DNA from: Afipia birgiae 34632
Lineage (GTDB): Bacteria; Pseudomonadota; Alphaproteobacteria; Rhizobiales; Xanthobacteraceae
Length of the DNA stretch: 64,000 nucleotides
NCBI RefSeq assembly: GCF_000308295.2
Contig: NZ_HG326653.1
Location: 511,901-575,900 of the forward strand
Direction: 5' to 3'
In this document: piece after piece, positions 1 to 64,000 of the stretch
Position numbering within the stretch: the stretch's first letter is position 1
Layout: each line of letters starts with the position of its first letter
The notes under the pieces: generated by a model
Seen by the model: the letters and a program-made list of their open reading frames with translations, nothing else
Told to the model about the DNA's origin: nothing
Database searches by the model: none
Translations under genes and position numbers: made by a program

Positions 1-728
1 CACACGCGCTGTTGCCCGAGCGATCATGGTATGCGGTGCTCGTCGATTGCGGCGGCGGTAACGCGCATTTGCGGGATCTCGGTGAGGCGTCGGTACGCCA
101 CGCCACCCACCGGATTGCGATGTTTACCCCGGCAGAACGCCGCGACATGACGCCTGCAATCACGGCGCTGTATACGGCCTATCTGGTGAAGCCGCTGCGC
201 GCTGCGTCGCTTGCTGCGCGCCTGACCGTCTCGGGCGCTGCGCTGGTGCCGGAGTTGCCCGACGACAATGTCCCCGCCATTGAGGCGCCAGAAGTCGCCA
301 TGGCGGGAGAGATGATGTCACCCGCTCTCTCGATTCTCGTTGCGGAAGACAACGAGATCAACGCGCTGCTGATCCGGTCGCTGCTGACGCGGCTCGGTCA
401 CCGGCCCGTCATCACCACCGACGGCGAGCAGGCCCTTGAGTCTTGGCTCGCGGCCGACAGTGCCGGCACGCCTTACGATGTGGTCCTAATGGACATCCAG
501 ATGCCGAAGCTCGACGGCATCACGGCGGCGAGACGCATTCGCGCGCATGAGGCAGGGCGCAGTCCGCGGCGAACGACGATTCTGGCGCTGACGGCAAACA
601 CGCTGGTGGACGATCGCTACGCCTGTTTTGAGGCAGGAATGGACGGCTTCCTGATCAAGCCGCTCGATCGCGACAAGCTGACCGATGCGCTCGCCGCGAT
701 TCCGGTATCGCAGCAAGCCACTGCCTAG
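1..728 (+). CDS. C-terminal part of a hybrid sensor kinase / response-regulator protein (5' end outside window)
   Basis: The reading frame is open from the left edge (H-A-L-L precede the first possible TTG start at 12), so the gene begins upstream. The last ~125 residues form a receiver domain: the acidic pair is in VAEDNEIN, the phospho-acceptor Asp in VVLMDIQMP, the conserved Thr/Ala in ALTAN and the Lys in FLIKPLD. The first ~100 residues resemble an inactive receiver or linker as found in hybrid histidine kinases; no kinase HATPase motif lies inside the window. By family it would take part in a phosphorelay with a multistep sensor kinase. It ends 120 bases before the OlsB-like gene, which has its own Shine-Dalgarno. 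Whether the full protein carries a kinase core is inference. Confidence 0.8.
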   Translation, partial: HALLPERSWYAVLVDCGGGNAHLRDLGEASVRHATHRIAMFTPAERRDMTPAITALYTAYLVKPLRAASLAARLTVSGAALVPELPDDNVPAIEAPEVAMAGEMMSPALSILVAEDNEINALLIRSLLTRLGHRPVITTDGEQALESWLAADSAGTPYDVVLMDIQMPKLDGITAARRIRAHEAGRSPRRTTILALTANTLVDDRYACFEAGMDGFLIKPLDRDKLTDALAAIPVSQQATA

Positions 729-847
729 ATCAGGTCGCCGAGATCGACCCCACGCTCGCGCGGTGTCATAAATCCGTATCAAGACCATGATTATTGAAGC
801 CTCAGGGCTGCGCTTGGCGAATCAATGCGCGCAGCCGCGAGGAAGCC

Positions 848-1867
848 ATGAGCGGCAACAAACCGGCGCCGACGAAGCCGGGTGCAAATTCCAAGTTGCT
901 TGAACGGCAGGCCGTTCGCAGCCCGCTTGAAGCGTTTCGCCAAAACCCGCTGGTCCAGATGCTCCGGCCCGCCCATGCGAAGTCGGCAGCGACGGCTGCC
1001 GCAACATGGCTGATGCCCGGCCTGCGCGGCGAGGCCGTACCGAATATGTTGCAGCCCGCTTCGGCGCAACTCGGAAAGATCGGCTCGCTGGAAGTTCGGC
1101 TCGCACAGACCAAGGGCGATGTGAAGCGCGCGCAGAAACTGCGCTACAAGGTTTTCTACAAAAACGGTTCAGCCATTGCCGACGCCGCGACCATGCTGGC
1201 GCAGCGCGACAAGGATTCGTTCGACAAGATCTGCGATCACCTGCTGGTGGTCGATCATGCCGCCAAGCCGACGATGAGCGGCAAGCAGCCGGTCGTCGGA
1301 ACCTATCGCCTGCTGCGCCAGGACGTCGCCGAAGAGCATGGCGGCTTCTACACCGGCGACGAGTTCGACATCTCGGGACTGATGGAACGCCAGTCCGGCC
1401 TGAAGTTTCTTGAGCTTGGCCGCTCCTGCGTGCTGCCGCCCTACCGCACCAAGCGCACCGTCGAACTGCTCTGGCACGGCGTCTGGAGCTACGTGCGCCG
1501 GCACAATCTCGATGTGATGATCGGCTGCGCGAGTTTCGAAGGTACCGATCCCGATCGCCTGGCGCTGCCGCTGTCGTTTCTGCATCACTTCGCAGCCGCG
1601 CCAGAGGGATGGCGCGCGAGTGCGCATCCGTCGCGCCGGGTGGAGATGAATCGCATTGCGAAAGACGACGTCGAGACCAAGGCGGCGTTGCGCATGCTGC
1701 CGCCGCTGATCAAGGGCTATTTGCGGGTCGGCGCGTTCGTCGGCGACGGCGCGGTGGTCGATCATCAGTTCGGCACCACCGATGTCCTGATCGTGATGCC
1801 GGTGTCGGCAATCTCGGGGCGCTATCTCGATCACTTCGGCGCGGACGCGACGCGTCACGCGGCATGA
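848..1867 (+). CDS. OlsB-like GNAT N-acyltransferase (ornithine lipid / hemolysin-like family)
   Basis: A 339-residue protein of the PF13444-type GNAT family, which includes OlsB, the acyl-ACP-dependent enzyme acylating ornithine to lyso-ornithine lipid. Family features are VRLAQTKGDVKRAQKLRYKVFY early in the core (about residues 80-110), VVGTYRLLR, and ELGRSCVLPPYRT in the acyl-donor region, followed by WSYVRRHN and MIGCASFEGTDP. I chose ATG 848 because GAGGAAG sits just upstream; an in-frame TTG at 794 is less likely. The protein is longer than short OlsB enzymes, with an extra ~75 N-terminal residues of low complexity. Its stop codon lies inside a 45-bp palindromic repeat. OlsB activity itself is inferred; other hemolysin-like acyltransferases share these motifs. 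Confidence 0.8.
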   Translation: MSGNKPAPTKPGANSKLLERQAVRSPLEAFRQNPLVQMLRPAHAKSAATAAATWLMPGLRGEAVPNMLQPASAQLGKIGSLEVRLAQTKGDVKRAQKLRYKVFYKNGSAIADAATMLAQRDKDSFDKICDHLLVVDHAAKPTMSGKQPVVGTYRLLRQDVAEEHGGFYTGDEFDISGLMERQSGLKFLELGRSCVLPPYRTKRTVELLWHGVWSYVRRHNLDVMIGCASFEGTDPDRLALPLSFLHHFAAAPEGWRASAHPSRRVEMNRIAKDDVETKAALRMLPPLIKGYLRVGAFVGDGAVVDHQFGTTDVLIVMPVSAISGRYLDHFGADATRHAA

Positions 1868-1906
1868 TCCCGAAAAGTGGGAACCGGTTTTCGGAATAGA
1901 TCATGC
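1862..1906 (+). repeat. 45-bp imperfect palindromic repeat, copy 1
   Basis: Begins with GCATGATCCCGAAAAG and ends with GATCATGC, so the outer 8 bases are inverted copies; the inner arms CGAAAA / TTTTCGG also pair. It overlaps the stop codon of the acyltransferase. Three further copies are at 3357, 39255 and 42845, the last three in the opposite orientation. This looks like a REP-type element at gene ends. Confidence 0.85.
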
Positions 1907-1943
1907 CGAGACAAAAGCCGGGCGGCGAACTTGGTGTCGCGCT

Positions 1944-2900
1944 CTACAGCCGCCGCAACTGAACCGTTTCGATGATGTGGTCGCCGCCCTTTTTCAGGAT
2001 CAGCGTGGCGCGCGGTCTCGTCGGCAGAATATTCTCTTCAAGATTGACGAGGTTGATCCCGGTCCAAAGTGAAAGCGCCTGTTCGGTCGCTTCCTTGTCG
2101 GAGAGCTTCGCATAACGGCTGAAATAGGATCGTGGATCGCGGAACGCCGTGTCGCGCAATGTGAGAAAGCGCTCGACATACCATTCGCGCAGGATGGGTT
2201 CTTCCGCGTCGATGTAGACCGAGAAATCGAAGAAATCCGACACGTAGGGCACGGCCTTGCCGTCGCGCGGCAGACGTCCGGTCTGCAGCACGTTGACACC
2301 TTCGACAATCAGAATGTCGGGGCGGTCGATTTCGACCCCCTCGTTCGGAATGACGTCGTAGGTCAGATGTGAATAGACCGGCGCCCGCACCGGCCGCCGG
2401 CCCGCCTTGATGTCAGACAGGAAGCTAAGCAGAGCTGGCAGATCGTAGCTTTCAGGAAATCCCTTCTTCTGCATCAGGCCCTCACGCTCCAGAACCTTGT
2501 TCGGGAACAGAAAGCCGTCGGTAGTGACGAGATCGACCTTGGGCCGTGGCGACCAGCGCGCCAGCAGAGCCTGCAGCACGCGCGCCGTGGTGGACTTGCC
2601 CACCGCCACCGATCCGGCGACGCCGATGATGTAGGGCATCTTGCGATCCTCGATGCCGAGGAAGTGCCGCTGCGCAACAAACAGCCGCTGGGCCGCCGCG
2701 ACATAGAACGACAACAGGCGCGACAGCGGCAGGTAGATTTCCTCGACCTCCTTCATGTCGAGGCGGTCGTGCATCGAATGCATCCGCGCGATTTCTTCGG
2801 CGGTCAGGGTCATGGGCATGTCGTCGCGCAACGCAGCCCACTGCGCGCGCGAGAAAACACGATAGGGATTGTATTGAACCTGGTCGGCCCTCACATCCAT
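1944..2900 (-). CDS. coaA: Pantothenate kinase, type I
   Basis: Phosphorylates pantothenate with ATP, the first and controlling step of coenzyme A synthesis, in the cytosol. The 318-residue length matches type I (CoaA) enzymes. The Walker A motif [12 protein letters not shown] is at residues 93-104, followed by [10 protein letters not shown] and the IVEGVNVLQ strand typical of the PRK/uridine-kinase fold; the N-terminal [12 protein letters not shown] is the family signature. ATG start at 2900 is preceded by AGGAGGAAT. It lies 53 bases after hisE and is probably co-transcribed with the his genes, an arrangement common in Rhizobiales. Confidence 0.97.
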
Positions 2901-2953
2901 GAGCCATTCCTCCTGTCCGGTCTGCGCGTGTCCCCGCGCCTGCCGGAGTTGAA

Positions 2954-3277
2954 CTAATCGCGCTTGCGCGCGGCCTTCTCTTCAAGCCCGGACATTTGCG
3001 TCCGTTGCGCCAGCGCGTCCTCGACCTCCGCCAGGCTGATGCCGCGCGATTTCAGCAGCACCAGAAGATGGAAAAGCAGATCGGCGCTTTCCGCAATCAG
3101 ATGACCACGGTTGTTTTCGATGGCGGCGATCACGGTCTCCACCGCTTCCTCGCCAAGCTTCTTGGCGCAGTGATCGGGGCCCTTGTCCAGCAGCTTGCGG
3201 GTATAGGACGCGTCTCCTCCCGACGCCGCGCGGGCATCGATGGTGGCTGCCAGATCGTGGATCGTAAAGCGGCTCAT
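2954..3277 (-). CDS. hisE: Phosphoribosyl-ATP pyrophosphatase
   Basis: Hydrolyses phosphoribosyl-ATP to phosphoribosyl-AMP and pyrophosphate, the second step of histidine synthesis. The 107-residue all-helical MazG-like protein has the metal-binding pattern [14 protein letters not shown] and [13 protein letters not shown]. It is a stand-alone HisE, not fused to HisI; hisI and hisG are not in this window. It follows hisF in the leftward cluster but is separated by ~120 bases containing a 45-bp palindromic repeat, so transcript continuity is not certain. Confidence 0.96.
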
Positions 3278-3356
3278 AAAATGCCTTCTATCACTTCCCT
3301 ACCCCGGTAGGGAGCGCAAAGAGTTGATCTGATTCAGGTATTTGGCATACGAATGA

Positions 3357-3401
3357 GCATGATCCTATCCGAAAACCGGTTTCCACTTTTCGGGATCATG
3401 C
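3357..3401 (-). repeat. 45-bp imperfect palindromic repeat, copy 2
   Basis: Reverse complement of the copy at 1862 with few differences: both have GCATGATCCCGAAAAGTGG at one end and GATCATGC at the other. It abuts the hisF stop codon in the hisF-hisE gap and could form a stem in the his transcript. Confidence 0.85.
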
Positions 3402-4178
3402 CTACGGATCGAGCCGCAGCGGCAATCCGGCACGAACCATATGGTCCTTGGCCTGACGGATGGTGAACTCTCCAAAGTGGAAAATCGACGCAGCCAGCAC
3501 CGCGGTCGCGTGGCCCTCGCGGATACCCGCCACCAGGTGATCGAGATTGCCGACGCCGCCCGAGGCGATTACCGGCACCTTGACGCTGTCGGCGATGGCG
3601 CGGGTCAGCGGAATGTCGAAGCCCTGCCGGGTACCGTCGCGGTCCATTGAGGTCAGCAGGATCTCTCCCGCACCCAATGAAACCACTTCCTGCGCATATT
3701 CGATGGCCTCAATCCCGGTGGATTTTCGGCCGCCGTGAGTAAAGATTTCCCAGCGCGACCCGCCGCCGGGACGCGCGACGCTCTTGGCGTCGATCGCAAC
3801 CACGATGCATTGGTCGCCGAACTTTTCCGCCGCTTCCTTGACGAATTCGCGCCGCGACACCGCCGCCGAATTGATCGACACCTTGTCAGCGCCGTACGTC
3901 AGAAGCGTGCGAATGTCGTCAACGGTGCGTACGCCGCCACCGACGGTCAGCGGCATGAAGCAGGCTTCCGCCGTCCGCCGCACCACATCCAGAATGGTGC
4001 CGCGGTTCTCGTGGGTTGCTGTGATGTCGAGAAAGCAAAGCTCGTCCGCGCCGGCCGCATCATAGGCAATCGCGGCCTCGACCGGATCACCGGCATCGCG
4101 CAGGTCAACGAAGTTGACTCCCTTGACGACTCGGCCGTCCTTGACGTCGAGACAGGGAATGACACGGACCTTGAACAT
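3402..4178 (-). CDS. hisF: Imidazole glycerol phosphate synthase, cyclase subunit
   Basis: With HisH it converts PRFAR and ammonia to imidazole glycerol phosphate and AICAR, linking histidine to purine synthesis (purH, which consumes AICAR, is at 57.6 kb). The 258-residue beta/alpha barrel starts with [17 protein letters not shown], where D11 is a catalytic Asp. Other conserved parts are [23 protein letters not shown] and VIASGGVG, which are phosphate-binding loops. hisA ends 11 bases upstream, so translation is likely coupled in one operon. Confidence 0.98.
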
Positions 4179-4189
4179 GGCTGCTGTTC

Positions 4190-4939
4190 CTATGCCGCCG
4201 CGCGCGCATTGCGGATCAGCGTCAATGCCTCGGCCGGATCGATGCGGCCGTCGTAGAGTGCGCGGCCGGAAATCGCGCCTTCCAGCCTCTTGGCGCGCGG
4301 CTCCAGCATCGCCTTCACATCGGCAATGGACGCGAAGCCACCGGAAGCGATCACCGGAATTGAAATTGCGTCCGCGAGAGCAATGGTCGCATCGAGGTTG
4401 AGGCCTTTCAGCAGCCCATCGCGGGCGATATCGGTAAAGATGATCGCAGCGACACCCGCGTCCTCGAAACGTCGCGCAATATCGAGCGCGGTAACGGTGG
4501 ACGTCTCCGCCCAGCCCTCAACGGCGACCTTGCCTTCGCGCGCGTCGAGACCGACCGCAACGCGGCCGGGGAATTTCTTGGCGGCTTCCTTGACCAGCGC
4601 AGGATCGCGGACCGCCGCGGTGCCGATGATGACGCGGCGGATCCCCTTGGAGAGCCACGCCTCAATGGTGGCGAGATCGCGGATGCCGCCGCCGAGCTGC
4701 ACCGGAAATTTCACGACCTTGAGCATGGCCTCGACGGCCAGCGCATTCACCGGTTTGCCGGCGAACGCGCCGTCGAGATCGACGACGTGCAGATATTCGA
4801 AGCCCTGCGTTTCGAAGGTTTTCGCCTGCGCGGCCGGATCGAGATTGAACACGGTCGCGCGCGCCATGTCGCCCTGTTCGAGGCGCACGCACTGGCCGTT
4901 CTTGAGATCGATAGCGGGAAAGAGAATCACGGCTTCCAC
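4190..4939 (-). CDS. hisA: ProFAR isomerase (phosphoribosylformimino-AICAR-P isomerase)
   Basis: Isomerises ProFAR to PRFAR in histidine synthesis; beta/alpha barrel of the HisA/HisF family with [15 protein letters not shown] at the N-terminus, QLGGGIR and VIASGGF in the phosphate-binding loops. Two starts are possible. ATG 4939 overlaps hisH by 13 bases. GTG 4930 gives a 4-base GTGA overlap with the hisH stop and the family's usual short N-terminus (I-L-F-P-A-I-D). I kept the longer frame but think the GTG start equally likely. Confidence 0.97.
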
Positions 4940-5577
4940 TTCAGAAAATTCGAGATCAGGGCAAGACCGAAACGCTGGCTTTTTTCGGGGTGAAACTGCG
5001 TACCGATCGCGGTGTCCTTCGCCACGATGGCCGTCACCGGCCCGCCGTAGTTGGCGCGCGCGACGATATCCGCTTCGTTGGCCGCGTTTAGGTGATAGGA
5101 GTGCACGAAATAGGCATGGCGGCCTTTGTCGCCGAGCGGCAGCCGCTCCAGCACCGGATGCTCGCGCACCAGATCGAGCGTGTTCCAGCCCATGTGCGGG
5201 ATTTTCAGATTTTCCTCACGCGGCGAAATCTTGACGACATCGCCCGCGATCCAGTCGAGGCCCGGCGTGGTGACGTATTCCTTGCCCTGCGTCGCCATCA
5301 GCTGCATGCCGACGCAAATGCCGAAGAACGGCCGCGCCTTGCCGCGGACCGCTTCCGTCATGGCGTCCACCATGCCGTTCAGCCCATCGAGACCCTTGCG
5401 ACAATCGGCGAACGCGCCGACGCCGGGCAGCACAATGCGATCCGCGCGGAACACTGTGTCAGGGTCGCGCGTCACCACGATCTTTTGCGGCTGCTCCATG
5501 CTGCGTGCTGCACGCTCGAACGCCTTCGCAGCCGAGTGCAGATTGCCGGAGCCGTAATCGATAATCGCAACACTCAA
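4927..5577 (-). CDS. hisH: Imidazole glycerol phosphate synthase, glutaminase subunit
   Basis: Class I glutamine amidotransferase that supplies ammonia to HisF. The nucleophile C88 is in FFGICVGMQ, and the His/Glu pair of the triad is in TQFHPEKS near the C-terminus; 216 residues is normal. The start codon is TTG at 5577, forming a 4-base TTGA overlap with the stop of the upstream DUF2628 gene; no better ATG is present before the conserved [11 protein letters not shown] weak TTG start together with stop-start overlap suggests re-initiation after the preceding gene. Confidence 0.97.
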
Positions 5578-6077
5578 CGCGACGCTCCCGGTTCAGGAAA
5601 CAAGCCGATCACACTCTCTGACTGCGTCAGCGACGCACGCGGCAACGGCGGCGGTGAACTCGCGTTGCCGCGATTGCCGTCACGCGCCGTCTTGGCGTTC
5701 CAGCGTTCGAAGAAGCGCCGTTCGGCGGCTTCTTCCGAATCCGCCACCACGATATCGAGCTGACGCCACTTGCGGCGGGAGAGCTTCCAGCGGCGCAGCG
5801 AACCGGCCTCAAGGCCAACCAGCAATGCGACGACACCCATCACGAAAAAACGCGCACCCGATCCAACACCTGCGGCCGACATCGCGATTTCAGCAACGAT
5901 CATCAGGGCGATATAGCCGAACAGCGCCAACCACAGCCGATGCCAGATCAGCCACAGGATCGAGGCCACAAAGGCCCAGAAATAGAATCCGTCCCGCACA
6001 AACACGAGCTGGTCGAGCCCCGTGCGCACATCGGTGCCGTAATAGCTCGCCGGCCCGTGGACCGTGTAAACCGCCAT
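5574..6077 (-). CDS. DUF2628 family membrane protein in the his operon
   Basis: A 167-residue protein. The N-terminus ([19 protein letters not shown]) is followed by [24 protein letters not shown], two further hydrophobic stretches (about residues 50-95), and a charged cytosolic tail ending in a Pro/Ser-rich segment. This matches the DUF2628 family of small membrane proteins often placed between hisB and hisH in Rhizobiales. Function is unknown. I took ATG 6077; the frame stays open upstream but that part has no family similarity and would run into hisB. The stop overlaps the hisH TTG start by 4 bases. Confidence 0.85.
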
Positions 6078-6181
6078 GATCGTTCTCCGGAACCCGTTGC
6101 GCGCGATCCGCGAAAGATCGTGCGCCGCTCGATGGTCCAAAAGTGAATTCCAGCGCATGCCCGGCATGCGCTTCTGGTCAA

Positions 6182-6775
6182 TCAGCCGCCGAGCGTGCCC
6201 TTGGTCGAGGGAATTTCGCCCGCAGCGCGCGGATCGATCGCAACCGCGGCACGTAGCGCGCGCGCCAGACCCTTGAAGCACGACTCGGCGATATGATGGT
6301 TGTTCTCGCCGTACAGTGTCTCCACATGCAGCGTCACGCCGGCATTGATCGCGAAGGCGTTGAACCATTCACGCACCAGCTCGGTGTCGAACTCGCCGAT
6401 CTTGTCGCGCGGGAATTCGGCCTTGAACACCAGCACCGGCCGTCCGGAAATGTCGATGACAACGCGCGACAGCGTTTCGTCCATCGGCATGTGGATGCTG
6501 GCATAGCGGGTGATGCCCTTCATGTCGCCCAGCGCCTGCTTCACAGCCTGCCCGAGCGCAATGCCGACATCTTCCGTAGTGTGGTGGTAATCGATATGGA
6601 GATCACCGTCGGCCTGCACGGTGATGTCGATGCGCGAATGGCGCGCCAGGAGATCCAGCATATGATCGAAGAATCCGATGCCGGTCGCGACATTGGATAT
6701 GCCGGTGCCGTCCAGATTGACCGACACCATGATGTCGGTTTCCTTGGTCTTGCGCTTGATCGTGGCCGTGCGCAT
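6182..6775 (-). CDS. hisB: Imidazoleglycerol-phosphate dehydratase
   Basis: Dehydrates imidazole glycerol phosphate to imidazole acetol phosphate. The 197-residue monofunctional form carries the Mn-binding motifs [36 protein letters not shown] and [13 protein letters not shown], all intact. It is the first gene of the leftward his cluster; the 194-base gap to hslV (divergent) should hold promoters for both directions. No attenuator-like histidine leader peptide was seen. Confidence 0.98.
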
Positions 6776-6969
6776 GAAAAGTGCTCTCCGAACGCCTTAG
6801 AACTCTGGAAAAGAGCGTCCTTTTAACAGGCACATGACGCCTTCGCTACTGCGGGATGACGCGATTTTTGCCTGAGTTTTCAGATATGGTGACTAGAATT
6901 CGCCGCTCCGGCGGCCCGATTGCAACCTGCGGCGCCAGTGCCTAGATCAGGCCCCTCAACGAGGTATTC

Positions 6970-7521
6970 ATGCAAGCATCACAAGCTGAAGTCTGGCACG
7001 GGACCACCATTCTCACGGTCCGCAAGGGCGGCAAGGTGGTCATCGGCGGCGATGGGCAGGTCTCCATCGGCCAGACCGTCATCAAGTCCAACGCCAAGAA
7101 GGTCCGCAAGCTCGGCAAGGGCGACGTCATTGGCGGCTTCGCCGGCGCCACCGCCGACGCCTTTACCCTGTTCGAGCGGCTCGAGGCCAAGCTCGAGCAG
7201 TATCCCGGCCAGCTGACCCGCGCCGCCGTCGAACTGGCCAAGGACTGGCGCACCGACCGTTACCTGCGTCGCCTCGAAGCGATGATGATCGTCGCGGACA
7301 AGGACGTGTCGCTGGTGCTGACCGGAACCGGCGACGTGCTGGAGCCGGAGCATGGCGTGATGGCGATCGGCTCCGGCGGCAACTACGCGCTGGCCGCCGC
7401 GCGTGCATTGGCCGATTCCGACAAGGATGCCGAGGCCATCGTGCGCCGCTCGCTCGATATCGCCGCCGATATCTGCGTCTACACCAATCGCAACGTCACC
7501 ATCGAAACCCTCCCCGCATGA
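6970..7521 (+). CDS. hslV: ATP-dependent protease HslV, peptidase subunit
   Basis: Threonine peptidase of the HslUV (ClpQY) complex, degrading unfolded and regulatory proteins in the cytosol. The catalytic Thr is expected at position 12 after removal of [11 protein letters not shown], giving a mature [13 protein letters not shown] start; [21 protein letters not shown] and the C-terminal [15 protein letters not shown] are family signatures. 183 residues is normal. A DUF2585 gene overlaps its stop by 4 bases and separates it from hslU, whereas hslV and hslU are adjacent in most bacteria. I could not recognise a sigma-32 promoter upstream. Confidence 0.98.
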
Positions 7522-8126
7522 GCGCAGCGGACAACGCCATGGCGCCAGCGACGCCAGGGCTGTCGCCGCGTCAGGGATTCTTGATCGCTTTAGGGTTGCT
7601 CGCGCTGCAGGCTGCGACCCTCTATGCCATGGGCCGGGTGCCGATCTGCACCTGCGGTTACGTCAAGCTGTGGCACGGCGTGGTGCTGAGCTCGGAAAAT
7701 TCGCAGCACATTGCCGACTGGTACACCTTCTCGCATATCATCCACGGCTTCCTGTTCTATGGCCTGACCTGGCTGCTGCTGCCGCGCCTGTCATGGGTTG
7801 CCCGGCTGCTGGTGGCGATGCTGATCGAGGGCGGCTGGGAGCTATTGGAAAATTCGCCGCTCATCATCGAGCGCTACCGAGCGGGCACCATCTCGCTCGA
7901 CTATTACGGCGACAGCATCGTCAACTCGGTGTCCGATACGCTGGCGATGATCGCGGGCTTTCTCGCAGCGCGGAAACTGCCGGTAATCGCGACGGTGCTG
8001 ATCGCGATTGTGTTCGAGGTCGCCGTCGGCCTGCACATCCGCGACAACCTGACGCTGAACATCATTATGCTGATCCACCCATTCGATGCCATACGGCAAT
8101 GGCAGAGCGGTCCTCCGATCATCTAG
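7518..8126 (+). CDS. DUF2585 (UPF0314) membrane protein between hslV and hslU
   Basis: A 202-residue protein with about five hydrophobic segments. Conserved-looking polar motifs are [28 protein letters not shown] and [20 protein letters not shown], which fit the DUF2585 family. ATG overlaps the hslV stop (ATGA), so translation is coupled to hslV. hslU follows after 57 bases. Function is unknown. The conserved His and Glu residues near membrane segments could bind a ligand or metal, but that is only a guess. Placement inside the heat-shock protease operon hints at co-expression under protein stress. Confidence 0.85.
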
Positions 8127-8183
8127 GACACACTGAAGCGACCACCGCTTGCGATGCAGCCCATTCAACAATAGCTAAGAGCC

Positions 8184-9485
8184 ATGACTGACTTCTCCCC
8201 CCGCGAAATCGTATCCGAACTCGACCGCTTCATCGTCGGACAGAGCGACGCCAAGCGCGCCGTTTCCATCGCGCTGCGCAACCGCTGGCGGCGGCAGCAG
8301 CTGACCGGCTCGCTGCGCGAGGAGGTGCTGCCGAAGAACATCCTAATGATCGGGCCGACCGGCGTCGGCAAGACCGAAATCGCGCGGCGGCTGGCGCGGC
8401 TGGCCGGTGCGCCATTCATCAAGGTCGAAGCCACCAAGTTCACTGAAGTGGGCTATGTCGGCCGCGACGTGGAACAGATCGTGCGCGACCTCGTCGAGGT
8501 CGCGATCATGCAGACCCGCGAGCGCAAGCGGAAGGATGTGCAGGCGCGCGCGCAGCAGGCCGCCGAGGACCGCGTGCTGGACGCATTGGTCGGTGCCAAT
8601 GCTGGCGCGGCGACGCGTGATTCATTCCGCAGGAAACTGCGAGCGGGTGAACTGAACGACAAGGAAATCGAGATCGAAACCCAGTCGTCCGGCGGCACGC
8701 CGATGTTCGAGATCCCGGGCATGCCCGGCGCACAGGTCGGCTCGATCTCGATTGGCGACATTTTCGGGAAGATGGGCGGCCGCACCAAGACTCGCCGCCT
8801 GACCGTGGCCGACTCGCACGAAATCCTCGTCAACGAGGAAAGCGACAAGCTGCTCGACAGCGATCAGCTGACACAGGAAGCCGTGCAGGCGGTGGAGAAT
8901 AACGGCATCGTCTTCCTCGACGAAATCGACAAGATTTGCGTGCGCGACGGCGCGCGGGCCGGAGACGTGTCACGCGAGGGCGTGCAGCGCGACCTGCTGC
9001 CGCTGATCGAAGGCACCACGGTGTCCACCAAACACGGCGCGGTGAAGACCGACCACATTCTCTTCATTGCATCTGGCGCGTTCCATATCGCCAAGCCTTC
9101 CGATCTGCTGCCCGAGCTTCAGGGCCGCTTGCCGATCCGCGTCGAACTGCAGGCTCTGACGCGCGACGACATGCGCCGCATCCTCACCGAGCCTGAGGCG
9201 TCGCTGCTCAAGCAGTATATCGCGCTGATGCAGACCGAGGGCGTCACGCTCGACATCACCGACGACGCCATCGACGCGCTGGCCGATGTCGCCGTTGCGG
9301 TGAACTCGACCATCGAGAACATCGGCGCGCGCCGTCTGCAGACGGTGATGGAGCGGGTGCTGGACGATACGTCTTTCCACGCTCCTGACATGAACGGTCA
9401 GACTATCACGATCGACGCGACCTATGTGAAAAAGCACATCGGCGATCTGGCGAAGAACACCGATCTGAGCCGGTTCATTCTGTAA
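8184..9485 (+). CDS. hslU: ATP-dependent protease HslU, ATPase/unfoldase subunit
   Basis: AAA+ ATPase that unfolds substrates and feeds them to HslV. The 433-residue protein has N-terminal [17 protein letters not shown], Walker A GPTGVGKT at residues 57-64, the [15 protein letters not shown] pore region, Walker [11 protein letters not shown], and a C-terminus ending in LSRFIL, whose tail docks into HslV. The intermediate I-domain (about residues 110-240) is present. Third gene of hslV-DUF2585-hslU; it converges with smr, with only 9 bases between stop codons. Confidence 0.98.
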
Positions 9486-9494
9486 ATAACGGCG

Positions 9495-10079
9495 CTATCG
9501 CGCACGCCGCACGCGCACGTAAAGCGCGCCCTCGCCGCCATGACCGATATGAGCTTCCTCGAAGCCGACGATGAGGCTGCGAAATTCCGGCAGGCCCAGC
9601 CAGTGCGGCACCTGCCGGCGCAACACGCCGCGCTCTGATTCCGGCCCGACGGTGCGGCCCTTGCCGGTGATGACGAGAACAAAGCTCATTCCGTCGGCCT
9701 GTGCGTGATGCAAAAAATTCAACAATATACGATGGGCCCTGGTCTGGGTCATGCCGTGCAGATCGAGTCGCGCGTCGATATCCTTCCGGCCGCGCGAAAG
9801 TTTGGACCGTTCACGCCGTCCCAGCGGTGCGAGCGGCGGCGGCACCACAGGGACACTCGGAATTTTCCGGGTCGCGACGGGAGATTTTGGCGGTGGGGCG
9901 GGCCGGGGATCCGCTGGAGGCTCGTCCATAAGCTCCAGGCCGGCTTTCGCCGGACGCGATCTCCTGCGCAGCGGTTTCGCCTGCTTCGCCACGCTTTCCC
10001 AGAGCTCGGCTTCTTCGCGGCTCAGCGCACGCTTTCGCCGCGGCGATGGGGGCGGATCGAGATTGCGAGGGCTCTTCAT
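9495..10079 (-). CDS. Smr/MutS2-domain protein (putative endonuclease)
   Basis: A 194-residue protein with a basic, proline-rich N-terminal half and a C-terminal Smr domain: DARLDLHGMTQTRAHRILLNFL followed by VLVITGKGR and LRRQVPHWLG. LDLHG and TGKG are the conserved Smr motifs seen in MutS2 C-termini and stand-alone proteins that nick DNA or cleave RNA. The ATG overlaps the mltA stop by 4 bases, so it is probably the last gene of the Tim44-like/mltA/smr unit common in Rhizobiales. Substrate is unknown. Confidence 0.9.
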   Translation of the reverse strand: MKSPRNLDPPPSPRRKRALSREEAELWESVAKQAKPLRRRSRPAKAGLELMDEPPADPRPAPPPKSPVATRKIPSVPVVPPPLAPLGRRERSKLSRGRKDIDARLDLHGMTQTRAHRILLNFLHHAQADGMSFVLVITGKGRTVGPESERGVLRRQVPHWLGLPEFRSLIVGFEEAHIGHGGEGALYVRVRRAR

Positions 10080-11797
10080 TGGCGATGACGGATGTGCCGG
10101 TGATGCCGCTTCCGGCGCGGCGCATCAGGCTTGACGGTCGTCGTTGACGCAACATCCGGCGCCGTTTTGGGGCGAGCTTCGGGCAACGGCACGGCCTGCG
10201 CGACCGGGGCCGTTGCAGCAACCGGAGGCACTACTGGCGCAGCGGATGTAGCTGGTGTAGCGGGCGTTTGAGCTGTAGCCGGTTGATCCTTGGATGGAGC
10301 GCTCTTGGTCGAATCCTTTGGCGTATCTTTGGTCTGCTCTTTCGGCGCGTCCTTGGAAGTCTCCTTGACAGTGTCCTTGGCGACTTCCTTCGGCGTGTCC
10401 TTGACCGGCTCCTTGGGCTGCTCTTTTTGCGGAAACAGCTTTGCGATGGTGGCCGATGGCCGGTCTTCCGGCAGCGGCATGGTCTTGCCACGCGACACCG
10501 GATCGAGGCTGTTCGGCAGCAGCATGACGAAACGTGCCGGATTTTTCAGGCGGCCCGCGACGCGGCCTGCATCAACTCCCGCACCAAAGTAGATGTCCGC
10601 ACGCGCCGGACCGATAATGGCTGAGCCGGTGTCCTGCGCGATCATCAGCCGGCGGAACGGCGTATTCGACGTGTCGGATTCAATCGGCAAACTGCCTTCA
10701 ATAAAGAACGGTGTGCCGTAGACATGAAGCGACTTGTCGACAGCGATCGATCGTCCGGCCGTCAGCGGCACGCCCTGCGCGCCGACCGCTTCGTCGTCCG
10801 CCGCCAGCTTCACCTCGCGAAAGAACACATAGGAGCGGTTCTGCCGGCGCAGTTCTTTCGCCGCATCCGGACTCTGCTCCATGTATTCACGGATCTTCTG
10901 CATCGACATCTGGTCTTTGGGCACGATGTTGCGCTCGATCAGCACGCGGCCGACGGGCGTATAAGGATAACCATTATGCGCATCGTAGTTGATGCGCACT
11001 ATCGATCCGTCATCGAGCTTGATCCGTGCCGAGCCCTGAATCTGAATGAACAGCAGATCGGTCTGGCTCTTCAGCCAGACCACTTCGAGGCCGCGCCCCG
11101 CGATTGCGCCGTCTTCGATTTCACCACGGTCATAATAGGGCACCAGCTTGCGCCGCCCGACTTTGCGGAACACCTGGCCCTTGTTGGGCATGCTGGCATT
11201 GGCCTGCGAATATCCGCGCACGAACAGGTTCGACGGCCGCCGATAGACAGGCACGGTGTAGACGTCAGTCTGGACCCGCGACCCGTCGACGATGGGCTCA
11301 TAGTAGCCGGTCACAAAGCCCGCATCCTCGCCGATCCGCGAGATCAGCAACGGCGTGAAATTCCTCTCGAAGAATTCGCGCGCCCTGGCGCTTTCGGAAA
11401 TGTCCTCGGCACGGGCCGCGATGCAGGGATCGCGCAACGACGTGCCGAGTGCCTTGCTGTCCGCGAGCGGACCTTTCTGTGCAGCGATCGGCTTGCAGCT
11501 TGTACGAAACGTCTTGAAGGCCGGAAGCGGATCGTCGTCGGCCCAGCCCACGACGTCGCTCCATTTCAGCGGCGCATATTGCCCGCCCGGAACTTCCAGC
11601 GGCCAGACAACCGGCCCACGCTTCGGCGCTTCATGATGATCGTGAGAAACGTGCCGCCCGACGGTTCTGGCCTCAACATCTGTGATTGCGAGACCGGCTG
11701 CGAAAAGCCCGGCAGCTCCGGCGCTCAGCCACGCGCCAAAACGCCCGGTTCGTGCACCGGGCGCGGCATCTTCCTTACTGTCCGCTTTCCGTCCCAA
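10076..11797 (-). CDS. mltA: Membrane-bound lytic murein transglycosylase A with long charged C-terminal tail
   Basis: Cleaves peptidoglycan glycan strands to 1,6-anhydromuropeptides in the periplasm. MltA domain motifs are FVTGYYEPIVDGSR, LFIQIQGSARIKLDDG, the NGYPYTPVGR stretch, and the 3D domain MIAQDTGSAIIGPARADIYFG with the catalytic Asp. A hydrophobic stretch (AWLSAGAAGLFAAGLAI) after basic residues looks like a signal peptide or anchor; no lipobox Cys is seen. I placed the start at TTG 11797, 20 bases inside the upstream gene; the frame stays open to 11884, so the start is uncertain. From about residue 450 the protein continues as a disordered tail of KDTPKE/KDAPKE-like repeats, a Pro/Ala/Val-rich stretch and a terminal Arg/His cluster, which standard MltA lacks. 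Confidence 0.92.
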   Translation of the reverse strand: MGRKADSKEDAAPGARTGRFGAWLSAGAAGLFAAGLAITDVEARTVGRHVSHDHHEAPKRGPVVWPLEVPGGQYAPLKWSDVVGWADDDPLPAFKTFRTSCKPIAAQKGPLADSKALGTSLRDPCIAARAEDISESARAREFFERNFTPLLISRIGEDAGFVTGYYEPIVDGSRVQTDVYTVPVYRRPSNLFVRGYSQANASMPNKGQVFRKVGRRKLVPYYDRGEIEDGAIAGRGLEVVWLKSQTDLLFIQIQGSARIKLDDGSIVRINYDAHNGYPYTPVGRVLIERNIVPKDQMSMQKIREYMEQSPDAAKELRRQNRSYVFFREVKLAADDEAVGAQGVPLTAGRSIAVDKSLHVYGTPFFIEGSLPIESDTSNTPFRRLMIAQDTGSAIIGPARADIYFGAGVDAGRVAGRLKNPARFVMLLPNSLDPVSRGKTMPLPEDRPSATIAKLFPQKEQPKEPVKDTPKEVAKDTVKETSKDAPKEQTKDTPKDSTKSAPSKDQPATAQTPATPATSAAPVVPPVAATAPVAQAVPLPEARPKTAPDVASTTTVKPDAPRRKRHHRHIRHRQ

Positions 11798-12476
11798 CCA
11801 GCTTCCAGTTCGGATCGCGCGAAGCGATGTCACGGGCGAACGTCCAGACATCTGTGACATCGGTGAGCTTTTCCGGGTTGCCATCGACGACGGTGCCAGC
11901 CTTGTCGCGCGTGACCGAGATCATCTGGGATACGAACCGGATGGTGATCTGCGCTGCGCGATCGCGTGTTTCGGCGTTGACGATCTCCGCCTTGTCGATC
12001 GACGCGAATCGCGTCTCGACTCTCTCTCCGCGCTGTTCGCGCTCCTTGATGGCGGTCTCGAAGCCCTCATAGACCTCAGGCGACAACAGATCCTTCAGGG
12101 CGCGGCGATCACCATTGGCGAACGCCAGCACGATCATTTCATAGGCGCTCTTCGCACCGCTGAGAAAATGCTGCGCGTCAAACGACGGGTCGGAGACCGC
12201 GATCTGATCCAGGCCGCGCGCGAGCACAGAGCCGGATTCCGCAATTCCCTTCCAGCGGTCAGGCACGACCGCTGGATCCGCGGAGGGTGCCAGCGGTGCC
12301 TGGTCGATGGTCTTCCCCGGCATCGGAACAACGTTATCCGGCGCTCCACGCAGAACGTCACGGGCCGCGCGATCAAACGGCGGCCGCTCGTCACCGGTCC
12401 GCTGTCCCAGCACATTGCGCAATCGCAGGAAGATGAAGACGGCCAAGGCCAGAAAAATGATGGTGTAAATATCCAC
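11775..12476 (-). CDS. Tim44/TimA-like domain protein
   Basis: A 233-residue protein with one N-terminal membrane segment (IYTIIFLALAVFIFLRL), a proline-rich linker and a C-terminal Tim44-like domain (about residues 90-230: FLSGAKSAYEMIVLAFANGD, LKDLLSPEVYEGFETAI, ITIRFVSQMISVT, VTDVWTFARD). In mitochondria Tim44 tethers the import motor; bacterial homologues sit at the inner membrane and have no settled role, though some are linked to protein or lipid handling. It lies upstream of mltA, overlapping it by about 20 bases, and near secB, as in Caulobacter and rhizobia. Confidence 0.9.
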   Translation of the reverse strand: MDIYTIIFLALAVFIFLRLRNVLGQRTGDERPPFDRAARDVLRGAPDNVVPMPGKTIDQAPLAPSADPAVVPDRWKGIAESGSVLARGLDQIAVSDPSFDAQHFLSGAKSAYEMIVLAFANGDRRALKDLLSPEVYEGFETAIKEREQRGERVETRFASIDKAEIVNAETRDRAAQITIRFVSQMISVTRDKAGTVVDGNPEKLTDVTDVWTFARDIASRDPNWKLVGTESGQ

Positions 12477-12869
12477 GTCGCATTCACTTTCTGATCGGTG
12501 CTACACGCCACCTGCTTCGGAACAGGGTCACACAGGCGTTCGTTTGTCACATGTAGGCACGAAATCCGATCCAGCCAACATCGCTATATGCCGCGCTTTG
12601 AACAGCCCGAAGGACAAGATTTGGGCATTCTCCGCTCCGATTTAGCGTAATTCTACCTGATCCAGCGGTTAGGGCCAGCCGAAACACAGCAGAATGCAGC
12701 CCATCGTCCTTGTCGAATGAGGCAAGGCTATGATAGCCACTCGCCCCGACAAGGGCCTGTCCTGTCCGGACGCGGACATTTGCCGCCAACGGATGCTTTT
12801 TCTCAGGCAGTTCCCGACCGGATCGCTCCCTGGGCGATCTCGTTTCCACATTCTCGGAGCAATATATTC
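12477..12869. other. 393-bp non-coding gap between divergent Tim44-like gene and secB
   Basis: Both neighbours should be transcribed out of this gap. In Caulobacter and many rhizobia an fxsA gene is found near here; no FxsA-like frame is visible. A 100-codon leftward frame (12849-12547) and a 51-codon rightward extension of secB are open but resemble no family I know and have ordinary non-coding composition. The reason for the length of this gap is not apparent. Confidence 0.5.
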
Positions 12870-13352
12870 ATGACCAACGGCAACGGTGCACCTCTCGAGA
12901 ACGCGGCTCCGCCCCAGTTCAACGTTCTGGCGCAGTACATCAAGGATTTCTCGTTCGAGAATCCGAACTCCCCGGCTTCGCTGGCGTCTCAGGACAAGCA
13001 GCCCACGATCAACATCCAGATCAACGTCACCGCCACGCCGGTTGCCGAGCATGACTTCGAAGTCGCGCTGTCCATCGAGGGAAAAGCTGAAAACGACAAC
13101 TTCGTGTTGTTTGGTTTCGAACTGATTTATGCTGGCGTATTTCGCATTCAGAACGTGCCGCAGGACAGCATGCACCCTTTCATCATGATCGAATGCCCGC
13201 GGCTGCTGTTTCCGTTCGCCCGCGAAATCGTGGCGTCGTCGGTGCGCGCCGGTGGCTTCCCGCCGCTGATGCTCGATCCGGTGGATTTCGTCGGCCTCTA
13301 TCGTCAGAATATGGCGCGTCAGGCCGAACAGCAGCAGGGCAAACCGAGCTAA
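12870..13352 (+). CDS. secB: Protein-export chaperone SecB
   Basis: Tetrameric cytosolic chaperone that keeps preproteins unfolded and hands them to SecA. The 160-residue protein has [18 protein letters not shown] near the N-terminus, INIQINVTA, and the C-terminal [16 protein letters not shown] and [10 protein letters not shown] motifs of SecB. I chose ATG 12870, preceded by GGAGCAAT; the frame is open another 51 codons upstream without similarity. It converges with dnaQ, 37 bases away. Its position next to dnaQ-coaE-maf-ppsR matches the Caulobacter origin region. Confidence 0.97.
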
Positions 13353-13366
13353 GCCCGGTTATCGCT

Positions 13367-13386
13367 ACGCGAAGCGAAGTTCGCGT
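13367..13386. terminator. Possible small hairpin between convergent secB and dnaQ
   Basis: ACGCGAA and TTCGCGT form a perfect 7-bp stem around a 6-base loop in the 37-base gap between the two stop codons. There is no T-run on either side, so intrinsic termination is doubtful. Confidence 0.3.
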
Positions 13387-13389
13387 CGC

Positions 13390-14085
13390 TCAAGATTCCT
13401 TCGAAAATTCGTTCCAGATTGGCGTGCCGCCAAGTGTCGCGACGAATGCGGCATGTGCGGCCGCGTCAGCCTCGGTGACGCGTGGTGCAAGCGGCTCCTC
13501 GCGCTGCCGCCGCGGAGCATCGACCTGTCCGGCGCCGAACGACTGGCGCGTCTCAGACAGAATGAGCTGCGACTGCCGCGCGCCAATCAGATCGATATAG
13601 ACTTCCGCGAGCAGTTCCGCGTCGAGCAAAGCGCCGTGTTTGGTTCGGCGGGAATTATCGATGGCGTAGCGCGAGCACAGATCGTCGAGCCGGTTCGACA
13701 CACCGGGATGCTTGCGCCGCGCCAGCGTCAGCGTATCGACCAGACGGTCGCGCGGGATAGCCGCTCGCGAGACCTTGGAAAGTTCGGCATTGATGAAGCC
13801 GATATCGAATGACGCATTGTGAATGACCAGCGGCGCGTCGGCGATGAAAGTCAGGAAATCGTCCGCCACCGCCCCGAACAGCGGCTTGTCAGCAAGAAAC
13901 TCGCTCGACAGACCGTGCACGTTGAATGCTTCCTGCGGCATGTCGCGCTCGGGATTGAGATAGACGTGAAACGTCTGCCCGGTCGGCATCCGATTGATCA
14001 TCTCGACGCAGCCGATCTCGACCAGGCGATCGCCGCGCAGCGGATCGAGGCCTGTGGTTTCGGTATCGAGAACGATTTCGCGCAT
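13390..14085 (-). CDS. dnaQ: DNA polymerase III epsilon subunit (proofreading exonuclease)
   Basis: 3'-5' exonuclease of the replicase core. The 231-residue protein has all three DEDDh exonuclease motifs: Exo[12 protein letters not shown], Exo[16 protein letters not shown] and Exo[18 protein letters not shown]. The C-terminal region (after about residue 180) is the alpha-subunit-binding tail. It follows coaE in the leftward ppsR-maf-coaE-dnaQ set with a 29-base gap. Confidence 0.97.
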
Positions 14086-14114
14086 ATGGGTATGCCGGGT
14101 GCGATGTCAGCGAA

Positions 14115-14732
14115 TCAGTTTCGCCGTCTCGGCATTTTAACGACTTCGCGGAGGATTTCACCGATCCGCTGCCGCACCGGGTCCAGACCGTGGGAGGTGT
14201 CCACCACAAAATCCGCCCGCTTGCGCTTTTCCGCATCAGGAAGCTGCCGCGCAAGGATCGCGTCGAGCTTGTCGGGCGTCATGTTGTCCCGTGCCAAAAT
14301 GCGTTCGCGCTGAATCTCCGGCGTCGTCGTTACCACCACCACCGCATCGACCCGGTTTTCGCCACCGGTCTCGTACAGCAAGGGCACATCAAGAACGGCT
14401 ACCGGCGCTCCCGATGCTTCCGCGTCGCTGAGGAACTTGAGTTGATGGCTGCGCAGCATCGGATGCACGATGGTCTCGAGCCGTTTCATCGCATCGGCAT
14501 TGTTCAAGACCATGGCCGAGAGCTTCTGCCGGTCCACCTTGCCGTCCATGGTGCTGCCGGGAAACGCCGCTTCGACCGCCGGTGCGGCCTCGCCTTCATA
14601 GACCTTATGAACGGTCGCGTCGGCATCGTAGACCGGCACCCCGGCTTCCTGAAACAACTTCGCGGTGGTCGATTTCCCCATTCCAATCGAACCCGTCAAA
14701 CCCAGCAACAGCATCGGCAATTCTTTCGTCAT
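14115..14732 (-). CDS. coaE: Dephospho-CoA kinase
   Basis: Final step of coenzyme A synthesis: ATP-dependent 3' phosphorylation of dephospho-CoA. P-loop [12 protein letters not shown] is near the N-terminus, [11 protein letters not shown] follows, and [13 protein letters not shown] and ILARDN with the lid region are conserved; 205 residues is usual. ATG 14732 overlaps the maf stop by 4 bases (ATGA); a second Met six codons in (MLLLGLTG) is possible, but the overlap favours the first. The first CoA enzyme gene, coaA, is also in this window at 1.9 kb. Confidence 0.97.
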
Positions 14733-15337
14733 ACAGCCAGCAGATTCCGGCTGCGCAGAAAACCAAGCAGCGGCAGCAGCGGCAATCCCAGAATCGTAAA
14801 ATGATCGCCGTCGATGCGATCGAACAGATGCACCCCGGTGCGCTCCAGTTGATAGGCGCCGACGCTTGAGGTAACCGCGTTCCCAGCCTCTTCTATATAG
14901 GCGGCAATCTCGCGTTCGGTCAGAGGTCGCATCGTCATGCGTGCAACGCTGACGTGGGAAAACAGGATTACACCATCCTTCACAACACTGACCGCGCTGT
15001 GCAATGCGTGAGCCTGCCCCGATAACGTCGTGATTTGTGCCGCTGCCGCAGCACGATCTGCAGGTTTGCTGAAAAGCTGCTCGCCGAGCGCCAGCGTCTG
15101 GTCAGCGCCGACGACATATCGGCCGGGATACTTCGCGGAGATGAATGTCGCCTTCTCGCCGGCGAGCAGGCCGGCGATCCTGCCCGGCTCTGTCAATCCG
15201 GAGGTCTGCTGGATCGCGCGTTCGTCGATATCGGCAGGAACGGTCTCCACCGCGATTCCCGCATTCACAAGCAGGCTTTTTCGCACAGCGCTCTGCGATG
15301 CGAGAATCAGGGGTTGCCGTTCACGCCAGACAGTCAC
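14729..15337 (-). CDS. maf: Maf-family nucleoside triphosphate pyrophosphatase
   Basis: Hydrolyses non-canonical or modified nucleoside triphosphates to monophosphates. Maf signatures are [17 protein letters not shown] at the N-terminus, [16 protein letters not shown] and the C-terminal [35 protein letters not shown]. This resembles the second Maf type of rhizobia (Maf-2); exact substrate is not decided. It overlaps ppsR and coaE by 4 bases on each side. In Caulobacter aroE lies between maf and coaE; here it is absent. Confidence 0.94.
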
Positions 15338-16176
15338 GTTTGCGATGCCTTCTGGCGCTGGCGATCGGCGTACAGTTTCATGATCGCCGCGGCGGTTTCC
15401 TCGATCGACCGGCGCGTGACGTCGAGCAACGCCCAGTCGAATTTCGCGCTGAGCTTTCGGGCAAAAGCAACCTCCTCGGTCACAGCCTGACGGTCGATAT
15501 AGGTATCGTCTCCGGTCCTGCCGATGCCGAGCAGACGATTCTGCCGGACCTGGATCAATCGTTCAGGGGTTGCATGAAGACTGACCACCAGCGGCTTCTT
15601 CAGCGTTTCAAGCTGATGCGGAATCGGAATTCCCGGCACCAGCGGTACGTTGGCGGTGCGAACACCTCGATTGGCAAGATAAATCGATGTGGGTGTCTTC
15701 GATGTCCGCGAGACGCCGACAAGCACCACATCAGCCTCCTCGAGGCCTTCAACGTGCTGTCCGTCGTCATGCATCATCGAATAGTTCAACGCATCGATGC
15801 GCTTGAAATACTCCGCATTGAGTGTGTGCTGGGCGCCAACGCGCCGCGAGGTCTCCGTGCCAAGATAAGCCTGAAACAACTGCATCACGGGACCGATGAT
15901 CGACAGGCTCGGAATGTTGATTTCCTGGCACTTCGCCTCGAGCCGCTCGACCAGATCTTTCTCCAGCAGCGTGAACAGCACAATTCCTGGCGCTTCCTCG
16001 ATTTCTGCCAGCACGCGATCAAGCTGCTTCTGGCTGCGGACCAGCGGATAGACATGCTCGACCGGCGAGACATTGGAGTACTGCGCGGCCACTGCACGCG
16101 CGACCGTGATCAGCGTTTCACCGGTCGAATCGGAAATCATGTGGAGGTGAAAATAACTGCCGGTGGTTGTCGCCAT
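15334..16176 (-). CDS. ppsR: Pyruvate, phosphate dikinase / PEP synthase regulatory protein (DUF299)
   Basis: Bifunctional kinase/pyrophosphorylase that inactivates and reactivates pyruvate-phosphate dikinase or PEP synthase by reversible threonine phosphorylation, controlling the pyruvate-PEP switch. Family motifs are [21 protein letters not shown] at the N-terminus, [18 protein letters not shown] (P-loop-like) and YTDRQAV-type [13 protein letters not shown]. This is the family of Rickettsia RP001, the gene bordering the Caulobacter chromosomal origin. Here too its 5' end faces a large non-coding gap with origin-like sites. Confidence 0.95.
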
Positions 16177-16709
16177 GACGTCTCGAATCCGTTTCCGCTC
16201 AATCCGGCGACTGTGAATAGCTGTGAATCCCTGTGGGCATGTTCACCTCAATCCGGCGATGGATCGCACCGCCCGGGATAACCCGCTCTTTCATTCACAG
16301 CGCTGATTTCGGGATGAAATCTGACCGTTGCTGGGATGGTAGCGGGGTTGTGTGGATTTGTCTTGGGATAATGCCGTGTCACTTGCTCTCAAGCGCTTGA
16401 AACCATCGGCATATTCTCTGTCGTCCGGATCTTGTCCAACACCGGGTATAAACCAGCGGCATGTGGATAGTCGCTGGATAAAAGCGGGAGAGCAATGCGC
16501 GAGCGCTAATCACGGTTACACTGACTCAAACTAAGAATCTAAAAAGGATTCTTTAAGAAAGTCGTGCTTGCGGAAACGTCTCGTCTCACGTCATCTATCG
16601 ATGTTGCTCAACACACTAGGCAACGTCTGGTTCCTGTTCTCCAGCCACGATGCCAATTTCGAAACACCGGTTGGCTTGGCAGTTAAAGACAATTCCCACG
16701 GAAGATTCC
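16177..16709. other. oriC: Candidate chromosomal replication origin (oriC) between ppsR and hemJ
   Basis: A 533-bp gap without a credible gene. DnaA-box-like 9-mers relative to TGTGGATAA are TGTGAATAG at 16212, TGTGAATCC at 16222, a reverse TGTGAATGA at 16292-16300, TGTGGATTT at 16351 and TGTGGATAG at 16462; CTGGATAAA follows at 16474. Three GANTC (CcrM) sites cluster at 16523, 16535 and 16547 in an A-rich stretch, with others at about 16226 and 16184. Synteny matches Caulobacter Cori, which lies beside the ppsR/RP001 gene, and rho, mnmE, mnmG, rsmG, parA and parB follow. No perfect DnaA box is present, and full CtrA sites were not found. The gap also must hold promoters for ppsR and hemJ. 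Confidence 0.7.
16533..16553. repeat. A/T-rich inverted repeat with GANTC in both arms
   Basis: Arms AAGAATC and GATTCTT enclose the 7-base spacer TAAAAAG. Each arm contains a GANTC methylation site, and a third GACTC lies 10 bases upstream. It is the most A/T-rich spot of the gap and could be part of the unwinding region or a methylation-sensitive site. Confidence 0.7.
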
Positions 16710-17132
16710 ATGTACGAATGGATCAAGGCGCTACATGTGATCGCGGTCATCTCATGGATGGCCGGTATGCTCTATCTGCCGCGATTGTTCGTCTACCACT
16801 GCGACGCGGAGATCGGTTCGAAGCAATCCGAAACTTTCAAGGTGATGGAGCGCCGCCTGCTCAAGGCGATTATCAATCCGGCGATGATCGTGACCTGGCT
16901 GGCCGGCTTGTGGCTGGCCTGGCAGGGTGGCTGGTATGTCTCCGGCTGGTTTCACGCCAAATTCGTGCTGGTGCTGGTTCTGTCGGGGGTCCACGGCTTT
17001 TTCAGCGCCCGGGTGCGGGATTTCGCCCAAGATGCAAATACCAGAACTCAGAAATTCTATCGTATTATCAATGAAGTACCGACTGTTTTAATGATCGCTG
17101 TCGTGGTTCTGGTGATCGTCAAACCGTTCTAG
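16710..17132 (+). CDS. hemJ: HemJ-like (UPF0093) membrane protein, putative protoporphyrinogen IX oxidase
   Basis: A 140-residue protein with four hydrophobic segments. The N-terminus YEWIKALHVIAVISWMAGMLYLPRLFVYH carries the conserved His of the family; LLKAIINPAMIVTWLAGLWLA and FHAKFVLVLVLSGVHGFFS follow. HemJ oxidises protoporphyrinogen IX to protoporphyrin IX in haem synthesis. I chose ATG 16710 (MYEWIK), preceded by GGAAGATTCC; an upstream in-frame ATG adds an unrelated 20 residues. In related bacteria hemE and hemH often sit next to it near the origin; here neither is present, only hemJ. It may be co-transcribed with rho 277 bases downstream. Confidence 0.88.
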   Translation: MYEWIKALHVIAVISWMAGMLYLPRLFVYHCDAEIGSKQSETFKVMERRLLKAIINPAMIVTWLAGLWLAWQGGWYVSGWFHAKFVLVLVLSGVHGFFSARVRDFAQDANTRTQKFYRIINEVPTVLMIAVVVLVIVKPF

Positions 17133-17409
17133 AGCGGCCAGCCTTTAGGCTCTGCGTCAATGATCGCCTTGCGTGAAGCCGGACGATTTTCTATATATCT
17201 GTCATCCCACCGAACGCAGGTGGATGTGGTTGAGTCCCGGTCTCATTGTTGGACCGGCCGCCACATCAGGTTCGAAGCCTCCCGGCACCTTCCTCGCTCA
17301 AGACCTGCGGACTTCTGATCGCGTTTGTAGTCCGTATGTCGTCAGCAGGCTGAACCTTTCGCTCCCCTCCCCATTCTCTTTTCTCCACACGCTCCACAGG
17401 ACAACCCCA

Positions 17410-18675
<1,266 letters not shown>

Positions 18676-18716
18676 TGTGACTGCCTGATAGCCGATAGGC
18701 GTCAGCTCGTTTTCAG

Positions 18717-18746
18717 TGCCCGGCCTTGCGCCGGGCATTTTCTTTT
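18717..18746 (+). terminator. Intrinsic terminator downstream of rho
   Basis: TGCCCGGC and GCCGGGCA form an 8-bp GC-rich stem with a CTTGC loop, followed by TTTTCTTTT. It lies 42 bases after the rho stop and separates rho from mnmE. Confidence 0.88.
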
Positions 18747-18887
18747 GGCGAACCAAGTTTCTATTGTGCGACGCAGCACGGCGTATGTTGCGCTTCAGGT
18801 CGTAACATATTGCAATGCAGCATAATTCGACATCACCATAGCTGGGAATTTTCATTGCCTGTCCGGCATGTGTCCGACAAATAGGCC

Positions 18888-20225
18888 ATGCATTCCCCAG
18901 ATCAGACCATCTTTGCTTTGTCCTCCGGACGCGCGCCGTCAGCGATTGCCATCATCCGCGTGTCCGGTCCGCAAACCCGTTTAGCGATCGAGCGGCTTTG
19001 CGGAAAATTGCCCGCGCCTCGTCTTGCCCAGTTCGCGACCCTGCGGGATCTTGACGGCAGCGCTATCGACGAATCGGTCGCCCTCTGGTTTCCGGGTCCG
19101 CACAGTGCGACGGGCGAAGACGTCGCGGAATTTCAGGTTCATGGCGGCCGCGCGGTGATCGCAGCGATGTTCGATGCGCTCAGTGCCATAGACGGCTTGC
19201 GTCCGGCGGAGCCGGGTGAGTTCACGCGCCGCGCGTTCGAAAACGGCAAGCTCGATCTCACCGAAGCGGAAGGTCTCGACGATCTGATTCACGCCGATAC
19301 CGATCGTCAACGCCGCCAGGCGTTGCGGCATCTGAAAGGATTGCTGGGTGCAAAGGCCGAGAGCTGGCGGCAGCAGATCATCGAAGCATCGGCGTTGATC
19401 GAAGCAGGCATCGATTTTTCGGACGAGGGTGATGTTTCGGCAGAGCTTGTCGCGCCGGCGTTACGCAAGATCGCGGCGTTGAAATCGGAAATCGAAGAAA
19501 CCCTTGCGGCATCGGCACAAAGTGAACGTCTGCGCGAAGGCCTGACGGTTGCGATTGCCGGTCCCCCAAACGCTGGCAAGTCGACGTTGCTCAATCGCCT
19601 CGCGCGGCGCGAAGCTGCGATTGTGTCACCGCACGCCGGCACCACACGCGACGTCATCGAAGTGCATCTCGATCTCGACGGTTACCCGGTGACGCTGATC
19701 GACACGGCGGGTGTGCGCGATACCCACGATCCGGTCGAGCAGGAGGGTGTGCGCCGCGCGCGCGATCGTGCGCGCACGTCCGACCTGGTGTTGTGGCTTG
19801 TCGATGCGAACGACAGGAATGCGCCGACGCCGCAAAGCGATGGCGACCACGCGCCGGTCTGGATCGTGCGCAACAAGGTTGATCTGGTCGCTGTGAAAGG
19901 CGAGGGCGCCGGGGCGACGGGGCGGTTCGATGTTTCCGCGTCGCGTGGTGATGGTGTCCCGGAGCTGATCGCAGCGCTCGTGATCTACGCCCGGGACTAT
20001 TTTGGATCGGGCGAAATGGCGCTGGTCAGCCGCGCCCGGCACCGGACCTTGTTACGGGAGACGGTCGCCGCGCTGGGACGGGCAGGGCGCTCGGCCGACA
20101 AGGGGGATGAACTTCTGGCCGAAGAACTACGAATCGCGATTCATTCATTAGGCCGATTGACTGGCAGAGTGGATGTCGAGGACATTCTTGACGTTATCTT
20201 CCGCGAGTTCTGCATCGGGAAGTAG
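18888..20225 (+). CDS. mnmE: tRNA modification GTPase MnmE
   Basis: With MnmG it installs the 5-carboxymethylaminomethyl group on U34 of certain tRNAs. 445 residues: N-terminal folate-binding domain starting [10 protein letters not shown], the G domain with G1 AGPPNAGKS at 225-232, DTAGVRDT (G3) and RNKVDL (G4), and the C-terminal FCIGK with the catalytic Cys at 442. The partner gene mnmG follows at 20336 after a gap holding parS. The old name is trmE. Confidence 0.97.
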
Positions 20226-20264
20226 GCCAGTGGCCCCTGCGGGTTCCAGATAGGCCAATGACCT

Positions 20265-20280
20265 TGTTTCACGTGAAACA
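20265..20280. promoter_or_regulatory. parS: parS centromere site 1
   Basis: TGTTTCACGTGAAACA is a perfect 16-bp palindrome identical to the widely conserved chromosomal parS recognised by ParB. It lies 56 bases upstream of the mnmG start and about 3.8 kb from the candidate oriC. parA and parB are 2.6-3.6 kb downstream. Confidence 0.95.
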
Positions 20281-20335
20281 TCCGGGATGCATTTCCGTCT
20301 TTCAGCTTTCGCACCAAAGCGATAGAAGTCTGCCG

Positions 20336-22204
20336 ATGCAGACATTCGACGTCATTGTGATCGGGGGGGGGCACGCCGGCTGCGAAGCGGCGGCAGCGTC
20401 TGCGCGCATGGGTGCGAAAACTGCGTTGGTCACCCATCAATTTGCGACCATCGGCGCGATGTCCTGCAATCCGGCCATCGGAGGCCTTGGAAAGGGCCAT
20501 CTGGTCCGGGAGATCGACGCCCTCGACGGCCTGATGGGCCGGATCGCGGACCGGGGCGGCATCCAGTTCCGGGTTTTGAACCGCCGCAAAGGGCCCGCCG
20601 TCCGTGGTCCTCGCGCCCAGATTGACCGCAAGCTTTATGCGGCCGCGATGCAGGCCGAAATCCGGGAAACGCCCAACCTGATCGTGATTGAGGGCGAGGC
20701 TGACGAGCTATTGCTCTCTGAGGGCCGAGTTTGCGGGATTCGCCTCGGCGACGGTCGGGAATTCGCCGTAGGCGCGGTAGTTGTGACCACCGGGACCTTT
20801 TTGCGGGGCCTGATCCATCTGGGCGAGAAGAATTGGCCGGCGGGACGGGTCGGAGAGGCCCCGGCGATGGGTCTCTCAAGATCTTTCGAGCTTGCCGGAT
20901 TTGTTCTGGGTCGCCTGAAGACCGGAACGCCGCCGCGCCTCGATGGCTCGACCATCGATTGGTCTGCGGTCGAAATGCAGCCGGGGGACGACCCAATCGA
21001 GCCGTTTTCGGTGCTGACCGACCGGATCACGACCCCACAGATCGAATGCGGGATCACCCGGACCACCAACGCCACCCATGAGGTCATCCGCGCCAATGTC
21101 CATCGCTCGCCGATGTATTCCGGCCAGATCAAGAGCACCGGCCCGCGTTATTGCCCGTCCATTGAGGACAAGATCGTCCGTTTCGGCGACCGCGACGGCC
21201 ACCAGATCTTCCTGGAGCCCGAAGGGCTCGACGACACCACGGTTTACCCCAACGGGATCTCCACATCGCTGCCGGAAGAGGTTCAGCAGGCCATTCTGGC
21301 CAGCATTCCCGGCCTCGAGCAGGTGAAAATGGTCCGTCCGGGCTATGCCATCGAATACGATCACGTCGATCCACGTGAACTGGAGCCGACCCTGCAAACC
21401 CGACGGGTGCCGGGGCTTTTCCTGGCCGGGCAGATCAATGGCACCACCGGCTATGAAGAAGCCGGTGCGCAGGGGCTTGTGGCCGGGTTGAATGCCGCGA
21501 TTCTCGCCGGGGGCGGAAAGCCCGCTGTGTTCGACCGGGCTGACGGCTATCTCGGGGTGATGATCGACGACCTGACGTCGCGCGGCATCACCGAGCCGTA
21601 CCGGATGTTCACCTCGCGCGCCGAGTATCGTTTGACGCTGCGCGCGGACAACGCCGATCAGCGCCTGACCGACCGGGGTATTGCGCTCGGCTGTGTAGGC
21701 GCGGAGCGGGCAGGGCGGCATGCCGGCAAGATGGAAGCACTTAACGCCGCAAAATCGTTGGCGAAATCGCTCTCGGTGACGCCCAACGAGGCCGCAAAGC
21801 ACGGCCTGATGCTCAATCACGACGGTCAGCGCCGCACGGCGTTCGAAATGCTGGCGTATCCCGAGGTGGAATGGGCCAACATCACGTCAATATGGCCGCA
21901 GCTCAACGCAATCGATCCGAAGATCGCGGTCCATCTGGAGATCGACGCCAAATACGACGTCTATCTCGCCCGCCAGGCTGCAGATGTGCAGGCCTTCCGC
22001 CGCGACGAGGGACTGGTTCTGACCGATGTGGACTACAGCGCTGTCCCGGGCCTCTCGAACGAGGCGCGGCAGAAGCTCGAAAAGGTGCGGCCGCGGACCA
22101 TCGGGCAGGCGGGCCGGATCGAGGCAATGACCCCTGCGGCGCTGGCCATTCTCGCGGCCTATTTACGCCGCGAGGCGCGCCGATCCTCAGCGGCTTCGGC
22201 ATAG
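20336..22204 (+). CDS. mnmG: tRNA uridine-5-carboxymethylaminomethyl modification enzyme MnmG
   Basis: FAD-dependent partner of MnmE (old name gidA). 622 residues: dinucleotide-binding [16 protein letters not shown] at the N-terminus, the signature [34 protein letters not shown] and the C-terminal helical domain. I chose ATG 20336 ([11 protein letters not shown]). The frame is open to ATG 20258, but that extension would be translated through the parS palindrome and has no similarity. The frame starts 110 bases after mnmE stops. Confidence 0.97.
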
Positions 22205-22213
22205 GCGCATCTC

Positions 22214-22870
22214 ATGGCCAAACCGGCCCTCGTTTCCATTCCAGCCTCGGACAAGGCGGCGGCTTTGGCGCTGACTCCTGTTTCACGTGAAACAGGAGCC
22301 CGTCTCGATCGCTATGTCGATCTCCTGGTGCAGTGGCAGGCCAAGACGAATCTGATCGCGCCCTCCACGCTTCCGCAGCTCTGGACCCGGCACGTCTCCG
22401 ATTCGCTTCAACTGCTGGACTTGGCTCCCAACGCCCGTCGTTGGCTGGACTTTGGCAGCGGCGGTGGTTTTCCCGGCGTAGTGCTGGCCTGTGCGATGGC
22501 CGAGCACGAAGGCGCAAACGTCCAGCTGGTGGAGCGCAACGCCAAGAAGGCCGCATTTCTTCGAGAGGCATTGCGGGTGACCGGCGCTGCCGGCTCAGTT
22601 GTCCTCGCTGACATCGGGGATTATGTGGATAGTTTGCAGACGCCGGTCGATTGCATCACTGCCCGCGCAGTTGCTCCACTACATATGTTGCTGGGTTTTG
22701 CTGCGCCTCTGGTGCAGCAAGGCACCAAGGCCTTGTTCCTAAAGGGACAAGATGTAGAGGCCGAATTGACGGAAGCTACTAAATACTGGAATATAGAGCC
22801 TCTTCTTCATCCCAGTCGCACCGGCGGACACGGTTGGATCGTCGAACTCAATGCGATTGAGCGGCGATAA
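22214..22870 (+). CDS. rsmG: 16S rRNA (guanine-N7) methyltransferase RsmG
   Basis: Methylates G527 of 16S rRNA using SAM (old name gidB). The SAM-binding motif WLDFGSGGGFPGVVLA is around residue 75-90, and VQLVERNAKKAAFLREA and ARAVAPLHMLL follow. 218 residues is normal. It starts 9 bases after mnmG. Residues 22-28 (PVSRETG) are encoded by a perfect parS palindrome, so this coding segment is constrained by ParB binding too. Confidence 0.96.
   Translation: MAKPALVSIPASDKAAALALTPVSRETGARLDRYVDLLVQWQAKTNLIAPSTLPQLWTRHVSDSLQLLDLAPNARRWLDFGSGGGFPGVVLACAMAEHEGANVQLVERNAKKAAFLREALRVTGAAGSVVLADIGDYVDSLQTPVDCITARAVAPLHMLLGFAAPLVQQGTKALFLKGQDVEAELTEATKYWNIEPLLHPSRTGGHGWIVELNAIERR
22275..22298. promoter_or_regulatory. 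parS: parS centromere site 2, extended palindrome inside rsmG
   Basis: The core TGTTTCACGTGAAACA (22279-22294) is identical to site 1; CTCC before and GGAG after extend it to a 24-bp perfect palindrome. It lies within rsmG codons 21-29 and is about 2.0 kb from site 1. Confidence 0.95.
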
Positions 22871-22891
22871 GGCGTCCAGCAACAACAAGGC

Positions 22892-23758
22892 ATGGCCACG
22901 CACATGGTTGGCATCGACGGAATTTTTCAAGACGAGAACGGCGCGACAGCCCAGCGGGGCCATCCCCGGATTCTGGCGCTCGCCAATCAGAAGGGTGGCG
23001 TCGGCAAGACCACGACCGCCATCAATCTCGGAACTGCCCTCGCGGCTATCGGCGAGCGGGTGCTGATCGTCGATCTCGATCCGCAGGGCAACGCCTCAAC
23101 GGGACTTGGCATCGACCGGCGCAATCGCAACTGCTCGACCTACGACGTGCTGATCGGCGAGGCCAAGCTGCGCGAAGCAATCATTCCAACCGCGGTCCCT
23201 CGCCTGCACATCGCGGCATCGACCATGGATCTGTCGGGCCTTGAACTTGAACTCGGCACCACGCGCGACCGCGCGTTTCGCCTGCGCGATGCGATCGCCG
23301 AACTCAACGTCAATGTCGCGCCCGACACCGACTACACCTATGTGCTGGTCGATTGTCCGCCGTCGCTCAATCTCATCACCGTCAATGCCATGGCGGCGTC
23401 GCACGCGATTCTCGTGCCGCTGCAGTGTGAGTTCTTCGCGCTCGAAGGCCTGTCGCAGTTGCTGCAGACCGTCGAGCAGGTTCGCTCGACGCTGAATCCG
23501 ACGCTGTCGATTCACGGCATCGTGCTGACGATGTTCGACTCGCGCAACAACCTGTCGAACCAAGTTGTCGCCGATGTGCGACAGTTCATGGGCAACAAAG
23601 TCTACAACACCATGATCCCGCGTAACGTGCGTATCTCCGAAGCACCGTCTTACGGAAAGCCGGTGCTGGTTTACGATCTCAAATGCGTCGGCAGCGATGC
23701 GTATCTGAAACTCGCGACCGAAGTGATTCAGCGCGAACGCGAGCTGCGTTCGCACTGA
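22892..23758 (+). CDS. parA: Chromosome partitioning ATPase ParA
   Basis: Walker-type ATPase that moves ParB-parS complexes and thus new origins. 288 residues: deviant Walker A KGGVGKTT at 34-41 with signature Lys, LIVDLDPQGNASTGLG, and DYTYVLVDCPPSLNLIT. A 25-residue N-terminal extension precedes the ATPase core, as in alphaproteobacterial chromosomal ParA. ATG 22892 is preceded by a weak purine stretch; a second Met at codon 5 is possible. It is followed by parB after 75 bases. Confidence 0.97.
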   Translation: MATHMVGIDGIFQDENGATAQRGHPRILALANQKGGVGKTTTAINLGTALAAIGERVLIVDLDPQGNASTGLGIDRRNRNCSTYDVLIGEAKLREAIIPTAVPRLHIAASTMDLSGLELELGTTRDRAFRLRDAIAELNVNVAPDTDYTYVLVDCPPSLNLITVNAMAASHAILVPLQCEFFALEGLSQLLQTVEQVRSTLNPTLSIHGIVLTMFDSRNNLSNQVVADVRQFMGNKVYNTMIPRNVRISEAPSYGKPVLVYDLKCVGSDAYLKLATEVIQRERELRSH

Positions 23759-23833
23759 AATATTATTGTGTGTAGTTGAGGTCGGGCTGAAGCGATGTCG
23801 GGAGTGCGTGGGTTGAGTGCAAGGGAGACGGCA

Positions 23834-24715
23834 ATGGCCGACGAGCGTTCGCGATTGGGTCGCGGTCTTGCAAGTCTGATTGGCGATGTCGGCGGCGAAG
23901 CTGCTCACGTCGATCGTCCCGCGCGCACGCCGCGCCGCGTTCCGATTGAATTTCTCAAGGCCAATCCGCGCAATCCGCGCCGCACGTTTTCCGATGTCGA
24001 GCTCGACGAGTTGTCGGCCTCGATCAAGCAGCACGGCGTGATTCAGCCGATCGTGGTCCGGTCGGTGAAGGGCGCGACGGATCGTTTCGAGATCATTGCC
24101 GGCGAACGTCGCTGGCGCGCGTCGCAGCGCGCGGGTCTGCATGATGTGCCGATCGTCACCACCGAGGTGAACGACAGTGACGCGCTCGAGATCGCGATCA
24201 TCGAGAACGTACAGCGCTCGGATTTGAACGCGATGGAAGAAGCGCAGGGCTATCACGCGCTTGCCGCCGAGTTCAAACGCAGCCAGGAGGATATCGCCAA
24301 GATCGTCGGCAAGAGCCGCAGCCATGTCGCCAACATGATGCGTCTGACCAAACTGCCGGATCAGGTTCAGGCTTATATCGCCGAAGGCAAGCTGTCCGCC
24401 GGACACGCGCGCGCGCTGATCAATCTGCCGGATGCCGCAGCGGCTGCGAAGCGGATCGTCGAGGAAGGTCTGAACGTGCGTCAGACCGAAGCACTCGCGC
24501 ATGAAGAGGGTGTGCCGGAGCGCAAGCCGCAGAAGGCGCGCGGGGCGGCGCCTGCAAAAGATCCTGACACCATCGCGCTTGAAAAGCGCGTCAGCGATGT
24601 GCTCGGCCTGAAGGTGAGTGTCGATCACCGCAATCCCGGCGGCACGGTGCAGATCAAGTACACCGATCTCGATCAGCTTGACGAGATTTTGCGGCGGCTT
24701 GAAGCAGGTAAATAA
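23834..24715 (+). CDS. parB: Chromosome partitioning protein ParB
   Basis: CTP-dependent clamp that loads at parS and recruits ParA and SMC. 293 residues: N-terminal LGRGLASLIGD (ParA-contacting region), VPIEFLKANPRNPRRTF, CTP-binding GERRWRA at 90-96, IIENVQRSDLNAMEEAQGY, the parS-reading helix-turn-helix (EDIAKIVGKSRSHVANMMRL), and a C-terminal dimer domain. I chose ATG 23834 (MADERSRLG) with AAGGGAGA just upstream instead of the frame's earlier ATG at 23795. It converges with holA; a hairpin covers the junction. Confidence 0.97.
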   Translation: MADERSRLGRGLASLIGDVGGEAAHVDRPARTPRRVPIEFLKANPRNPRRTFSDVELDELSASIKQHGVIQPIVVRSVKGATDRFEIIAGERRWRASQRAGLHDVPIVTTEVNDSDALEIAIIENVQRSDLNAMEEAQGYHALAAEFKRSQEDIAKIVGKSRSHVANMMRLTKLPDQVQAYIAEGKLSAGHARALINLPDAAAAAKRIVEEGLNVRQTEALAHEEGVPERKPQKARGAAPAKDPDTIALEKRVSDVLGLKVSVDHRNPGGTVQIKYTDLDQLDEILRRLEAGK

Positions 24716-24749
24716 AAACTAGCAACGACGGGGGTATTAGCCCCGTCGT
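24714..24749 (-). terminator. Hairpin terminator between parB and holA
   Basis: ACGACGGGG and CCCCGTCGT form a 9-bp stem around a 7-base loop that contains the holA stop codon. On the minus strand it is followed by AGTTTTTATT, so it should end holA transcripts; it may also act on parB. Confidence 0.8.
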
Positions 24750-25765
24750 CGTGCATTGACGGCAATCGCGAGCAGCGCGCGTTGTGCGATGACTTCAGCC
24801 AGCGACGATTGCTTGCGCATGTCGAACGCAGCGTCAGCCAGTTGCGCCATGACCCGCGCCATGCGCTCCGCGCTGGTGTTTCGCAGCGCTGTCTCGACCA
24901 GCGACTTGCGCGAGAAATGCAGCCGCGGAAATCCGCTCTCGAGCGCGTCGAGTTCGCTGCGGCCTTCCTCGATCGACAGCCGCGCCTTGTGCAGCAGCGC
25001 TGCGTGGCGCTGCGCGGACATGATGATCAGGCCGGGGTAAGTCCCGGCCGCCATGGCTTTGGTGAACATGGTTTCGACGTCAGCGGCGCGCCCGGCAAAG
25101 GCGTTGTCAACAATGGGATCGAGCGCCATACCGGAGGCGTCGGTGACGATGGCGACTACATCGTCCAGCGTAACCTCACGCTGGCCATGGGCATAAAGCG
25201 CGACTTTACGAATTTCGTTGCGCGACGCCTGCCGGTCGCCGCCGAGCAGTGACGTCAGCGCAACGCGCGCGTCGGGCGCGATCGTCAGATTCGAAGCGCG
25301 CAACTCGTCGTCGATCAGCCTGGCAAGATCGCGCTCGGTGTCTGCATAGCAGGCGATGGCGACAGCGCTCTTCGCCTTCTCGCAGGCCTTGCGTAAGGGC
25401 GCGTCCGGACGCAACTCGCCGGCCTCGATCACGATACGGCAATCCTTCGGCTGCATCTCCGCAAGCGTATCGATACCGCTGGCGAAACTGCGCGATCCGG
25501 CCCTGATGCGGATTGCCCGGCGTCCGCCGAACAGCGGCACCGTCATGGCTTCCTCGACAAGACGCGACGGCTCGGCGGCGAGTTCGTCGCCGTCCATGCG
25601 CACCAGTGAAAATGGATCGTTCGGATCATCGACGGCGGACGCCATCAGGCTGTCGGCGCGTTCGCGAACCAGGCCGGTGTCGGGACCATACAGCAGGATG
25701 ATCGGCCGCGACGGATCGGGCCGGGCCAGAAACGCGTCGATTTCTTTCCCGCGAAGCGCGACCAC
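24737..25765 (-). CDS. holA: DNA polymerase III delta subunit
   Basis: Clamp-loader subunit that opens the beta clamp. The 342-residue protein fits the HolA family: an N-terminal PIILLYGPDTGLVRERADSL where the nucleotide site is degenerate, FSLVRMDGDEL, VPLFGGRRAIRIR, and the C-terminal collar domain. It comes after lptE in leuS-lptE-holA, a conserved alphaproteobacterial order; the gap is 18 bases. Its stop codon is in the loop of a terminator hairpin. Confidence 0.92.
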   Translation of the reverse strand: MVALRGKEIDAFLARPDPSRPIILLYGPDTGLVRERADSLMASAVDDPNDPFSLVRMDGDELAAEPSRLVEEAMTVPLFGGRRAIRIRAGSRSFASGIDTLAEMQPKDCRIVIEAGELRPDAPLRKACEKAKSAVAIACYADTERDLARLIDDELRASNLTIAPDARVALTSLLGGDRQASRNEIRKVALYAHGQREVTLDDVVAIVTDASGMALDPIVDNAFAGRAADVETMFTKAMAAGTYPGLIIMSAQRHAALLHKARLSIEEGRSELDALESGFPRLHFSRKSLVETALRNTSAERMARVMAQLADAAFDMRKQSSLAEVIAQRALLAIAVNARRRG

Positions 25766-25783
25766 AATTATCTCGATTGTCGA

Positions 25784-26338
25784 TCAGGTGCCGGCGACGA
25801 AAAACGATGCAAGCCGCTGGCTGATGTTGTCGGCGATCACCTTGGCGGCACGATCCTCGGCATCGCGCAATCCGCGTGAGCGGGCGAAGCGCTGCTGCTG
25901 ACCCGGAATGTCATAGGACACGCGCGAGAACGTCGTTCCGGTCAGCACCGTCTTGTCGGTGGCGTTGTCCTTCAGTTCGTAAGTCACATCGATACCGTAG
26001 TTCTCGATGTCGGGCCGCGCAGTGATGGGGTCGACAATGATCGATAGCCGCGATGTGCTGACGCGCATCAGGAGGCGGTGGGTCTGAGGGCCACCGACAG
26101 CGCTGCCGTACATGCTGAACATCAGCGAATTGCGGATCTCGACGCCAAGCCGCGCCTCGCGCGAACCGTTGGGCAGGTTGAGCGGAGGAACCTCGACGCC
26201 CTGCAGTTTTTCCCGTAACGCCGATCCGCCGCTTGCGCTGCGCTCGCCATACATCGGCTGGAAGCATCCGGCCGTCAGGGCCGCAAGGGCAGCCACGGCC
26301 ACGAGCCGGGCTGCGATGCGCGTATCAAACCACGACAT
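25784..26338 (-). CDS. lptE: LPS-assembly lipoprotein LptE
   Basis: Outer-membrane partner of LptD in lipopolysaccharide insertion. 184 residues with a lipoprotein signal: basic start, hydrophobic [13 protein letters not shown] with the lipobox Cys at about residue 24, then YGERSASGG. The rest fits the short LptE fold ([11 protein letters not shown]-type region, [20 protein letters not shown]-like strand). The start overlaps the 3' end of leuS by 14 bases. Position between leuS and holA supports the call. Confidence 0.87.
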
Positions 26339-28958
26339 TCACGATCCTCTGCGGAACGACGATGACTTTTCGGGGAGATTTCCCGTCCAAGGCCGATTTT
26401 ACTGCATCGAGTGCCAAAACGGCAGCCTCAATTTCCTCGTTGGAAGCATTTCGGGCCACCGTGACATCCGCGCGCTTCTTGCCATTAACCTGCACCGGCA
26501 GCGCAATTGTGTCGTCGACCAGCAGTTTGGGCTCGATTTTAGGCCATTCCGCCTCGGAAACCAGCCCCGAATGCCCCAGCACCTGCCAGCACTGCTCGGC
26601 CAGATGCGGCATCATGGGCGAGATCAACCGGGCCAGGATGTCGAACGCCTCCCGGGCCGCAGTTGCGACAGCCGGGCTGGCTTCCAGCAATTTCGCTGGT
26701 CCATCGACGACATCGGCCAGCGCCCCCACAAAGGCATAGAGCTTGGCAATCGCGGTGTTGAAGCGCAGCCGCTCGATCGAGGTCGAGATATCCGCAAGAG
26801 TGCGGTGAGCGATGCGGCGCAGCGCCAGCGCCTCCTCGGAACCGTCGTTGTCCGCGGGGGTGCCGGGTTTCGGCAAATGCCGAGCTGCGGTGTTCACCAG
26901 CCGCCAGACCCGCTGCACGAAGCGGCTTGCGCCCTGAACGCCTTCCTCGCTCCAGATCACGTCGCGGTCGGGCGGCGAGTCGGACAGCATGAACCAGCGC
27001 GCGGTGTCGGCGCCATAGGCGCCGATGATGTCGTCGGGATCGACAGTGTTGCGCTTCGACTTCGACATCTTTTCGATCGGGCCGATCTCGACGGACTCTT
27101 TTGTCGTCAGCAATGTCGCGCGTCGCTTGTCGCCGACGGTTTCGATGTTGATCTCCGCAGGTGAAGCGAAGGTGCCGTCCTGTTTTTTGTAGGTTTCGTG
27201 CACCACCATGCCCTGCGTGAACATGCCGGCGAACGGCTCGTCCATGCCGACATGTCCCGTCGCCCTCATCGCGCGGGTGAAGAAGCGCGAATACAAAAGA
27301 TGCAGGATCGCGTGTTCGACGCCGCCGATATACTGATCAACCGGCATCATGTGGTTGGCCACAGCAGGTGTCGTTGGCGCGTTCTCGTTCCACGGGTCGG
27401 TGAAGCGCGCGAAGTACCACGACGAATCGACGAACGTATCCATCGTGTCAGTTTCGCGCGTAGCCTTGCCGCCGCATTGCGGGCAGGCGACGTGCTTCCA
27501 GGTCGGATGATGGTCGAGGGCGTTGCCCGGCTTGTCGAACGTCACATCCTCCGGCAGCACCACCGGCAGATCCGAGTCCGGTACCGGCACGACATCGCAT
27601 TTCGGGCAATGGATAACGGGGATCGGGCAACCCCAGTAGCGTTGCCGTGAAATACCCCAGTCGCGCAGGCGGAAGTTGACCTGTCGCTCGCCGACAGGCG
27701 CGTTGCCGCGTGTCGTGCTTTCGAGGCGCTTCGCGACCTCTTCCTTCGCTGCTTCGATGGTCATGCCGTCGAGGAAGCGTGAATTGATCATGCGCCCTTC
27801 GCCGTCATAGGCGGCGTCCGTAATGACAAACGTCTTCGGATCCTGACTTTCGGGACACACGACGGGCGTGTTGCCGAGATTGTATTTGTTGACGAAGTCG
27901 AGGTCGCGCTGATCGTGCGCGGGGCAGCCAAAGATCGCGCCGGTGCCGTATTCCATCAGAACGAAGTTGGCGACATAGACCGGCAGCTTCCAGTCCGGAT
28001 CGAACGGATGGATCGCCTTGATGCCGGTGTCGAAGCCCTGTTTCTCGGCGGTATCGATGATTTCCTGCGCGGTGCCCTGACGCTTCGTCTCGGCGATGAA
28101 TTCGGCGAGCTTCGGATTTTTCAGCGCTGCCGCCTGCGCCAGCGGATGATCGGCCGCGATCGCCATGAACTTGGCGCCGAACAGCGTATCGGGACGCGTC
28201 GTGAAAACCCTGAGTTCGCTTTCGCCGGTCGGTGCGCTTGCCTGATCAAGAGCAAAGCGAATCAGCATGCCCTCGGACCTGCCGATCCAGTTGCGCTGCA
28301 TCAGCCGCACCTTGTCCGGCCAGCGGTCCAGCGTATCCAGCGCGTCGAGCAGTTCCTGCGAGTACTTTGTGATCTTGAAGACCCACTGGTTCATCTCGCG
28401 CTGTTCGACCACAGCGCCGGAGCGCCAGCCGCGCCCGTCGATCACCTGCTCGTTGGCGAGCACGGTCATATCGACCGGGTCCCAGTTGATCTTGCGCTTT
28501 TCGCGCTCGGCCAGTCCGGCCTTCATGAAATCAAGAAACATCTTCTGCTGATGTTTGTAGTAGCTCGGATCGCATGTCGCAAATTCGCGCGACCAGTCGA
28601 GCGACAGCCCCATGGTCTGGAGCTGCTTTTTCATCGCGGCGATGTTGTCGTAGGTCCACGCTTTCGGAGCGACCTTGCGTTCGATCGCGGCGTTCTCCGC
28701 CGGCAGACCGAAAGCATCCCATCCCATCGGATGCAGCACGTTATAGCCTTTGGCGCGCATGTAGCGCGCGACCACGTCGCCCATGGTGTAGTTGCGAACG
28801 TGACCCATGTGGATGCGCCCCGACGGATAGGGGAACATCTCGAGCACATAATATTTCGGCCTGGGGTCGTCGTTGCGCGTCGCGAAGATGGCGCGCTCAT
28901 CCCAGAGCTTCTGCCACCGCGGTTCGGATTCGCGGGCGTTATAGCGTTCGGTCGTCAT
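26325..28958 (-). CDS. leuS: Leucyl-tRNA synthetase
   Basis: Charges tRNA-Leu. 877 residues with the class I signatures: [18 protein letters not shown] (HIGH-type HMGH), the editing domain with [21 protein letters not shown], zinc-like [10 protein letters not shown] and CPQCGGKA segments, and [14 protein letters not shown] (KMSKS). I chose ATG 28958 (MTTERYN) over an upstream in-frame start without similarity. First gene of leuS-lptE-holA on the minus strand. Confidence 0.98.
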
Positions 28959-29056
28959 CGGATCGGTCGTCTGCCAAAGGGGACAAGGAGGCGGCAGACT
29001 AGCCACAAAAGACCGCGACGGGTCAACGCTTTAGGCGCAAATATAGCCCGCGCCGC

Positions 29057-30748
29057 CTAGCCGGCCAGCGAAACCGGCTGGTCAGCAGACCGGATCAGGC
29101 CGTGCTCGACGACCGCGTTCCTGCCCCGGCGTTTGGCCGCATAAAGCGCGGCGTCCGCGGCCTCGATCAGGTCATCCTGGGGCTGGGCGTGGCCCGGCGC
29201 GATGGTGGCGACGCCGACACTGACGGTAACGGTCTGGCCAGGACTGGTGAGGTGCGGAATCGCGAGACCTTCCACCGTCGCGCGCACCTGCTCGCCGACC
29301 TGCATGGCATGTGTGGGGTCGCTGCTGGGCAGCAACAGGCAGAATTCCTCACCGCCGTAACGGGCCGCGAAGCCGCTGCATGAATTGGCGATCGCCGCCA
29401 GCACCTCGCCGACCCGCTTGAGGCAGATGTCGCCTTCCGGATGACCGTAAGTGTCGTTGAACAATTTGAAGTGATCGACGTCGATCATCAGCACCGAAAG
29501 CCGTCCGTCGGACTGCAGCGCCTTCATCCACTCGAATTCGAGCCGGCTCTGGAACCCGCGGCGGTTGGCCAGACCGGACACAAGATCGAGCGACGCAATG
29601 ACGGTCAGCCGGTCGTTGGCAGCGGCCATCGCGCGTTCGCGCTCGGACAGTTGCGACGCCATCGCGTCGAACGCCTTTGCGAGCGGTACGAACTCAGACG
29701 GCAACGTCGCATTGGATGCCCTCGCTGACAATTCACCGCGGCCCAGCCGGTGGGCCATGTCGGTCATCATGCGGACGGGCCGCATGATGAGACGCTCGCC
29801 GGCGAACCATGCGCCCAGCAATGTCATGAGTCCGACCAGGCCAAGCTGAATATAGGCGTTTACAATATCGCGATTGATGTCACCCAGCAGGACGGACTGG
29901 TTGATGCTGACGATCATGCGGGCGCGTGTGCCGGTGACGCGGGCGAACGACACGGCTTTCCGCTCGCCATCGGCGGATTCGAAGGAGATTGATCCGTATT
30001 CGCGATCGAGATTGATTTCACGCAACGTGACGGCTTCGAGGAGCGAAGTGTCCTTGAGCTTTTGCCCGATCAGGTTCGCGCTCTCGGGCGGAGAGGCCAA
30101 AATCGTTCCTGTTCCGTCGACGAGAACAACCGACACGCCGGAGCGCCCGCCTCGGTTGGTCAGAAGCTGCGACATCCATTTCAGGTCAATTGCCGCGATC
30201 ACCACGGACTCCTGCCCGCCGTTCACGGCGGAGACCGGATAGGCTGCGATCAGCGTCGGAAGAGCGGTGATGCGGCTCTGGATGTAATCGCTGAGGACGA
30301 ATTCATGAAGCTCGCGCGCCTTGCGGACATAGTCGCGATCGCTGAGGTCGAACCCGACGATATCCGTCTTTGTCGAACAATCGATCTTGCCCTCCGGGCC
30401 AATGATCGAAATGTTTCTGATCCAGGGCAAATCAACACGGAGACTTGCGCGCATGACCGCGCAACCGCGGCCCTGTTGAGCTGCAGCGGCGTAGATATAG
30501 GCTGAGGATTTCACGACGGCCTGGACCGTCGAAATGATTTCGCGCTGCGCGTCGGCGGTATGTTTTGCAAGCTCCGATAGCTCGGTTGCAGCCTGTGCGA
30601 CCTGTCTGGAGCGTGTATCCTCGAGCACCCGAACGCGATCCAGCATCAGCGGAACGACGAGAATCAATGCCAGAATCACGAGACGCGCGCGAATCCCGAT
30701 AAGCGCCTTGAGTTTTGACGTTTTGCGGCCGAAGCTGGCGATTGACAT
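29057..30748 (-). CDS. Membrane sensor diguanylate cyclase (Cache-like domain, HAMP, GGDEF)
   Basis: Makes cyclic di-GMP from two GTP at the inner membrane. 563 residues: TM1 at about 20-40 (LVILALILVVPLML), a periplasmic sensor of ~260 residues in the style of a double Cache domain (contains STKTDIVGFDLSDRDYVRKA, a pattern of this domain), TM2 (about 285-305), HAMP-like RPVRMMTDMAHRLGRGELSARA, a short coiled coil (ERERAMAAANDRL), then GGDEF with active-site GGEEF. The inhibitory I-site RxxD five residues before is replaced by SCSG, so product inhibition is likely absent. ATG 30748 follows AAGGGAATA; a TTG at 30772 is less likely. The ligand is unknown. Confidence 0.9.
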   Translation of the reverse strand: MSIASFGRKTSKLKALIGIRARLVILALILVVPLMLDRVRVLEDTRSRQVAQAATELSELAKHTADAQREIISTVQAVVKSSAYIYAAAAQQGRGCAVMRASLRVDLPWIRNISIIGPEGKIDCSTKTDIVGFDLSDRDYVRKARELHEFVLSDYIQSRITALPTLIAAYPVSAVNGGQESVVIAAIDLKWMSQLLTNRGGRSGVSVVLVDGTGTILASPPESANLIGQKLKDTSLLEAVTLREINLDREYGSISFESADGERKAVSFARVTGTRARMIVSINQSVLLGDINRDIVNAYIQLGLVGLMTLLGAWFAGERLIMRPVRMMTDMAHRLGRGELSARASNATLPSEFVPLAKAFDAMASQLSERERAMAAANDRLTVIASLDLVSGLANRRGFQSRLEFEWMKALQSDGRLSVLMIDVDHFKLFNDTYGHPEGDICLKRVGEVLAAIANSCSGFAARYGGEEFCLLLPSSDPTHAMQVGEQVRATVEGLAIPHLTSPGQTVTVSVGVATIAPGHAQPQDDLIEAADAALYAAKRRGRNAVVEHGLIRSADQPVSLAG

Positions 30749-30855
30749 CGGTATTCCCTTGCCCCACGCCAACCCTACAAAAAAGGGTTCAAAGACCCTT
30801 TCTTGAATTCGATAAAAATCGAATGATCCCTAATTTTTAACGCAGGTTTGCATCG

Positions 30856-31545
30856 ATGGCTGTGGATAACGTGCCGCCGGTAATATCCAATTCACCAAAC
30901 GGCTTGGCCGCTGTAGAGCGCGAGATTTCGCGCGCGTGCCGCGACGCTCGCCGCGAGCGCGCCTCGGTAACACTTGTTGCGGTGTCGAAGACATTCAACG
31001 GTGATGCTATCGAGCCGGTGATTCACGCGGGCCAGCGCGTGTTTGGTGAAAATCGTGTGCAGGAAGCAAAGTCCAAGTGGCCGGCCCTGATGGCGAAGCA
31101 CCAAGGCCTCGCACTTCACCTGATCGGGCCGCTGCAGTCGAACAAGGCCAAGGAGGCCGTGGCGCTGTTCGATGCCATTCACTCTGTGGACCGCGCCAGT
31201 CTCTGCGAAACGCTGGCGAAAGAGATCGTTAAGCAAGATCGGCATCCACAGCTGTTCGTTCAGCTCAACACCGGCGAAGAGCCACAGAAAGCGGGAATTG
31301 CACCGGCGGATGCCGATGCATTCATCGCAAGCTGCCGTGATGTCTATGGCTTGCAGGTCTCCGGACTGATGTGCATTCCGCCGGTCGGCGATCCGCCCGC
31401 GGCACACTTCGCGCTCACCGCAAAAATCGCCGCGCGCAACGGACTGACATTGCTGTCGATGGGCATGAGCGCCGATTTCGAGACCGCGATTCAACTCGGC
31501 GCGACGCATGTTCGCGTCGGCTCGGCGATTTTCGGTCATCGCTGA
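30856..31545 (+). CDS. yggS: PLP homeostasis protein, YggS/PROSC family
   Basis: Pyridoxal-phosphate-binding single-domain barrel protein that affects vitamin B6 and amino-acid balance; no catalytic activity is known. 229 residues: VTLVAVSKTF with the PLP Lys, FGENRVQEAKSKW, LHLIGPLQSNKAKEAV, VQLNTGEEPQKAGI, LSMGMSADFETAIQLGATHVRVGSAIFG. Codons 3-5 include a perfect DnaA-box 9-mer, TGTGGATAA. It converges with the L,D-transpeptidase gene. Confidence 0.94.
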   Translation: MAVDNVPPVISNSPNGLAAVEREISRACRDARRERASVTLVAVSKTFNGDAIEPVIHAGQRVFGENRVQEAKSKWPALMAKHQGLALHLIGPLQSNKAKEAVALFDAIHSVDRASLCETLAKEIVKQDRHPQLFVQLNTGEEPQKAGIAPADADAFIASCRDVYGLQVSGLMCIPPVGDPPAAHFALTAKIAARNGLTLLSMGMSADFETAIQLGATHVRVGSAIFGHR

Positions 31546-31555
31546 TTTGCCGGCA

Positions 31556-32125
31556 CTAGCCGATGACGATCTTCGTCCTCGGCCCGATCCGCGCCAGCAG
31601 CCGCAACATCGCGCCTCGGGTCAGTCCGACGCAGCCCGCGGTCGGCGAAAATTTCTCGCGGGCGAGATGCAGGAAGACGGCGCTGCCGCGTCCGGCAATG
31701 CGGGGACGGGTGTTGTGGTCGATCTCGACGATGAAATCGTAGAGGTGATCGTCCCGCGTCAGCCGGTCGCCGCCGTCACCCGGCGCGCGCGTCACGGCCT
31801 GATTGTAATGCCGGTCAGTCGGGTCTTCCGACCAGGCGTCCGTCGGCCCGATGGACCGGATCGGCAAATGCGTTCGTGGCCGTGGGTGCCGGTCGGCTCG
31901 CCACCATAACCGGACCGGCCGGAAGGTGCCTCGCGGGGTGCTGCCGTCGCCTTCGAACTTGTTCGCCTTGATTCCGCCGCGCCCAAGCGCGACCGGTAGC
32001 ACATGCGCTCCAGCGACCAGCCAGCCTTGGGTCGGGCGGCCGGCAGCGGCATGGATCGCGATGGCCGCCAGCGGCCGATCACGCAACGGTGTTTGATAAG
32101 CCCTTGGAAAGCCTAGATTTCCCAT
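31556..32125 (-). CDS. L,D-transpeptidase (YkuD domain), no evident signal peptide
   Basis: 189 residues. The YkuD catalytic pattern is present: H153 in VFLHLAR and C165 in SPTAGCVGL. N-terminal strands (LPVALGRGGIKANKFEGDGSTPRGTF) match the family's substrate groove. YkuD enzymes cross-link peptidoglycan 3-3 or attach lipoproteins; members like this one (short, with a one-domain SPTAGCV form) are also seen in rhizobial peptidoglycan remodelling. The N-terminus lacks a convincing signal sequence, so location is unclear. I chose ATG 32125; the frame continues upstream under the divergent response-regulator gene without similarity. A 144-base divergent gap is shared with that regulator gene. 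Confidence 0.85.
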   Translation of the reverse strand: MGNLGFPRAYQTPLRDRPLAAIAIHAAAGRPTQGWLVAGAHVLPVALGRGGIKANKFEGDGSTPRGTFRPVRLWWRADRHPRPRTHLPIRSIGPTDAWSEDPTDRHYNQAVTRAPGDGGDRLTRDDHLYDFIVEIDHNTRPRIAGRGSAVFLHLAREKFSPTAGCVGLTRGAMLRLLARIGPRTKIVIG

Positions 32126-32269
32126 AATTGCTTCCGATGACTGCGTACAAACCCAGCTTGCGCTTTCGCCTGCAAATGCTCTATTTCGCCGAGGCTCTTT
32201 GAGATATGCCCCTTCGGGATCACTCTCAAAGTCCTCTTTTACAAGCCAAAATTTAAAGGACTGGATGTA

Positions 32270-32956
32270 ATGGCCAACGCCCGCAAGATCCTGATCGTGG
32301 ATGACGATACCGATCTGCGCGATGCCCTGGTGGAACAACTGTCGCTTCACGAGGAATTCGAGGCATCCGCGGTCGATACCGGCGCAAAAGGTGCACTTGC
32401 GGCCAAGAGCAATTCGCCCGATCTCGTGCTGATGGATGTCGGCCTGCCCGATACGGACGGCCGCGAAGTGGTGCGCAGCCTGCGCAAGGGCGGGTTCAAG
32501 TCGCCGATCATCATGCTGACCGGACACGACACCGATTCGGACACCATCCTCGGCCTCGAATCCGGCGCGAACGACTATGTGGCAAAGCCGTTCCGCTTTG
32601 CGGTGCTGCTGGCCCGCATCCGCGCACAGTTGCGCCAGCACGAAGCCAGCGAAGATGCGGTGTTTTCGGTCGGCCCCTACAGCTTCCGCCCCGGCTCGAA
32701 AATGCTGACCGGCGCCAACGCCAAGAAGGTCCGGCTCACCGAAAAGGAAACCGCGATCCTGCGCTTTCTGTATCGCGCCGGGCAATTGCCGGTGTCGCGT
32801 GAAACGCTGCTTCAGGAGGTCTGGGGCTACAATTCGGGCGTCACCACCCACACCCTGGAAACCCATATCTATCGCTTGCGCCAGAAGGTGGAGAAGGACG
32901 CCGCAAACCCCGAAATTCTTGTGACTGAGTCCGGGGGCTATAAGCTGGTGCCATGA
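32270..32956 (+). CDS. OmpR-family response regulator
   Basis: 228 residues: receiver domain (KILIVDDDTDLRDAL with the acidic pair, phospho-Asp in LVLMDVGLPDTDG, Thr in IIMLTGHD, Lys in YVAKPFR) and a winged-helix DNA-binding domain (VRLTEKETAILRFLYR, TLLQEVWGYNSGVTTHTLETHIYRLRQKVE). It resembles CenR-type envelope regulators of alphaproteobacteria by eye, but I cannot prove that. No sensor kinase is next to it; a cyclic-nucleotide-binding protein follows after 33 bases. It is divergent from the L,D-transpeptidase gene, which could be a target. Confidence 0.92.
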   Translation: MANARKILIVDDDTDLRDALVEQLSLHEEFEASAVDTGAKGALAAKSNSPDLVLMDVGLPDTDGREVVRSLRKGGFKSPIIMLTGHDTDSDTILGLESGANDYVAKPFRFAVLLARIRAQLRQHEASEDAVFSVGPYSFRPGSKMLTGANAKKVRLTEKETAILRFLYRAGQLPVSRETLLQEVWGYNSGVTTHTLETHIYRLRQKVEKDAANPEILVTESGGYKLVP

Positions 32957-32989
32957 GCCGAATCACCCGGCGCTTAAGCGCGGCGCTCT

Positions 32990-33430
32990 ATGGCCATTGA
33001 AGATGACATCGCCCTGTTCGCGCGCGTCCCGACATTGAGTTTGTTGGGTGCTGCGGCTTTGCAGGTGCTTGCGATCGGCGCCGAGCAGCGCGACTACGGA
33101 TTTGGCGAAAAGCTGTTCGTACAGGGCGAGCCAGCGGATTCCGGTTTCATTGTCCGGCGCGGCGCATTTCGTGTTGCGTCCGATGATGGCCAGGAAGCCG
33201 TTGCGGGTGAGAACGTGCTGATCGGTGAGCTTGCGCTCGTGGTCGCGATGGCGCGGCCAGCGACAGCGGTTGCGCTTGAGCAATCATCGGTGCTGCGTAT
33301 TTCACGTAGTCTGTTTCAGCGCGTGCTTGAAAGTCATCCGGAGGCGGCGCGGCGATTGCGCGATGATTTCGCGGCTCGCTCCAGTGCCGCCATCGGCGCC
33401 ATGACCCGCGTGTCCGCGACGTTGCGATAG
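32990..33430 (+). CDS. Stand-alone cyclic nucleotide-binding domain protein
   Basis: 146 residues forming one CRP-like cNMP-binding barrel: IALFARVPTLSLLG, KLFVQGEPADSGFIVRRGAFRV, ENVLIGELALVVAMARPATAVALEQSSVLRISRSLF. The phosphate-binding cassette keeps the GE-x-A-L part but the usual Arg-Thr/Ser is replaced by ARPAT, which does keep an Arg. No effector or DNA-binding domain follows. The start 33 bases after the response-regulator gene suggests an operon. Role unknown. Confidence 0.82.
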   Translation: MAIEDDIALFARVPTLSLLGAAALQVLAIGAEQRDYGFGEKLFVQGEPADSGFIVRRGAFRVASDDGQEAVAGENVLIGELALVVAMARPATAVALEQSSVLRISRSLFQRVLESHPEAARRLRDDFAARSSAAIGAMTRVSATLR

Positions 33431-33455
33431 TTCTCGCGACCGGCGGCTACAAGTT

Positions 33456-34271
33456 TCAAACGTCGAGAACCGCTGTCACCGGCACATGATCCGACGGCCG
33501 CTCCCAGCCGCGGGCCTCCTTAGTGATCCTAAAGTCCTGAACGCTCCCGCCGAGCGCTTTCGAGACCCAGATATGATCGAGCCGGCGGCCCTTGTTGGCG
33601 GCGCTCCAGTCGGCGGAGCGATAACTCCACCACGTGTAGACCTTCTCGGACAGCGGAATCCGCTGCCGTGCGACGTCGATCCAGTCGCCATGGGTCTGTA
33701 CGGCGAGCAGTTTGTCGCACTCGACCGGGGTATGCGACACGATCTTCAAAAGCTGCTTGTGCGACCACACGTCGTGTTCGTGGGGCGCGACGTTGAGGTC
33801 GCCCACCAGGATGTGCCGCTCGCTAGCCTTCGGATGCAGCGGTTCGCAATCCCGCATCTCGTCAAGGAACGAGAGCTTGTGCTCGAATTTCGGATTGAGT
33901 GCGGGGTCGGGAATATCGCCGCCTGCGGGCACGTAGAAGTTATGTACGACCAGCGGCTCGGCGATCTGCGCCTTCTCCCCGAACGCCACCGAAATATGCC
34001 GTGAATCGATCTTGCCGCAGAACGTGCGCACGTCGCTCGACTCGAACGGAATTTTCGAGACGATGGCGACGCCGTGGTAGCCCTTCTGGCCATTGAGCGC
34101 GACGTGCTCGTAGCCAAGTTGCTTGAAGCGCTTCAGCGGAAAAGCGTCATCGATGCATTTCGTTTCCTGAAGGCAGAGCACATCAGGCCGCACGGCCTTG
34201 ATGAACTTCGCAACGAGGTCGATGCGCAGGCGCACCGAATTGATGTTCCAGGTGGTGAGGGTGAGGCGCAT
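33456..34271 (-). CDS. xthA: Exodeoxyribonuclease III / AP endonuclease
   Basis: Mg-dependent base-excision-repair nuclease. 271 residues: TLTTWNINSVRLRI, CLQETKCIDDAFP with catalytic Glu, YHGVAIVSK, LVGDLNVAPHEHDVW (Asp-Asn), WWSYRSADWSAANKGRRLDHIWVS and RPSDHVPVTAVL with the catalytic His. I chose ATG 34271 (MRLTLTTWN). It converges with the cyclic nucleotide-binding gene with 25 bases between stops. Confidence 0.95.
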   Translation of the reverse strand: MRLTLTTWNINSVRLRIDLVAKFIKAVRPDVLCLQETKCIDDAFPLKRFKQLGYEHVALNGQKGYHGVAIVSKIPFESSDVRTFCGKIDSRHISVAFGEKAQIAEPLVVHNFYVPAGGDIPDPALNPKFEHKLSFLDEMRDCEPLHPKASERHILVGDLNVAPHEHDVWSHKQLLKIVSHTPVECDKLLAVQTHGDWIDVARQRIPLSEKVYTWWSYRSADWSAANKGRRLDHIWVSKALGGSVQDFRITKEARGWERPSDHVPVTAVLDV

Positions 34272-34352
34272 GACAACGGGCAATGAGGACGATCAGGCAA
34301 GACCGTTAGCCGGTTTTGCTTGTCTGCTCCAGACCGTCGTCTGCAATGACTG

Positions 34353-35126
34353 TTAGTTGTTCGGGTTCTGGTAATTGGTGTAATCGATCCTGAACATGCC
34401 GGGATCGAGCTTCTTGGTGGTGTCGAGATTATAGACCGCTACGGTGGTGTCGTACCCTTGCGGATCGGTCACGGTCCACTGCTTGAGCTGATTGTCCTTG
34501 GCGCCGATCATCAGCATCAGACGGCTGGTCCCAACCAGCGGCTGCTTTTCCTCGATGGTCACGCTGATGAACATGTCGTCGGAGGCGACGCCCACAACAT
34601 TGGTGTCACGCATCAGGTCGATGCGGTCGGACAGGAGATAGCGCAATGGCGTCTGCGATAGTGGATAAACATCCTGAGTCGCGAGCCTGCGATCGCGCAC
34701 GATCACGGACGATCCATCCGCGACAAGCGCGATCGGCGACGGATCGTCGTATTCGAAGCGGATCTTGCCGGGCTTCTGGATATAAAAATCGCCGGTCGTG
34801 CGTTTACCGTCCGGACCGACCTGCACGAAGTTGCCGGAGACGTTCACGAGTAAGGAGAGATAAGTGCTGACCTTTCCGGCGAGCGCCTTCTGATTGGCAT
34901 CGAAGTTTGGTGTGCTGCCGCCGAACAGGCTGCGCAAATCCGGAATGATCGGTGTCGGTGGCGCGGCGGCGGACGGGGCCGGAATCACCGGCGAGGGCAG
35001 CGCCTGCTTGGGTGTATCCGTGCGTTTCGGCGCCGGCTTTGGAACGGGGACGGCCTGAGCAGAGGCCGGCGGCATCATGAGCGCCGCGGCGATGACCGTG
35101 GCCAATGCGGCCGCGGGCCATTTCAT
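34353..35126 (-). CDS. lolA: LolA-like outer-membrane lipoprotein carrier protein
   Basis: Periplasmic carrier that takes lipoproteins from LolCDE to the outer membrane. 257 residues from ATG 35126: signal peptide WPAAALATVIAAALMMPPASAQA, a proline-rich linker of ~45 residues (PKPAPKRTDTPKQALPSP), then the LolA fold (VSGNFVQVGPDGKRTTGDFYIQKPGKIRFEYD, VADGSSVIVRDRRLATQDVYPLSQTPLRYLLS, LKQWTVTDPQGYDTTVAVYNLD). Rhizobial LolA-like proteins often have such a linker. A TTG start at 35192 would put 22 residues ahead of the signal peptide. It follows ftsK, as lolA does in many proteobacteria. Confidence 0.88.
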   Translation of the reverse strand: MKWPAAALATVIAAALMMPPASAQAVPVPKPAPKRTDTPKQALPSPVIPAPSAAAPPTPIIPDLRSLFGGSTPNFDANQKALAGKVSTYLSLLVNVSGNFVQVGPDGKRTTGDFYIQKPGKIRFEYDDPSPIALVADGSSVIVRDRRLATQDVYPLSQTPLRYLLSDRIDLMRDTNVVGVASDDMFISVTIEEKQPLVGTSRLMLMIGAKDNQLKQWTVTDPQGYDTTVAVYNLDTTKKLDPGMFRIDYTNYQNPNN

Positions 35127-35279
35127 GGCGATAAAGGCATGCGCGGAGAGCGGGTTGCGGCAGAACGGCTGATTGCGATGGAGTTTTCTCAACGGTCCGT
35201 CCTGTCGGATGTCTTGTGAGCTTTCCGCTGGGGCCTAGCCCCAAGCTATGGCGATTTCGCGGCTGCGAACAGCGTGGTT

Positions 35280-37760
35280 TTAGCCAAATCGTTCATCTTC
35301 CTCGGCTACCAGAATCTCGCGCTTGCCGGCGTGGTTGGCCTGTCCAACGATGCCTTCAAGTTCCATCCGCTCCATCAAGGTGGCGGCGCGGTTGTAACCG
35401 ATCTGAAGCCGACGCTGGATGTAACTGGTCGAGGCCTTGCGGTCACGCTTCACAATCGCCACAGCCTGCGAGAACAGGTCACCTTCGCCGCCGTTGGCGC
35501 CCATGCTGGTGCCATCGAACACGGCGTTGCCGTCCTCGTCGGTTTCTTCTTCCGCCGTGACAGCTTCGAGGTACTCCGGCTGACCCTGCGATTTCAGGTG
35601 GCGGACGATCTTTTCGACTTCCTCGTCCGACACGAACGGGCCGTGGACGCGGCTGATGCGGCCGCCGCCGGCCATGTACAGCATGTCGCCCTGACCGAGC
35701 AGCTGCTCGGCGCCCATCTCGCCCAGGATGGTGCGGCTGTCGATCTTCGATGTCACCTGGAAGGAGATGCGGGTCGGGAAGTTTGCCTTGATGGTGCCGG
35801 TGATGACGTCCACCGACGGACGCTGCGTGGCGAGGATCACGTGCAGGCCGGCGGCGCGCGCCATCTGCGCGAGACGCTGCACCGCGCCTTCAATATCCTT
35901 GCCGGCAACCATCATCAGGTCGGCCATTTCGTCCACGATGATGACGATAAAGGGCAACGGCTCGAGTTCGAGTTTCTCTTCCTCGTAGATCGCCCTGCCG
36001 GTTTCTTTGTCGAAGCCGGTATGAACGGTGCGGGTCAGCTCTTCGCCCTTGGCCTTGGCCTCGGCAACGCGGGCATTGTAGCCGTCGATGTTGCGCACAC
36101 CGAGTTTCGACATGCTCTTGTAGCGCTGTTCCATCTCGCGCACGGCCCACTTCAGTGCGACGACGGCTTTCTTCGGATCGGTGACGACAGGCGTCAGAAG
36201 ATGCGGAATGCCGTCATAGACCGACAGTTCGAGCATCTTCGGATCGACCATGATCAGGCGGCACTGATCCGGACGCAGGCGATACACCAGCGACAGGATC
36301 ATGGTGTTGATGGCGACTGATTTGCCGGAACCGGTGGTGCCCGCGATCAGCATGTGCGGCGTACGAGCCAGATCGATAATGACCGGGTCACCGCCGATGG
36401 TCTTGCCGAGACACAGCGGCAGCTTGGCGTTGCTCTCCATGCCTTCCTTGGTCGTGAGCAACTCGCGCAGATAAACCTTCTCGCGCTTCGCATTTGGCAA
36501 CTCGATGCCGATGGCGTTGCGGCCGGCGACCACCGCGACGCGAGCCGAGATCGCGCTCATCGAGCGAGCGATGTCGTCGGCAAGGCCAATCACGCGCGAT
36601 GACTTGATACCCGGTGCAGGTTCGAGTTCGTACAGCGTGACGACGGGACCGGGATTGGCCTTGGCGATTTCGCCGCGCACGCCGAAGTCCTGCAGCACGC
36701 CTTCCAGTGCGCGCGAATTGGTTTCAAGCTCTTCCTTGCTCTGCGTGAAGCGATCCGAAGCCTTGGGTGCGGCCAGCACCGAGATCGGCGGCAGCACGAA
36801 CACGCCCTTGCGACTGGAGGATTTTGGCTCAGCGCGCTTGCGCGGCGCGCGGGCGGCGGGCTCCTCTTCCTCCTCGTCGTCTTCCTCTTCTTCCTCCTCG
36901 TCTTCGTAGTCATCCTCGGCCTGCGGCACCAGCGAGGGCGAGCGCCGGTCGCCGCCAAGGTTCGGCTCCATGCGCTCAAACGAGCGCGTACGTTGCGAAT
37001 CCGTGCGTCCGACCATCATTGCGAAGAGCGCTGAGACCATGCGAACGACGCGCGCTTTTGCGCTCATGGCAGCGTGGACCAGCCATCCGAGCGAAATCGA
37101 GCGGCGGTCGTCCTCTTCGAAATCGTCCTCCTCGATCATCGGCGGCCGGGTGCGTTCGACGATCTTTTCCTTTGCGCCCGCGCCGCATGCGAAGGCGAAG
37201 CTTCCGATCATCGCCGCGAACAGGATTATACCCAATACGGTGCGATAGATCACGCCCGGCGGGCCGAACACGACGGCCGGAAAACGCACCAGCGCATCGC
37301 CGACGACGCCACCAAGGCCGGTGGGTAACGGCCATGCGCCGCTGCGTGGCAGGCAGCTGGCAAATCCGGCGGCAATTACCGCGCACAGAATCCAGCATGC
37401 AATCCGCAAGGCTTCGCGGTCGAAGAGGCGATGGGTCATCAGCCGCCAGCCCCACACTGCAACCGGCAGGATCAGCATGATCGCACCGAGGCCGAAGATC
37501 TGCATCAGCAGGTCGGAGCCGATGGCGCCGGGGCGGCCCATCAGGTTGCGGATGGTGCCGGATGTTGCGTGGCTGAGGCTTGGGTCCTGCACCGACCACG
37601 TCATGAGGGCGGCGGCAACAACGCACGACAGGGCGATGACACCGAGGCCAGTCAGTTCGCGCAGGCGGCGCGCCAGCATTTCGCGCAACGGGTCCGAGAT
37701 CTGGCCGACGATGGGGATGACGCGTTCGATCGCTGGCATATTTCTAGCCCCGAGCTTCAT
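35280..37760 (-). CDS. ftsK: DNA translocase FtsK
   Basis: Septum-bound motor that clears and aligns the terminus at division. 826 residues: four to five N-terminal TM segments (within about residues 35-200), a linker, then the motor with Walker A GTTGSGKS and VIIVDEMADLMM, ATQRPSVDVITG, and the C-terminal gamma winged helix (IQRRLQIGYNRAATLMERMELEGIVG) that reads KOPS. The linker has an almost pure acidic run (about residues 283-303), then a basic stretch. ATG 37760 overlaps the upstream aminotransferase by 17 bases; ATG 37739 is an alternative. Confidence 0.97.
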   Translation of the reverse strand: MKLGARNMPAIERVIPIVGQISDPLREMLARRLRELTGLGVIALSCVVAAALMTWSVQDPSLSHATSGTIRNLMGRPGAIGSDLLMQIFGLGAIMLILPVAVWGWRLMTHRLFDREALRIACWILCAVIAAGFASCLPRSGAWPLPTGLGGVVGDALVRFPAVVFGPPGVIYRTVLGIILFAAMIGSFAFACGAGAKEKIVERTRPPMIEEDDFEEDDRRSISLGWLVHAAMSAKARVVRMVSALFAMMVGRTDSQRTRSFERMEPNLGGDRRSPSLVPQAEDDYEDEEEEEEDDEEEEEPAARAPRKRAEPKSSSRKGVFVLPPISVLAAPKASDRFTQSKEELETNSRALEGVLQDFGVRGEIAKANPGPVVTLYELEPAPGIKSSRVIGLADDIARSMSAISARVAVVAGRNAIGIELPNAKREKVYLRELLTTKEGMESNAKLPLCLGKTIGGDPVIIDLARTPHMLIAGTTGSGKSVAINTMILSLVYRLRPDQCRLIMVDPKMLELSVYDGIPHLLTPVVTDPKKAVVALKWAVREMEQRYKSMSKLGVRNIDGYNARVAEAKAKGEELTRTVHTGFDKETGRAIYEEEKLELEPLPFIVIIVDEMADLMMVAGKDIEGAVQRLAQMARAAGLHVILATQRPSVDVITGTIKANFPTRISFQVTSKIDSRTILGEMGAEQLLGQGDMLYMAGGGRISRVHGPFVSDEEVEKIVRHLKSQGQPEYLEAVTAEEETDEDGNAVFDGTSMGANGGEGDLFSQAVAIVKRDRKASTSYIQRRLQIGYNRAATLMERMELEGIVGQANHAGKREILVAEEDERFG

Positions 37761-38982
37761 TCAAAACGTCGACCATACGGTGCAACGCCTCAGCCGTTGT
37801 TTCACTGTCCTGCACCATGGCAACGCGGATGTATCCGGTGCCCGGGTTGCTGTTGTCGGATTGCGGACGCGCCAGATAGCTGCCGGGAACGACGCGCACA
37901 CCGCCGTCCCTGAAAAGCTTCACCGTGGCGGCTTCATCGCCGCCATGTTCGGAAACGTCGAGCCAGATGCAAAATCCACCCGCTGGTCGCCGATAGCCGA
38001 AGCGGTCGCCGAGAATCTGGTCGGCAAGATCGAACTTGATCCGGTAGAGCCTGCGATTCTCTTCGACATGGGTTTCATCGCCGTAGGCGACGACAGCCAC
38101 GTGCTGCAACGGGATCGGCACCTGAGGTGCCGCGACATTGCGCAGTTCATGAAAGCGCGCGAGAAACTTCCTGTCGCCGGCGACAAAGCCGACGCGCATG
38201 CCCGGCAGGTTCGAGCGCTTCGACAGCGACTGAAATGCGACCACGTTGGCGAAGTCATTCCCGGCGGAGGCCAGCATGCTTCCCGGTGCTTCGCCCGTGT
38301 AGATTTCGGAATAGCATTCGTCGCTGAGCACGACGAAGCCGTGACGGTCGGCGAGCTGTTTCACGCGATCGAAGTAACCGCGCGATGCGACAGCGCCCTG
38401 CGGATTCGCTGGCGATGCCAGATAGAACGCAACGGTGCGGTCGAGGATTTCGGCGCTCAGCGAATCCAGATCGGGCAGAAAGCCGTTGTCGCGCGTGGTC
38501 GGGAGGAACACCGCCTCGCATCCGGCGGCGCGCGCGCCTGCTGCGTAGGCCGGGTAGAACGGGTTGGGCATCAAGATCGCGGGCGGACCGTTGCGCTGGC
38601 CGACATAACGGGCGGCGGCGATCGCTGCAAAAAACAGCCCCTCGCGGCTGCCGTTGAGCACCAGAATCTCGGTTTCTGGATCGAGCGTCCTCGTAAGGTC
38701 GAAGCGCCTGGTGGCCCAGGCGGCGGCGGTTTGCCGGAAAGGCTCGGTGCCTTTTGCGGCCGGGTAGCGGCCGAATTCGTTGATATGTTTGGCCAGCACC
38801 GGCGCGACAAAGCCCGGCACGGGATGCTGCGGCTCCCCAAGTGACAGGTTTATCAATGGCTTACTGGGCTCATAGGGGCTCAGAAGGTCGGTCAGCCGGG
38901 CAAAGGGGGAGCGCTCGCTGACCTGAGCGCCATCTTGGGCGCCGGCAGCGGCCGCCGAGCGGGAAGAAGCGGTTATGGCCAT
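37744..38982 (-). CDS. PLP-dependent class I/II aminotransferase (possible DapC)
   Basis: 412 residues with the fold-type I signatures: LINLSLGEPQHPVPGFV, NGSREGLFFAAIAAA, PNPFYPAYAAGARAAG, YLASPANPQGAVAS, DECYSEIY, and SLSKRSNLPGMRVGF with the PLP Lys. Arg in VRVAMV-type GYIRVAMV is the carboxylate-binding Arg. Family assignment fits succinyldiaminopimelate transaminase (DapC, lysine and peptidoglycan precursor synthesis) in alphaproteobacteria, but substrate cannot be read from sequence. The 3' end overlaps ftsK, so the two are translated together. Confidence 0.85.
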   Translation of the reverse strand: MAITASSRSAAAAGAQDGAQVSERSPFARLTDLLSPYEPSKPLINLSLGEPQHPVPGFVAPVLAKHINEFGRYPAAKGTEPFRQTAAAWATRRFDLTRTLDPETEILVLNGSREGLFFAAIAAARYVGQRNGPPAILMPNPFYPAYAAGARAAGCEAVFLPTTRDNGFLPDLDSLSAEILDRTVAFYLASPANPQGAVASRGYFDRVKQLADRHGFVVLSDECYSEIYTGEAPGSMLASAGNDFANVVAFQSLSKRSNLPGMRVGFVAGDRKFLARFHELRNVAAPQVPIPLQHVAVVAYGDETHVEENRRLYRIKFDLADQILGDRFGYRRPAGGFCIWLDVSEHGGDEAATVKLFRDGGVRVVPGSYLARPQSDNSNPGTGYIRVAMVQDSETTAEALHRMVDVLNEARG

Positions 38983-39164
38983 TCGAGAAACGCCAGCACT
39001 TTAGGGTCCTTCGATCCCTCAAGATTGATCCGGGATCGCGCAGGATTTGATCACATCACCATAGGTGGGGCGAGGTTAAGACGCGATTAACCATCGCTGC
39101 GCGGCAGGGTTTTCGCCGCATAGGTTGCGGCCAGCGAGACAGCGTCTTCGGTTTCGGGATGGCA

Positions 39165-39199
39165 CAAAAAGTAAGGGCCCCAGCTTGCGCTGGGGCCCT
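39165..39199 (-). terminator. Intrinsic terminator for the amtB transcript
   Basis: AGGGCCCCAGC and GCTGGGGCCCT make a perfect 11-bp stem around TTGC. On the minus strand it is followed by TACTTTTTGT, a U-tract in the amtB direction. Confidence 0.85.
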
Positions 39200-39254
39200 C
39201 CGACGGACGGGGCATTGCCGGGTTTGTGCCCCAACCGTTGTCCTTATTCATTGA

Positions 39255-39299
39255 GCATGATCTTTTCGGAAAACCGGGATCCGCTTTTCCGGATCACGC
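39255..39299 (-). repeat. 45-bp imperfect palindromic repeat, copy 3
   Basis: Same 45-bp layout as the copies at 1862, 3357 and 42845, with GCATGATC at one end and GATCACGC at the other and several substitutions in the centre. It lies 3 bases after the amtB stop codon. Confidence 0.8.
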
Positions 39300-39302
39300 T
39301 CG

Positions 39303-40745
39303 TTACATGTTGTATGCACGCTCCGTGTGGTCGGTGATGTCGAGGCCTTCGCGCTCCGCGTCGACCGGAACACGCAAGCCCACGATCACATCGACGACCT
39401 TGAACAGGATCGCCGAACCGATGCCCGAGAACAGCAGCGTGGTGCAGACGCCCCAAAACTGGGATGTCATCTGCGCCACGAGGTCGTAGTCGCCGACCTT
39501 GCCGGCGACGTAGTCCATCACGCCGGTGCCGCCCAGGGCGGGGTTGACCAGGATGCCGGTGCCCAGAGCGCCGACGATGCCGCCGATGCAGTGGATGCCG
39601 AACACGTCGAGTGAGTCGTCATAACCAAGCGCGTTCTTCACGACGGTGCAGAAGAACAGGCAGACGACGCCGACGACGAGGCCGAGCACGATCGCGCCCA
39701 TCGGACCGGAGAAACCGGCCGCTGGCGTGACAGCAACGAGACCCGCGACTGCGCCGGACAATGCGCCGAGCAGCGAGGGGTGCCCCTTGATCATCCACTC
39801 CGCGAACATCCACGACAGAGCCGCCGCTGCGGTTGCAACGAAGGTGTTGGTCATGGCGAGCGCAGCGCCGCTTGAGGCTTCGAGGTTCGATCCGGCGTTG
39901 AAGCCGAACCAGCCCACCCACAGAAGGGCAGCGCCGATCATGGTCATGGTCAGCGAGTGCGGAGCCATCAGTTCCTTGCCGTAGCCGGTGCGCTTGCCGA
40001 TGATGAGCGCGCCGACGAGGCCCGCGATACCGGCGTTGATGTGCACCACGGTGCCGCCTGCGAAGTCGAGTGCGCCCTTCTTGAAGATGAAGCCGCCGTC
40101 CGCCATCACATCGTCGAGTTTCGCCTGCGCCGCAGTCTTTGCTGCACCGTCAGCCGCGGCTGCAAGGGCCTTGGCCGCATCGGTGATCGCGTCCGGACCC
40201 GCCCAGTACCAAACCATGTGCGCCATCGGGAAATAGATCAGCGTGACCCAGAGCGGGACGAACAGCGCGAGCGCCGCGAACTTCGTGCGTTCCGCAAAAG
40301 CGCCGACGATGAGGGCCGGGGTGATTGCAGCGAAGGTGAGCTGGAAGCAGAAGTACACCAGTTCGGAAATGTTGACGTCGACGCTGAACGTCGCCGCCGC
40401 CGATTCCAGAGTGATGCCGGACATGAAGGCTTTCGAGAAGCCGCCGATGAAATCAGAGCCGCCGGTGAAGGCGAGGCTGTAGCCGTACACTGCCCAGATA
40501 ATGGTGACGATGCAGACGGTGTAGAAAACCTGAGCCAGCACCGAGAGCATGTTCTTGGAGCGGACGAGTCCACCGTAGAACAGGGCGAGACCCGGGATGG
40601 TCATCAGCAGCACGAGAATCGCCGATGTCATGACCCAGGCGTTATCGCCCTTGTTGATCGTCGGCGCTGCGTAGGCGGCTGTCGTGGCGAAAAGGCCGAC
40701 TGCGAGAGCTGTCAATCCCGCGCTGGTGGGACGCTTGAACGTCAT
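39303..40745 (-). CDS. amtB: Ammonium transporter AmtB, copy 1
   Basis: Trimeric ammonium channel of the inner membrane. 480 residues: cleavable N-terminal signal (LTALAVGLFATTAAYA), VMTSAILVLLMTIPGLALFYGGLVRSKN, YFCFQLTFAAITPALIVGAF, WYWAGP, DFAGGTVVHINAGIAGLVGALIIGKR with the first pore His, SLDVFGIHCIGGIVGALGTGIL with the second, and a C-terminal cytosolic tail that GlnK blocks. I chose ATG 40745 (MTFKRPT). An extra ~30-residue Ala-rich loop (about residues 190-220) is uncommon. It follows its glnK by 37 bases. Confidence 0.96.
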   Translation of the reverse strand: MTFKRPTSAGLTALAVGLFATTAAYAAPTINKGDNAWVMTSAILVLLMTIPGLALFYGGLVRSKNMLSVLAQVFYTVCIVTIIWAVYGYSLAFTGGSDFIGGFSKAFMSGITLESAAATFSVDVNISELVYFCFQLTFAAITPALIVGAFAERTKFAALALFVPLWVTLIYFPMAHMVWYWAGPDAITDAAKALAAAADGAAKTAAQAKLDDVMADGGFIFKKGALDFAGGTVVHINAGIAGLVGALIIGKRTGYGKELMAPHSLTMTMIGAALLWVGWFGFNAGSNLEASSGAALAMTNTFVATAAAALSWMFAEWMIKGHPSLLGALSGAVAGLVAVTPAAGFSGPMGAIVLGLVVGVVCLFFCTVVKNALGYDDSLDVFGIHCIGGIVGALGTGILVNPALGGTGVMDYVAGKVGDYDLVAQMTSQFWGVCTTLLFSGIGSAILFKVVDVIVGLRVPVDAEREGLDITDHTERAYNM

Positions 40746-40782
40746 TTGTTTGTACTCCTGATAAGATGAGGTTTGCGCGAAA

Positions 40783-41175
<393 letters not shown>

Positions 41176-41224
41176 TCACCGCGCGAAGACAGATCACTCC
41201 ACGGGCACAGCCGGGTCCCATAGA

Positions 41225-41240
41225 ATCAAATGCCGTGCCA
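41225..41240 (-). promoter_or_regulatory. Sigma-54-type -24/-12 promoter upstream of glnK
   Basis: On the minus strand the sequence is TGGCACGGCATTTGAT. It matches TGGCACG-N4-TTGCW except GA for GC at -12. It lies ~105 bases before the glnK start. I saw no equivalent ahead of the second glnK. Confidence 0.6.
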
Positions 41241-41355
41241 ACACCGCGAAAATTGCTAACGGTTTATGAATCCGAGGGTTTTCGGCCCCGAGGGGTGCGC
41301 GCAACAATGAGGCGATTTGGCCACGCCTAAAAGATCGACAGGAATGCCAAAAACA

Positions 41356-41389
41356 TGGGCACATCAGACTGTCGACACATTCGTGCCCA
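41356..41389. repeat. Inverted repeat with nested palindrome between the two glnK-amtB units
   Basis: TGGGCAC and GTGCCCA are separated by 20 bases that contain the palindrome TGTCGACA (41370-41377), nearly centred. It lies about 120 bases upstream of the sigma-54-type promoter, a distance typical of activator sites, but the half-site spacing is not the usual NtrC one. Confidence 0.5.
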
Positions 41390-41400
41390 CCGGAGAAGCA

Positions 41401-41438
41401 AAAGAGGATTCGAGCCCTGAAAAGGGCCAAGATCCTCA
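41401..41438 (-). terminator. Probable terminator for the second amtB
   Basis: GAGGATC..GGCCC and GGGC..GATCCTC-like arms form an imperfect stem with a loop at CTGAAAA, and CTTTTGC follows on the minus strand. It lies 14 bases after the amtB stop. Confidence 0.65.
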
Positions 41439-41452
41439 CCAATTAAGGCGGT

Positions 41453-42763
41453 TTATTGGAGGGCTTCGCCGTGCTGGGTGATGTCCAGCCCCTCGACCTC
41501 ATGCTCGTGCGAGACCCGCAGGCCGGCCAGCATGTCGACGATCTTGAGCAGGACGAAGGTCACGCCGCTGGTCCAGGCGAACACGACCGCGACGCCATAG
41601 GCCTGGGTCAGCAGCAGTTTGGGATTGCCCTCGATCAGCCCGGCGGTTCCGCCGATGGCGGCGGTGGCGAAAATCCCGGTCATCAGGGTGCCCAGCAGTC
41701 CACCGATGCCGTGAATGCCAAACACGTCGAGCGTATCGTCGTAATTGAAGCGGTGCTTGAGGCTGGTGCACGCCCAGAAACACACCGCGCCCGCGATCAC
41801 GCCGATCACGATGCCATGCCAGGGCTCCACGAAGCCGGACGCGGGCGTAATCGTGCCGAGCCCGGCCACGGCGCCCGAGATCATGCCGAGGACCGAGGGC
41901 TTGCGCCGGGTGATCCATTCAATCGCGCACCACGTCAGCGCTCCGGCGCAGGCCGCCAGATGCGTTGCGAGAATCGCCATCACCGCACGTGAACTGGCCT
42001 GCAGCGCCGAGCCGCCGTTGAAGCCGAACCAGCCGACCCACAACAGGCCGGTGCCGATAACGGCGAGCGAAAGATCGTAGGGCGCAAGGTTCTCCGTGCC
42101 GTAACCGCGGCGACGGCCCATCACGACAGCTGCCACGAGGCCGGCAGTGCCCGCGCTGAGATGCACAACGAGGCCGCCGGCAAAATCCAGCACGCCCGCC
42201 TGCGCCAGGAAGCCGCCGCCCCACACCCAGTGCGCGAGCGGGATGTAAACCAGCGTGAACCAGCCGATGCAGAACAGCACGTAGGAGGAAAACCGCATCC
42301 GGTCGGCGACCGATCCGGCGACCAGCGCGACCGTGATCACCGCGAAGGTCATTTGATAGATGATGAACAGTGCTTCCGGAATCGTCTTCGCCGCCGGATT
42401 GACGCCATCCATCGTCATGCTGGACAACAGAAAACGCTCCAGCGTGCCGATCCACGCACCGTCACCGACAAACACAAGACTGTAGCCGTAGATCACCCAC
42501 AGAATGGAAATCAGTGCCACTGCCATCAGGCTTTGTGCCATGGTCGCAAGCACGTTTTTCTTGCGCACCATGCCGGCATAAAACAGCGCGAGACCCGGTA
42601 TGGTCATCATCAGGACGAGCGCGGTCGCGGTGATCATCCACGCGGTGTCGGCGCCGTCGATCTTTGCCGGTTCAGCAAGGGCGGGTGTTGCAGTTGTGAA
42701 AGCGAAGGCCGCAACGGAAGCCGCCGTCGCAAACCGTGCGACTGCACGCGGTAATCTCAACAT
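41453..42763 (-). CDS. amtB: Ammonium transporter AmtB, copy 2
   Basis: 436 residues and a full Amt channel: signal peptide (FATAASVAAFAFTTATPALAEP), MITATALVLMMTIPGLALFYAGMVRKKN, IIYQMTFAVITVALVAGSVADR, DFAGGLVVHLSAGTAGLVAAVVMG (first pore His), DVFGIHGIGGLLGTLMTGIF (second), and C-terminal tail EGLDITQHGEALQ. It is shorter than copy 1, lacking the Ala-rich loop. The paired glnK lies upstream with a 132-base gap that holds a 45-bp palindromic repeat. Confidence 0.96.
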   Translation of the reverse strand: MLRLPRAVARFATAASVAAFAFTTATPALAEPAKIDGADTAWMITATALVLMMTIPGLALFYAGMVRKKNVLATMAQSLMAVALISILWVIYGYSLVFVGDGAWIGTLERFLLSSMTMDGVNPAAKTIPEALFIIYQMTFAVITVALVAGSVADRMRFSSYVLFCIGWFTLVYIPLAHWVWGGGFLAQAGVLDFAGGLVVHLSAGTAGLVAAVVMGRRRGYGTENLAPYDLSLAVIGTGLLWVGWFGFNGGSALQASSRAVMAILATHLAACAGALTWCAIEWITRRKPSVLGMISGAVAGLGTITPASGFVEPWHGIVIGVIAGAVCFWACTSLKHRFNYDDTLDVFGIHGIGGLLGTLMTGIFATAAIGGTAGLIEGNPKLLLTQAYGVAVVFAWTSGVTFVLLKIVDMLAGLRVSHEHEVEGLDITQHGEALQ

Positions 42764-42844
42764 GATAATCCCCCCGGCTAGGAAGACCTTGCGGCGTCTT
42801 GCACGCGCCGCTGCAGTCGCTTGGTGATGCTTACTTTCGTTTGA

Positions 42845-42889
42845 GCATGATCGGGTCCGAAAACCGCTTTCAACTTTTCGGGATCAAGC
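42845..42889 (-). repeat. 45-bp imperfect palindromic repeat, copy 4
   Basis: GCATGATC at one end, GATCAAGC at the other, with CGAAAAC/CTTTTCGG inner arms. It lies between the second glnK stop and amtB start, so it would be in the shared transcript, as copy 2 is in the his transcript. Confidence 0.8.
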
Positions 42890-42895
42890 CCGCAA

Positions 42896-43234
42896 TCAAA
42901 GTGCGTCGTTGTCGGTTTCGCCCGTCCGGATGCGGACGGCGTTTTCGATCGGTGTAACGAAAACCTTGCCGTCGCCGATCTGTCCGGTGCGTGCACCTGC
43001 GGTGATGACCTGTACGGCCTGCTCGGCGAGGTCGCTTCCGACTGCGATTTCAATGCGCAGCTTCGGCAGGAAATTCACGATGTATTCGGCGCCACGGTAG
43101 ATTTCGGTATGCCCTTTCTGGCGGCCAAAACCCTTCACCTCGGTAACGGTCATGCCGTGAACCCCGATCGCGGTCAGGGCCAGACGGACCTCTTCAAGTT
43201 TGAAGGGTTTGATGATGGCGGTGATAAGCTTCAT
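42896..43234 (-). CDS. glnK: PII signalling protein GlnK, copy 2
   Basis: 112 residues with Tyr51 in [15 protein letters not shown] intact, [25 protein letters not shown] and the conserved N-terminus [19 protein letters not shown]. It differs from copy 1 at about a quarter of positions, mostly outside the T-loop. With the second amtB it forms a duplicate unit; Rhodopseudomonas palustris has the same tandem organisation. No sigma-54 box was found upstream. Confidence 0.96.
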
Positions 43235-43488
43235 GGTCGCTCTTCATCCCTAAATCAGTGCGGAAGCGTCAGGAGTCTTTACGCGCGCCTGCGGGAATCC
43301 GCTACCTTTTTGGGCAAAGCGGCGGAAAAATATGCAGGCCGGTTCGAAAAGCGTTGCGGCAATGCGCGGTCAGTTTGTAGCATCCGCCCTCTCGGGGGTT
43401 GAGACCGAATGCGATTTGCTTTGATGCTGCACGACAGTCGTCTTGCGGCCGGTCCGGCGCTCCATTTTCCGAAAGAAAAGGAATTATC

Positions 43489-44367
43489 ATGCCGGGCCGA
43501 TCTTGGTTTGTTGCCGCCGGGGAGAAGCAGGAAGGTCCATATTCCGAGGATGAATTTCGCGATCTGATTGCGCGAGGAAACATCCGGCCCGACACCTATG
43601 TCTGGGCCGACGGCATGCAGGACTGGAAATACGCTGGAGATATCCCGGGCCTGCTGTCGCCCGGCCGTGCGCCACTTTCGATTCCGCGTCCGGGTGCATC
43701 CGCGCCGTCCGCCAACGGCGATCAGTCGGGCGGATCGCTTTCGATCGAGATCGGCATCTGGGAGATGCTCGGTCGCGCGCTGGTTTTCCTGATCGGATTT
43801 CTGCTGGTCATTCCGGCGCCATGGGTTGCGGCAAGTTTCTACGGCTGGATCATCTCGCGCATCCATGTGCCGCAACGGGGCTATCTCGGTTTCACCGGAA
43901 AGCCGCTCGACATCTGGTACGTTTTCATTGGGCTGGCGCTGATGACGTATGTCGGCAGCTTCACCGACATTCCTTACCTGAGCTACCTTCTGTTTCCGCT
44001 TCAGGCGTACTTGTCGTGGCTCACGGTGCGGTGGGTTGTGGCCAACATTACGGCGGATGGCCGGCCGCTTCGGCTCAGCTTCGATGGCAGCCCGTGGGTT
44101 TATATCGGCTGGTACGTTTTACTGGCGCTGTCCTTCATCACCATCATCGGCTGGGCGTGGGTTCTCACCGCGTGGATGCGATGGACGTGCAGCAACATCA
44201 CGGGCACACGGCGCGCCATTTCGTTCAACGCGACCGGACTGGAGACACTGTGGCGAACGCTGGTCCTCTCCATCGGCTCGGTGTTGATTATTCCGATTCC
44301 GTGGGTGATGGGCTGGTACACCCGCTGGTACGTGTCGCAATTTTCCGCAACGGAGCGCCTGTCGTAA
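43489..44367 (+). CDS. GYF_2/DUF4339 head plus four-module membrane protein (DUF898-like)
   Basis: 292 residues. Residues 4-57 (WFVAAGEKQEGPYSEDEF, YVWADGMQDWKYAG) are a GYF_2 domain, a bacterial peptide-binding-like module. A Pro/Ser-rich linker follows, then from residue 90 a membrane part built of four similar units of 40-60 residues: each has hydrophobic helices, a W-rich turn (e.g. IPAPWV, IPIPWV, IGWAWV), a WxxSxI or NIT segment, and an F.G ending (LGFTG, LSFDG, ISFNATG). ATG 43489 is preceded by AAAGGAA. Function unknown. A terminator follows closely, so it is likely a single-gene transcript. Confidence 0.8.
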   Translation: MPGRSWFVAAGEKQEGPYSEDEFRDLIARGNIRPDTYVWADGMQDWKYAGDIPGLLSPGRAPLSIPRPGASAPSANGDQSGGSLSIEIGIWEMLGRALVFLIGFLLVIPAPWVAASFYGWIISRIHVPQRGYLGFTGKPLDIWYVFIGLALMTYVGSFTDIPYLSYLLFPLQAYLSWLTVRWVVANITADGRPLRLSFDGSPWVYIGWYVLLALSFITIIGWAWVLTAWMRWTCSNITGTRRAISFNATGLETLWRTLVLSIGSVLIIPIPWVMGWYTRWYVSQFSATERLS

Positions 44368-44402
44368 GCCAACGTCAGCGCAATCAGTCGTCTGAAATGA
44401 AG

Positions 44403-44427
44403 GCCGCCGGTTACGCCGGCGGCTTTT
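44403..44427 (+). terminator. Intrinsic terminator, overlapping the end of tesB
   Basis: GCCGCCGG and CCGGCGGC form an 8-bp stem around TTACG, followed by TTTT. It ends the rightward GYF-domain gene, while the 3' arm encodes the last residues of the convergent tesB. Confidence 0.85.
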
Positions 44428-45295
44428 CCTTGCGCTCCCGCAGCGAACCTTCCTGTGCGACGGAAGCGACCAGTGTGCCGTCCTGCTTGAAGATCAGGCC
44501 ACGTGTCAGCCCGCGGCCGTCCTGGGCGCTGGGCGAATCCTGCGCGTAGAGCAGCCATTCGTCGGCGCGGAACGGCCGATGAAACCACATCGCGTGATCG
44601 AGGCTCGCAGGCATCATGCGATTGTCGAACAAGGTACGGCCATAGCGCGCCATCGCGGCATCGAGCAGTGAGAAGTCCGATGCATAGGCCAGCGCGCATA
44701 GATGCAGCGCCGGATCGTCCGGCAGTTTTGCGACCGTACGAATCCAGACGTGGATGCGACCGTCGTCGATTTTCTGGCCGAAGTAACGGCCGAGTTCAAC
44801 CGGGCGTAGCTCGATCGGCCGGTCGGATTCGTAGTAGCGCCGGATGAAGTCCGGCATCTCCTTGAAGATCGGCTGCTTGGACACTTCTTCCGCGGTCAGT
44901 TTCTCGGGCGGCGGAACGTCCGGCATCTTGTCCTGATGGTTGAATGAACCTTCTTCCTCGGCATGGAACGATACCATGATCGAGAAGATGGCGTGACCAT
45001 GCTGGATCGCAGTGACGCGCCGCGTCGAATAACTCTTGCCGTCGCGCAGCCGCTCGACTTCGTAGATGATCGGAATCTGCGGATCGCCGGGAAGAATGAA
45101 GTAGCAATGCAGGGAATGCGGCAGCCGCTTTTCGACATTCTCGACGGTGCGGCATGCCGCCACCATCGCCTGACCGATCACCTGCCCGCCGAACACGCGC
45201 TGCCAGCGCGTCTTGGGGCTGGTGCCGCGGAACATGTTCACTTCGAGCTGTTCGATATCGAGGATCGACAACAGATCAATCAGGCTTTTCGACAT
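44411..45295 (-). CDS. tesB: Acyl-CoA thioesterase II
   Basis: Hydrolyses acyl-CoA to fatty acid and CoA. 294 residues of the double hot-dog TesB family: LDIEQLEVNMFRGTSPKTRWQRVFGGQVIGQAMVAA, SLHCYFILPGDPQIPIIYEVERLRDGKSYSTRRVTA, and a C-terminal half with ASLDHAMWFHRPFRADEWLLYAQDSPSAQDGRGLTRGLIF. The Asp-Thr-Gln catalytic set is expected there. It is divergent from the UbiH-family gene across 177 bases. Its last codons fall in a terminator hairpin. Confidence 0.95.
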   Translation of the reverse strand: MSKSLIDLLSILDIEQLEVNMFRGTSPKTRWQRVFGGQVIGQAMVAACRTVENVEKRLPHSLHCYFILPGDPQIPIIYEVERLRDGKSYSTRRVTAIQHGHAIFSIMVSFHAEEEGSFNHQDKMPDVPPPEKLTAEEVSKQPIFKEMPDFIRRYYESDRPIELRPVELGRYFGQKIDDGRIHVWIRTVAKLPDDPALHLCALAYASDFSLLDAAMARYGRTLFDNRMMPASLDHAMWFHRPFRADEWLLYAQDSPSAQDGRGLTRGLIFKQDGTLVASVAQEGSLRERKEKPPA

Positions 45296-45472
45296 TCACG
45301 ATGTTCCGATCTTCGATACGAAGCGACAACGAGGCGGTTTCCGGCGGTCCAAAAACCCTGATAAACAGCGGTGGCTCATTCCGGACCCATTCATGGGGCA
45401 TGTTTCCCCCATGGCCGGGTTTGAGGCAAGAGCGGCCGTGAAACGAAATGTACCTATGAAGGTCGGGGTCTT

Positions 45473-46693
45473 ATGTCGTCACAACGAAGCATCGTGATCG
45501 GAGGAGGCGCATTCGCCGGTCTGGGACTGGCGCTGGCGCTGAGGCAGGGCCTTGGTCCCGAAATTCCGATTGTCGTTGCCGATCCGGCTTTCGCGATGAA
45601 GCCGAGCCGCGATCCGCGCGCGTCTGCAATCGTTGCCGCCTGCCGCCGGTTGTTCGAGGTAGTCGGTGTCTGGAATCAGGTGGCCGACAGCGCTCAGCCG
45701 ATCCTGGACATGGTGGTGACGGACTCGCGTCTTGAGGATGCGACACGCCCGATCTTCCTGACCTTCGGCGGCGAAGTCGAGCCCGGCGAACCATTCGCGC
45801 ACATGGTCGAGAATCGCCTCCTGATCAACGCGCTGGTGACGCGCGCGGAATCCGAAGGTATCGAACTCAATGCGGTCGCTGTTTCAAGTTACGACGTGCA
45901 CGGCGATGGCACGCGCGTCACGCTGAGCGACGGTCGTGTGATTGATGCAAGTCTTCTCGTTGCGGCTGATGGCGCGAAATCGAAGCTGCGCGAGCGCGCT
46001 GGTATCGCAACGCACGGCTGGGACTACGATCAGTCCGGCATTGTCGTGACCGTCGGACATGAGCGCGATCATCACGGCCGCGCCGAAGAACATTTCCTGC
46101 CTGCGGGTCCGTTTGCGATCCTACCGCTCAAGGGCAATCGCTCGTCGCTGGTCTGGACCGAGAGCCGGCGAGAAGCCGCGCGGATCATCGAATTGCCCGA
46201 CAATGAATTTCAGACCGAACTGGAAACGAGGTTCGGGCTTCATCTCGGCGAGGTGAAAGCGCTCGACAAACCGCGCGCTTTTCCGCTCGGCTATTTCGTG
46301 GCGCGCTCCTTCATCGCAGAGCGGCTCGCGCTGGTCGGCGACGCGGCGCATGTGATTCATCCCATTGCGGGGCAGGGGCTCAACATGGGCCTGAAGGATG
46401 CGGCGGCGCTGGCGGAAGTGATCGTCGACGCGGCGCGGCTCGGCATCGATCCCGGGCAGGCCGATGTTCTGGAGCGCTATCAGCGCTGGCGGCGTTTTGA
46501 CACTGTGGCGATGGGTGTCGCCACCAATTCACTGAACATGCTGTTCTCGAACAAATCGACCCTGTTGCGCACGGTGCGCGATATCGGCCTCGGTCTTGTC
46601 GATCGCGTGCCGCCGCTGAAAAGCGCGTTCATTCGTCAGGCGGCAGGATTGTCCGGCGAAGTGCCGCGCTTGTTGCGCGGCGAGGCGCTGTAG
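45473..46693 (+). CDS. Ubiquinone biosynthesis hydroxylase, UbiH/UbiF/COQ6 family
   Basis: FAD monooxygenase adding hydroxyl groups to the quinone ring. 406 residues: dinucleotide-binding SIVIGGGAFAGLGLALALRQG at the N-terminus, DARASAIVAACRRLFEVVGVW-like signature, LVAADGAKSKLRERAGI, and FAD-binding LALVGDAAHVIHPIAGQGLNMGLKDAAAL. The member (UbiH, UbiF, UbiI or UbiL) cannot be decided here. A repeat follows directly after its stop. Confidence 0.92.
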   Translation: MSSQRSIVIGGGAFAGLGLALALRQGLGPEIPIVVADPAFAMKPSRDPRASAIVAACRRLFEVVGVWNQVADSAQPILDMVVTDSRLEDATRPIFLTFGGEVEPGEPFAHMVENRLLINALVTRAESEGIELNAVAVSSYDVHGDGTRVTLSDGRVIDASLLVAADGAKSKLRERAGIATHGWDYDQSGIVVTVGHERDHHGRAEEHFLPAGPFAILPLKGNRSSLVWTESRREAARIIELPDNEFQTELETRFGLHLGEVKALDKPRAFPLGYFVARSFIAERLALVGDAAHVIHPIAGQGLNMGLKDAAALAEVIVDAARLGIDPGQADVLERYQRWRRFDTVAMGVATNSLNMLFSNKSTLLRTVRDIGLGLVDRVPPLKSAFIRQAAGLSGEVPRLLRGEAL

Positions 46694-46696
46694 GTC

Positions 46697-46785
46697 CGTC
46701 ATTGCGAGGAGCGAAAGCGACGAAGCAATCCAGTCCTTTGTTGCGCAAGACGAAGCTGGATTGCTTCGCTTCGCTCGCAATGACG
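46697..46785. repeat. 89-bp inverted repeat (CGTCATTGCGAG family)
   Basis: Outer arms CGTCATTGCGAG...GCAATCCAG and CTGGATTGC...CTCGCAATGACG pair over about 30 bases with a short unpaired centre. It occupies the gap between the UbiH-family gene and the SnoaL-like gene that converge here. Such extragenic palindromes recur in related genomes; it could be a MITE or terminator-like element. Confidence 0.8.
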
Positions 46786-46793
46786 ATGCAAAG

Positions 46794-47186
46794 TCAGCTT
46801 GCTTTCGCCAGCTGTTCGCCCATCAGGCGATGCAGAAGATTCATTGCCTTTAGTGGCCGGACCATCACTTTGAAATGTGTAATCAGGAGCCCGTCATCGC
46901 TGAATGTGATGATGTCGACGCCATTGATCTTGATGCCTTCGACCTCGTTCTCGAACTCCAGCACCGCGCCGTTGTCGTTGCGCCACTCGCCGAGATACCT
47001 GAAGCCGGGGCCGCCGAGCACCGTTCCCGCGCTCGCCAGATACTTGAACGTGATGTCGCGTCCTCGCTGCGGCGTGTGGACGACGGGACTTTCGAACACG
47101 GCATCAGGGTGAAGCAGATCCCATAACATTTTTTCATCATGCGATTTGATAAAATCGTGCCAGCGTTCGAGAGCGGCGGGTCGCAT
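46794..47186 (-). CDS. SnoaL/NTF2-like small protein
   Basis: 130 residues of the NTF2 fold: LERWHDFIKSHDEKMLWDLLHPDAVFESPVVHTPQRGRD, YLGEWRNDNGAVLEFENEVEGIKINGVDIITFSDDGLLITHFKVMVRP. This type of cone-shaped barrel binds small ligands; no catalytic Asp or His set is diagnostic. It is single-gene, 71 bases downstream of the Trm112-like gene on the same strand, so co-transcription is possible. Confidence 0.8.
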   Translation of the reverse strand: MRPAALERWHDFIKSHDEKMLWDLLHPDAVFESPVVHTPQRGRDITFKYLASAGTVLGGPGFRYLGEWRNDNGAVLEFENEVEGIKINGVDIITFSDDGLLITHFKVMVRPLKAMNLLHRLMGEQLAKAS

Positions 47187-47257
47187 CGGGTGTCTCCGGT
47201 GGTGTTATGGATAGGCGCCGCGCCCGCGGCAATGCCGCGGGCAGCGAAAGCCGCCGC

Positions 47258-47455
47258 TCAGTCAATCCGGCGCGCTTCTTCCGGCAGCATGATCGGGATG
47301 CCGTCGCGGATCGGGTAGGCGAGCTTGGCGGAGCGCGAGATCAGTTCCTGCCGCGCGCTGTCGAACTCCAGCGGCCCCTTGGTCTGGGGGCACACCAGAA
47401 TTTCGAGAAGTTTCGGATCGACGCCGCTTTCGGGCCGCTCAGACGGCGAGGTCAT
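47258..47455 (-). CDS. Trm112-family protein (UPF0434)
   Basis: 65 residues, the usual size. Motif [20 protein letters not shown], then [21 protein letters not shown]. Only one Cys remains of the zinc-type motif seen in eukaryotic Trm112. The bacterial family is widespread but without a firm role; partners of methyltransferases are suspected. The next leftward gene is the SnoaL-like protein. Confidence 0.9.
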
Positions 47456-47546
47456 AGGTCAACTCCAGATCAGGTCTTGTCGTGGCTTTGTATCACATCC
47501 AGGGCAACCCGGATCAACTGACCGAGCGGTTCCGTTGTCACAATCA

Positions 47547-48107
47547 TCAGGCCGGCGTGTTGGCGATCCTGATCAACTCAGCAAAAATCTCTTCTTGCCG
47601 TGGCTTCGGCAACGGCCTTTCCGAGAGCGTGAAGCCGAGAAATGCCCAGTACAGAATCTGGGCGCGCGCCTGCGCCGCTGCGGGGGAATATCCCTGTGCC
47701 ACAAACAGGCCCTCCATGTATGACAGCCTGCGCCGGTCGATGGCCTGCACCGCCGCGCGGGCCGCTGAATCGACCGTGGCCCAAGTGCGCACCGCCACTT
47801 CCACTGTAAACCTGCTACCGCCGAACGCCCGGCGCAGCAGCACGTTGATGGGAATTTCGCCCTCCGGCGAGCGCTCGAGACTGGCTATGATCTGCTCGGT
47901 CGCAACCTCCCGCCAGCGCTTGAGCAGGGCGGAATGGAACGCGCCGACATCCGCAAAATGCCAATAGAAGCTGCCGCGCGAGACGCCCATGGCTTTCGCC
48001 AGCGGCTCGGCCTTCAGCGCGGTGAATCCGCTTTCGCTCAGCGTTTTCAGGCCCTGATCGAGCCAGTCGGTGGCGGATAGCTGGTCGGATTGCGCGCTGT
48101 TCTTCAC
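47547..48107 (-). CDS. TetR-family transcriptional regulator
   Basis: 186 residues: N-terminal HTH (LKAEPLAKAMGVSRGSFYWHFADVGAF), then a helical ligand domain. The recognition helix segment SRGSFYWHFA is the standard TetR signature. Two palindromes in the divergent gap to the gene at 48217 (CCATAC-N6-GTATTG and CCATAC-N6-GTATGG) fit a self- and neighbour-controlling repressor. The start ATG 48107 is 24 bases from the nearer operator. Ligand unknown. Confidence 0.92.
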   Translation of the reverse strand: MKNSAQSDQLSATDWLDQGLKTLSESGFTALKAEPLAKAMGVSRGSFYWHFADVGAFHSALLKRWREVATEQIIASLERSPEGEIPINVLLRRAFGGSRFTVEVAVRTWATVDSAARAAVQAIDRRRLSYMEGLFVAQGYSPAAAQARAQILYWAFLGFTLSERPLPKPRQEEIFAELIRIANTPA

Positions 48108-48131
48108 CGGTAAACCCCGCCGTCAGCGGCA

Positions 48132-48149
48132 CCATACACAACAGTATTG
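48132..48149. promoter_or_regulatory. Operator-like half-degenerate palindrome, site 1
   Basis: CCATAC-ACAACA-GTATTG, 18 bp, one mismatch from the perfect arms of site 2. It is 24 bases before the TetR start. Confidence 0.6.
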
Positions 48150-48177
48150 ACAGGTGCCAGCATTCGGCGCAGTCTAA

Positions 48178-48195
48178 CCATACACATATGTATGG
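48178..48195. promoter_or_regulatory. Operator-like palindrome, site 2
   Basis: CCATAC-ACATAT-GTATGG, perfect 6-bp arms. Centre-to-centre spacing to site 1 is 46 bp. It lies 22 bases before the divergent gene at 48217, where it would block RNA polymerase. Confidence 0.7.
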
Positions 48196-48216
48196 TCGAG
48201 ATGAGGAGTTGGCGGG

Positions 48217-48579
48217 ATGCGCGATCTGTTGCTGCAAGTCTCGGGAGGTCTCGCCATCGTCGTGGCGCTGATTCACGGTACGCTGGGCGAAACCAGAATA
48301 TTCGCGCAAGGCAATAACAGGATTACGATCGAACCCGCGCAGGTGCGAACCTTGCTGCGGCTTGTCTGGCAGACCGGCACGGTGGCGTGGATCGGCGGAG
48401 GGGTTCTGTTGCTCACGGCGCCGCTGATGGGATCGGACGCCGCGCGCCATTGGATCGTCGTGACAATGGCGGTGGTGTTCGCCTTCGCAGCCGCGGCCAA
48501 TGCCTGGGCCAAGCGCGGCCGTCATTTCGGATGGATGCTGCTGAGCGTGGTGGTGGTGCTGGCGATCGCGGGATACTAA
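48217..48579 (+). CDS. Small four-helix membrane protein controlled by a divergent TetR-like gene
   Basis: 120 residues with about four hydrophobic segments: VSGGLAIVVALIHGTLG, TVAWIGGGVLLLTAPLM, WIVVTMAVVFAFAAAANA and FGWMLLSVVVVLAIAG. A His in LIHGTLGE and Trp-rich turns are present. I do not recognise the family. It is divergent from the TetR gene with shared operator-like sites, and converges with the LON-domain gene. A ligand-induced efflux or membrane-stress role is a guess. Confidence 0.75.
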   Translation: MRDLLLQVSGGLAIVVALIHGTLGETRIFAQGNNRITIEPAQVRTLLRLVWQTGTVAWIGGGVLLLTAPLMGSDAARHWIVVTMAVVFAFAAAANAWAKRGRHFGWMLLSVVVVLAIAGY

Positions 48580-48595
48580 ACCCCGCCGCCGCTCG

Positions 48596-49270
48596 TTACT
48601 GCAGCGGCGGATCGCCGGATGTCTGCTTTTTCGCAAGATCCATTTCGGTGACGGCGATCAGGATTTCAGCGCGCGTCTTCAGATTCGGCGCTTCCAGCAG
48701 CGCCTGCTTCTCCGCCGGTCCATAGGGCGACATCATCGCCAGCGCATTGACCAGCGCTTCATTGGGTGCGCTTTCAATGCCTTCCCAATCCACCTTGAGC
48801 TGGTTGGCTTTCAGAAATTGCGTTAGTGCTGCCAGCAGCGCCTTGCGATCGACTTCCTCTTCGCCCTTGCGCGCGACGAAATCGTCAGGGAATGCGCTGA
48901 AGTCCACATTGCACTGGCGGTATGGCGTCAGCACTGTTTTTTCTTCGAGTACCCGGAAGCGGGCGACGCCGGTCAGTTCGAGGATGTAGCGGCCGTCGCC
49001 AGATTCGGCGAGCTGCGTGATGCGGCCGACGCAGCCGACCTTGAACAAAGTCGGCCGTTCGTTGCTGTGGGAGTGGGTCACGTCGGGCTGGATCATTCCG
49101 ATCAGGCGGTGGCCGTCGCGAAACGCGTCGTCCACCATCTGAAGGTAGCGCGGCTCGAAAATATTAAGCGGCATCTGGCCGCGCGGCAGCAGCAGCGCCC
49201 CGGGCAGCGGAAACACCGGAATGACTTTCGGCAGATCGGCGGGCCCACGATATTCTGCGTTGATCGGCAT
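48596..49270 (-). CDS. LON N-terminal (substrate-binding) domain protein
   Basis: 224 residues with only the PUA-like LON domain, no ATPase or protease: VIPVFPLPGALLLPRGQMPLNIFEPRYLQMVDDAFRDGHRLIGMIQPD, then GCVGRITQLAESGDGRYILELTGVARFRV and a helical tail (MMSPYGPAEKQALLEAPNL). The domain binds peptides or nucleic acid in other proteins; the function of the stand-alone form is unknown. It follows the thioredoxin-like gene by 42 bases on the same strand, an arrangement common in rhizobia. Confidence 0.93.
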   Translation of the reverse strand: MPINAEYRGPADLPKVIPVFPLPGALLLPRGQMPLNIFEPRYLQMVDDAFRDGHRLIGMIQPDVTHSHSNERPTLFKVGCVGRITQLAESGDGRYILELTGVARFRVLEEKTVLTPYRQCNVDFSAFPDDFVARKGEEEVDRKALLAALTQFLKANQLKVDWEGIESAPNEALVNALAMMSPYGPAEKQALLEAPNLKTRAEILIAVTEMDLAKKQTSGDPPLQ

Positions 49271-49312
49271 CCGCTTCCCTCACGTCAGGCGTAAGAAGCT
49301 CGGTCAGGAGCT

Positions 49313-50233
49313 TCAGGAGAACAGGATCGTCGACAGACGTTTGCGGCCGTCAACGGTCGCATCGTCGTCCGGCCCCCACGCCTCGAAAAACTGCACGAGC
49401 TTCTTGCGCGCGCCGTCATCGTCCCATTTACGGTCGCGCTTGACGATGTCCAGCAGATGACCGGCCGCCTCGCTCCGCTTTCCGCTCGCATTGAGCGCCA
49501 CGGCAAGATCGAAGCGTGATTGATGATCAAGCGGATTGGCAGCGACCTTCTGCTCAAGCTCGGTCACGGGACCCACGGCCTTCGCCTGTTCCGCGAGATC
49601 GAGCATCGTCTGCACTGCGGAGATCGCGGCATCGCTGCGCTTGGATTCCGGCACCATGGCCAGCGTCTGCTTGGCCTGCTCCAGCGCGCCGGCGGAGACA
49701 TAGCATCGCGCGAGGCCGGCAAGCGCGGTGAGGTTGGTGGCATCGACTCCGAGCACTTCGGCATAGATCGACGCGGCCGTTGCCGGATCGCCCGCCGCCA
49801 TTGCGGCCTCGGCCTCGTTCAGAATCAAGGTGACATCGTCCTCCGGCGAGGGCATGCCCTGGGTCAGCTTGTCGATGAAGGCCGTGACCTGGCTTTCGGG
49901 CACCGCGCCCATGAAGCCATCGGCCGGCTGGCCGTTGACGAAGGCAATGACGGCAGGGATCGACTGGATGCCCATCTGCCCGGGAATGGCAGGATGCTCG
50001 TCGATGTTCATCTTGACCAGCTTGACCCTGCCCTTTGCAGCGCGGACGGCTTTTTCGATCACCGGGGTCAGCTGCTTGCAGGGGCCGCACCACGGCGCCC
50101 AGAAGTCGATCAGCACCGGCTGGCGCTTCGATTCCTCGATAACGTCCTTCACGAAGGTCTGGGTCGTGGTGTCCTTGATCAGATCCGGCGGCGTCGTTGC
50201 CGCGGGTCCGGTGCCTTGTTCGACTATCGTCAC
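49313..50233 (-). CDS. cnoX: Thioredoxin-TPR chaperedoxin, CnoX/YbbN-like
   Basis: 306 residues: thioredoxin domain with VLIDFWAPWCGPCKQLTPVIE (C49-G-P-C52, both Cys present, unlike E. coli YbbN), then from about residue 120 TPR-like repeats (AEAAMAAGDPATAASIYAEVLGVDATNLTALAGLARCYVSAGALEQAKQTL). CnoX binds bleached proteins and passes them to GroEL and DnaK. First gene of the leftward pair with the LON-domain gene. The intact CGPC suggests active disulfide chemistry here. Confidence 0.9.
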   Translation of the reverse strand: MTIVEQGTGPAATTPPDLIKDTTTQTFVKDVIEESKRQPVLIDFWAPWCGPCKQLTPVIEKAVRAAKGRVKLVKMNIDEHPAIPGQMGIQSIPAVIAFVNGQPADGFMGAVPESQVTAFIDKLTQGMPSPEDDVTLILNEAEAAMAAGDPATAASIYAEVLGVDATNLTALAGLARCYVSAGALEQAKQTLAMVPESKRSDAAISAVQTMLDLAEQAKAVGPVTELEQKVAANPLDHQSRFDLAVALNASGKRSEAAGHLLDIVKRDRKWDDDGARKKLVQFFEAWGPDDDATVDGRKRLSTILFS

Positions 50234-50586
50234 GTGATCCTCGCCTGCCGAATGTCTTATGAAGAAGCCGCTTCTAGCATGGCTTGGGCCTTTCCCGGCA
50301 GCTTCGATCCGCCGCAGGGAAAATGGCCGATATGCAAGAAGGCGCGATTTCCGTGCGACCTCGGGTGGCCGTCAGGGCGAAAATGGCGCAAAGCCACAGA
50401 TGGAGGTCTTTTGGGGGATTTTCAATCGGGCCGTGTACGGCAAAGGCCCATGAAAACATCGATTTGGCCCAAAACTGGCCGGAACCGGGCGTGCAGATTA
50501 AAGGATTAGCCCTGTTGCATTGCATGGCCGCATTTGGCATAGGTTTGCCCGGCGGCGCGCTTTGCGCCCCGCCCATTCTCTGTGAT
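50234..50586. other. 353-bp gap between cnoX-like gene and tRNA-Gly
   Basis: Should hold the promoter for the leftward cnoX-like gene and the tRNA promoter. Open frames here have no similarity to known proteins; one rightward frame runs into the tRNA, which argues against it. No other structure was seen. Confidence 0.5.
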
Positions 50587-50661
<75 letters not shown>

Positions 50662-50707
50662 GAAATTCTTGGCCGATCAACGATCTTCGGATCGTTTGTC
50701 GAATGAC

Positions 50708-50737
50708 AAGCCGCCGCAAGGCGGCTTTGTCGTTTTT
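50708..50737 (+). terminator. Intrinsic terminator after tRNA-Gly
   Basis: AAGCCGCC and GGCGGCTT form an 8-bp stem with a GCAA tetraloop, followed by TGTCGTTTTT. It ends the tRNA transcript. Confidence 0.85.
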
Positions 50738-50896
50738 CGCCGCCTAGCTCATTCGAGACCTCCAAAGACCAGCCCCAGCAATACCGCGCCTACCCATCGC
50801 TATGGAATCTACCTAGCATTGCCATCGCTCGGGCTGAGCGGACGATCCGCCTGGGGACGATCAAAAACTCAAACATAAAGTCCGCGGGAGGATTCG

Positions 50897-51952
50897 ATGA
50901 CCAGCAAGTTTTCTTGGTTCGCTTTGACGTGCCTCGCCGCCGGTGCACTTTTCACCGGTGTGAGCGCGCAGGCAAAGGACGTCAGGCTCGAGACGTCGGA
51001 CACCATGATTCCGACAGGCGACGCCGGCATCCAGCTGTTCGTGCGCAACAAGCATCCGGCGAACCAGAAGAAATTCGCTGCCGACAAGATTCTGCTTTAC
51101 GTACACGGTGCGACCTATCCCTCCGAGACCGCGTTCGATCTGCCCATCGAAGGCAAGTCGATGATGGATCTGATCGCGGCGCGAGGCTACGACGTCTATC
51201 TGGTGGATATTCGCGGCTACGGCCGCTCGTCGCGGCCGGCTGAAATGAGCCAGCCGCCCGGCGACAACAAGCCGATCGTTCAGACGCGCGTTGCCGCGAA
51301 GGACTTCGGGACCGCGGTGGATTACATCCTGAAAAAACGCGGGGTCTCCAAGATCAACGTGATGGGCTGGTCGTGGGGCACATCGACCGTGGGCCTCTAC
51401 ACCAGCGAGAACAACGCCAAGGTCAACCGCCTCGTGCTCTACGCGCCGCAGTGGATTCGCACCGAACCGCCGCCGGCGCAGTGGCCGAAGCTTGGCGCAT
51501 ATCGTCTCGTCTCGAAAGATTCGGCCAAGGAACGCTGGCTGAAGGATGTGCCGGAGAACAAGAAGGCCGATCTCATTCCGCCCGGCGTTTTCGATGCATG
51601 GGCCAATGCGACCTGGGCCACCGATCCGGATTCGGTCACGAAGAATCCCGGCATGCTGCGGGCACCGAACGGTGTGGTGGAAGACACACAGCTATATTGG
51701 GGCGCCGGCAAGGCGCTGTTCGATCCCGGCAAGATCACGGTACCGACGATTATTCTGCATGCCGAATGGGATGCAGACCTGCCGAGCTATCTCGCCCAGA
51801 ACTATGTCAAGCAACTGAAGAATGCGCCGTACTGGCGGTTCATCGAGATCAGCGAGGGCACCCATACGGTGATGATGGAAAAGAACCGCATGCAGTTCTT
51901 CCGCGAGCTGATGAACTTCCTCGACGAGGAAAAGCCGCTTGCGTTGAAATGA
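50897..51952 (+). CDS. Exported alpha/beta hydrolase
   Basis: 351 residues with an N-terminal signal (FSWFALTCLAAGALFTGVSAQA), then an alpha/beta hydrolase fold: ILLYVHGATYPSETAFDLP with the oxyanion loop, GYDVYLVDIRGYGRSSRP, nucleophile in GWSWGTSTVG, Asp in LHAEWDADLP and His in EGTHTVMMEKNR. Substrate unknown; similar proteins are esterases or dehalogenase-like hydrolases of the periplasm. AGGAGG-like GGGAGGAT precedes the ATG. A terminator hairpin follows the stop by 13 bases. Confidence 0.9.
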   Translation: MTSKFSWFALTCLAAGALFTGVSAQAKDVRLETSDTMIPTGDAGIQLFVRNKHPANQKKFAADKILLYVHGATYPSETAFDLPIEGKSMMDLIAARGYDVYLVDIRGYGRSSRPAEMSQPPGDNKPIVQTRVAAKDFGTAVDYILKKRGVSKINVMGWSWGTSTVGLYTSENNAKVNRLVLYAPQWIRTEPPPAQWPKLGAYRLVSKDSAKERWLKDVPENKKADLIPPGVFDAWANATWATDPDSVTKNPGMLRAPNGVVEDTQLYWGAGKALFDPGKITVPTIILHAEWDADLPSYLAQNYVKQLKNAPYWRFIEISEGTHTVMMEKNRMQFFRELMNFLDEEKPLALK

Positions 51953-51965
51953 TCTCTGGACGGAA

Positions 51966-51998
51966 AGAAAGGCCGGGTTTGACCCGGCCTTTCTTATG
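51966..51998. terminator. Hairpin terminator between hydrolase and panE-like genes
   Basis: AGAAAGGCCGGGT and ACCCGGCCTTTCT form a perfect 13-bp stem around TTG. The rightward side continues TTAT, so it is a good intrinsic terminator for the hydrolase; the symmetric stem may also serve the convergent panE-like gene. Confidence 0.88.
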
Positions 51999-52023
51999 TC
52001 TCGATGCTTACGAGGTGACCGCC

Positions 52024-52959
52024 TTACGCAAGTTGCGATTCGTAGGCCTTCAGGTGTGTGTAGACGATCCGCAGCAGCGGCACGTTCAGCACGCCCTTCT
52101 TGTTGGTTTCGGCGCGATGGATCAGGTCGCCGATAATCTGGTCGGCCTCGATCCGGGCATTGCTGCGGATGTCGCGCAGCATCGATGCGGTCAGCGGCGA
52201 TCCCGGTGTGAACAGCAGACCCGCCGTGCGCTCCAGGAATTCCGGCCGCGGCGCGTGACCGGCGGCTTCGGTGATCGAGGCGATTTCCGAGCGGAGCGCG
52301 CGGATGAACTGCTCACCGCCGGGTGCGCCGGTGATGTGACCGGCGGGCGCGCGCATCAGCGAGGTCGCTCCCGCCAGCGTGGCGAGAAAAACCCACTTCT
52401 CATACATCTCCTGCATGATGACCTCACTGGCGCGGGCGTCGAACATCGCGCCCTGCAGCGTCGCTTCGATCCGCTTGGCGCGATCATCTTTCCGCGTGCC
52501 GCGTTCGCCGAACGACATCGAATGCATCGGCGCGAGATGATGGATGACACCTTCGGCGTCGAGCATCGACGCAACCTGGCATTGCCCGCCCATCACGCGA
52601 TCGATGCCGAATTTTGCATCCAGCACGTCGAGATGCTTCATGCCATTGAGGAACGGAATGATCGCAGTGTCAGGACCGACGGCGGCCGCGAAGGATGCAA
52701 TCGCGTCGTCGAGATCGTAGGCCTTGCAGCTCAGGATGATGACGTCGAACGGCGTCGTGATCTTCTCCGCCAGAACGGTCGGTGGATTCTTGAGCGTGAC
52801 GTCGCCGACCGGGCTTTTGATGATCAGACCGTTCTTCGCCAGTAGTTCGGCACGCTTCGGCCGCACCAGAAAAGTGACGTCGCGGCCAGCCTGCAGCAAT
52901 CTGCCGCCGAAATATCCGCCGGTCGCGCCAGCGCCGATGACCAGAATGCGCATCATCAA
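52024..52959 (-). CDS. panE: 2-dehydropantoate 2-reductase
   Basis: Reduces ketopantoate to pantoate with NADPH, in pantothenate (and so CoA) synthesis. 311 residues: RILVIGAGATGGYFGGRLLQAGRDVTFLVRP at the N-terminus, CKAYDLDDAI, IPFLNGMKHLDVL, and the C-terminal helical domain with KWVFLATLAGATSL (conserved Lys) and the Asn/Ser set. The start ATGATGATG has three alternative Mets. It belongs to the broad PanE/ApbA family, so a related ketoacid substrate is possible. Confidence 0.88.
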   Translation of the reverse strand: MMMRILVIGAGATGGYFGGRLLQAGRDVTFLVRPKRAELLAKNGLIIKSPVGDVTLKNPPTVLAEKITTPFDVIILSCKAYDLDDAIASFAAAVGPDTAIIPFLNGMKHLDVLDAKFGIDRVMGGQCQVASMLDAEGVIHHLAPMHSMSFGERGTRKDDRAKRIEATLQGAMFDARASEVIMQEMYEKWVFLATLAGATSLMRAPAGHITGAPGGEQFIRALRSEIASITEAAGHAPRPEFLERTAGLLFTPGSPLTASMLRDIRSNARIEADQIIGDLIHRAETNKKGVLNVPLLRIVYTHLKAYESQLA

Positions 52960-52983
52960 AATCCACTTCTTTGATAGTTTCAG

Positions 52984-53024
52984 GGTGATCCCGAAAATCG
53001 TGAAGCGATCTTCGGATCGGGCGA
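52984..53024. repeat. Degenerate copy of the palindromic repeat beside the deleted SDR gene
   Basis: GGTGATCCCGAAAA followed by GATCTTCGGATC resembles the 45-bp element but lacks clean ends. It sits between panE and the truncated SDR gene. Confidence 0.4.
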
Positions 53025-53115
53025 CGGGAGAGACGCGCGATCCTTGCTCAAACGGTGATGTGGACGCAAGACGAGGTCGAGCCTTTGCGGCGCCCGGCTG
53101 TTATGCGCGGCGCGA

Positions 53116-53400
53116 CTACCATTTCTCGCCGAACGGACGGATCTCGAGTTCGAACGTCCAGGCGCTGCGTGGCTGCTGGTACAGCAGCCAAACGATCTCG
53201 TCTTCCTTTCGGGCATCAAGCGAGCGGGCGTGGATCTCTCCGCCCGCCGCCTCGATCTCCTTGACCAGCGGCGCCAGTTTGTCGCCGTTGCGGCGGCCGG
53301 CGAACACCGTGAATCCTTCGGAAGCAAATTTCTTCGCGATCTCGCCGCCGATAAAGTCGCCGGCGCCGATCACCGCCACGGTCGCATTTCGCTTGGCCAA
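53116..53400 (-). pseudogene. Internally deleted short-chain dehydrogenase/reductase (94 aa)
   Basis: The first ~68 residues are a normal SDR Rossmann start (VAVIGAGDFIGGEIAKKFASEGFTVFAGRRNGDKL), then, after DARKEDEIV, the frame jumps directly to an SDR C-terminal end (WLLYQQPRSAWTFELEIRPFGEKW). A normal SDR is about 240-250 residues; the region with the Ser-Tyr-Lys catalytic residues and most of the fold is missing while the frame stays open. This looks like an in-frame loss of about 150 codons. It might still be translated but cannot be an active dehydrogenase. The start ATG 53400 is plausible; a GST gene lies divergent. Confidence 0.75.
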
Positions 53401-53516
53401 GATAGCCTCCTGTTCAGACGGTTGATGCGCGGCGGAAGATTGTTTTCGCCGCGGGTTCTTGGCGACATGGCTGGCACGTGTAGGACGTCCATCGATGTCG
53501 CACAGGAGCGGCCTGC

Positions 53517-54182
53517 ATGCTCACGGTTCATCACCTCAATAATTCCCGCTCGCAGCGGATGCTCTGGCTGCTGGAAGAACTCGGCGTCCCTTACGAGATC
53601 GTGCGCTATCAGCGGCAGCCGTCGATGCTGGCGCCGAAGGAGTTGCGCGCCATCCATCCGCTGGGTAAGTCGCCGGTCATCACCGACAATGGCAACACTA
53701 TCGCGGAGTCCGGCGCCATCGTTGAGTACATCATCGACACCTACGGCAACGGCCGGCTGATCCCGCTGCCGAGAACGCCGGAGCGGCTGCGTTACACCTA
53801 CTGGCTGCATTATGCCGAAGGCTCGGCGATGCCTCTGCTGCTTCAGAAGCTGCTGTTCACGCTGGCGCCGAAGCGTGCGCCGGCCTTGATGCGGCCGCTG
53901 CTGATGCCGGTGTTCGGCAAGATGCTGACCACGCTGGTCAATCCGCAGCTCAAGCAGCACATCGCGTTCTGGGAAAGCGAACTCGGCAAGAGCGAATGGT
54001 TCGCGGGCAACGAGATGACGGCCGCCGACATTCAGATGAGTTTTCCGCTTGAGGCCGCCTCCGCCCGTGCCGGTCTCGATGAAAGCTCGCCGAAGGCTGG
54101 GGCCTTCCTGCAGCGTATCCACGCCCGTCCGGCCTATCAGCGGGCGCTGGAAAAGGGCGGGCCGTATCAGATCGGACGCTAG
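53517..54182 (+). CDS. Glutathione S-transferase
   Basis: 221 residues: N-terminal thioredoxin-like domain (LTVHHLNNSRSQRMLWLLEELGVPYEIVRY, PLGKSPVITDNGNTIAESGAIVEYIIDTYG with the cis-Pro and ESGAI glutathione contacts), then a helical C-domain ending AYQRALEKGG. The catalytic residue at the N-terminus is Ser in NNSRS, as in beta/theta-like types. It conjugates or transfers glutathione; no neighbour indicates the substrate. Confidence 0.93.
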   Translation: MLTVHHLNNSRSQRMLWLLEELGVPYEIVRYQRQPSMLAPKELRAIHPLGKSPVITDNGNTIAESGAIVEYIIDTYGNGRLIPLPRTPERLRYTYWLHYAEGSAMPLLLQKLLFTLAPKRAPALMRPLLMPVFGKMLTTLVNPQLKQHIAFWESELGKSEWFAGNEMTAADIQMSFPLEAASARAGLDESSPKAGAFLQRIHARPAYQRALEKGGPYQIGR

Positions 54183-54228
54183 CTCACGTTACGGCCGGAA
54201 ACCCGAACAACCGCTGCGCTGAATGGCT

Positions 54229-55977
54229 CTAATACCCGGCGGCCTCCGCGCCGCGTGTGCGAGGATCGGCAGCGCCGAGCAGACCGTCGGGTGTCACGGC
54301 GATGGAATTGGCAGAGGTCTGTCCAAGCGGCGCGATGATGCGGTGTCCGCGCTCACGCAACGCAGCAAGTGTCGCCTCGGGGAAACCGCGCTCGATGCGA
54401 ACCTCGTCGGGCCGCCATTGATGATGCAGCCGCGGTGCCGACACCGCCGCCGCAACATTCATATCGAAGTCGATGGTGTTGATGAGCACCTGAAGCACCG
54501 CCGAGATGATCCGGCTGCCGCCGGGCGAACCCGTGACCAGCACCGGTTTGCCATCCCTCAAGACGATGGTGGGCGACATCGAGGATAACGGCCGCTTGCC
54601 TGGGCCGGGCAGGTTGGCCTCAAAACCGACGAGGCCGTAGGCGTTCGATGCGCCGGGGGCCGCGGTGAAATCGTCCATCTCGTTGTTGAGGAGGACGCCG
54701 GTGCCGTCAGCGACGAGGCCGACGCCGTAGCTGAAGTTCAGCGTGTAGGTGTTGCTCACGGCGTTGCCGGATGCATCCAGCACCGAATAGTGGGTGGTGT
54801 TGCTGCCTTCGCGCGGAGAAGTTGCCAGCGTTGTCTCGCTCCACGGCGTCGCCTTGGTCATGTCGATGGTGGCGCGCTGTTTTGCGGCGTATTCTTTCGC
54901 GAGGAGCTGCTGCATCGGCGCGTTAATGAAGGCCGGATCGCCGAGGTAACGCGCGCGATCGGCATAGGCGCGCTTCATCGCTTCGATGGAAACATGCAGC
55001 GCATCGACGGAGCCCGCGCCCATCTCGCGCAGCTTGTAGCCTTCGAGGATGTTCAGCGTTTCGATCAGCACGGTGCCGCCCGAGGACGGCAGCGGCATGG
55101 AGACGATATCGAAGCCGCGATAGGTGCCGCGCACCGGCGTGCGGACGATCGGCTGGTATGTCTTGAGATCGTCGCGCGTGATGATACCGCCTGCAGCCTG
55201 GATTCCGGCGGCAAGTTTTTCGGCGACCGCGCCGTCGTAGAAGCCGCTCACGCCTTGCGCCGAAATCGCCTCCAGCGTAGCGGCAAGGTCACTCTGGATC
55301 AAGCGGTCGCCGGGCTGGAGCGACGTGCCGTCGGCGCGCGAAAAGATCTTCGCGCTCGACGGCCATTTCGCCAGCCGCCGATGCCAGTCCGGCAATGTGT
55401 CGGCGGTGTCGTCGGCGATCACGAAACCGTCGCGTGCGAGCGCGATCGCAGGCGTGAGCAGATCCGCGAGCTTGAATTTTCCCGAGCCGTATTTTTCCAG
55501 CGCCAGCGCCAATCCTGCGACCGTGCCGGGGACGCCGATCCCGAGCGCCTGATCGCGAGACTTTTTTGTATCCGGCTTGCCGTCATCGCCGAGAAACATG
55601 TCACGCGTCGCGGCGGCCGGTGCGCTCTCGCGATAGTCGATCGCGACGGCTTCGTTGTTGTTCGCCAGGTGAACGATCATAAAGCCGCCGCCGCCAAGAT
55701 TGCCGGCGCGCGGATAGGTCACAGCCATTGCGAATCCGGTGGCCACTGCGGCATCGACTGCGTTGCCGCCGCGCGCCAGAACGTCGCGGCCGATACCCGC
55801 TGCGATGCGCTCCTGCGCAACGACCATGCCATTCTTTGCAATGACTGGATTGACCGTGCTGAGCGCAGGCGGCGCGTAATATCCGTGTCTTGAATCCTGC
55901 GCGAAGACTGGTGCTTTCAGCAGAATGATCGCGGCGAGCGCGAAGGCGTATGCGCGGCGGGTGATAGACAGGGCCAT
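54229..55977 (-). CDS. ggt: Gamma-glutamyltranspeptidase
   Basis: 582-residue periplasmic enzyme that breaks down glutathione. Signal peptide (YAFALAAIILLKAPVFAQD), GGNAVDAAVATGFAMAVTYPRAGNLGGGGFMIVH, YRESAPAAATRDMFL, and the self-cleavage and nucleophile Thr in SNTTHYSVLDASGNAVSNTYTLNFSYGVG with GSPGGSRI later. It matures into two subunits. The GST gene is convergent with only 46 bases between, so a glutathione link is possible but not shown. Confidence 0.95.
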   Translation of the reverse strand: MALSITRRAYAFALAAIILLKAPVFAQDSRHGYYAPPALSTVNPVIAKNGMVVAQERIAAGIGRDVLARGGNAVDAAVATGFAMAVTYPRAGNLGGGGFMIVHLANNNEAVAIDYRESAPAAATRDMFLGDDGKPDTKKSRDQALGIGVPGTVAGLALALEKYGSGKFKLADLLTPAIALARDGFVIADDTADTLPDWHRRLAKWPSSAKIFSRADGTSLQPGDRLIQSDLAATLEAISAQGVSGFYDGAVAEKLAAGIQAAGGIITRDDLKTYQPIVRTPVRGTYRGFDIVSMPLPSSGGTVLIETLNILEGYKLREMGAGSVDALHVSIEAMKRAYADRARYLGDPAFINAPMQQLLAKEYAAKQRATIDMTKATPWSETTLATSPREGSNTTHYSVLDASGNAVSNTYTLNFSYGVGLVADGTGVLLNNEMDDFTAAPGASNAYGLVGFEANLPGPGKRPLSSMSPTIVLRDGKPVLVTGSPGGSRIISAVLQVLINTIDFDMNVAAAVSAPRLHHQWRPDEVRIERGFPEATLAALRERGHRIIAPLGQTSANSIAVTPDGLLGAADPRTRGAEAAGY

Positions 55978-56095
55978 GAGCCTCTCCGGTAAACCGCGCC
56001 TACGGAAAAACGCGATAGCAATTGGACCGCCGCACTATATGGTTCTGCCGCTGGCGGCGGACAACGTCCGCGCCGATTCGGCAGGAATTTCGATC

Positions 56096-57487
56096 ATGTC
56101 TCAAGCTGTTCCGGCGCATGACAGTCACGCAAACGTGTCGCCGCAGACATATCCGCCGCGCAAGGCCGTCTTCGGCTGGATTCTGTTCGACTGGGCGGCG
56201 CAGCCGTACTTCAGTCTGATCACGACATTCGTGTTCGCGCCTTACTTTGCAACCCATGTGGCGGCGAATCCTGCCAGCGGACAGGCGATGTGGGGATTTG
56301 CGACCGCGGCGGCAGGTCTTGTCATTGCCTTGTTGTCGCCTGTACTCGGCGCAATCGCCGACGCCGGCGGGCGACGCAAGCCCTGGATAGCCGCGTTCGG
56401 CGCGCTGTTCGTGATCGGTGCGTCGATCATGTGGATCGGCAAGCCGGGCGATACCTCCGTCATTCTGCCGTTGCTGATCGCATTCGGCATCGCGACTGTC
56501 GGCATCGAATTCGCCACCGTGTTCAACAATGCAATGATGCCGACGCTGGTGCCTCCGGAGCGGATCGGACGGCTGTCGGGAACGGGCTGGGCCGCCGGAT
56601 ATGTCGGCGGCATTCTCAGTCTCATTCTCGTGCTCGGTTTTCTTGCGGCAAGCGGTGAGACCGGCCGCACGCTGTTCGGCTTTGCACCGCTGTTCGGTCT
56701 CGATCCGGCGACGCACGAGGGCGACCGCATCACCGGGCCGCTGAGCGGGCTCTGGTTCATCATCTTTGTGCTGCCGATGTTTCTGTTCACGCCCGATCGC
56801 GCCGCCAAGGCACCTGCACTTGGCGCGGTGCGTGAAGGCCTGCGCGAACTATGCGAAACGCTGTCAACGTTGCCGCGCCAGCCGCGGATGCTGACATTCC
56901 TGATCGCCAACATGGTCTACACGGATGCGCTGGTGGCGCTGTTCGCGTTCGGCGGCATCTATGCCGCGGGCACATTCGGCTGGCAGACGCTGCAGATCGG
57001 GACGTTCGGAATTCTCGCGGCCTTCTCCGGCACGCTGGGTGCGTGGATCGGTGGCAAGCTCGACGACCGGTTTGGACCGAAGGTCGTGATCGCGGGCAGC
57101 ATGTCGATCTTGCTGCTTGCTTGCGCAGCGATTCTCTCGATCGACCGCGATACGCTGTTCTTCGTGTTCAAGGTCGCGCCGCCGCAGCCGGGCAAGCTGT
57201 TTGGCTCGCCTGCCGAGCAGGCTTATCTGGTGCTCGGATTCCTGATCGGCATGGCGGCAGGTCCGATGCAGGCTGCGTCGCGCACGCTGCTTATTCGCCT
57301 CGCGCCGAAGGACCGCATCACGCAGTTCTTTGGACTGTTCGCGCTGTCCGGCAAGGTGACGTCATTCATGGCGCCGCTGGTGGTCAGCATCGTGACCGCG
57401 GTGACCATGAGCCAGAAGGCCGGCATGGCCGTGCTGGTGGTGTTCTTCTCGGCGGGGCTTCTGCTGCTGTCGCGCGTGCGGGCGTAG
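56096..57487 (+). CDS. MFS transporter, UMF1/Atg22-like family
   Basis: 463 residues with about 12 hydrophobic segments. WILFDWAAQPYFSLITTFVFAPYFA is the UMF1 (PF11700) signature, and GAIADAGGRRKPWIAAFGALFVIGA is the MFS loop motif. Later segments include TGWAAGYVGGILSLILVLGF and a C-terminal half with QAASRTLLIRLAPKDRITQFFGLFALSGKVTSF. I chose ATG 56096 (MSQAVPAHD) with GCAGGAAT upstream over earlier in-frame starts that overlap the ggt region. The substrate is unknown; bacterial members are poorly studied. It is divergent from ggt. Confidence 0.9.
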   Translation: MSQAVPAHDSHANVSPQTYPPRKAVFGWILFDWAAQPYFSLITTFVFAPYFATHVAANPASGQAMWGFATAAAGLVIALLSPVLGAIADAGGRRKPWIAAFGALFVIGASIMWIGKPGDTSVILPLLIAFGIATVGIEFATVFNNAMMPTLVPPERIGRLSGTGWAAGYVGGILSLILVLGFLAASGETGRTLFGFAPLFGLDPATHEGDRITGPLSGLWFIIFVLPMFLFTPDRAAKAPALGAVREGLRELCETLSTLPRQPRMLTFLIANMVYTDALVALFAFGGIYAAGTFGWQTLQIGTFGILAAFSGTLGAWIGGKLDDRFGPKVVIAGSMSILLLACAAILSIDRDTLFFVFKVAPPQPGKLFGSPAEQAYLVLGFLIGMAAGPMQAASRTLLIRLAPKDRITQFFGLFALSGKVTSFMAPLVVSIVTAVTMSQKAGMAVLVVFFSAGLLLLSRVRA

Positions 57488-57496
57488 GGCCACTCG

Positions 57497-57595
57497 CGTC
57501 ATTCCGGACAGCCCGCGAAGCGGACTGATCCGGAATCTCGAAGAGCTTTTCCGAGAAGGATTCCGCGCTCGTTGCACTCGCGCCCCGGAATGACG
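57497..57595. repeat. 99-bp inverted repeat (CGTCATTCCGG family) between convergent genes
   Basis: CGTCATTCCGG and CCGGAATGACG form the outer arms; inner segments GATCCGGAATCTCG and CGAGAAGGATTCCG also pair. It fills the gap between the transporter and purH. It is different in sequence from the 45-bp and 89-bp families but has the same placement. Confidence 0.8.
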
Positions 57596-57605
57596 TGTGT
57601 GGCGA

Positions 57606-59198
57606 TCAGTGCTTGAAGTGCCGCGTGCCGGTGAACACCATGGCGATGCCATGTGCATCGGCGGCCTCAATCACCTCGTTGTCGCGCATCGAACCGCCGG
57701 GCTGAACCACCGCAGTTGCACCGGCTTCGATCGCGACCAGCAGGCCGTCCGCGAACGGGAAGAACGCGTCGGACGCCACCACCGAGCCCTTGGTCATCGG
57801 GGCGGCAAGTCCCAGCTCCTTCGCGGCGTCTTCGGCCTTGCGCGCGGCAATGCGCGCCGAATCCACCCGGCTCATCTGGCCTGCGCCGATGCCGACGGTG
57901 GCGAGATCCTTCGCGTAGATGATGGTGTTCGACTTCACGTGCTTGGCGACGCGGAACGCAAATCGCAGATCGTTCAGCTCGGCGTCGCTCGGCGCGCGCT
58001 TGGTGACGGTCTTGAAGGTCATGTCGTCGACCACGGCGTTGTCACGCGTCTGCACCAGAAGGCCACCGGCCACTGTCTTTGTCATGAGTCCGGCAGCGCG
58101 CGGATCGGGCAGACCGTCGGCCAGCAGCAGGCGCAGGTTCTTGCGCTTGCCGATGATGGCGATGGCCTCTTCGGTCGCGTCGGGCGCGATGATGACTTCG
58201 GTGAAGATTCCCGCGACGGCGTTGGCCGCGTCGGCATCGAGGGTGCGGTTGAACGCGATGATCCCGCCGTAGGCCGATGTTGAGTCGCAAGCCAGTGCCT
58301 TGCGATAGGCGCTGGCAAGGTCCGTTCCCTCGGCGACGCCGCAAGGATTGGCGTGCTTGACGATGACGCAGGCGGCGGTGCGTTTCGCATCGAACTCCGC
58401 GATGCACTCATAAGCCGCATCGGTGTCGTTGATGTTGTTGTAGGACAGTTCCTTGCCCTGCTGCTGGCGCGCGGTGGCGACGCCGGGCCGGCGATCGGGA
58501 GTCTTGTAAAACGACGCGCCCTGATGCGGGTTCTCGCCGTAACGCAGCGCCTGGATCAGCTTGCCGCCGAAGGCCCGGAAATCAGGAGCGTCGATTTTCA
58601 GCTGATCGGCGAACCAGTTCGAGATCGCCGCGTCATAGGCTGCGGTCCGCGCGTAGGCCTTTTGCGCGAGCCGCTTGCGGAGCGCCAGCGTGGTCGCGCC
58701 CTTGTTGGCCGCGAGTTCGTCCAGCACCGCCTGATAGTCGGACGCCTCGACCACAACGGCGACATCGTGATGGTTTTTCGCCGCGGCGCGGATCATCGCC
58801 GGGCCGCCGATGTCGATGTTCTCGATGCAGTCGTCTTCGGACGCACCTTTGTCGACGGTGGCTTCGAACGGATAAAGATTGACCACCAGAAGGTCGATCG
58901 GCGCGATGCCGTGATCCTTCATGCTGCGCGCGTGATCGGCGTTGTCCCGGATCGCCAGCAGTCCGCCGTGCACGTTCGGATGCAGCGTCTTGACCCGCCC
59001 GTCCATCATCTCGGGAAATCCGGTGAGGTCCGATACGTCGCGCACCTTGAGGCCGGCTTCGGCAATGGTCCTGGCGGTGCCGCCGGTGGAGACCAGTTCA
59101 ATGCCGCTGTCGGAAAGCGCGCGGGCGAATTCGATCAGGCCGGATTTATCGGAAACGGAGAGAAGTGCGCGCGTGACGCGGCGCGGGTGGTCAGTCAT
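57606..59198 (-). CDS. purH: Bifunctional AICAR formyltransferase / IMP cyclohydrolase
   Basis: Last two steps of IMP synthesis; it also uses the AICAR released by HisHF (hisH, hisF at 3.4-5.6 kb). 530 residues: IMP cyclohydrolase domain ([53 protein letters not shown]) and the formyltransferase domain ([34 protein letters not shown]). ATG 59198 (MTDHPRRV) starts the family; a frame upstream is unrelated. Heparinase-like gene precedes by 122 bases on the same strand. Confidence 0.97.
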
Positions 59199-59320
59199 GA
59201 GAAAGGGTCCTGGTTCGATAGATGCCGCCGGGTAGCATGGTTTCCCGCCCGGCAAAACGGCCCAGTTCACCAAAAGCCCCCTTTTTTGAGGGCAATTGAA
59301 ACAGGATAATATTCAGCGGA

Positions 59321-61075
59321 TTAAAGCGGCAATTCCGGCTCGCGGCGGGCGTCGCGGCGGGCATTGGTCACGGTCGCTGACGCAGATGAGCGGGTGAAGC
59401 CCCAGCGCACGCTCGGCGAGTCCTTCCGGTTCTGCCGGATCACGATCTGGGCGGTCCGGCGCGGGCCGTCGGAGCCTGCCAGAAACACGCTGTCCTCCAG
59501 ATCAACCTTGTCGTTGAGAGCTTCGAACGTCCAGACGTCGCGGTTGGGCAGCACCAGCATCACGCCGCGCGCGTCGGTGAGGCGGCTGGCCTTTACCGAC
59601 GGATGCAAGTGAAACCGCAGCACATAGTCGTCGGGCTTGCTGCGCGACGAGGCACCGGATGCGTTCAGCAACGTATCTTCGCCGTCGAGCCGGGTGCCGT
59701 CGGAGGAGAGAGTCAGGCTGCGCTGATGCACGACGCCGAATTGGCGCGCATAGGCGTCGTGGGTTGCGGTCAGTTGAATGCTGTCGTTGGCGATCTCGCG
59801 AAACACGCCGACATTGGACGGCCCGCTGACGATGGGCGCGCCCTGCAGCATCCGCTTCATGGCAGGCAATTCGATGAACTGGCACGACGAGGTCTCGTGA
59901 CAGATCAGGGTCGAATGTGCCGCCGTCGATCGCGCGAAGGCGCGCCAGTTGTCGCGGCCGGTGGAAGGAATTCCGCAATTGACCACGATGCGGCTGGTGC
60001 CGGACGACAGTTCGAACGACAGGCAGCCCGCATGGGCATCGCGGCTCACTGCCGGCGGCGGCGGGGCGCCGGTGTCCATGATGACGGCGGTGGTGCCGGC
60101 ATCGAGGCGCTGGAAGCCCGAATGCGGCATGTTGGACATTGGGATGCCATGGGTGTCGTCATAGGCGAGCAATGTTGCGAGCAGGCCCGACGGCGCACTG
60201 CTCATGCCGTTGAACAGCGCAAAACTTCCGTCGCCGTGGCGGAAGAAACGCAGCATCGGCATCATGCGGTCGATTGCGTTCAGCAGCGCGGGCGGCGGCG
60301 CGATGTTGCGGGCGGTGAAGGTCTGACGCAGCGGCAAAAGATCGGGCAGCAATTCGATCAGCGCCCCCGGGTTGCGTGAAATATGTCCGCCATCGGGAAG
60401 TAGTTGCCGCTGCAATTCGTCGGAAAGTTTTCGCGACGCGGTGCGGATATGCTTGGCCTGATTGGCCAGACACAGCGACGCGTAGCATAGCGCGATCAGC
60501 ACCTGCAGGCGCGGCACGCCGTCGGGAATATCGACCATCGTGTAGCGCAGATAACGGATCTCGCGCGTCAGGCTGCGCAGGAAGCGCCGGTAGAATTTTC
60601 CGTCGGCATCGTTCAACACCAGCGGCGCCTGCGACAGCAGCGAGATCACGCGCCGCGCCAGCACGTCGGCGCGCCAGCCGGTGCCGCGCTTGCGGATCGG
60701 TTTCGAAATCCAGTCGTCGATCAGCGAGCGCGCGTTGGCGCGGGTGATGGCGGAATCCGCCGCGCGCAGATGGCGCAGCCAGCCGAAGCCGAGCAGGTTG
60801 GCTTCCCAGTCGTCCGACGGTGGATCGAGTTCGAAAATCGAGCGGCCATGGGAGGTGACGATCTTGCCGGCGAAGACGAAACGCCCGGCATAGATTTCCG
60901 ACGCGCGCGTGGCGTCGACGGTGCGCAGATCGTTGGGAGCGATCAGCAGCCGATCGGTGCGGCCGGGCCAGAAGCGTGATAGCGCAACCGACTGCCCGCT
61001 GGCGCGTGCGAGTACGTTCCGCGCGGCGCGGCCAAGCAGAAGAGACGAGATGCGTCGTCGGTAAGCGACCGCCAC
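59321..61075 (-). CDS. Heparinase II/III-family protein
   Basis: 584 residues: N-terminal alpha/alpha toroid-like helical part (DWEANLLGFGWLRHLRAADSAITRANARSLIDDWI, RTGWRADVLARRVISLLSQA, LPDGGHISRNPGALIELLPDLLPLR), then a beta-rich C-terminal region (AHSTLICHETSSCQFIEL). Family lyases cleave acidic polysaccharides; in rhizobia this neighbour of purH is commonly annotated so, but the substrate is unknown. No clear signal peptide is seen. It may share a transcript with purH, and rsmB is upstream on the same strand. Confidence 0.88.
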   Translation of the reverse strand: MAVAYRRRISSLLLGRAARNVLARASGQSVALSRFWPGRTDRLLIAPNDLRTVDATRASEIYAGRFVFAGKIVTSHGRSIFELDPPSDDWEANLLGFGWLRHLRAADSAITRANARSLIDDWISKPIRKRGTGWRADVLARRVISLLSQAPLVLNDADGKFYRRFLRSLTREIRYLRYTMVDIPDGVPRLQVLIALCYASLCLANQAKHIRTASRKLSDELQRQLLPDGGHISRNPGALIELLPDLLPLRQTFTARNIAPPPALLNAIDRMMPMLRFFRHGDGSFALFNGMSSAPSGLLATLLAYDDTHGIPMSNMPHSGFQRLDAGTTAVIMDTGAPPPPAVSRDAHAGCLSFELSSGTSRIVVNCGIPSTGRDNWRAFARSTAAHSTLICHETSSCQFIELPAMKRMLQGAPIVSGPSNVGVFREIANDSIQLTATHDAYARQFGVVHQRSLTLSSDGTRLDGEDTLLNASGASSRSKPDDYVLRFHLHPSVKASRLTDARGVMLVLPNRDVWTFEALNDKVDLEDSVFLAGSDGPRRTAQIVIRQNRKDSPSVRWGFTRSSASATVTNARRDARREPELPL

Positions 61076-61318
61076 GTGCGCCCTGTCCTGATCGCGCTGG
61101 CGAAATCGGGTACCCCCGCCGCCGAACGTGATCGTTCCCCATTAAACCGGAGCATTCCTCCCCGAAACCCACGAGGGACGCTAACGCGCCGCACTGTGAG
61201 GGAATCTCCGCGCACCGTTGTAATCCGGAAATGTCCGCAAGGCACCCCCAAGGACATCCATCAACAGCGGTTGACCGCTTGCCGCGAATCACCTGCGCGC
61301 CAGGGATGAGAATCGAAG

Positions 61319-62665
61319 TCAGGACTTGATCAGGCGCGCCGCGTAAAAGCCGTCGAGGCCGCCCAGGCGCGAATCGCCATGGGCGAGATGCGAGGGCAGG
61401 GTGCGGATGTCGCCGCCAGGGGTGAGAATTTCGTCCAGCCCCGCCACTTCATCCCGCCCGACAGGCGCGCGCCGAAGGCCTGATTCGGCCGCAAGGACGC
61501 TCGCAACGGCTTGCTCGCCTTCTTCGGGTTCCAGCGAGCAGGTGCAATAGACCAGGGTACCGCCGGGCTTCAGCAGCGTGACGGCTTTTTGCAGCAGACG
61601 TTTTTGCACGGCGGCGAGCGCGCCGATGTCCGATTCCTGTTTCAGCCACGCGACGTCGGGATGCCGCCGGATCGTGCCGGTCGCAGCGCAGGGTGCGTCG
61701 ATCAACACGCCGTCGAACAACTCCCCGGGCGGCTGCCACTCGGTCGCGTCCGCCACAGCGGTCCCGGCCTCGAGCGACAACCGGGACAGATTCTCCCGCA
61801 GCCGCGCGATGCGATTCGGCGAGCGGTCGACCGCGGTCACCCGCGCGCCTGCATGGACGAGTTGCGCGGTCTTGCCGCCGGGCGCCGCGCACAGATCGAC
61901 GATGGTCTTGTCCTTAATGTCGCCGAACAGCCGGGCGGGCATCGCGGCGGCTGCATCCTGAACCCACCACTCGCCCTCGTTGAAGCCGGGAAGCATGGTG
62001 ACCGATCCATGCAGCAGCGTTCGCACCGTGCCGGTCGCCAGGGCTTCACCATGCAGCCGCGTCGCCCAACTGTCCGGATCGGATTTGACGGTCAGGTCCA
62101 GTGCGGGTTCGACGCTGATGGCGGCAGCCATTGCACGTGCCGCGTCTTCGCCGTAAGTCGCGATCCAGCGCGCCGTAAGCCACGGCGGCAGATCGAGCAT
62201 CTGCGATTTGACTTCGTCGATCAGCGGCTGGCCTTCGCGCGCGCAGCGCCGCAGCACGGCGTTGACGAGGCCTGCGTATTTCGCGGCCCGGCGATCCGCC
62301 TGCACAAGGCGCACCGACAGATCGACCGCGGCGTGATCGGGAACATCCATCCACAAAATCTGGGCGGCGCCGATCAGCAGCGCGCTTTGCGCGCGCGGCG
62401 CGTCGTTCGGAATTCCGCGGTCGAGCAGCCGCGACAGCACATGGCCGAGCGTGCCCAGCCGCCGCAGAATCGTTGCGACCAGCCGGCGCATCAGCGCGCG
62501 ATCGCGATCCGCAAGCGTCTTCAATCCCGGATGAGCGCCAACGCCGTCGAGCTGATCGTCGAGCATGCGGTGCTTGTGCAGCACGCCGTCAAGAATATCG
62601 GCCGCGATCCTGCGCGCTGCGAGGCCGGGGACCTCGGTGGGCGGGACAAATCTTGAAGGCTTCAT
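61319..62665 (-). CDS. rsmB: 16S rRNA (cytosine-C5) methyltransferase RsmB
   Basis: Methylates C967 of 16S rRNA. 448 residues: N-terminal NusB-like RNA-binding domain (AARRIAADILDGVLHKH, LLIGAAQILWMDVPDHAAVDLSVRLVQ), then the methyltransferase domain with DLCAAPGGKTAQL (SAM), DAPCAATGTIRRHPDVAW and YCTCSLEPEEGEQ holding the two catalytic Cys. ATG 62665 (MKPSRFVPPTE) begins the family. First gene of rsmB - heparinase-like - purH, an order I associate with rhizobia. Confidence 0.96.
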   Translation of the reverse strand: MKPSRFVPPTEVPGLAARRIAADILDGVLHKHRMLDDQLDGVGAHPGLKTLADRDRALMRRLVATILRRLGTLGHVLSRLLDRGIPNDAPRAQSALLIGAAQILWMDVPDHAAVDLSVRLVQADRRAAKYAGLVNAVLRRCAREGQPLIDEVKSQMLDLPPWLTARWIATYGEDAARAMAAAISVEPALDLTVKSDPDSWATRLHGEALATGTVRTLLHGSVTMLPGFNEGEWWVQDAAAAMPARLFGDIKDKTIVDLCAAPGGKTAQLVHAGARVTAVDRSPNRIARLRENLSRLSLEAGTAVADATEWQPPGELFDGVLIDAPCAATGTIRRHPDVAWLKQESDIGALAAVQKRLLQKAVTLLKPGGTLVYCTCSLEPEEGEQAVASVLAAESGLRRAPVGRDEVAGLDEILTPGGDIRTLPSHLAHGDSRLGGLDGFYAARLIKS

Positions 62666-62917
62666 GCGGCAAAAAACATTCGCTGGCGGGACAGGCGCGA
62701 CGGACGTCGCAATGAGGTGACTACGTGACATGGGAATATGCCAAATGTAAGAATTGCGTCGTGTCTGAATCGTCTTGTCTAAAACATCTCGGGGAATGTA
62801 AGCCGCTTCACATACAAACTGTGCGCCGACGTGATACGGCGTGTGCCACGGGCCTTGATCGTGGGCCCGGTCTATCTAGATTTGAATTTCGGCTCTGACC
62901 ACCCGGGAGTGTCAGCC

Positions 62918-63142
62918 ATGAATGATGACCCGTCTCGCTCCAATCCTGTCGATGCCGATCTGAGCGCCGTTCGCAAGCCGCTGTCGCCGCAGGCCCAGCG
63001 GGCGCTCGCTGAAGCCGAAGAGCGGCGATCGAAGGCCGCGCAGGAAAACAGCCATCGTGCAAATGAGGTTCAGGGTCCCAAGGGGCTGGAACCAACCCGG
63101 TACGGGGACTGGGAACACAAGGGGCTGTGTTCCGACTTCTAG
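62918..63142 (+). CDS. DUF1674 (SDHAF4-like) small protein
   Basis: 74 residues. The C-terminal GPKGLEPTRYGDWEHKGLCSDF is the signature of DUF1674, the family of the mitochondrial succinate dehydrogenase assembly factor 4. The N-terminal part is polar and helical. ATG 62918 follows GGGAGTGTCAG; the frame continues upstream without similarity. No succinate dehydrogenase genes are near here. A role in flavinated SdhA assembly is inferred from the family. Confidence 0.88.
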   Translation: MNDDPSRSNPVDADLSAVRKPLSPQAQRALAEAEERRSKAAQENSHRANEVQGPKGLEPTRYGDWEHKGLCSDF

Positions 63143-63212
63143 TTTTACGTACGACTACGGACGAACCGGATCGCTCTTGCCGCTGAGCTAGTTTTGGTCC
63201 TATTCTAGGCAT

Positions 63213-63809
63213 ATGTTCCTAGATCGGCCTTTCCACCGTGCATCCCGGTCACCGGCGCCTGGCTCGCCGGGGTGGATGCTTGGCCTGATTTTCGGCGCCG
63301 GCGTTGCGGCAGGAACCGCGATCCCGGCACAGGATCGTTTGCCGTGGAACGCGGCGTCCGCCGCGATGTCTATCCCATCATCGCCGGATCCGCGGTCTCC
63401 CGTCGCTCAGATGAATTGGAGCCGCGACGGCAACCCGGGCGTGTGCCATTCCGTCGAAGTTGTCCGCGTGGTGGATGGCGACACGTTCGAGGCGCGGGTG
63501 CATCTGTGGCCGGGGCTGGAGATGACGACGCGGGTAAGGCTGCGCGGTGTCGACGCGCCGGAGATAAAGGGCGCATGCGCCGACGAATTCCGGATGGCGG
63601 AAGCGGCAGGCGAGATGCTGCGTGCGCTGCTTGCGGACGGCGATGTCGCGATCTTCAATATCGGTCCCGACAAATACAACGGCCGGGTGGTCGCAGACGC
63701 TGCTACGCGGCGAACGCCGAGCATTTCATCGGCGTTGCTCACATCGGGTCACGCGAGGCCCTATCAGGGCGGCAAGCGCGGCGGCTGGTGCACGGCCGCG
63801 ATGCGATGA
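63213..63809 (+). CDS. Thermonuclease-domain (SNase-like) protein
   Basis: 198 residues: N-terminal hydrophobic segment (WMLGLIFGAGVAAGTAIP) for export or anchoring, a linker, then an SNase OB-fold: VEVVRVVDGDTFEARVHLW, RVRLRGVDAPEIKG, CADEFRMAEAAGEMLRALLADG, DKYNGRVVAD. The Asp of DGDT, Asp of GVDAPE and the Arg of NGRV match calcium and phosphate contacts of staphylococcal nuclease. It may be a periplasmic DNase/RNase. It converges with the final L,D-transpeptidase. Confidence 0.88.
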   Translation: MFLDRPFHRASRSPAPGSPGWMLGLIFGAGVAAGTAIPAQDRLPWNAASAAMSIPSSPDPRSPVAQMNWSRDGNPGVCHSVEVVRVVDGDTFEARVHLWPGLEMTTRVRLRGVDAPEIKGACADEFRMAEAAGEMLRALLADGDVAIFNIGPDKYNGRVVADAATRRTPSISSALLTSGHARPYQGGKRGGWCTAAMR

Positions 63810-63820
63810 AGCCGGAATCA

Positions 63821-63848
63821 AGAAAGCCGCGGCGTGGCGCGGCTTTCT
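63821..63848. terminator. Bidirectional hairpin between convergent genes
   Basis: AGAAAGCCGCG and CGCGGCTTTCT form an 11-bp stem around GCGTGG, 11 bases after the nuclease-like gene's stop. Weak T-stretches flank it on either side. Confidence 0.75.
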
Positions 63849-63870
63849 GCATTCATCACGGGTCGAGAGA

Positions 63871-64000
63871 TCAGCGCGAGGTGACGATCACTGGGGTGCC
63901 GACCTCGACGCGATTGAACAGATCGCTGATGTCCTGATTGTACATCCGCACGCAGCCGTAGGAGACATAGCCGCCGACGGAGTTGGGACGATTGGTGCCG
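63871..64000 (-). CDS. C-terminal end of an L,D-transpeptidase (5' end outside window)
   Basis: The minus-strand frame reads GTNRPNSVGGYVSYGCVRMY then NQDISDLFNRVEVGTPVIVTSR and a TGA stop at 63871. SYGCVRM is the YkuD catalytic Cys motif, with a conserved downstream GTPVIV. About 42 residues are visible; the His of the motif and the signal region are beyond the edge. This is the second L,D-transpeptidase in the window and has the SxGCVR form unlike the SPTAGCVGL of the first. Confidence 0.88.
   Translation of the reverse strand, partial: GTNRPNSVGGYVSYGCVRMYNQDISDLFNRVEVGTPVIVTSR

Follow-up and report, generated by a model that had tools for sequence, protein, structure and literature searches.

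In Caulobacter crescentus the chromosomal origin, Cori, sits between hemE and COG1806 and contains five CtrA sites (PMC1914354). Its high-affinity DnaA box is unlike TTATCCACA and is accompanied by weak W-boxes (PMC4285127). Several GANTC sites are located in this origin, and CcrM is described as dispensable for the control of initiation (PMC3973325). In Hyphomonas marker frequency peaks near hemE (PMC6650430). For the Bradyrhizobiaceae, Ori-Finder (2008) put forward TGTTTCACG as the DnaA box and placed the origins next to gidA (mnmG); Rhodopseudomonas, Nitrobacter and Bradyrhizobium are named, and all ten genomes available at that time had the palindrome TGTTTCACGTGAAACA (PMC2275245). The gidA origin was adopted for Oligotropha carboxidovorans OM5, where a 150-nt origin with four tgtttcacg is described (PMC3091675).

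We analyzed a 64-kb stretch of Afipia DNA, here called the window (C2:511901-575900 of a 5.33-Mb genome in five contigs). An earlier note on these letters had proposed that the 533-bp gap beside ppsR is oriC. This proposal is supported by a switch in GC skew, the ppsR-hemE arrangement shared across the class (28 of 29 listed loci), an excess of conserved DnaA boxes whose footprints align among relatives, a stability minimum and a near-invariant GANTC in the unstable element. Judging from sequence, we think it very probable that DnaA-dependent replication of the chromosome starts in the gap, at the Cori position, which is the ancestral one in Alphaproteobacteria. Three points go beyond the earlier note: hemE has gone from the border, the gidA origin in print probably needs correction, and the least stable part of the gap carries GANTC sites in nearly all relatives.

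Like Cori, the gap is bordered by ppsR (COG1806) and has DnaA boxes other than TTATCCACA, some of them weak, an A/T-rich part and GANTC motifs (PMC1914354, PMC4285127, PMC3973325). Unlike Cori with its five CtrA sites, the gap has no TTAA-N7-TTAA within one mismatch, it is bordered by hemJ with hemE absent, and its GANTC sites concentrate in the least stable element. The candidate is an origin in a lineage without hemE at the border and without a Caulobacter-type CtrA site in this gap, with GANTC in its least stable element. The window resembles Hyphomonas neptunium in having an origin region with parAB and TGTTTCACGTGAAACA as parS, the Hyphomonas parAB being about 7 kb from hemE. This likeness is one of position. 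In H. neptunium, unlike Afipia, hemE is near the marker-frequency peak (PMC6650430).

The ppsR-hemJ gap and its neighbors

The putative oriC occupies positions 16177-16709, and the borders proposed in the earlier note hold. On its left ppsR (COG1806/DUF299; Kinase-PPPase PF03618, Pfam E 8.2e-90), the gene that borders Cori, lies on the minus strand at 15334-16176, and its product is 98% identical to PpsR of Afipia sp. OHSU_II-C1 and A. massiliensis. On its right hemJ (UPF0093, Pfam E 4e-60) lies on the plus strand at 16710-17132, where most listed class loci have hemE. The hemJ reading frame is open from 16650; we set the start at 16710, since that methionine is where tblastn matches in relatives mostly begin. 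Mechanically called reading frames at 15145-16281 and 16568-17074 overlap the two ends of the gap, which we judge to be non-coding. A search of 15000-18000 with Rfam returned no family at the gathering threshold.

To the right of hemJ, all on the plus strand, are rho (17410-18675), mnmE (18888-20225), mnmG (20258-22204; the published indicator gene for the origin of the family), rsmG, and parA (22892-23758) with parB (23795-24715). Pfam matches to these genes and to hemJ agree with the gene path read earlier from the letters. The ParB protein matches a solved chromosomal ParB (E 9.1e-71). A parS had also been placed on this path, and exact matches to the parS core GTTTCACGTGAAAC, which appears in print as a DnaA-box motif, were found at 20266-20279 and, within rsmG, at 22280-22293. 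In Caulobacter parAB-parS lie on the same side of the origin as in the Afipia window.

We searched 57 genomes of the class, our own included; 37 had PpsR, and 29 of the 36 other genomes were listed as loci. In 28 of these 29 loci, all from other families, the hemE start is 313-873 bp upstream of the ppsR start. The sole listed class locus without hemE beside ppsR (L219) has hemJ 1.3 kb away. Within the family, among the best 29 of 59 other genomes with PpsR, the neighbor of ppsR was hemJ in 14 and hemE in 15. In our genome hemE has moved off the origin border to another contig (C1:2130737-2131753) and hemJ borders the gap instead. This relocation is consistent with print, because in R. palustris and Bradyrhizobium sp. 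S23321 hemE is described as part of the cluster of photosynthesis genes (PMC4036050). The hemE locus itself was given a second look, as it has a perfect DnaA box about 0.5 kb upstream, and was rejected; the box is inside a nitronate monooxygenase gene.

The comparison across relatives suggested in the earlier note was carried out with the ppsR-hemJ gaps. Of 111 loci 19 gave no usable gap (3 contig ends, 15 of the hemE type and the hemE locus itself). After the window copy and identical rows were dropped, 93 rows became 89 distinct gaps, and the footprints described below align in 88 relatives. Per base the gap is less conserved than the hemJ-rho gap: 58 of 533 columns reached 95% or more versus 73 of 277, in 74 sequences. 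Conservation alone therefore proves nothing, and the case rests on boxes, position, skew and stability.

DnaA boxes and the unstable element

We found six boxes within two mismatches of TTATCCACA in the gap, at 16212 (-), 16291 (+), 16351 (-), 16363 (-), 16462 (-) and 16473 (-). Dinucleotide shuffles of the gap had a mean of 1.25 boxes and none of 500 reached six. The earlier note was right that DnaA-box-like 9-mers are present; its count of five was one short. When 819 kb of the genome were sampled as 7993 overlapping windows of 533 bp, eight reached six boxes; three of these cover the gap, and the other five fall on a single cluster upstream of prmA. Five or more boxes combined with four or more GANTC sites occurred in 3 of the 7993, all over the gap.

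Conservation of the boxes was scored against TTATNCACA in the 88 relatives, with a slide of two bases allowed. At the left edge three DnaA-box-like motifs with TGTG cores form an array on the minus strand (16212-16240), spaced 10 bp apart at 16212, 16222 and 16232, and these are within two mismatches in 36, 78 and 19 relatives, respectively. The plus-strand motif TCATTCACA (16291-16299) is kept within two mismatches in 87 relatives and within one in 80. On the minus strand the same two-mismatch limit is reached by AAATCCACA (16351-16359) in 56 relatives, by TTATCCCAA (16363-16371) in 79, and by the best box of the gap, CTATCCACA (16462-16470), in 80, with 60 at one mismatch or fewer. The last motif, TTATCCAGC (16473-16481, minus strand), is poorly kept (5 of 88). 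Thus five positions (16222, 16291, 16351, 16363 and 16462) are retained in 56-87 of the 88 relatives. When the same scoring was moved along both gap strands in 7-bp steps, the median was 0.00 and the 90th percentile 0.05.

None of these boxes is perfect, as the earlier note had said, and this is true of all 89 distinct hemJ-type gaps. Nor did any of the 15 hemE-type family members have a perfect box within 700 bp upstream of ppsR, while 10 of the 29 loci listed from other families have one in that interval. The high-affinity box of Caulobacter also differs from TTATCCACA (PMC4285127), so that, taken alone, the lack of a perfect E. coli box in an origin is nothing unusual. A by-eye search for DnaA-trio repeats gave none that was convincing. 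The DNA-binding domain of the encoded DnaA retains GGRDHTTV, as in the solved DnaA 8btg, which we take to be that of B. subtilis.

To the right of the boxes, 16514-16563 is a putative DNA-unwinding element; by nearest-neighbor energy no other 50-mer in the 64-kb window is less stable. The gap contains six GANTC sites, the target motif of CcrM, against a shuffle mean of 3.10; this count is weak alone because 36 of 500 shuffles reach six. The three clustered sites pointed out earlier were all recovered within the unstable element. The first (16523-16527) is exact in 73 of 88 relatives and the second (16535-16539) in 87, each with a two-base slide, and the third (16547-16551) is rarely kept (11 of 88). 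On a ppsR tree the second site shows 9 changes at its middle base (N), against 2-3 at each of its four fixed bases. The first site has no such contrast, with 9 changes of the first base and 4 of the middle base. An A/T-rich hairpin formed by the second and third sites (16533-16553, plus strand; DNA fold -4.3 kcal/mol, a value matched by 2 of 200 shuffles) had also been described; it is present in the window, but as a structure it is not conserved: only 11 of 88 relatives have the GANTC in its 3' arm.

The placement of GANTC in the unstable element extends beyond the window. In the least stable 60 bp of the hemJ-type gaps, GANTC is present in 88 of 89 and at least twice in 80 (mean 2.04 versus 0.19 after letter shuffling). 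For the hemE-type family members the corresponding counts are 12 and 7 of 15 (mean 1.33 versus 0.21), and for the loci listed from other families 14 and 2 of 29 (mean 0.62 versus 0.14). Genes for GcrA and for a CcrM homologue (L231:1378-2511; E 6.6e-156 to 6pbd) are present in the genome. GANTC methylation may matter at the gap and, more speculatively, methylation of the GANTC pair by CcrM could tune opening or re-firing. In the E. coli oriC the 13-mers carry Dam GATC sites. The likeness, a methyltransferase site repeated in the unwinding element, is in the way of working only, since enzyme and motif are different. GANTC within an origin is not new as such, because several are placed in the Caulobacter origin; CcrM is described as dispensable there (PMC3973325), whereas in the gap the CcrM target motif falls within the stretch expected to open.

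We also looked for sites of two other proteins. The CtrA site TTAA-N7-TTAA does not occur within one mismatch anywhere in the 64-kb window. Among 74 gaps, sites at one mismatch were present in 19%, versus 9% of letter shuffles, and therefore some relatives may have a CtrA site; at two mismatches the gaps and their shuffles had 2.97 and 3.02 sites per gap. A palindromic near-match to the IHF consensus WATCAANNNNTTR, with one mismatch, lies at 16387-16402. Such near-matches were found in 55% of the 74 gaps versus 18% of letter shuffles.

GC skew and the published origin at gidA

In the window GC skew flips from negative to positive at 19101, with a 4-lnL range of 14701-23801; the skew minimum is at 19041 and the keto-amino minimum at 18645. 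The gap is inside this range, and so the refuting result named in the earlier note, a skew minimum well away from 16-17 kb, was not obtained. The best change point is off the gap itself, 2.4 kb past its right edge. In 10-kb bins sampled along contig C2, skew is negative in 5 of 6 bins between 1 and 220 kb and in all from 330 kb to the gap but the one at 440001, and it is positive in all from the gap to the contig end (965 kb) but the one at 770001. On C1 9 of 10 bins up to 1.02 Mb are positive and skew is negative from 1.25 Mb onward; we take this second turn, between about 1.0 and 1.25 Mb, as the terminus. The sampled stretches of C3 and C4 are negative and C5 is mixed (-0.002 and +0.024). 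In G043, a family member with a single contig, skew is -0.012 before ppsR and +0.038 after it; by 5.0 Mb, roughly opposite, it has turned negative once more, and a single bin in between, at 3.0 Mb, is also negative. The best change point there is to the left of ppsR, and the gap is 0.6 kb outside the 2-lnL range (1915051-1922901) and 5.2 lnL below the best point.

An origin next to dnaA was rejected. The dnaA gene (C2:754 kb) is 226 kb away, no lasting skew switch is nearby, only one weakly negative bin at 770001, and the 600 bp upstream of dnaA contain no DnaA boxes.

The motif on which the gidA origin was based has a second reading in the literature. The palindrome TGTTTCACGTGAAACA was used as the oligonucleotide for ParB binding in a shift assay with the alphaproteobacterium Hyphomonas (PMC6650430), and it is tabulated as the Hyphomonas parS consensus (PMC7022226). 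We compared the ppsR loci of relatives (the best 80 of 137 loci) and left out of the parS count the 19 without mnmE or mnmG. An exact parS core was found at the mnmE-mnmG junction in all 61 relatives with both genes. By its sequence and context the TGTTTCACG motif is most probably parS. This suggests that Ori-Finder, a widely used tool, placed the family origin a few kilobases off by taking parS segregation sites for DnaA boxes. Among the literature matches listed, a scope outside which subscription papers and DoriC fall, we found no correction of the gidA claim, and a word search of the Ori-Finder 2022 main text for "Bradyrhizobi-" found nothing. The core at 20266-20279 starts 8 bases into the listed mnmG frame, an offset also seen in many relatives.

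Weighing the alternatives

That the origin adjoins gidA, with TGTTTCACG as family-specific DnaA boxes, has two published reports behind it (PMC2275245, PMC3091675), and it concerns the same few kilobases and the same skew switch as the gap. The two positions are 4 kb apart in the window and at least 9 kb apart in G043, G038, G056 and G060. In the window mnmG is inside the change-point range and closer to the best point than the gap is. By third-codon skew rho looks lagging, as a gidA origin would predict, whereas hemJ and mnmE look leading, in a measure whose baselines overlap widely. In eight genomes, where 4.1 to 14.0 kb separate mnmG and ppsR, the skew likelihood prefers the ppsR gap in seven (differences of 3.4, 4.3, 0.6, 0.2, 2.2, 10.8, -0.7 and 1.1 lnL), strongly only in G043 (10.8). 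G024 prefers mnmG by 0.7 lnL and so is slightly against the gap, G056 is near indifferent, and the surroundings in G060 have no usable skew switch; moreover the likelihood overstates, because bases are treated as independent. The boxes separate the two positions further. The mnmE-mnmG gap of the window is 32 bp long with no boxes, and within two mismatches of TTATNCACA the ppsR-hemJ gaps have 8.50 boxes per 500 bp versus 1.31 around mnmG, being higher in 60 of 61. With the gidA origin resting on a palindrome used as parS and read as DnaA boxes, and with parB present in the window, we regard an origin at gidA as very unlikely; box density and, less strongly, skew favor the ppsR gap.

The gap could also be merely a divergent promoter region, its boxes regulating transcription and the origin lying elsewhere nearby. 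Both ppsR and hemJ do diverge from it, and the hemJ-rho gap is better conserved per base though it is no origin candidate. However the other six gaps, from hemJ-rho to parA-parB, have 2, 0, 0, 0, 0 and 0 boxes, the box-bearing gap is retained where hemJ takes the place of hemE, and the equivalent position is a mapped or inferred origin in other Alphaproteobacteria (PMC1914354, PMC6650430), all of which makes the promoter reading highly improbable. To the idea that the true origin is instead the denser box cluster upstream of prmA (C1:2509.6-2509.8 kb) we give almost no credence. Two of its boxes are perfect and lie 12 bp apart, and 533 bp there hold as many as 10 within two mismatches, but skew is negative on both flanks (C1 2250001-2510001 and from C1 2600001 on), and four or more such boxes were found in only 11 of the 30 family loci listed, our own included.

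For the ppsR-hemJ gap as the origin, we infer the following course of initiation. DnaA would load on the graded, weak-to-moderate boxes at 16212-16470, none of them perfect, and would then open the adjacent A/T-rich element at 16514-16563, from which two forks would depart in opposite directions. The new origins would be segregated by ParB-ParA through the parS sites, which lie 4-6 kb further right. If so, segregation sites seem to have guided the annotation of the origin in a large family, and moving it to the ppsR gap would have consequences for the numbering of genomes, for growth rates estimated from read depth and for studies of replication control.

Two further regions drew our attention. 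The hemJ-rho leader (17133-17409), highly conserved as described above for the 74 sequences, is a possible structured leader of rho, and a search of 16600-17700 at E up to 1 assigned it no Rfam family. The prmA cluster is the densest group of DnaA boxes in the sampled genome (L038:9660-9800, that is C1:2509660-2509800), with two perfect TTATCCACA and several near ones. A prmA-like gene (PF06325) is directly downstream, and a locus from the same genus (L172) is also dense. It is possible that this cluster serves as a DnaA titration or regulatory site.
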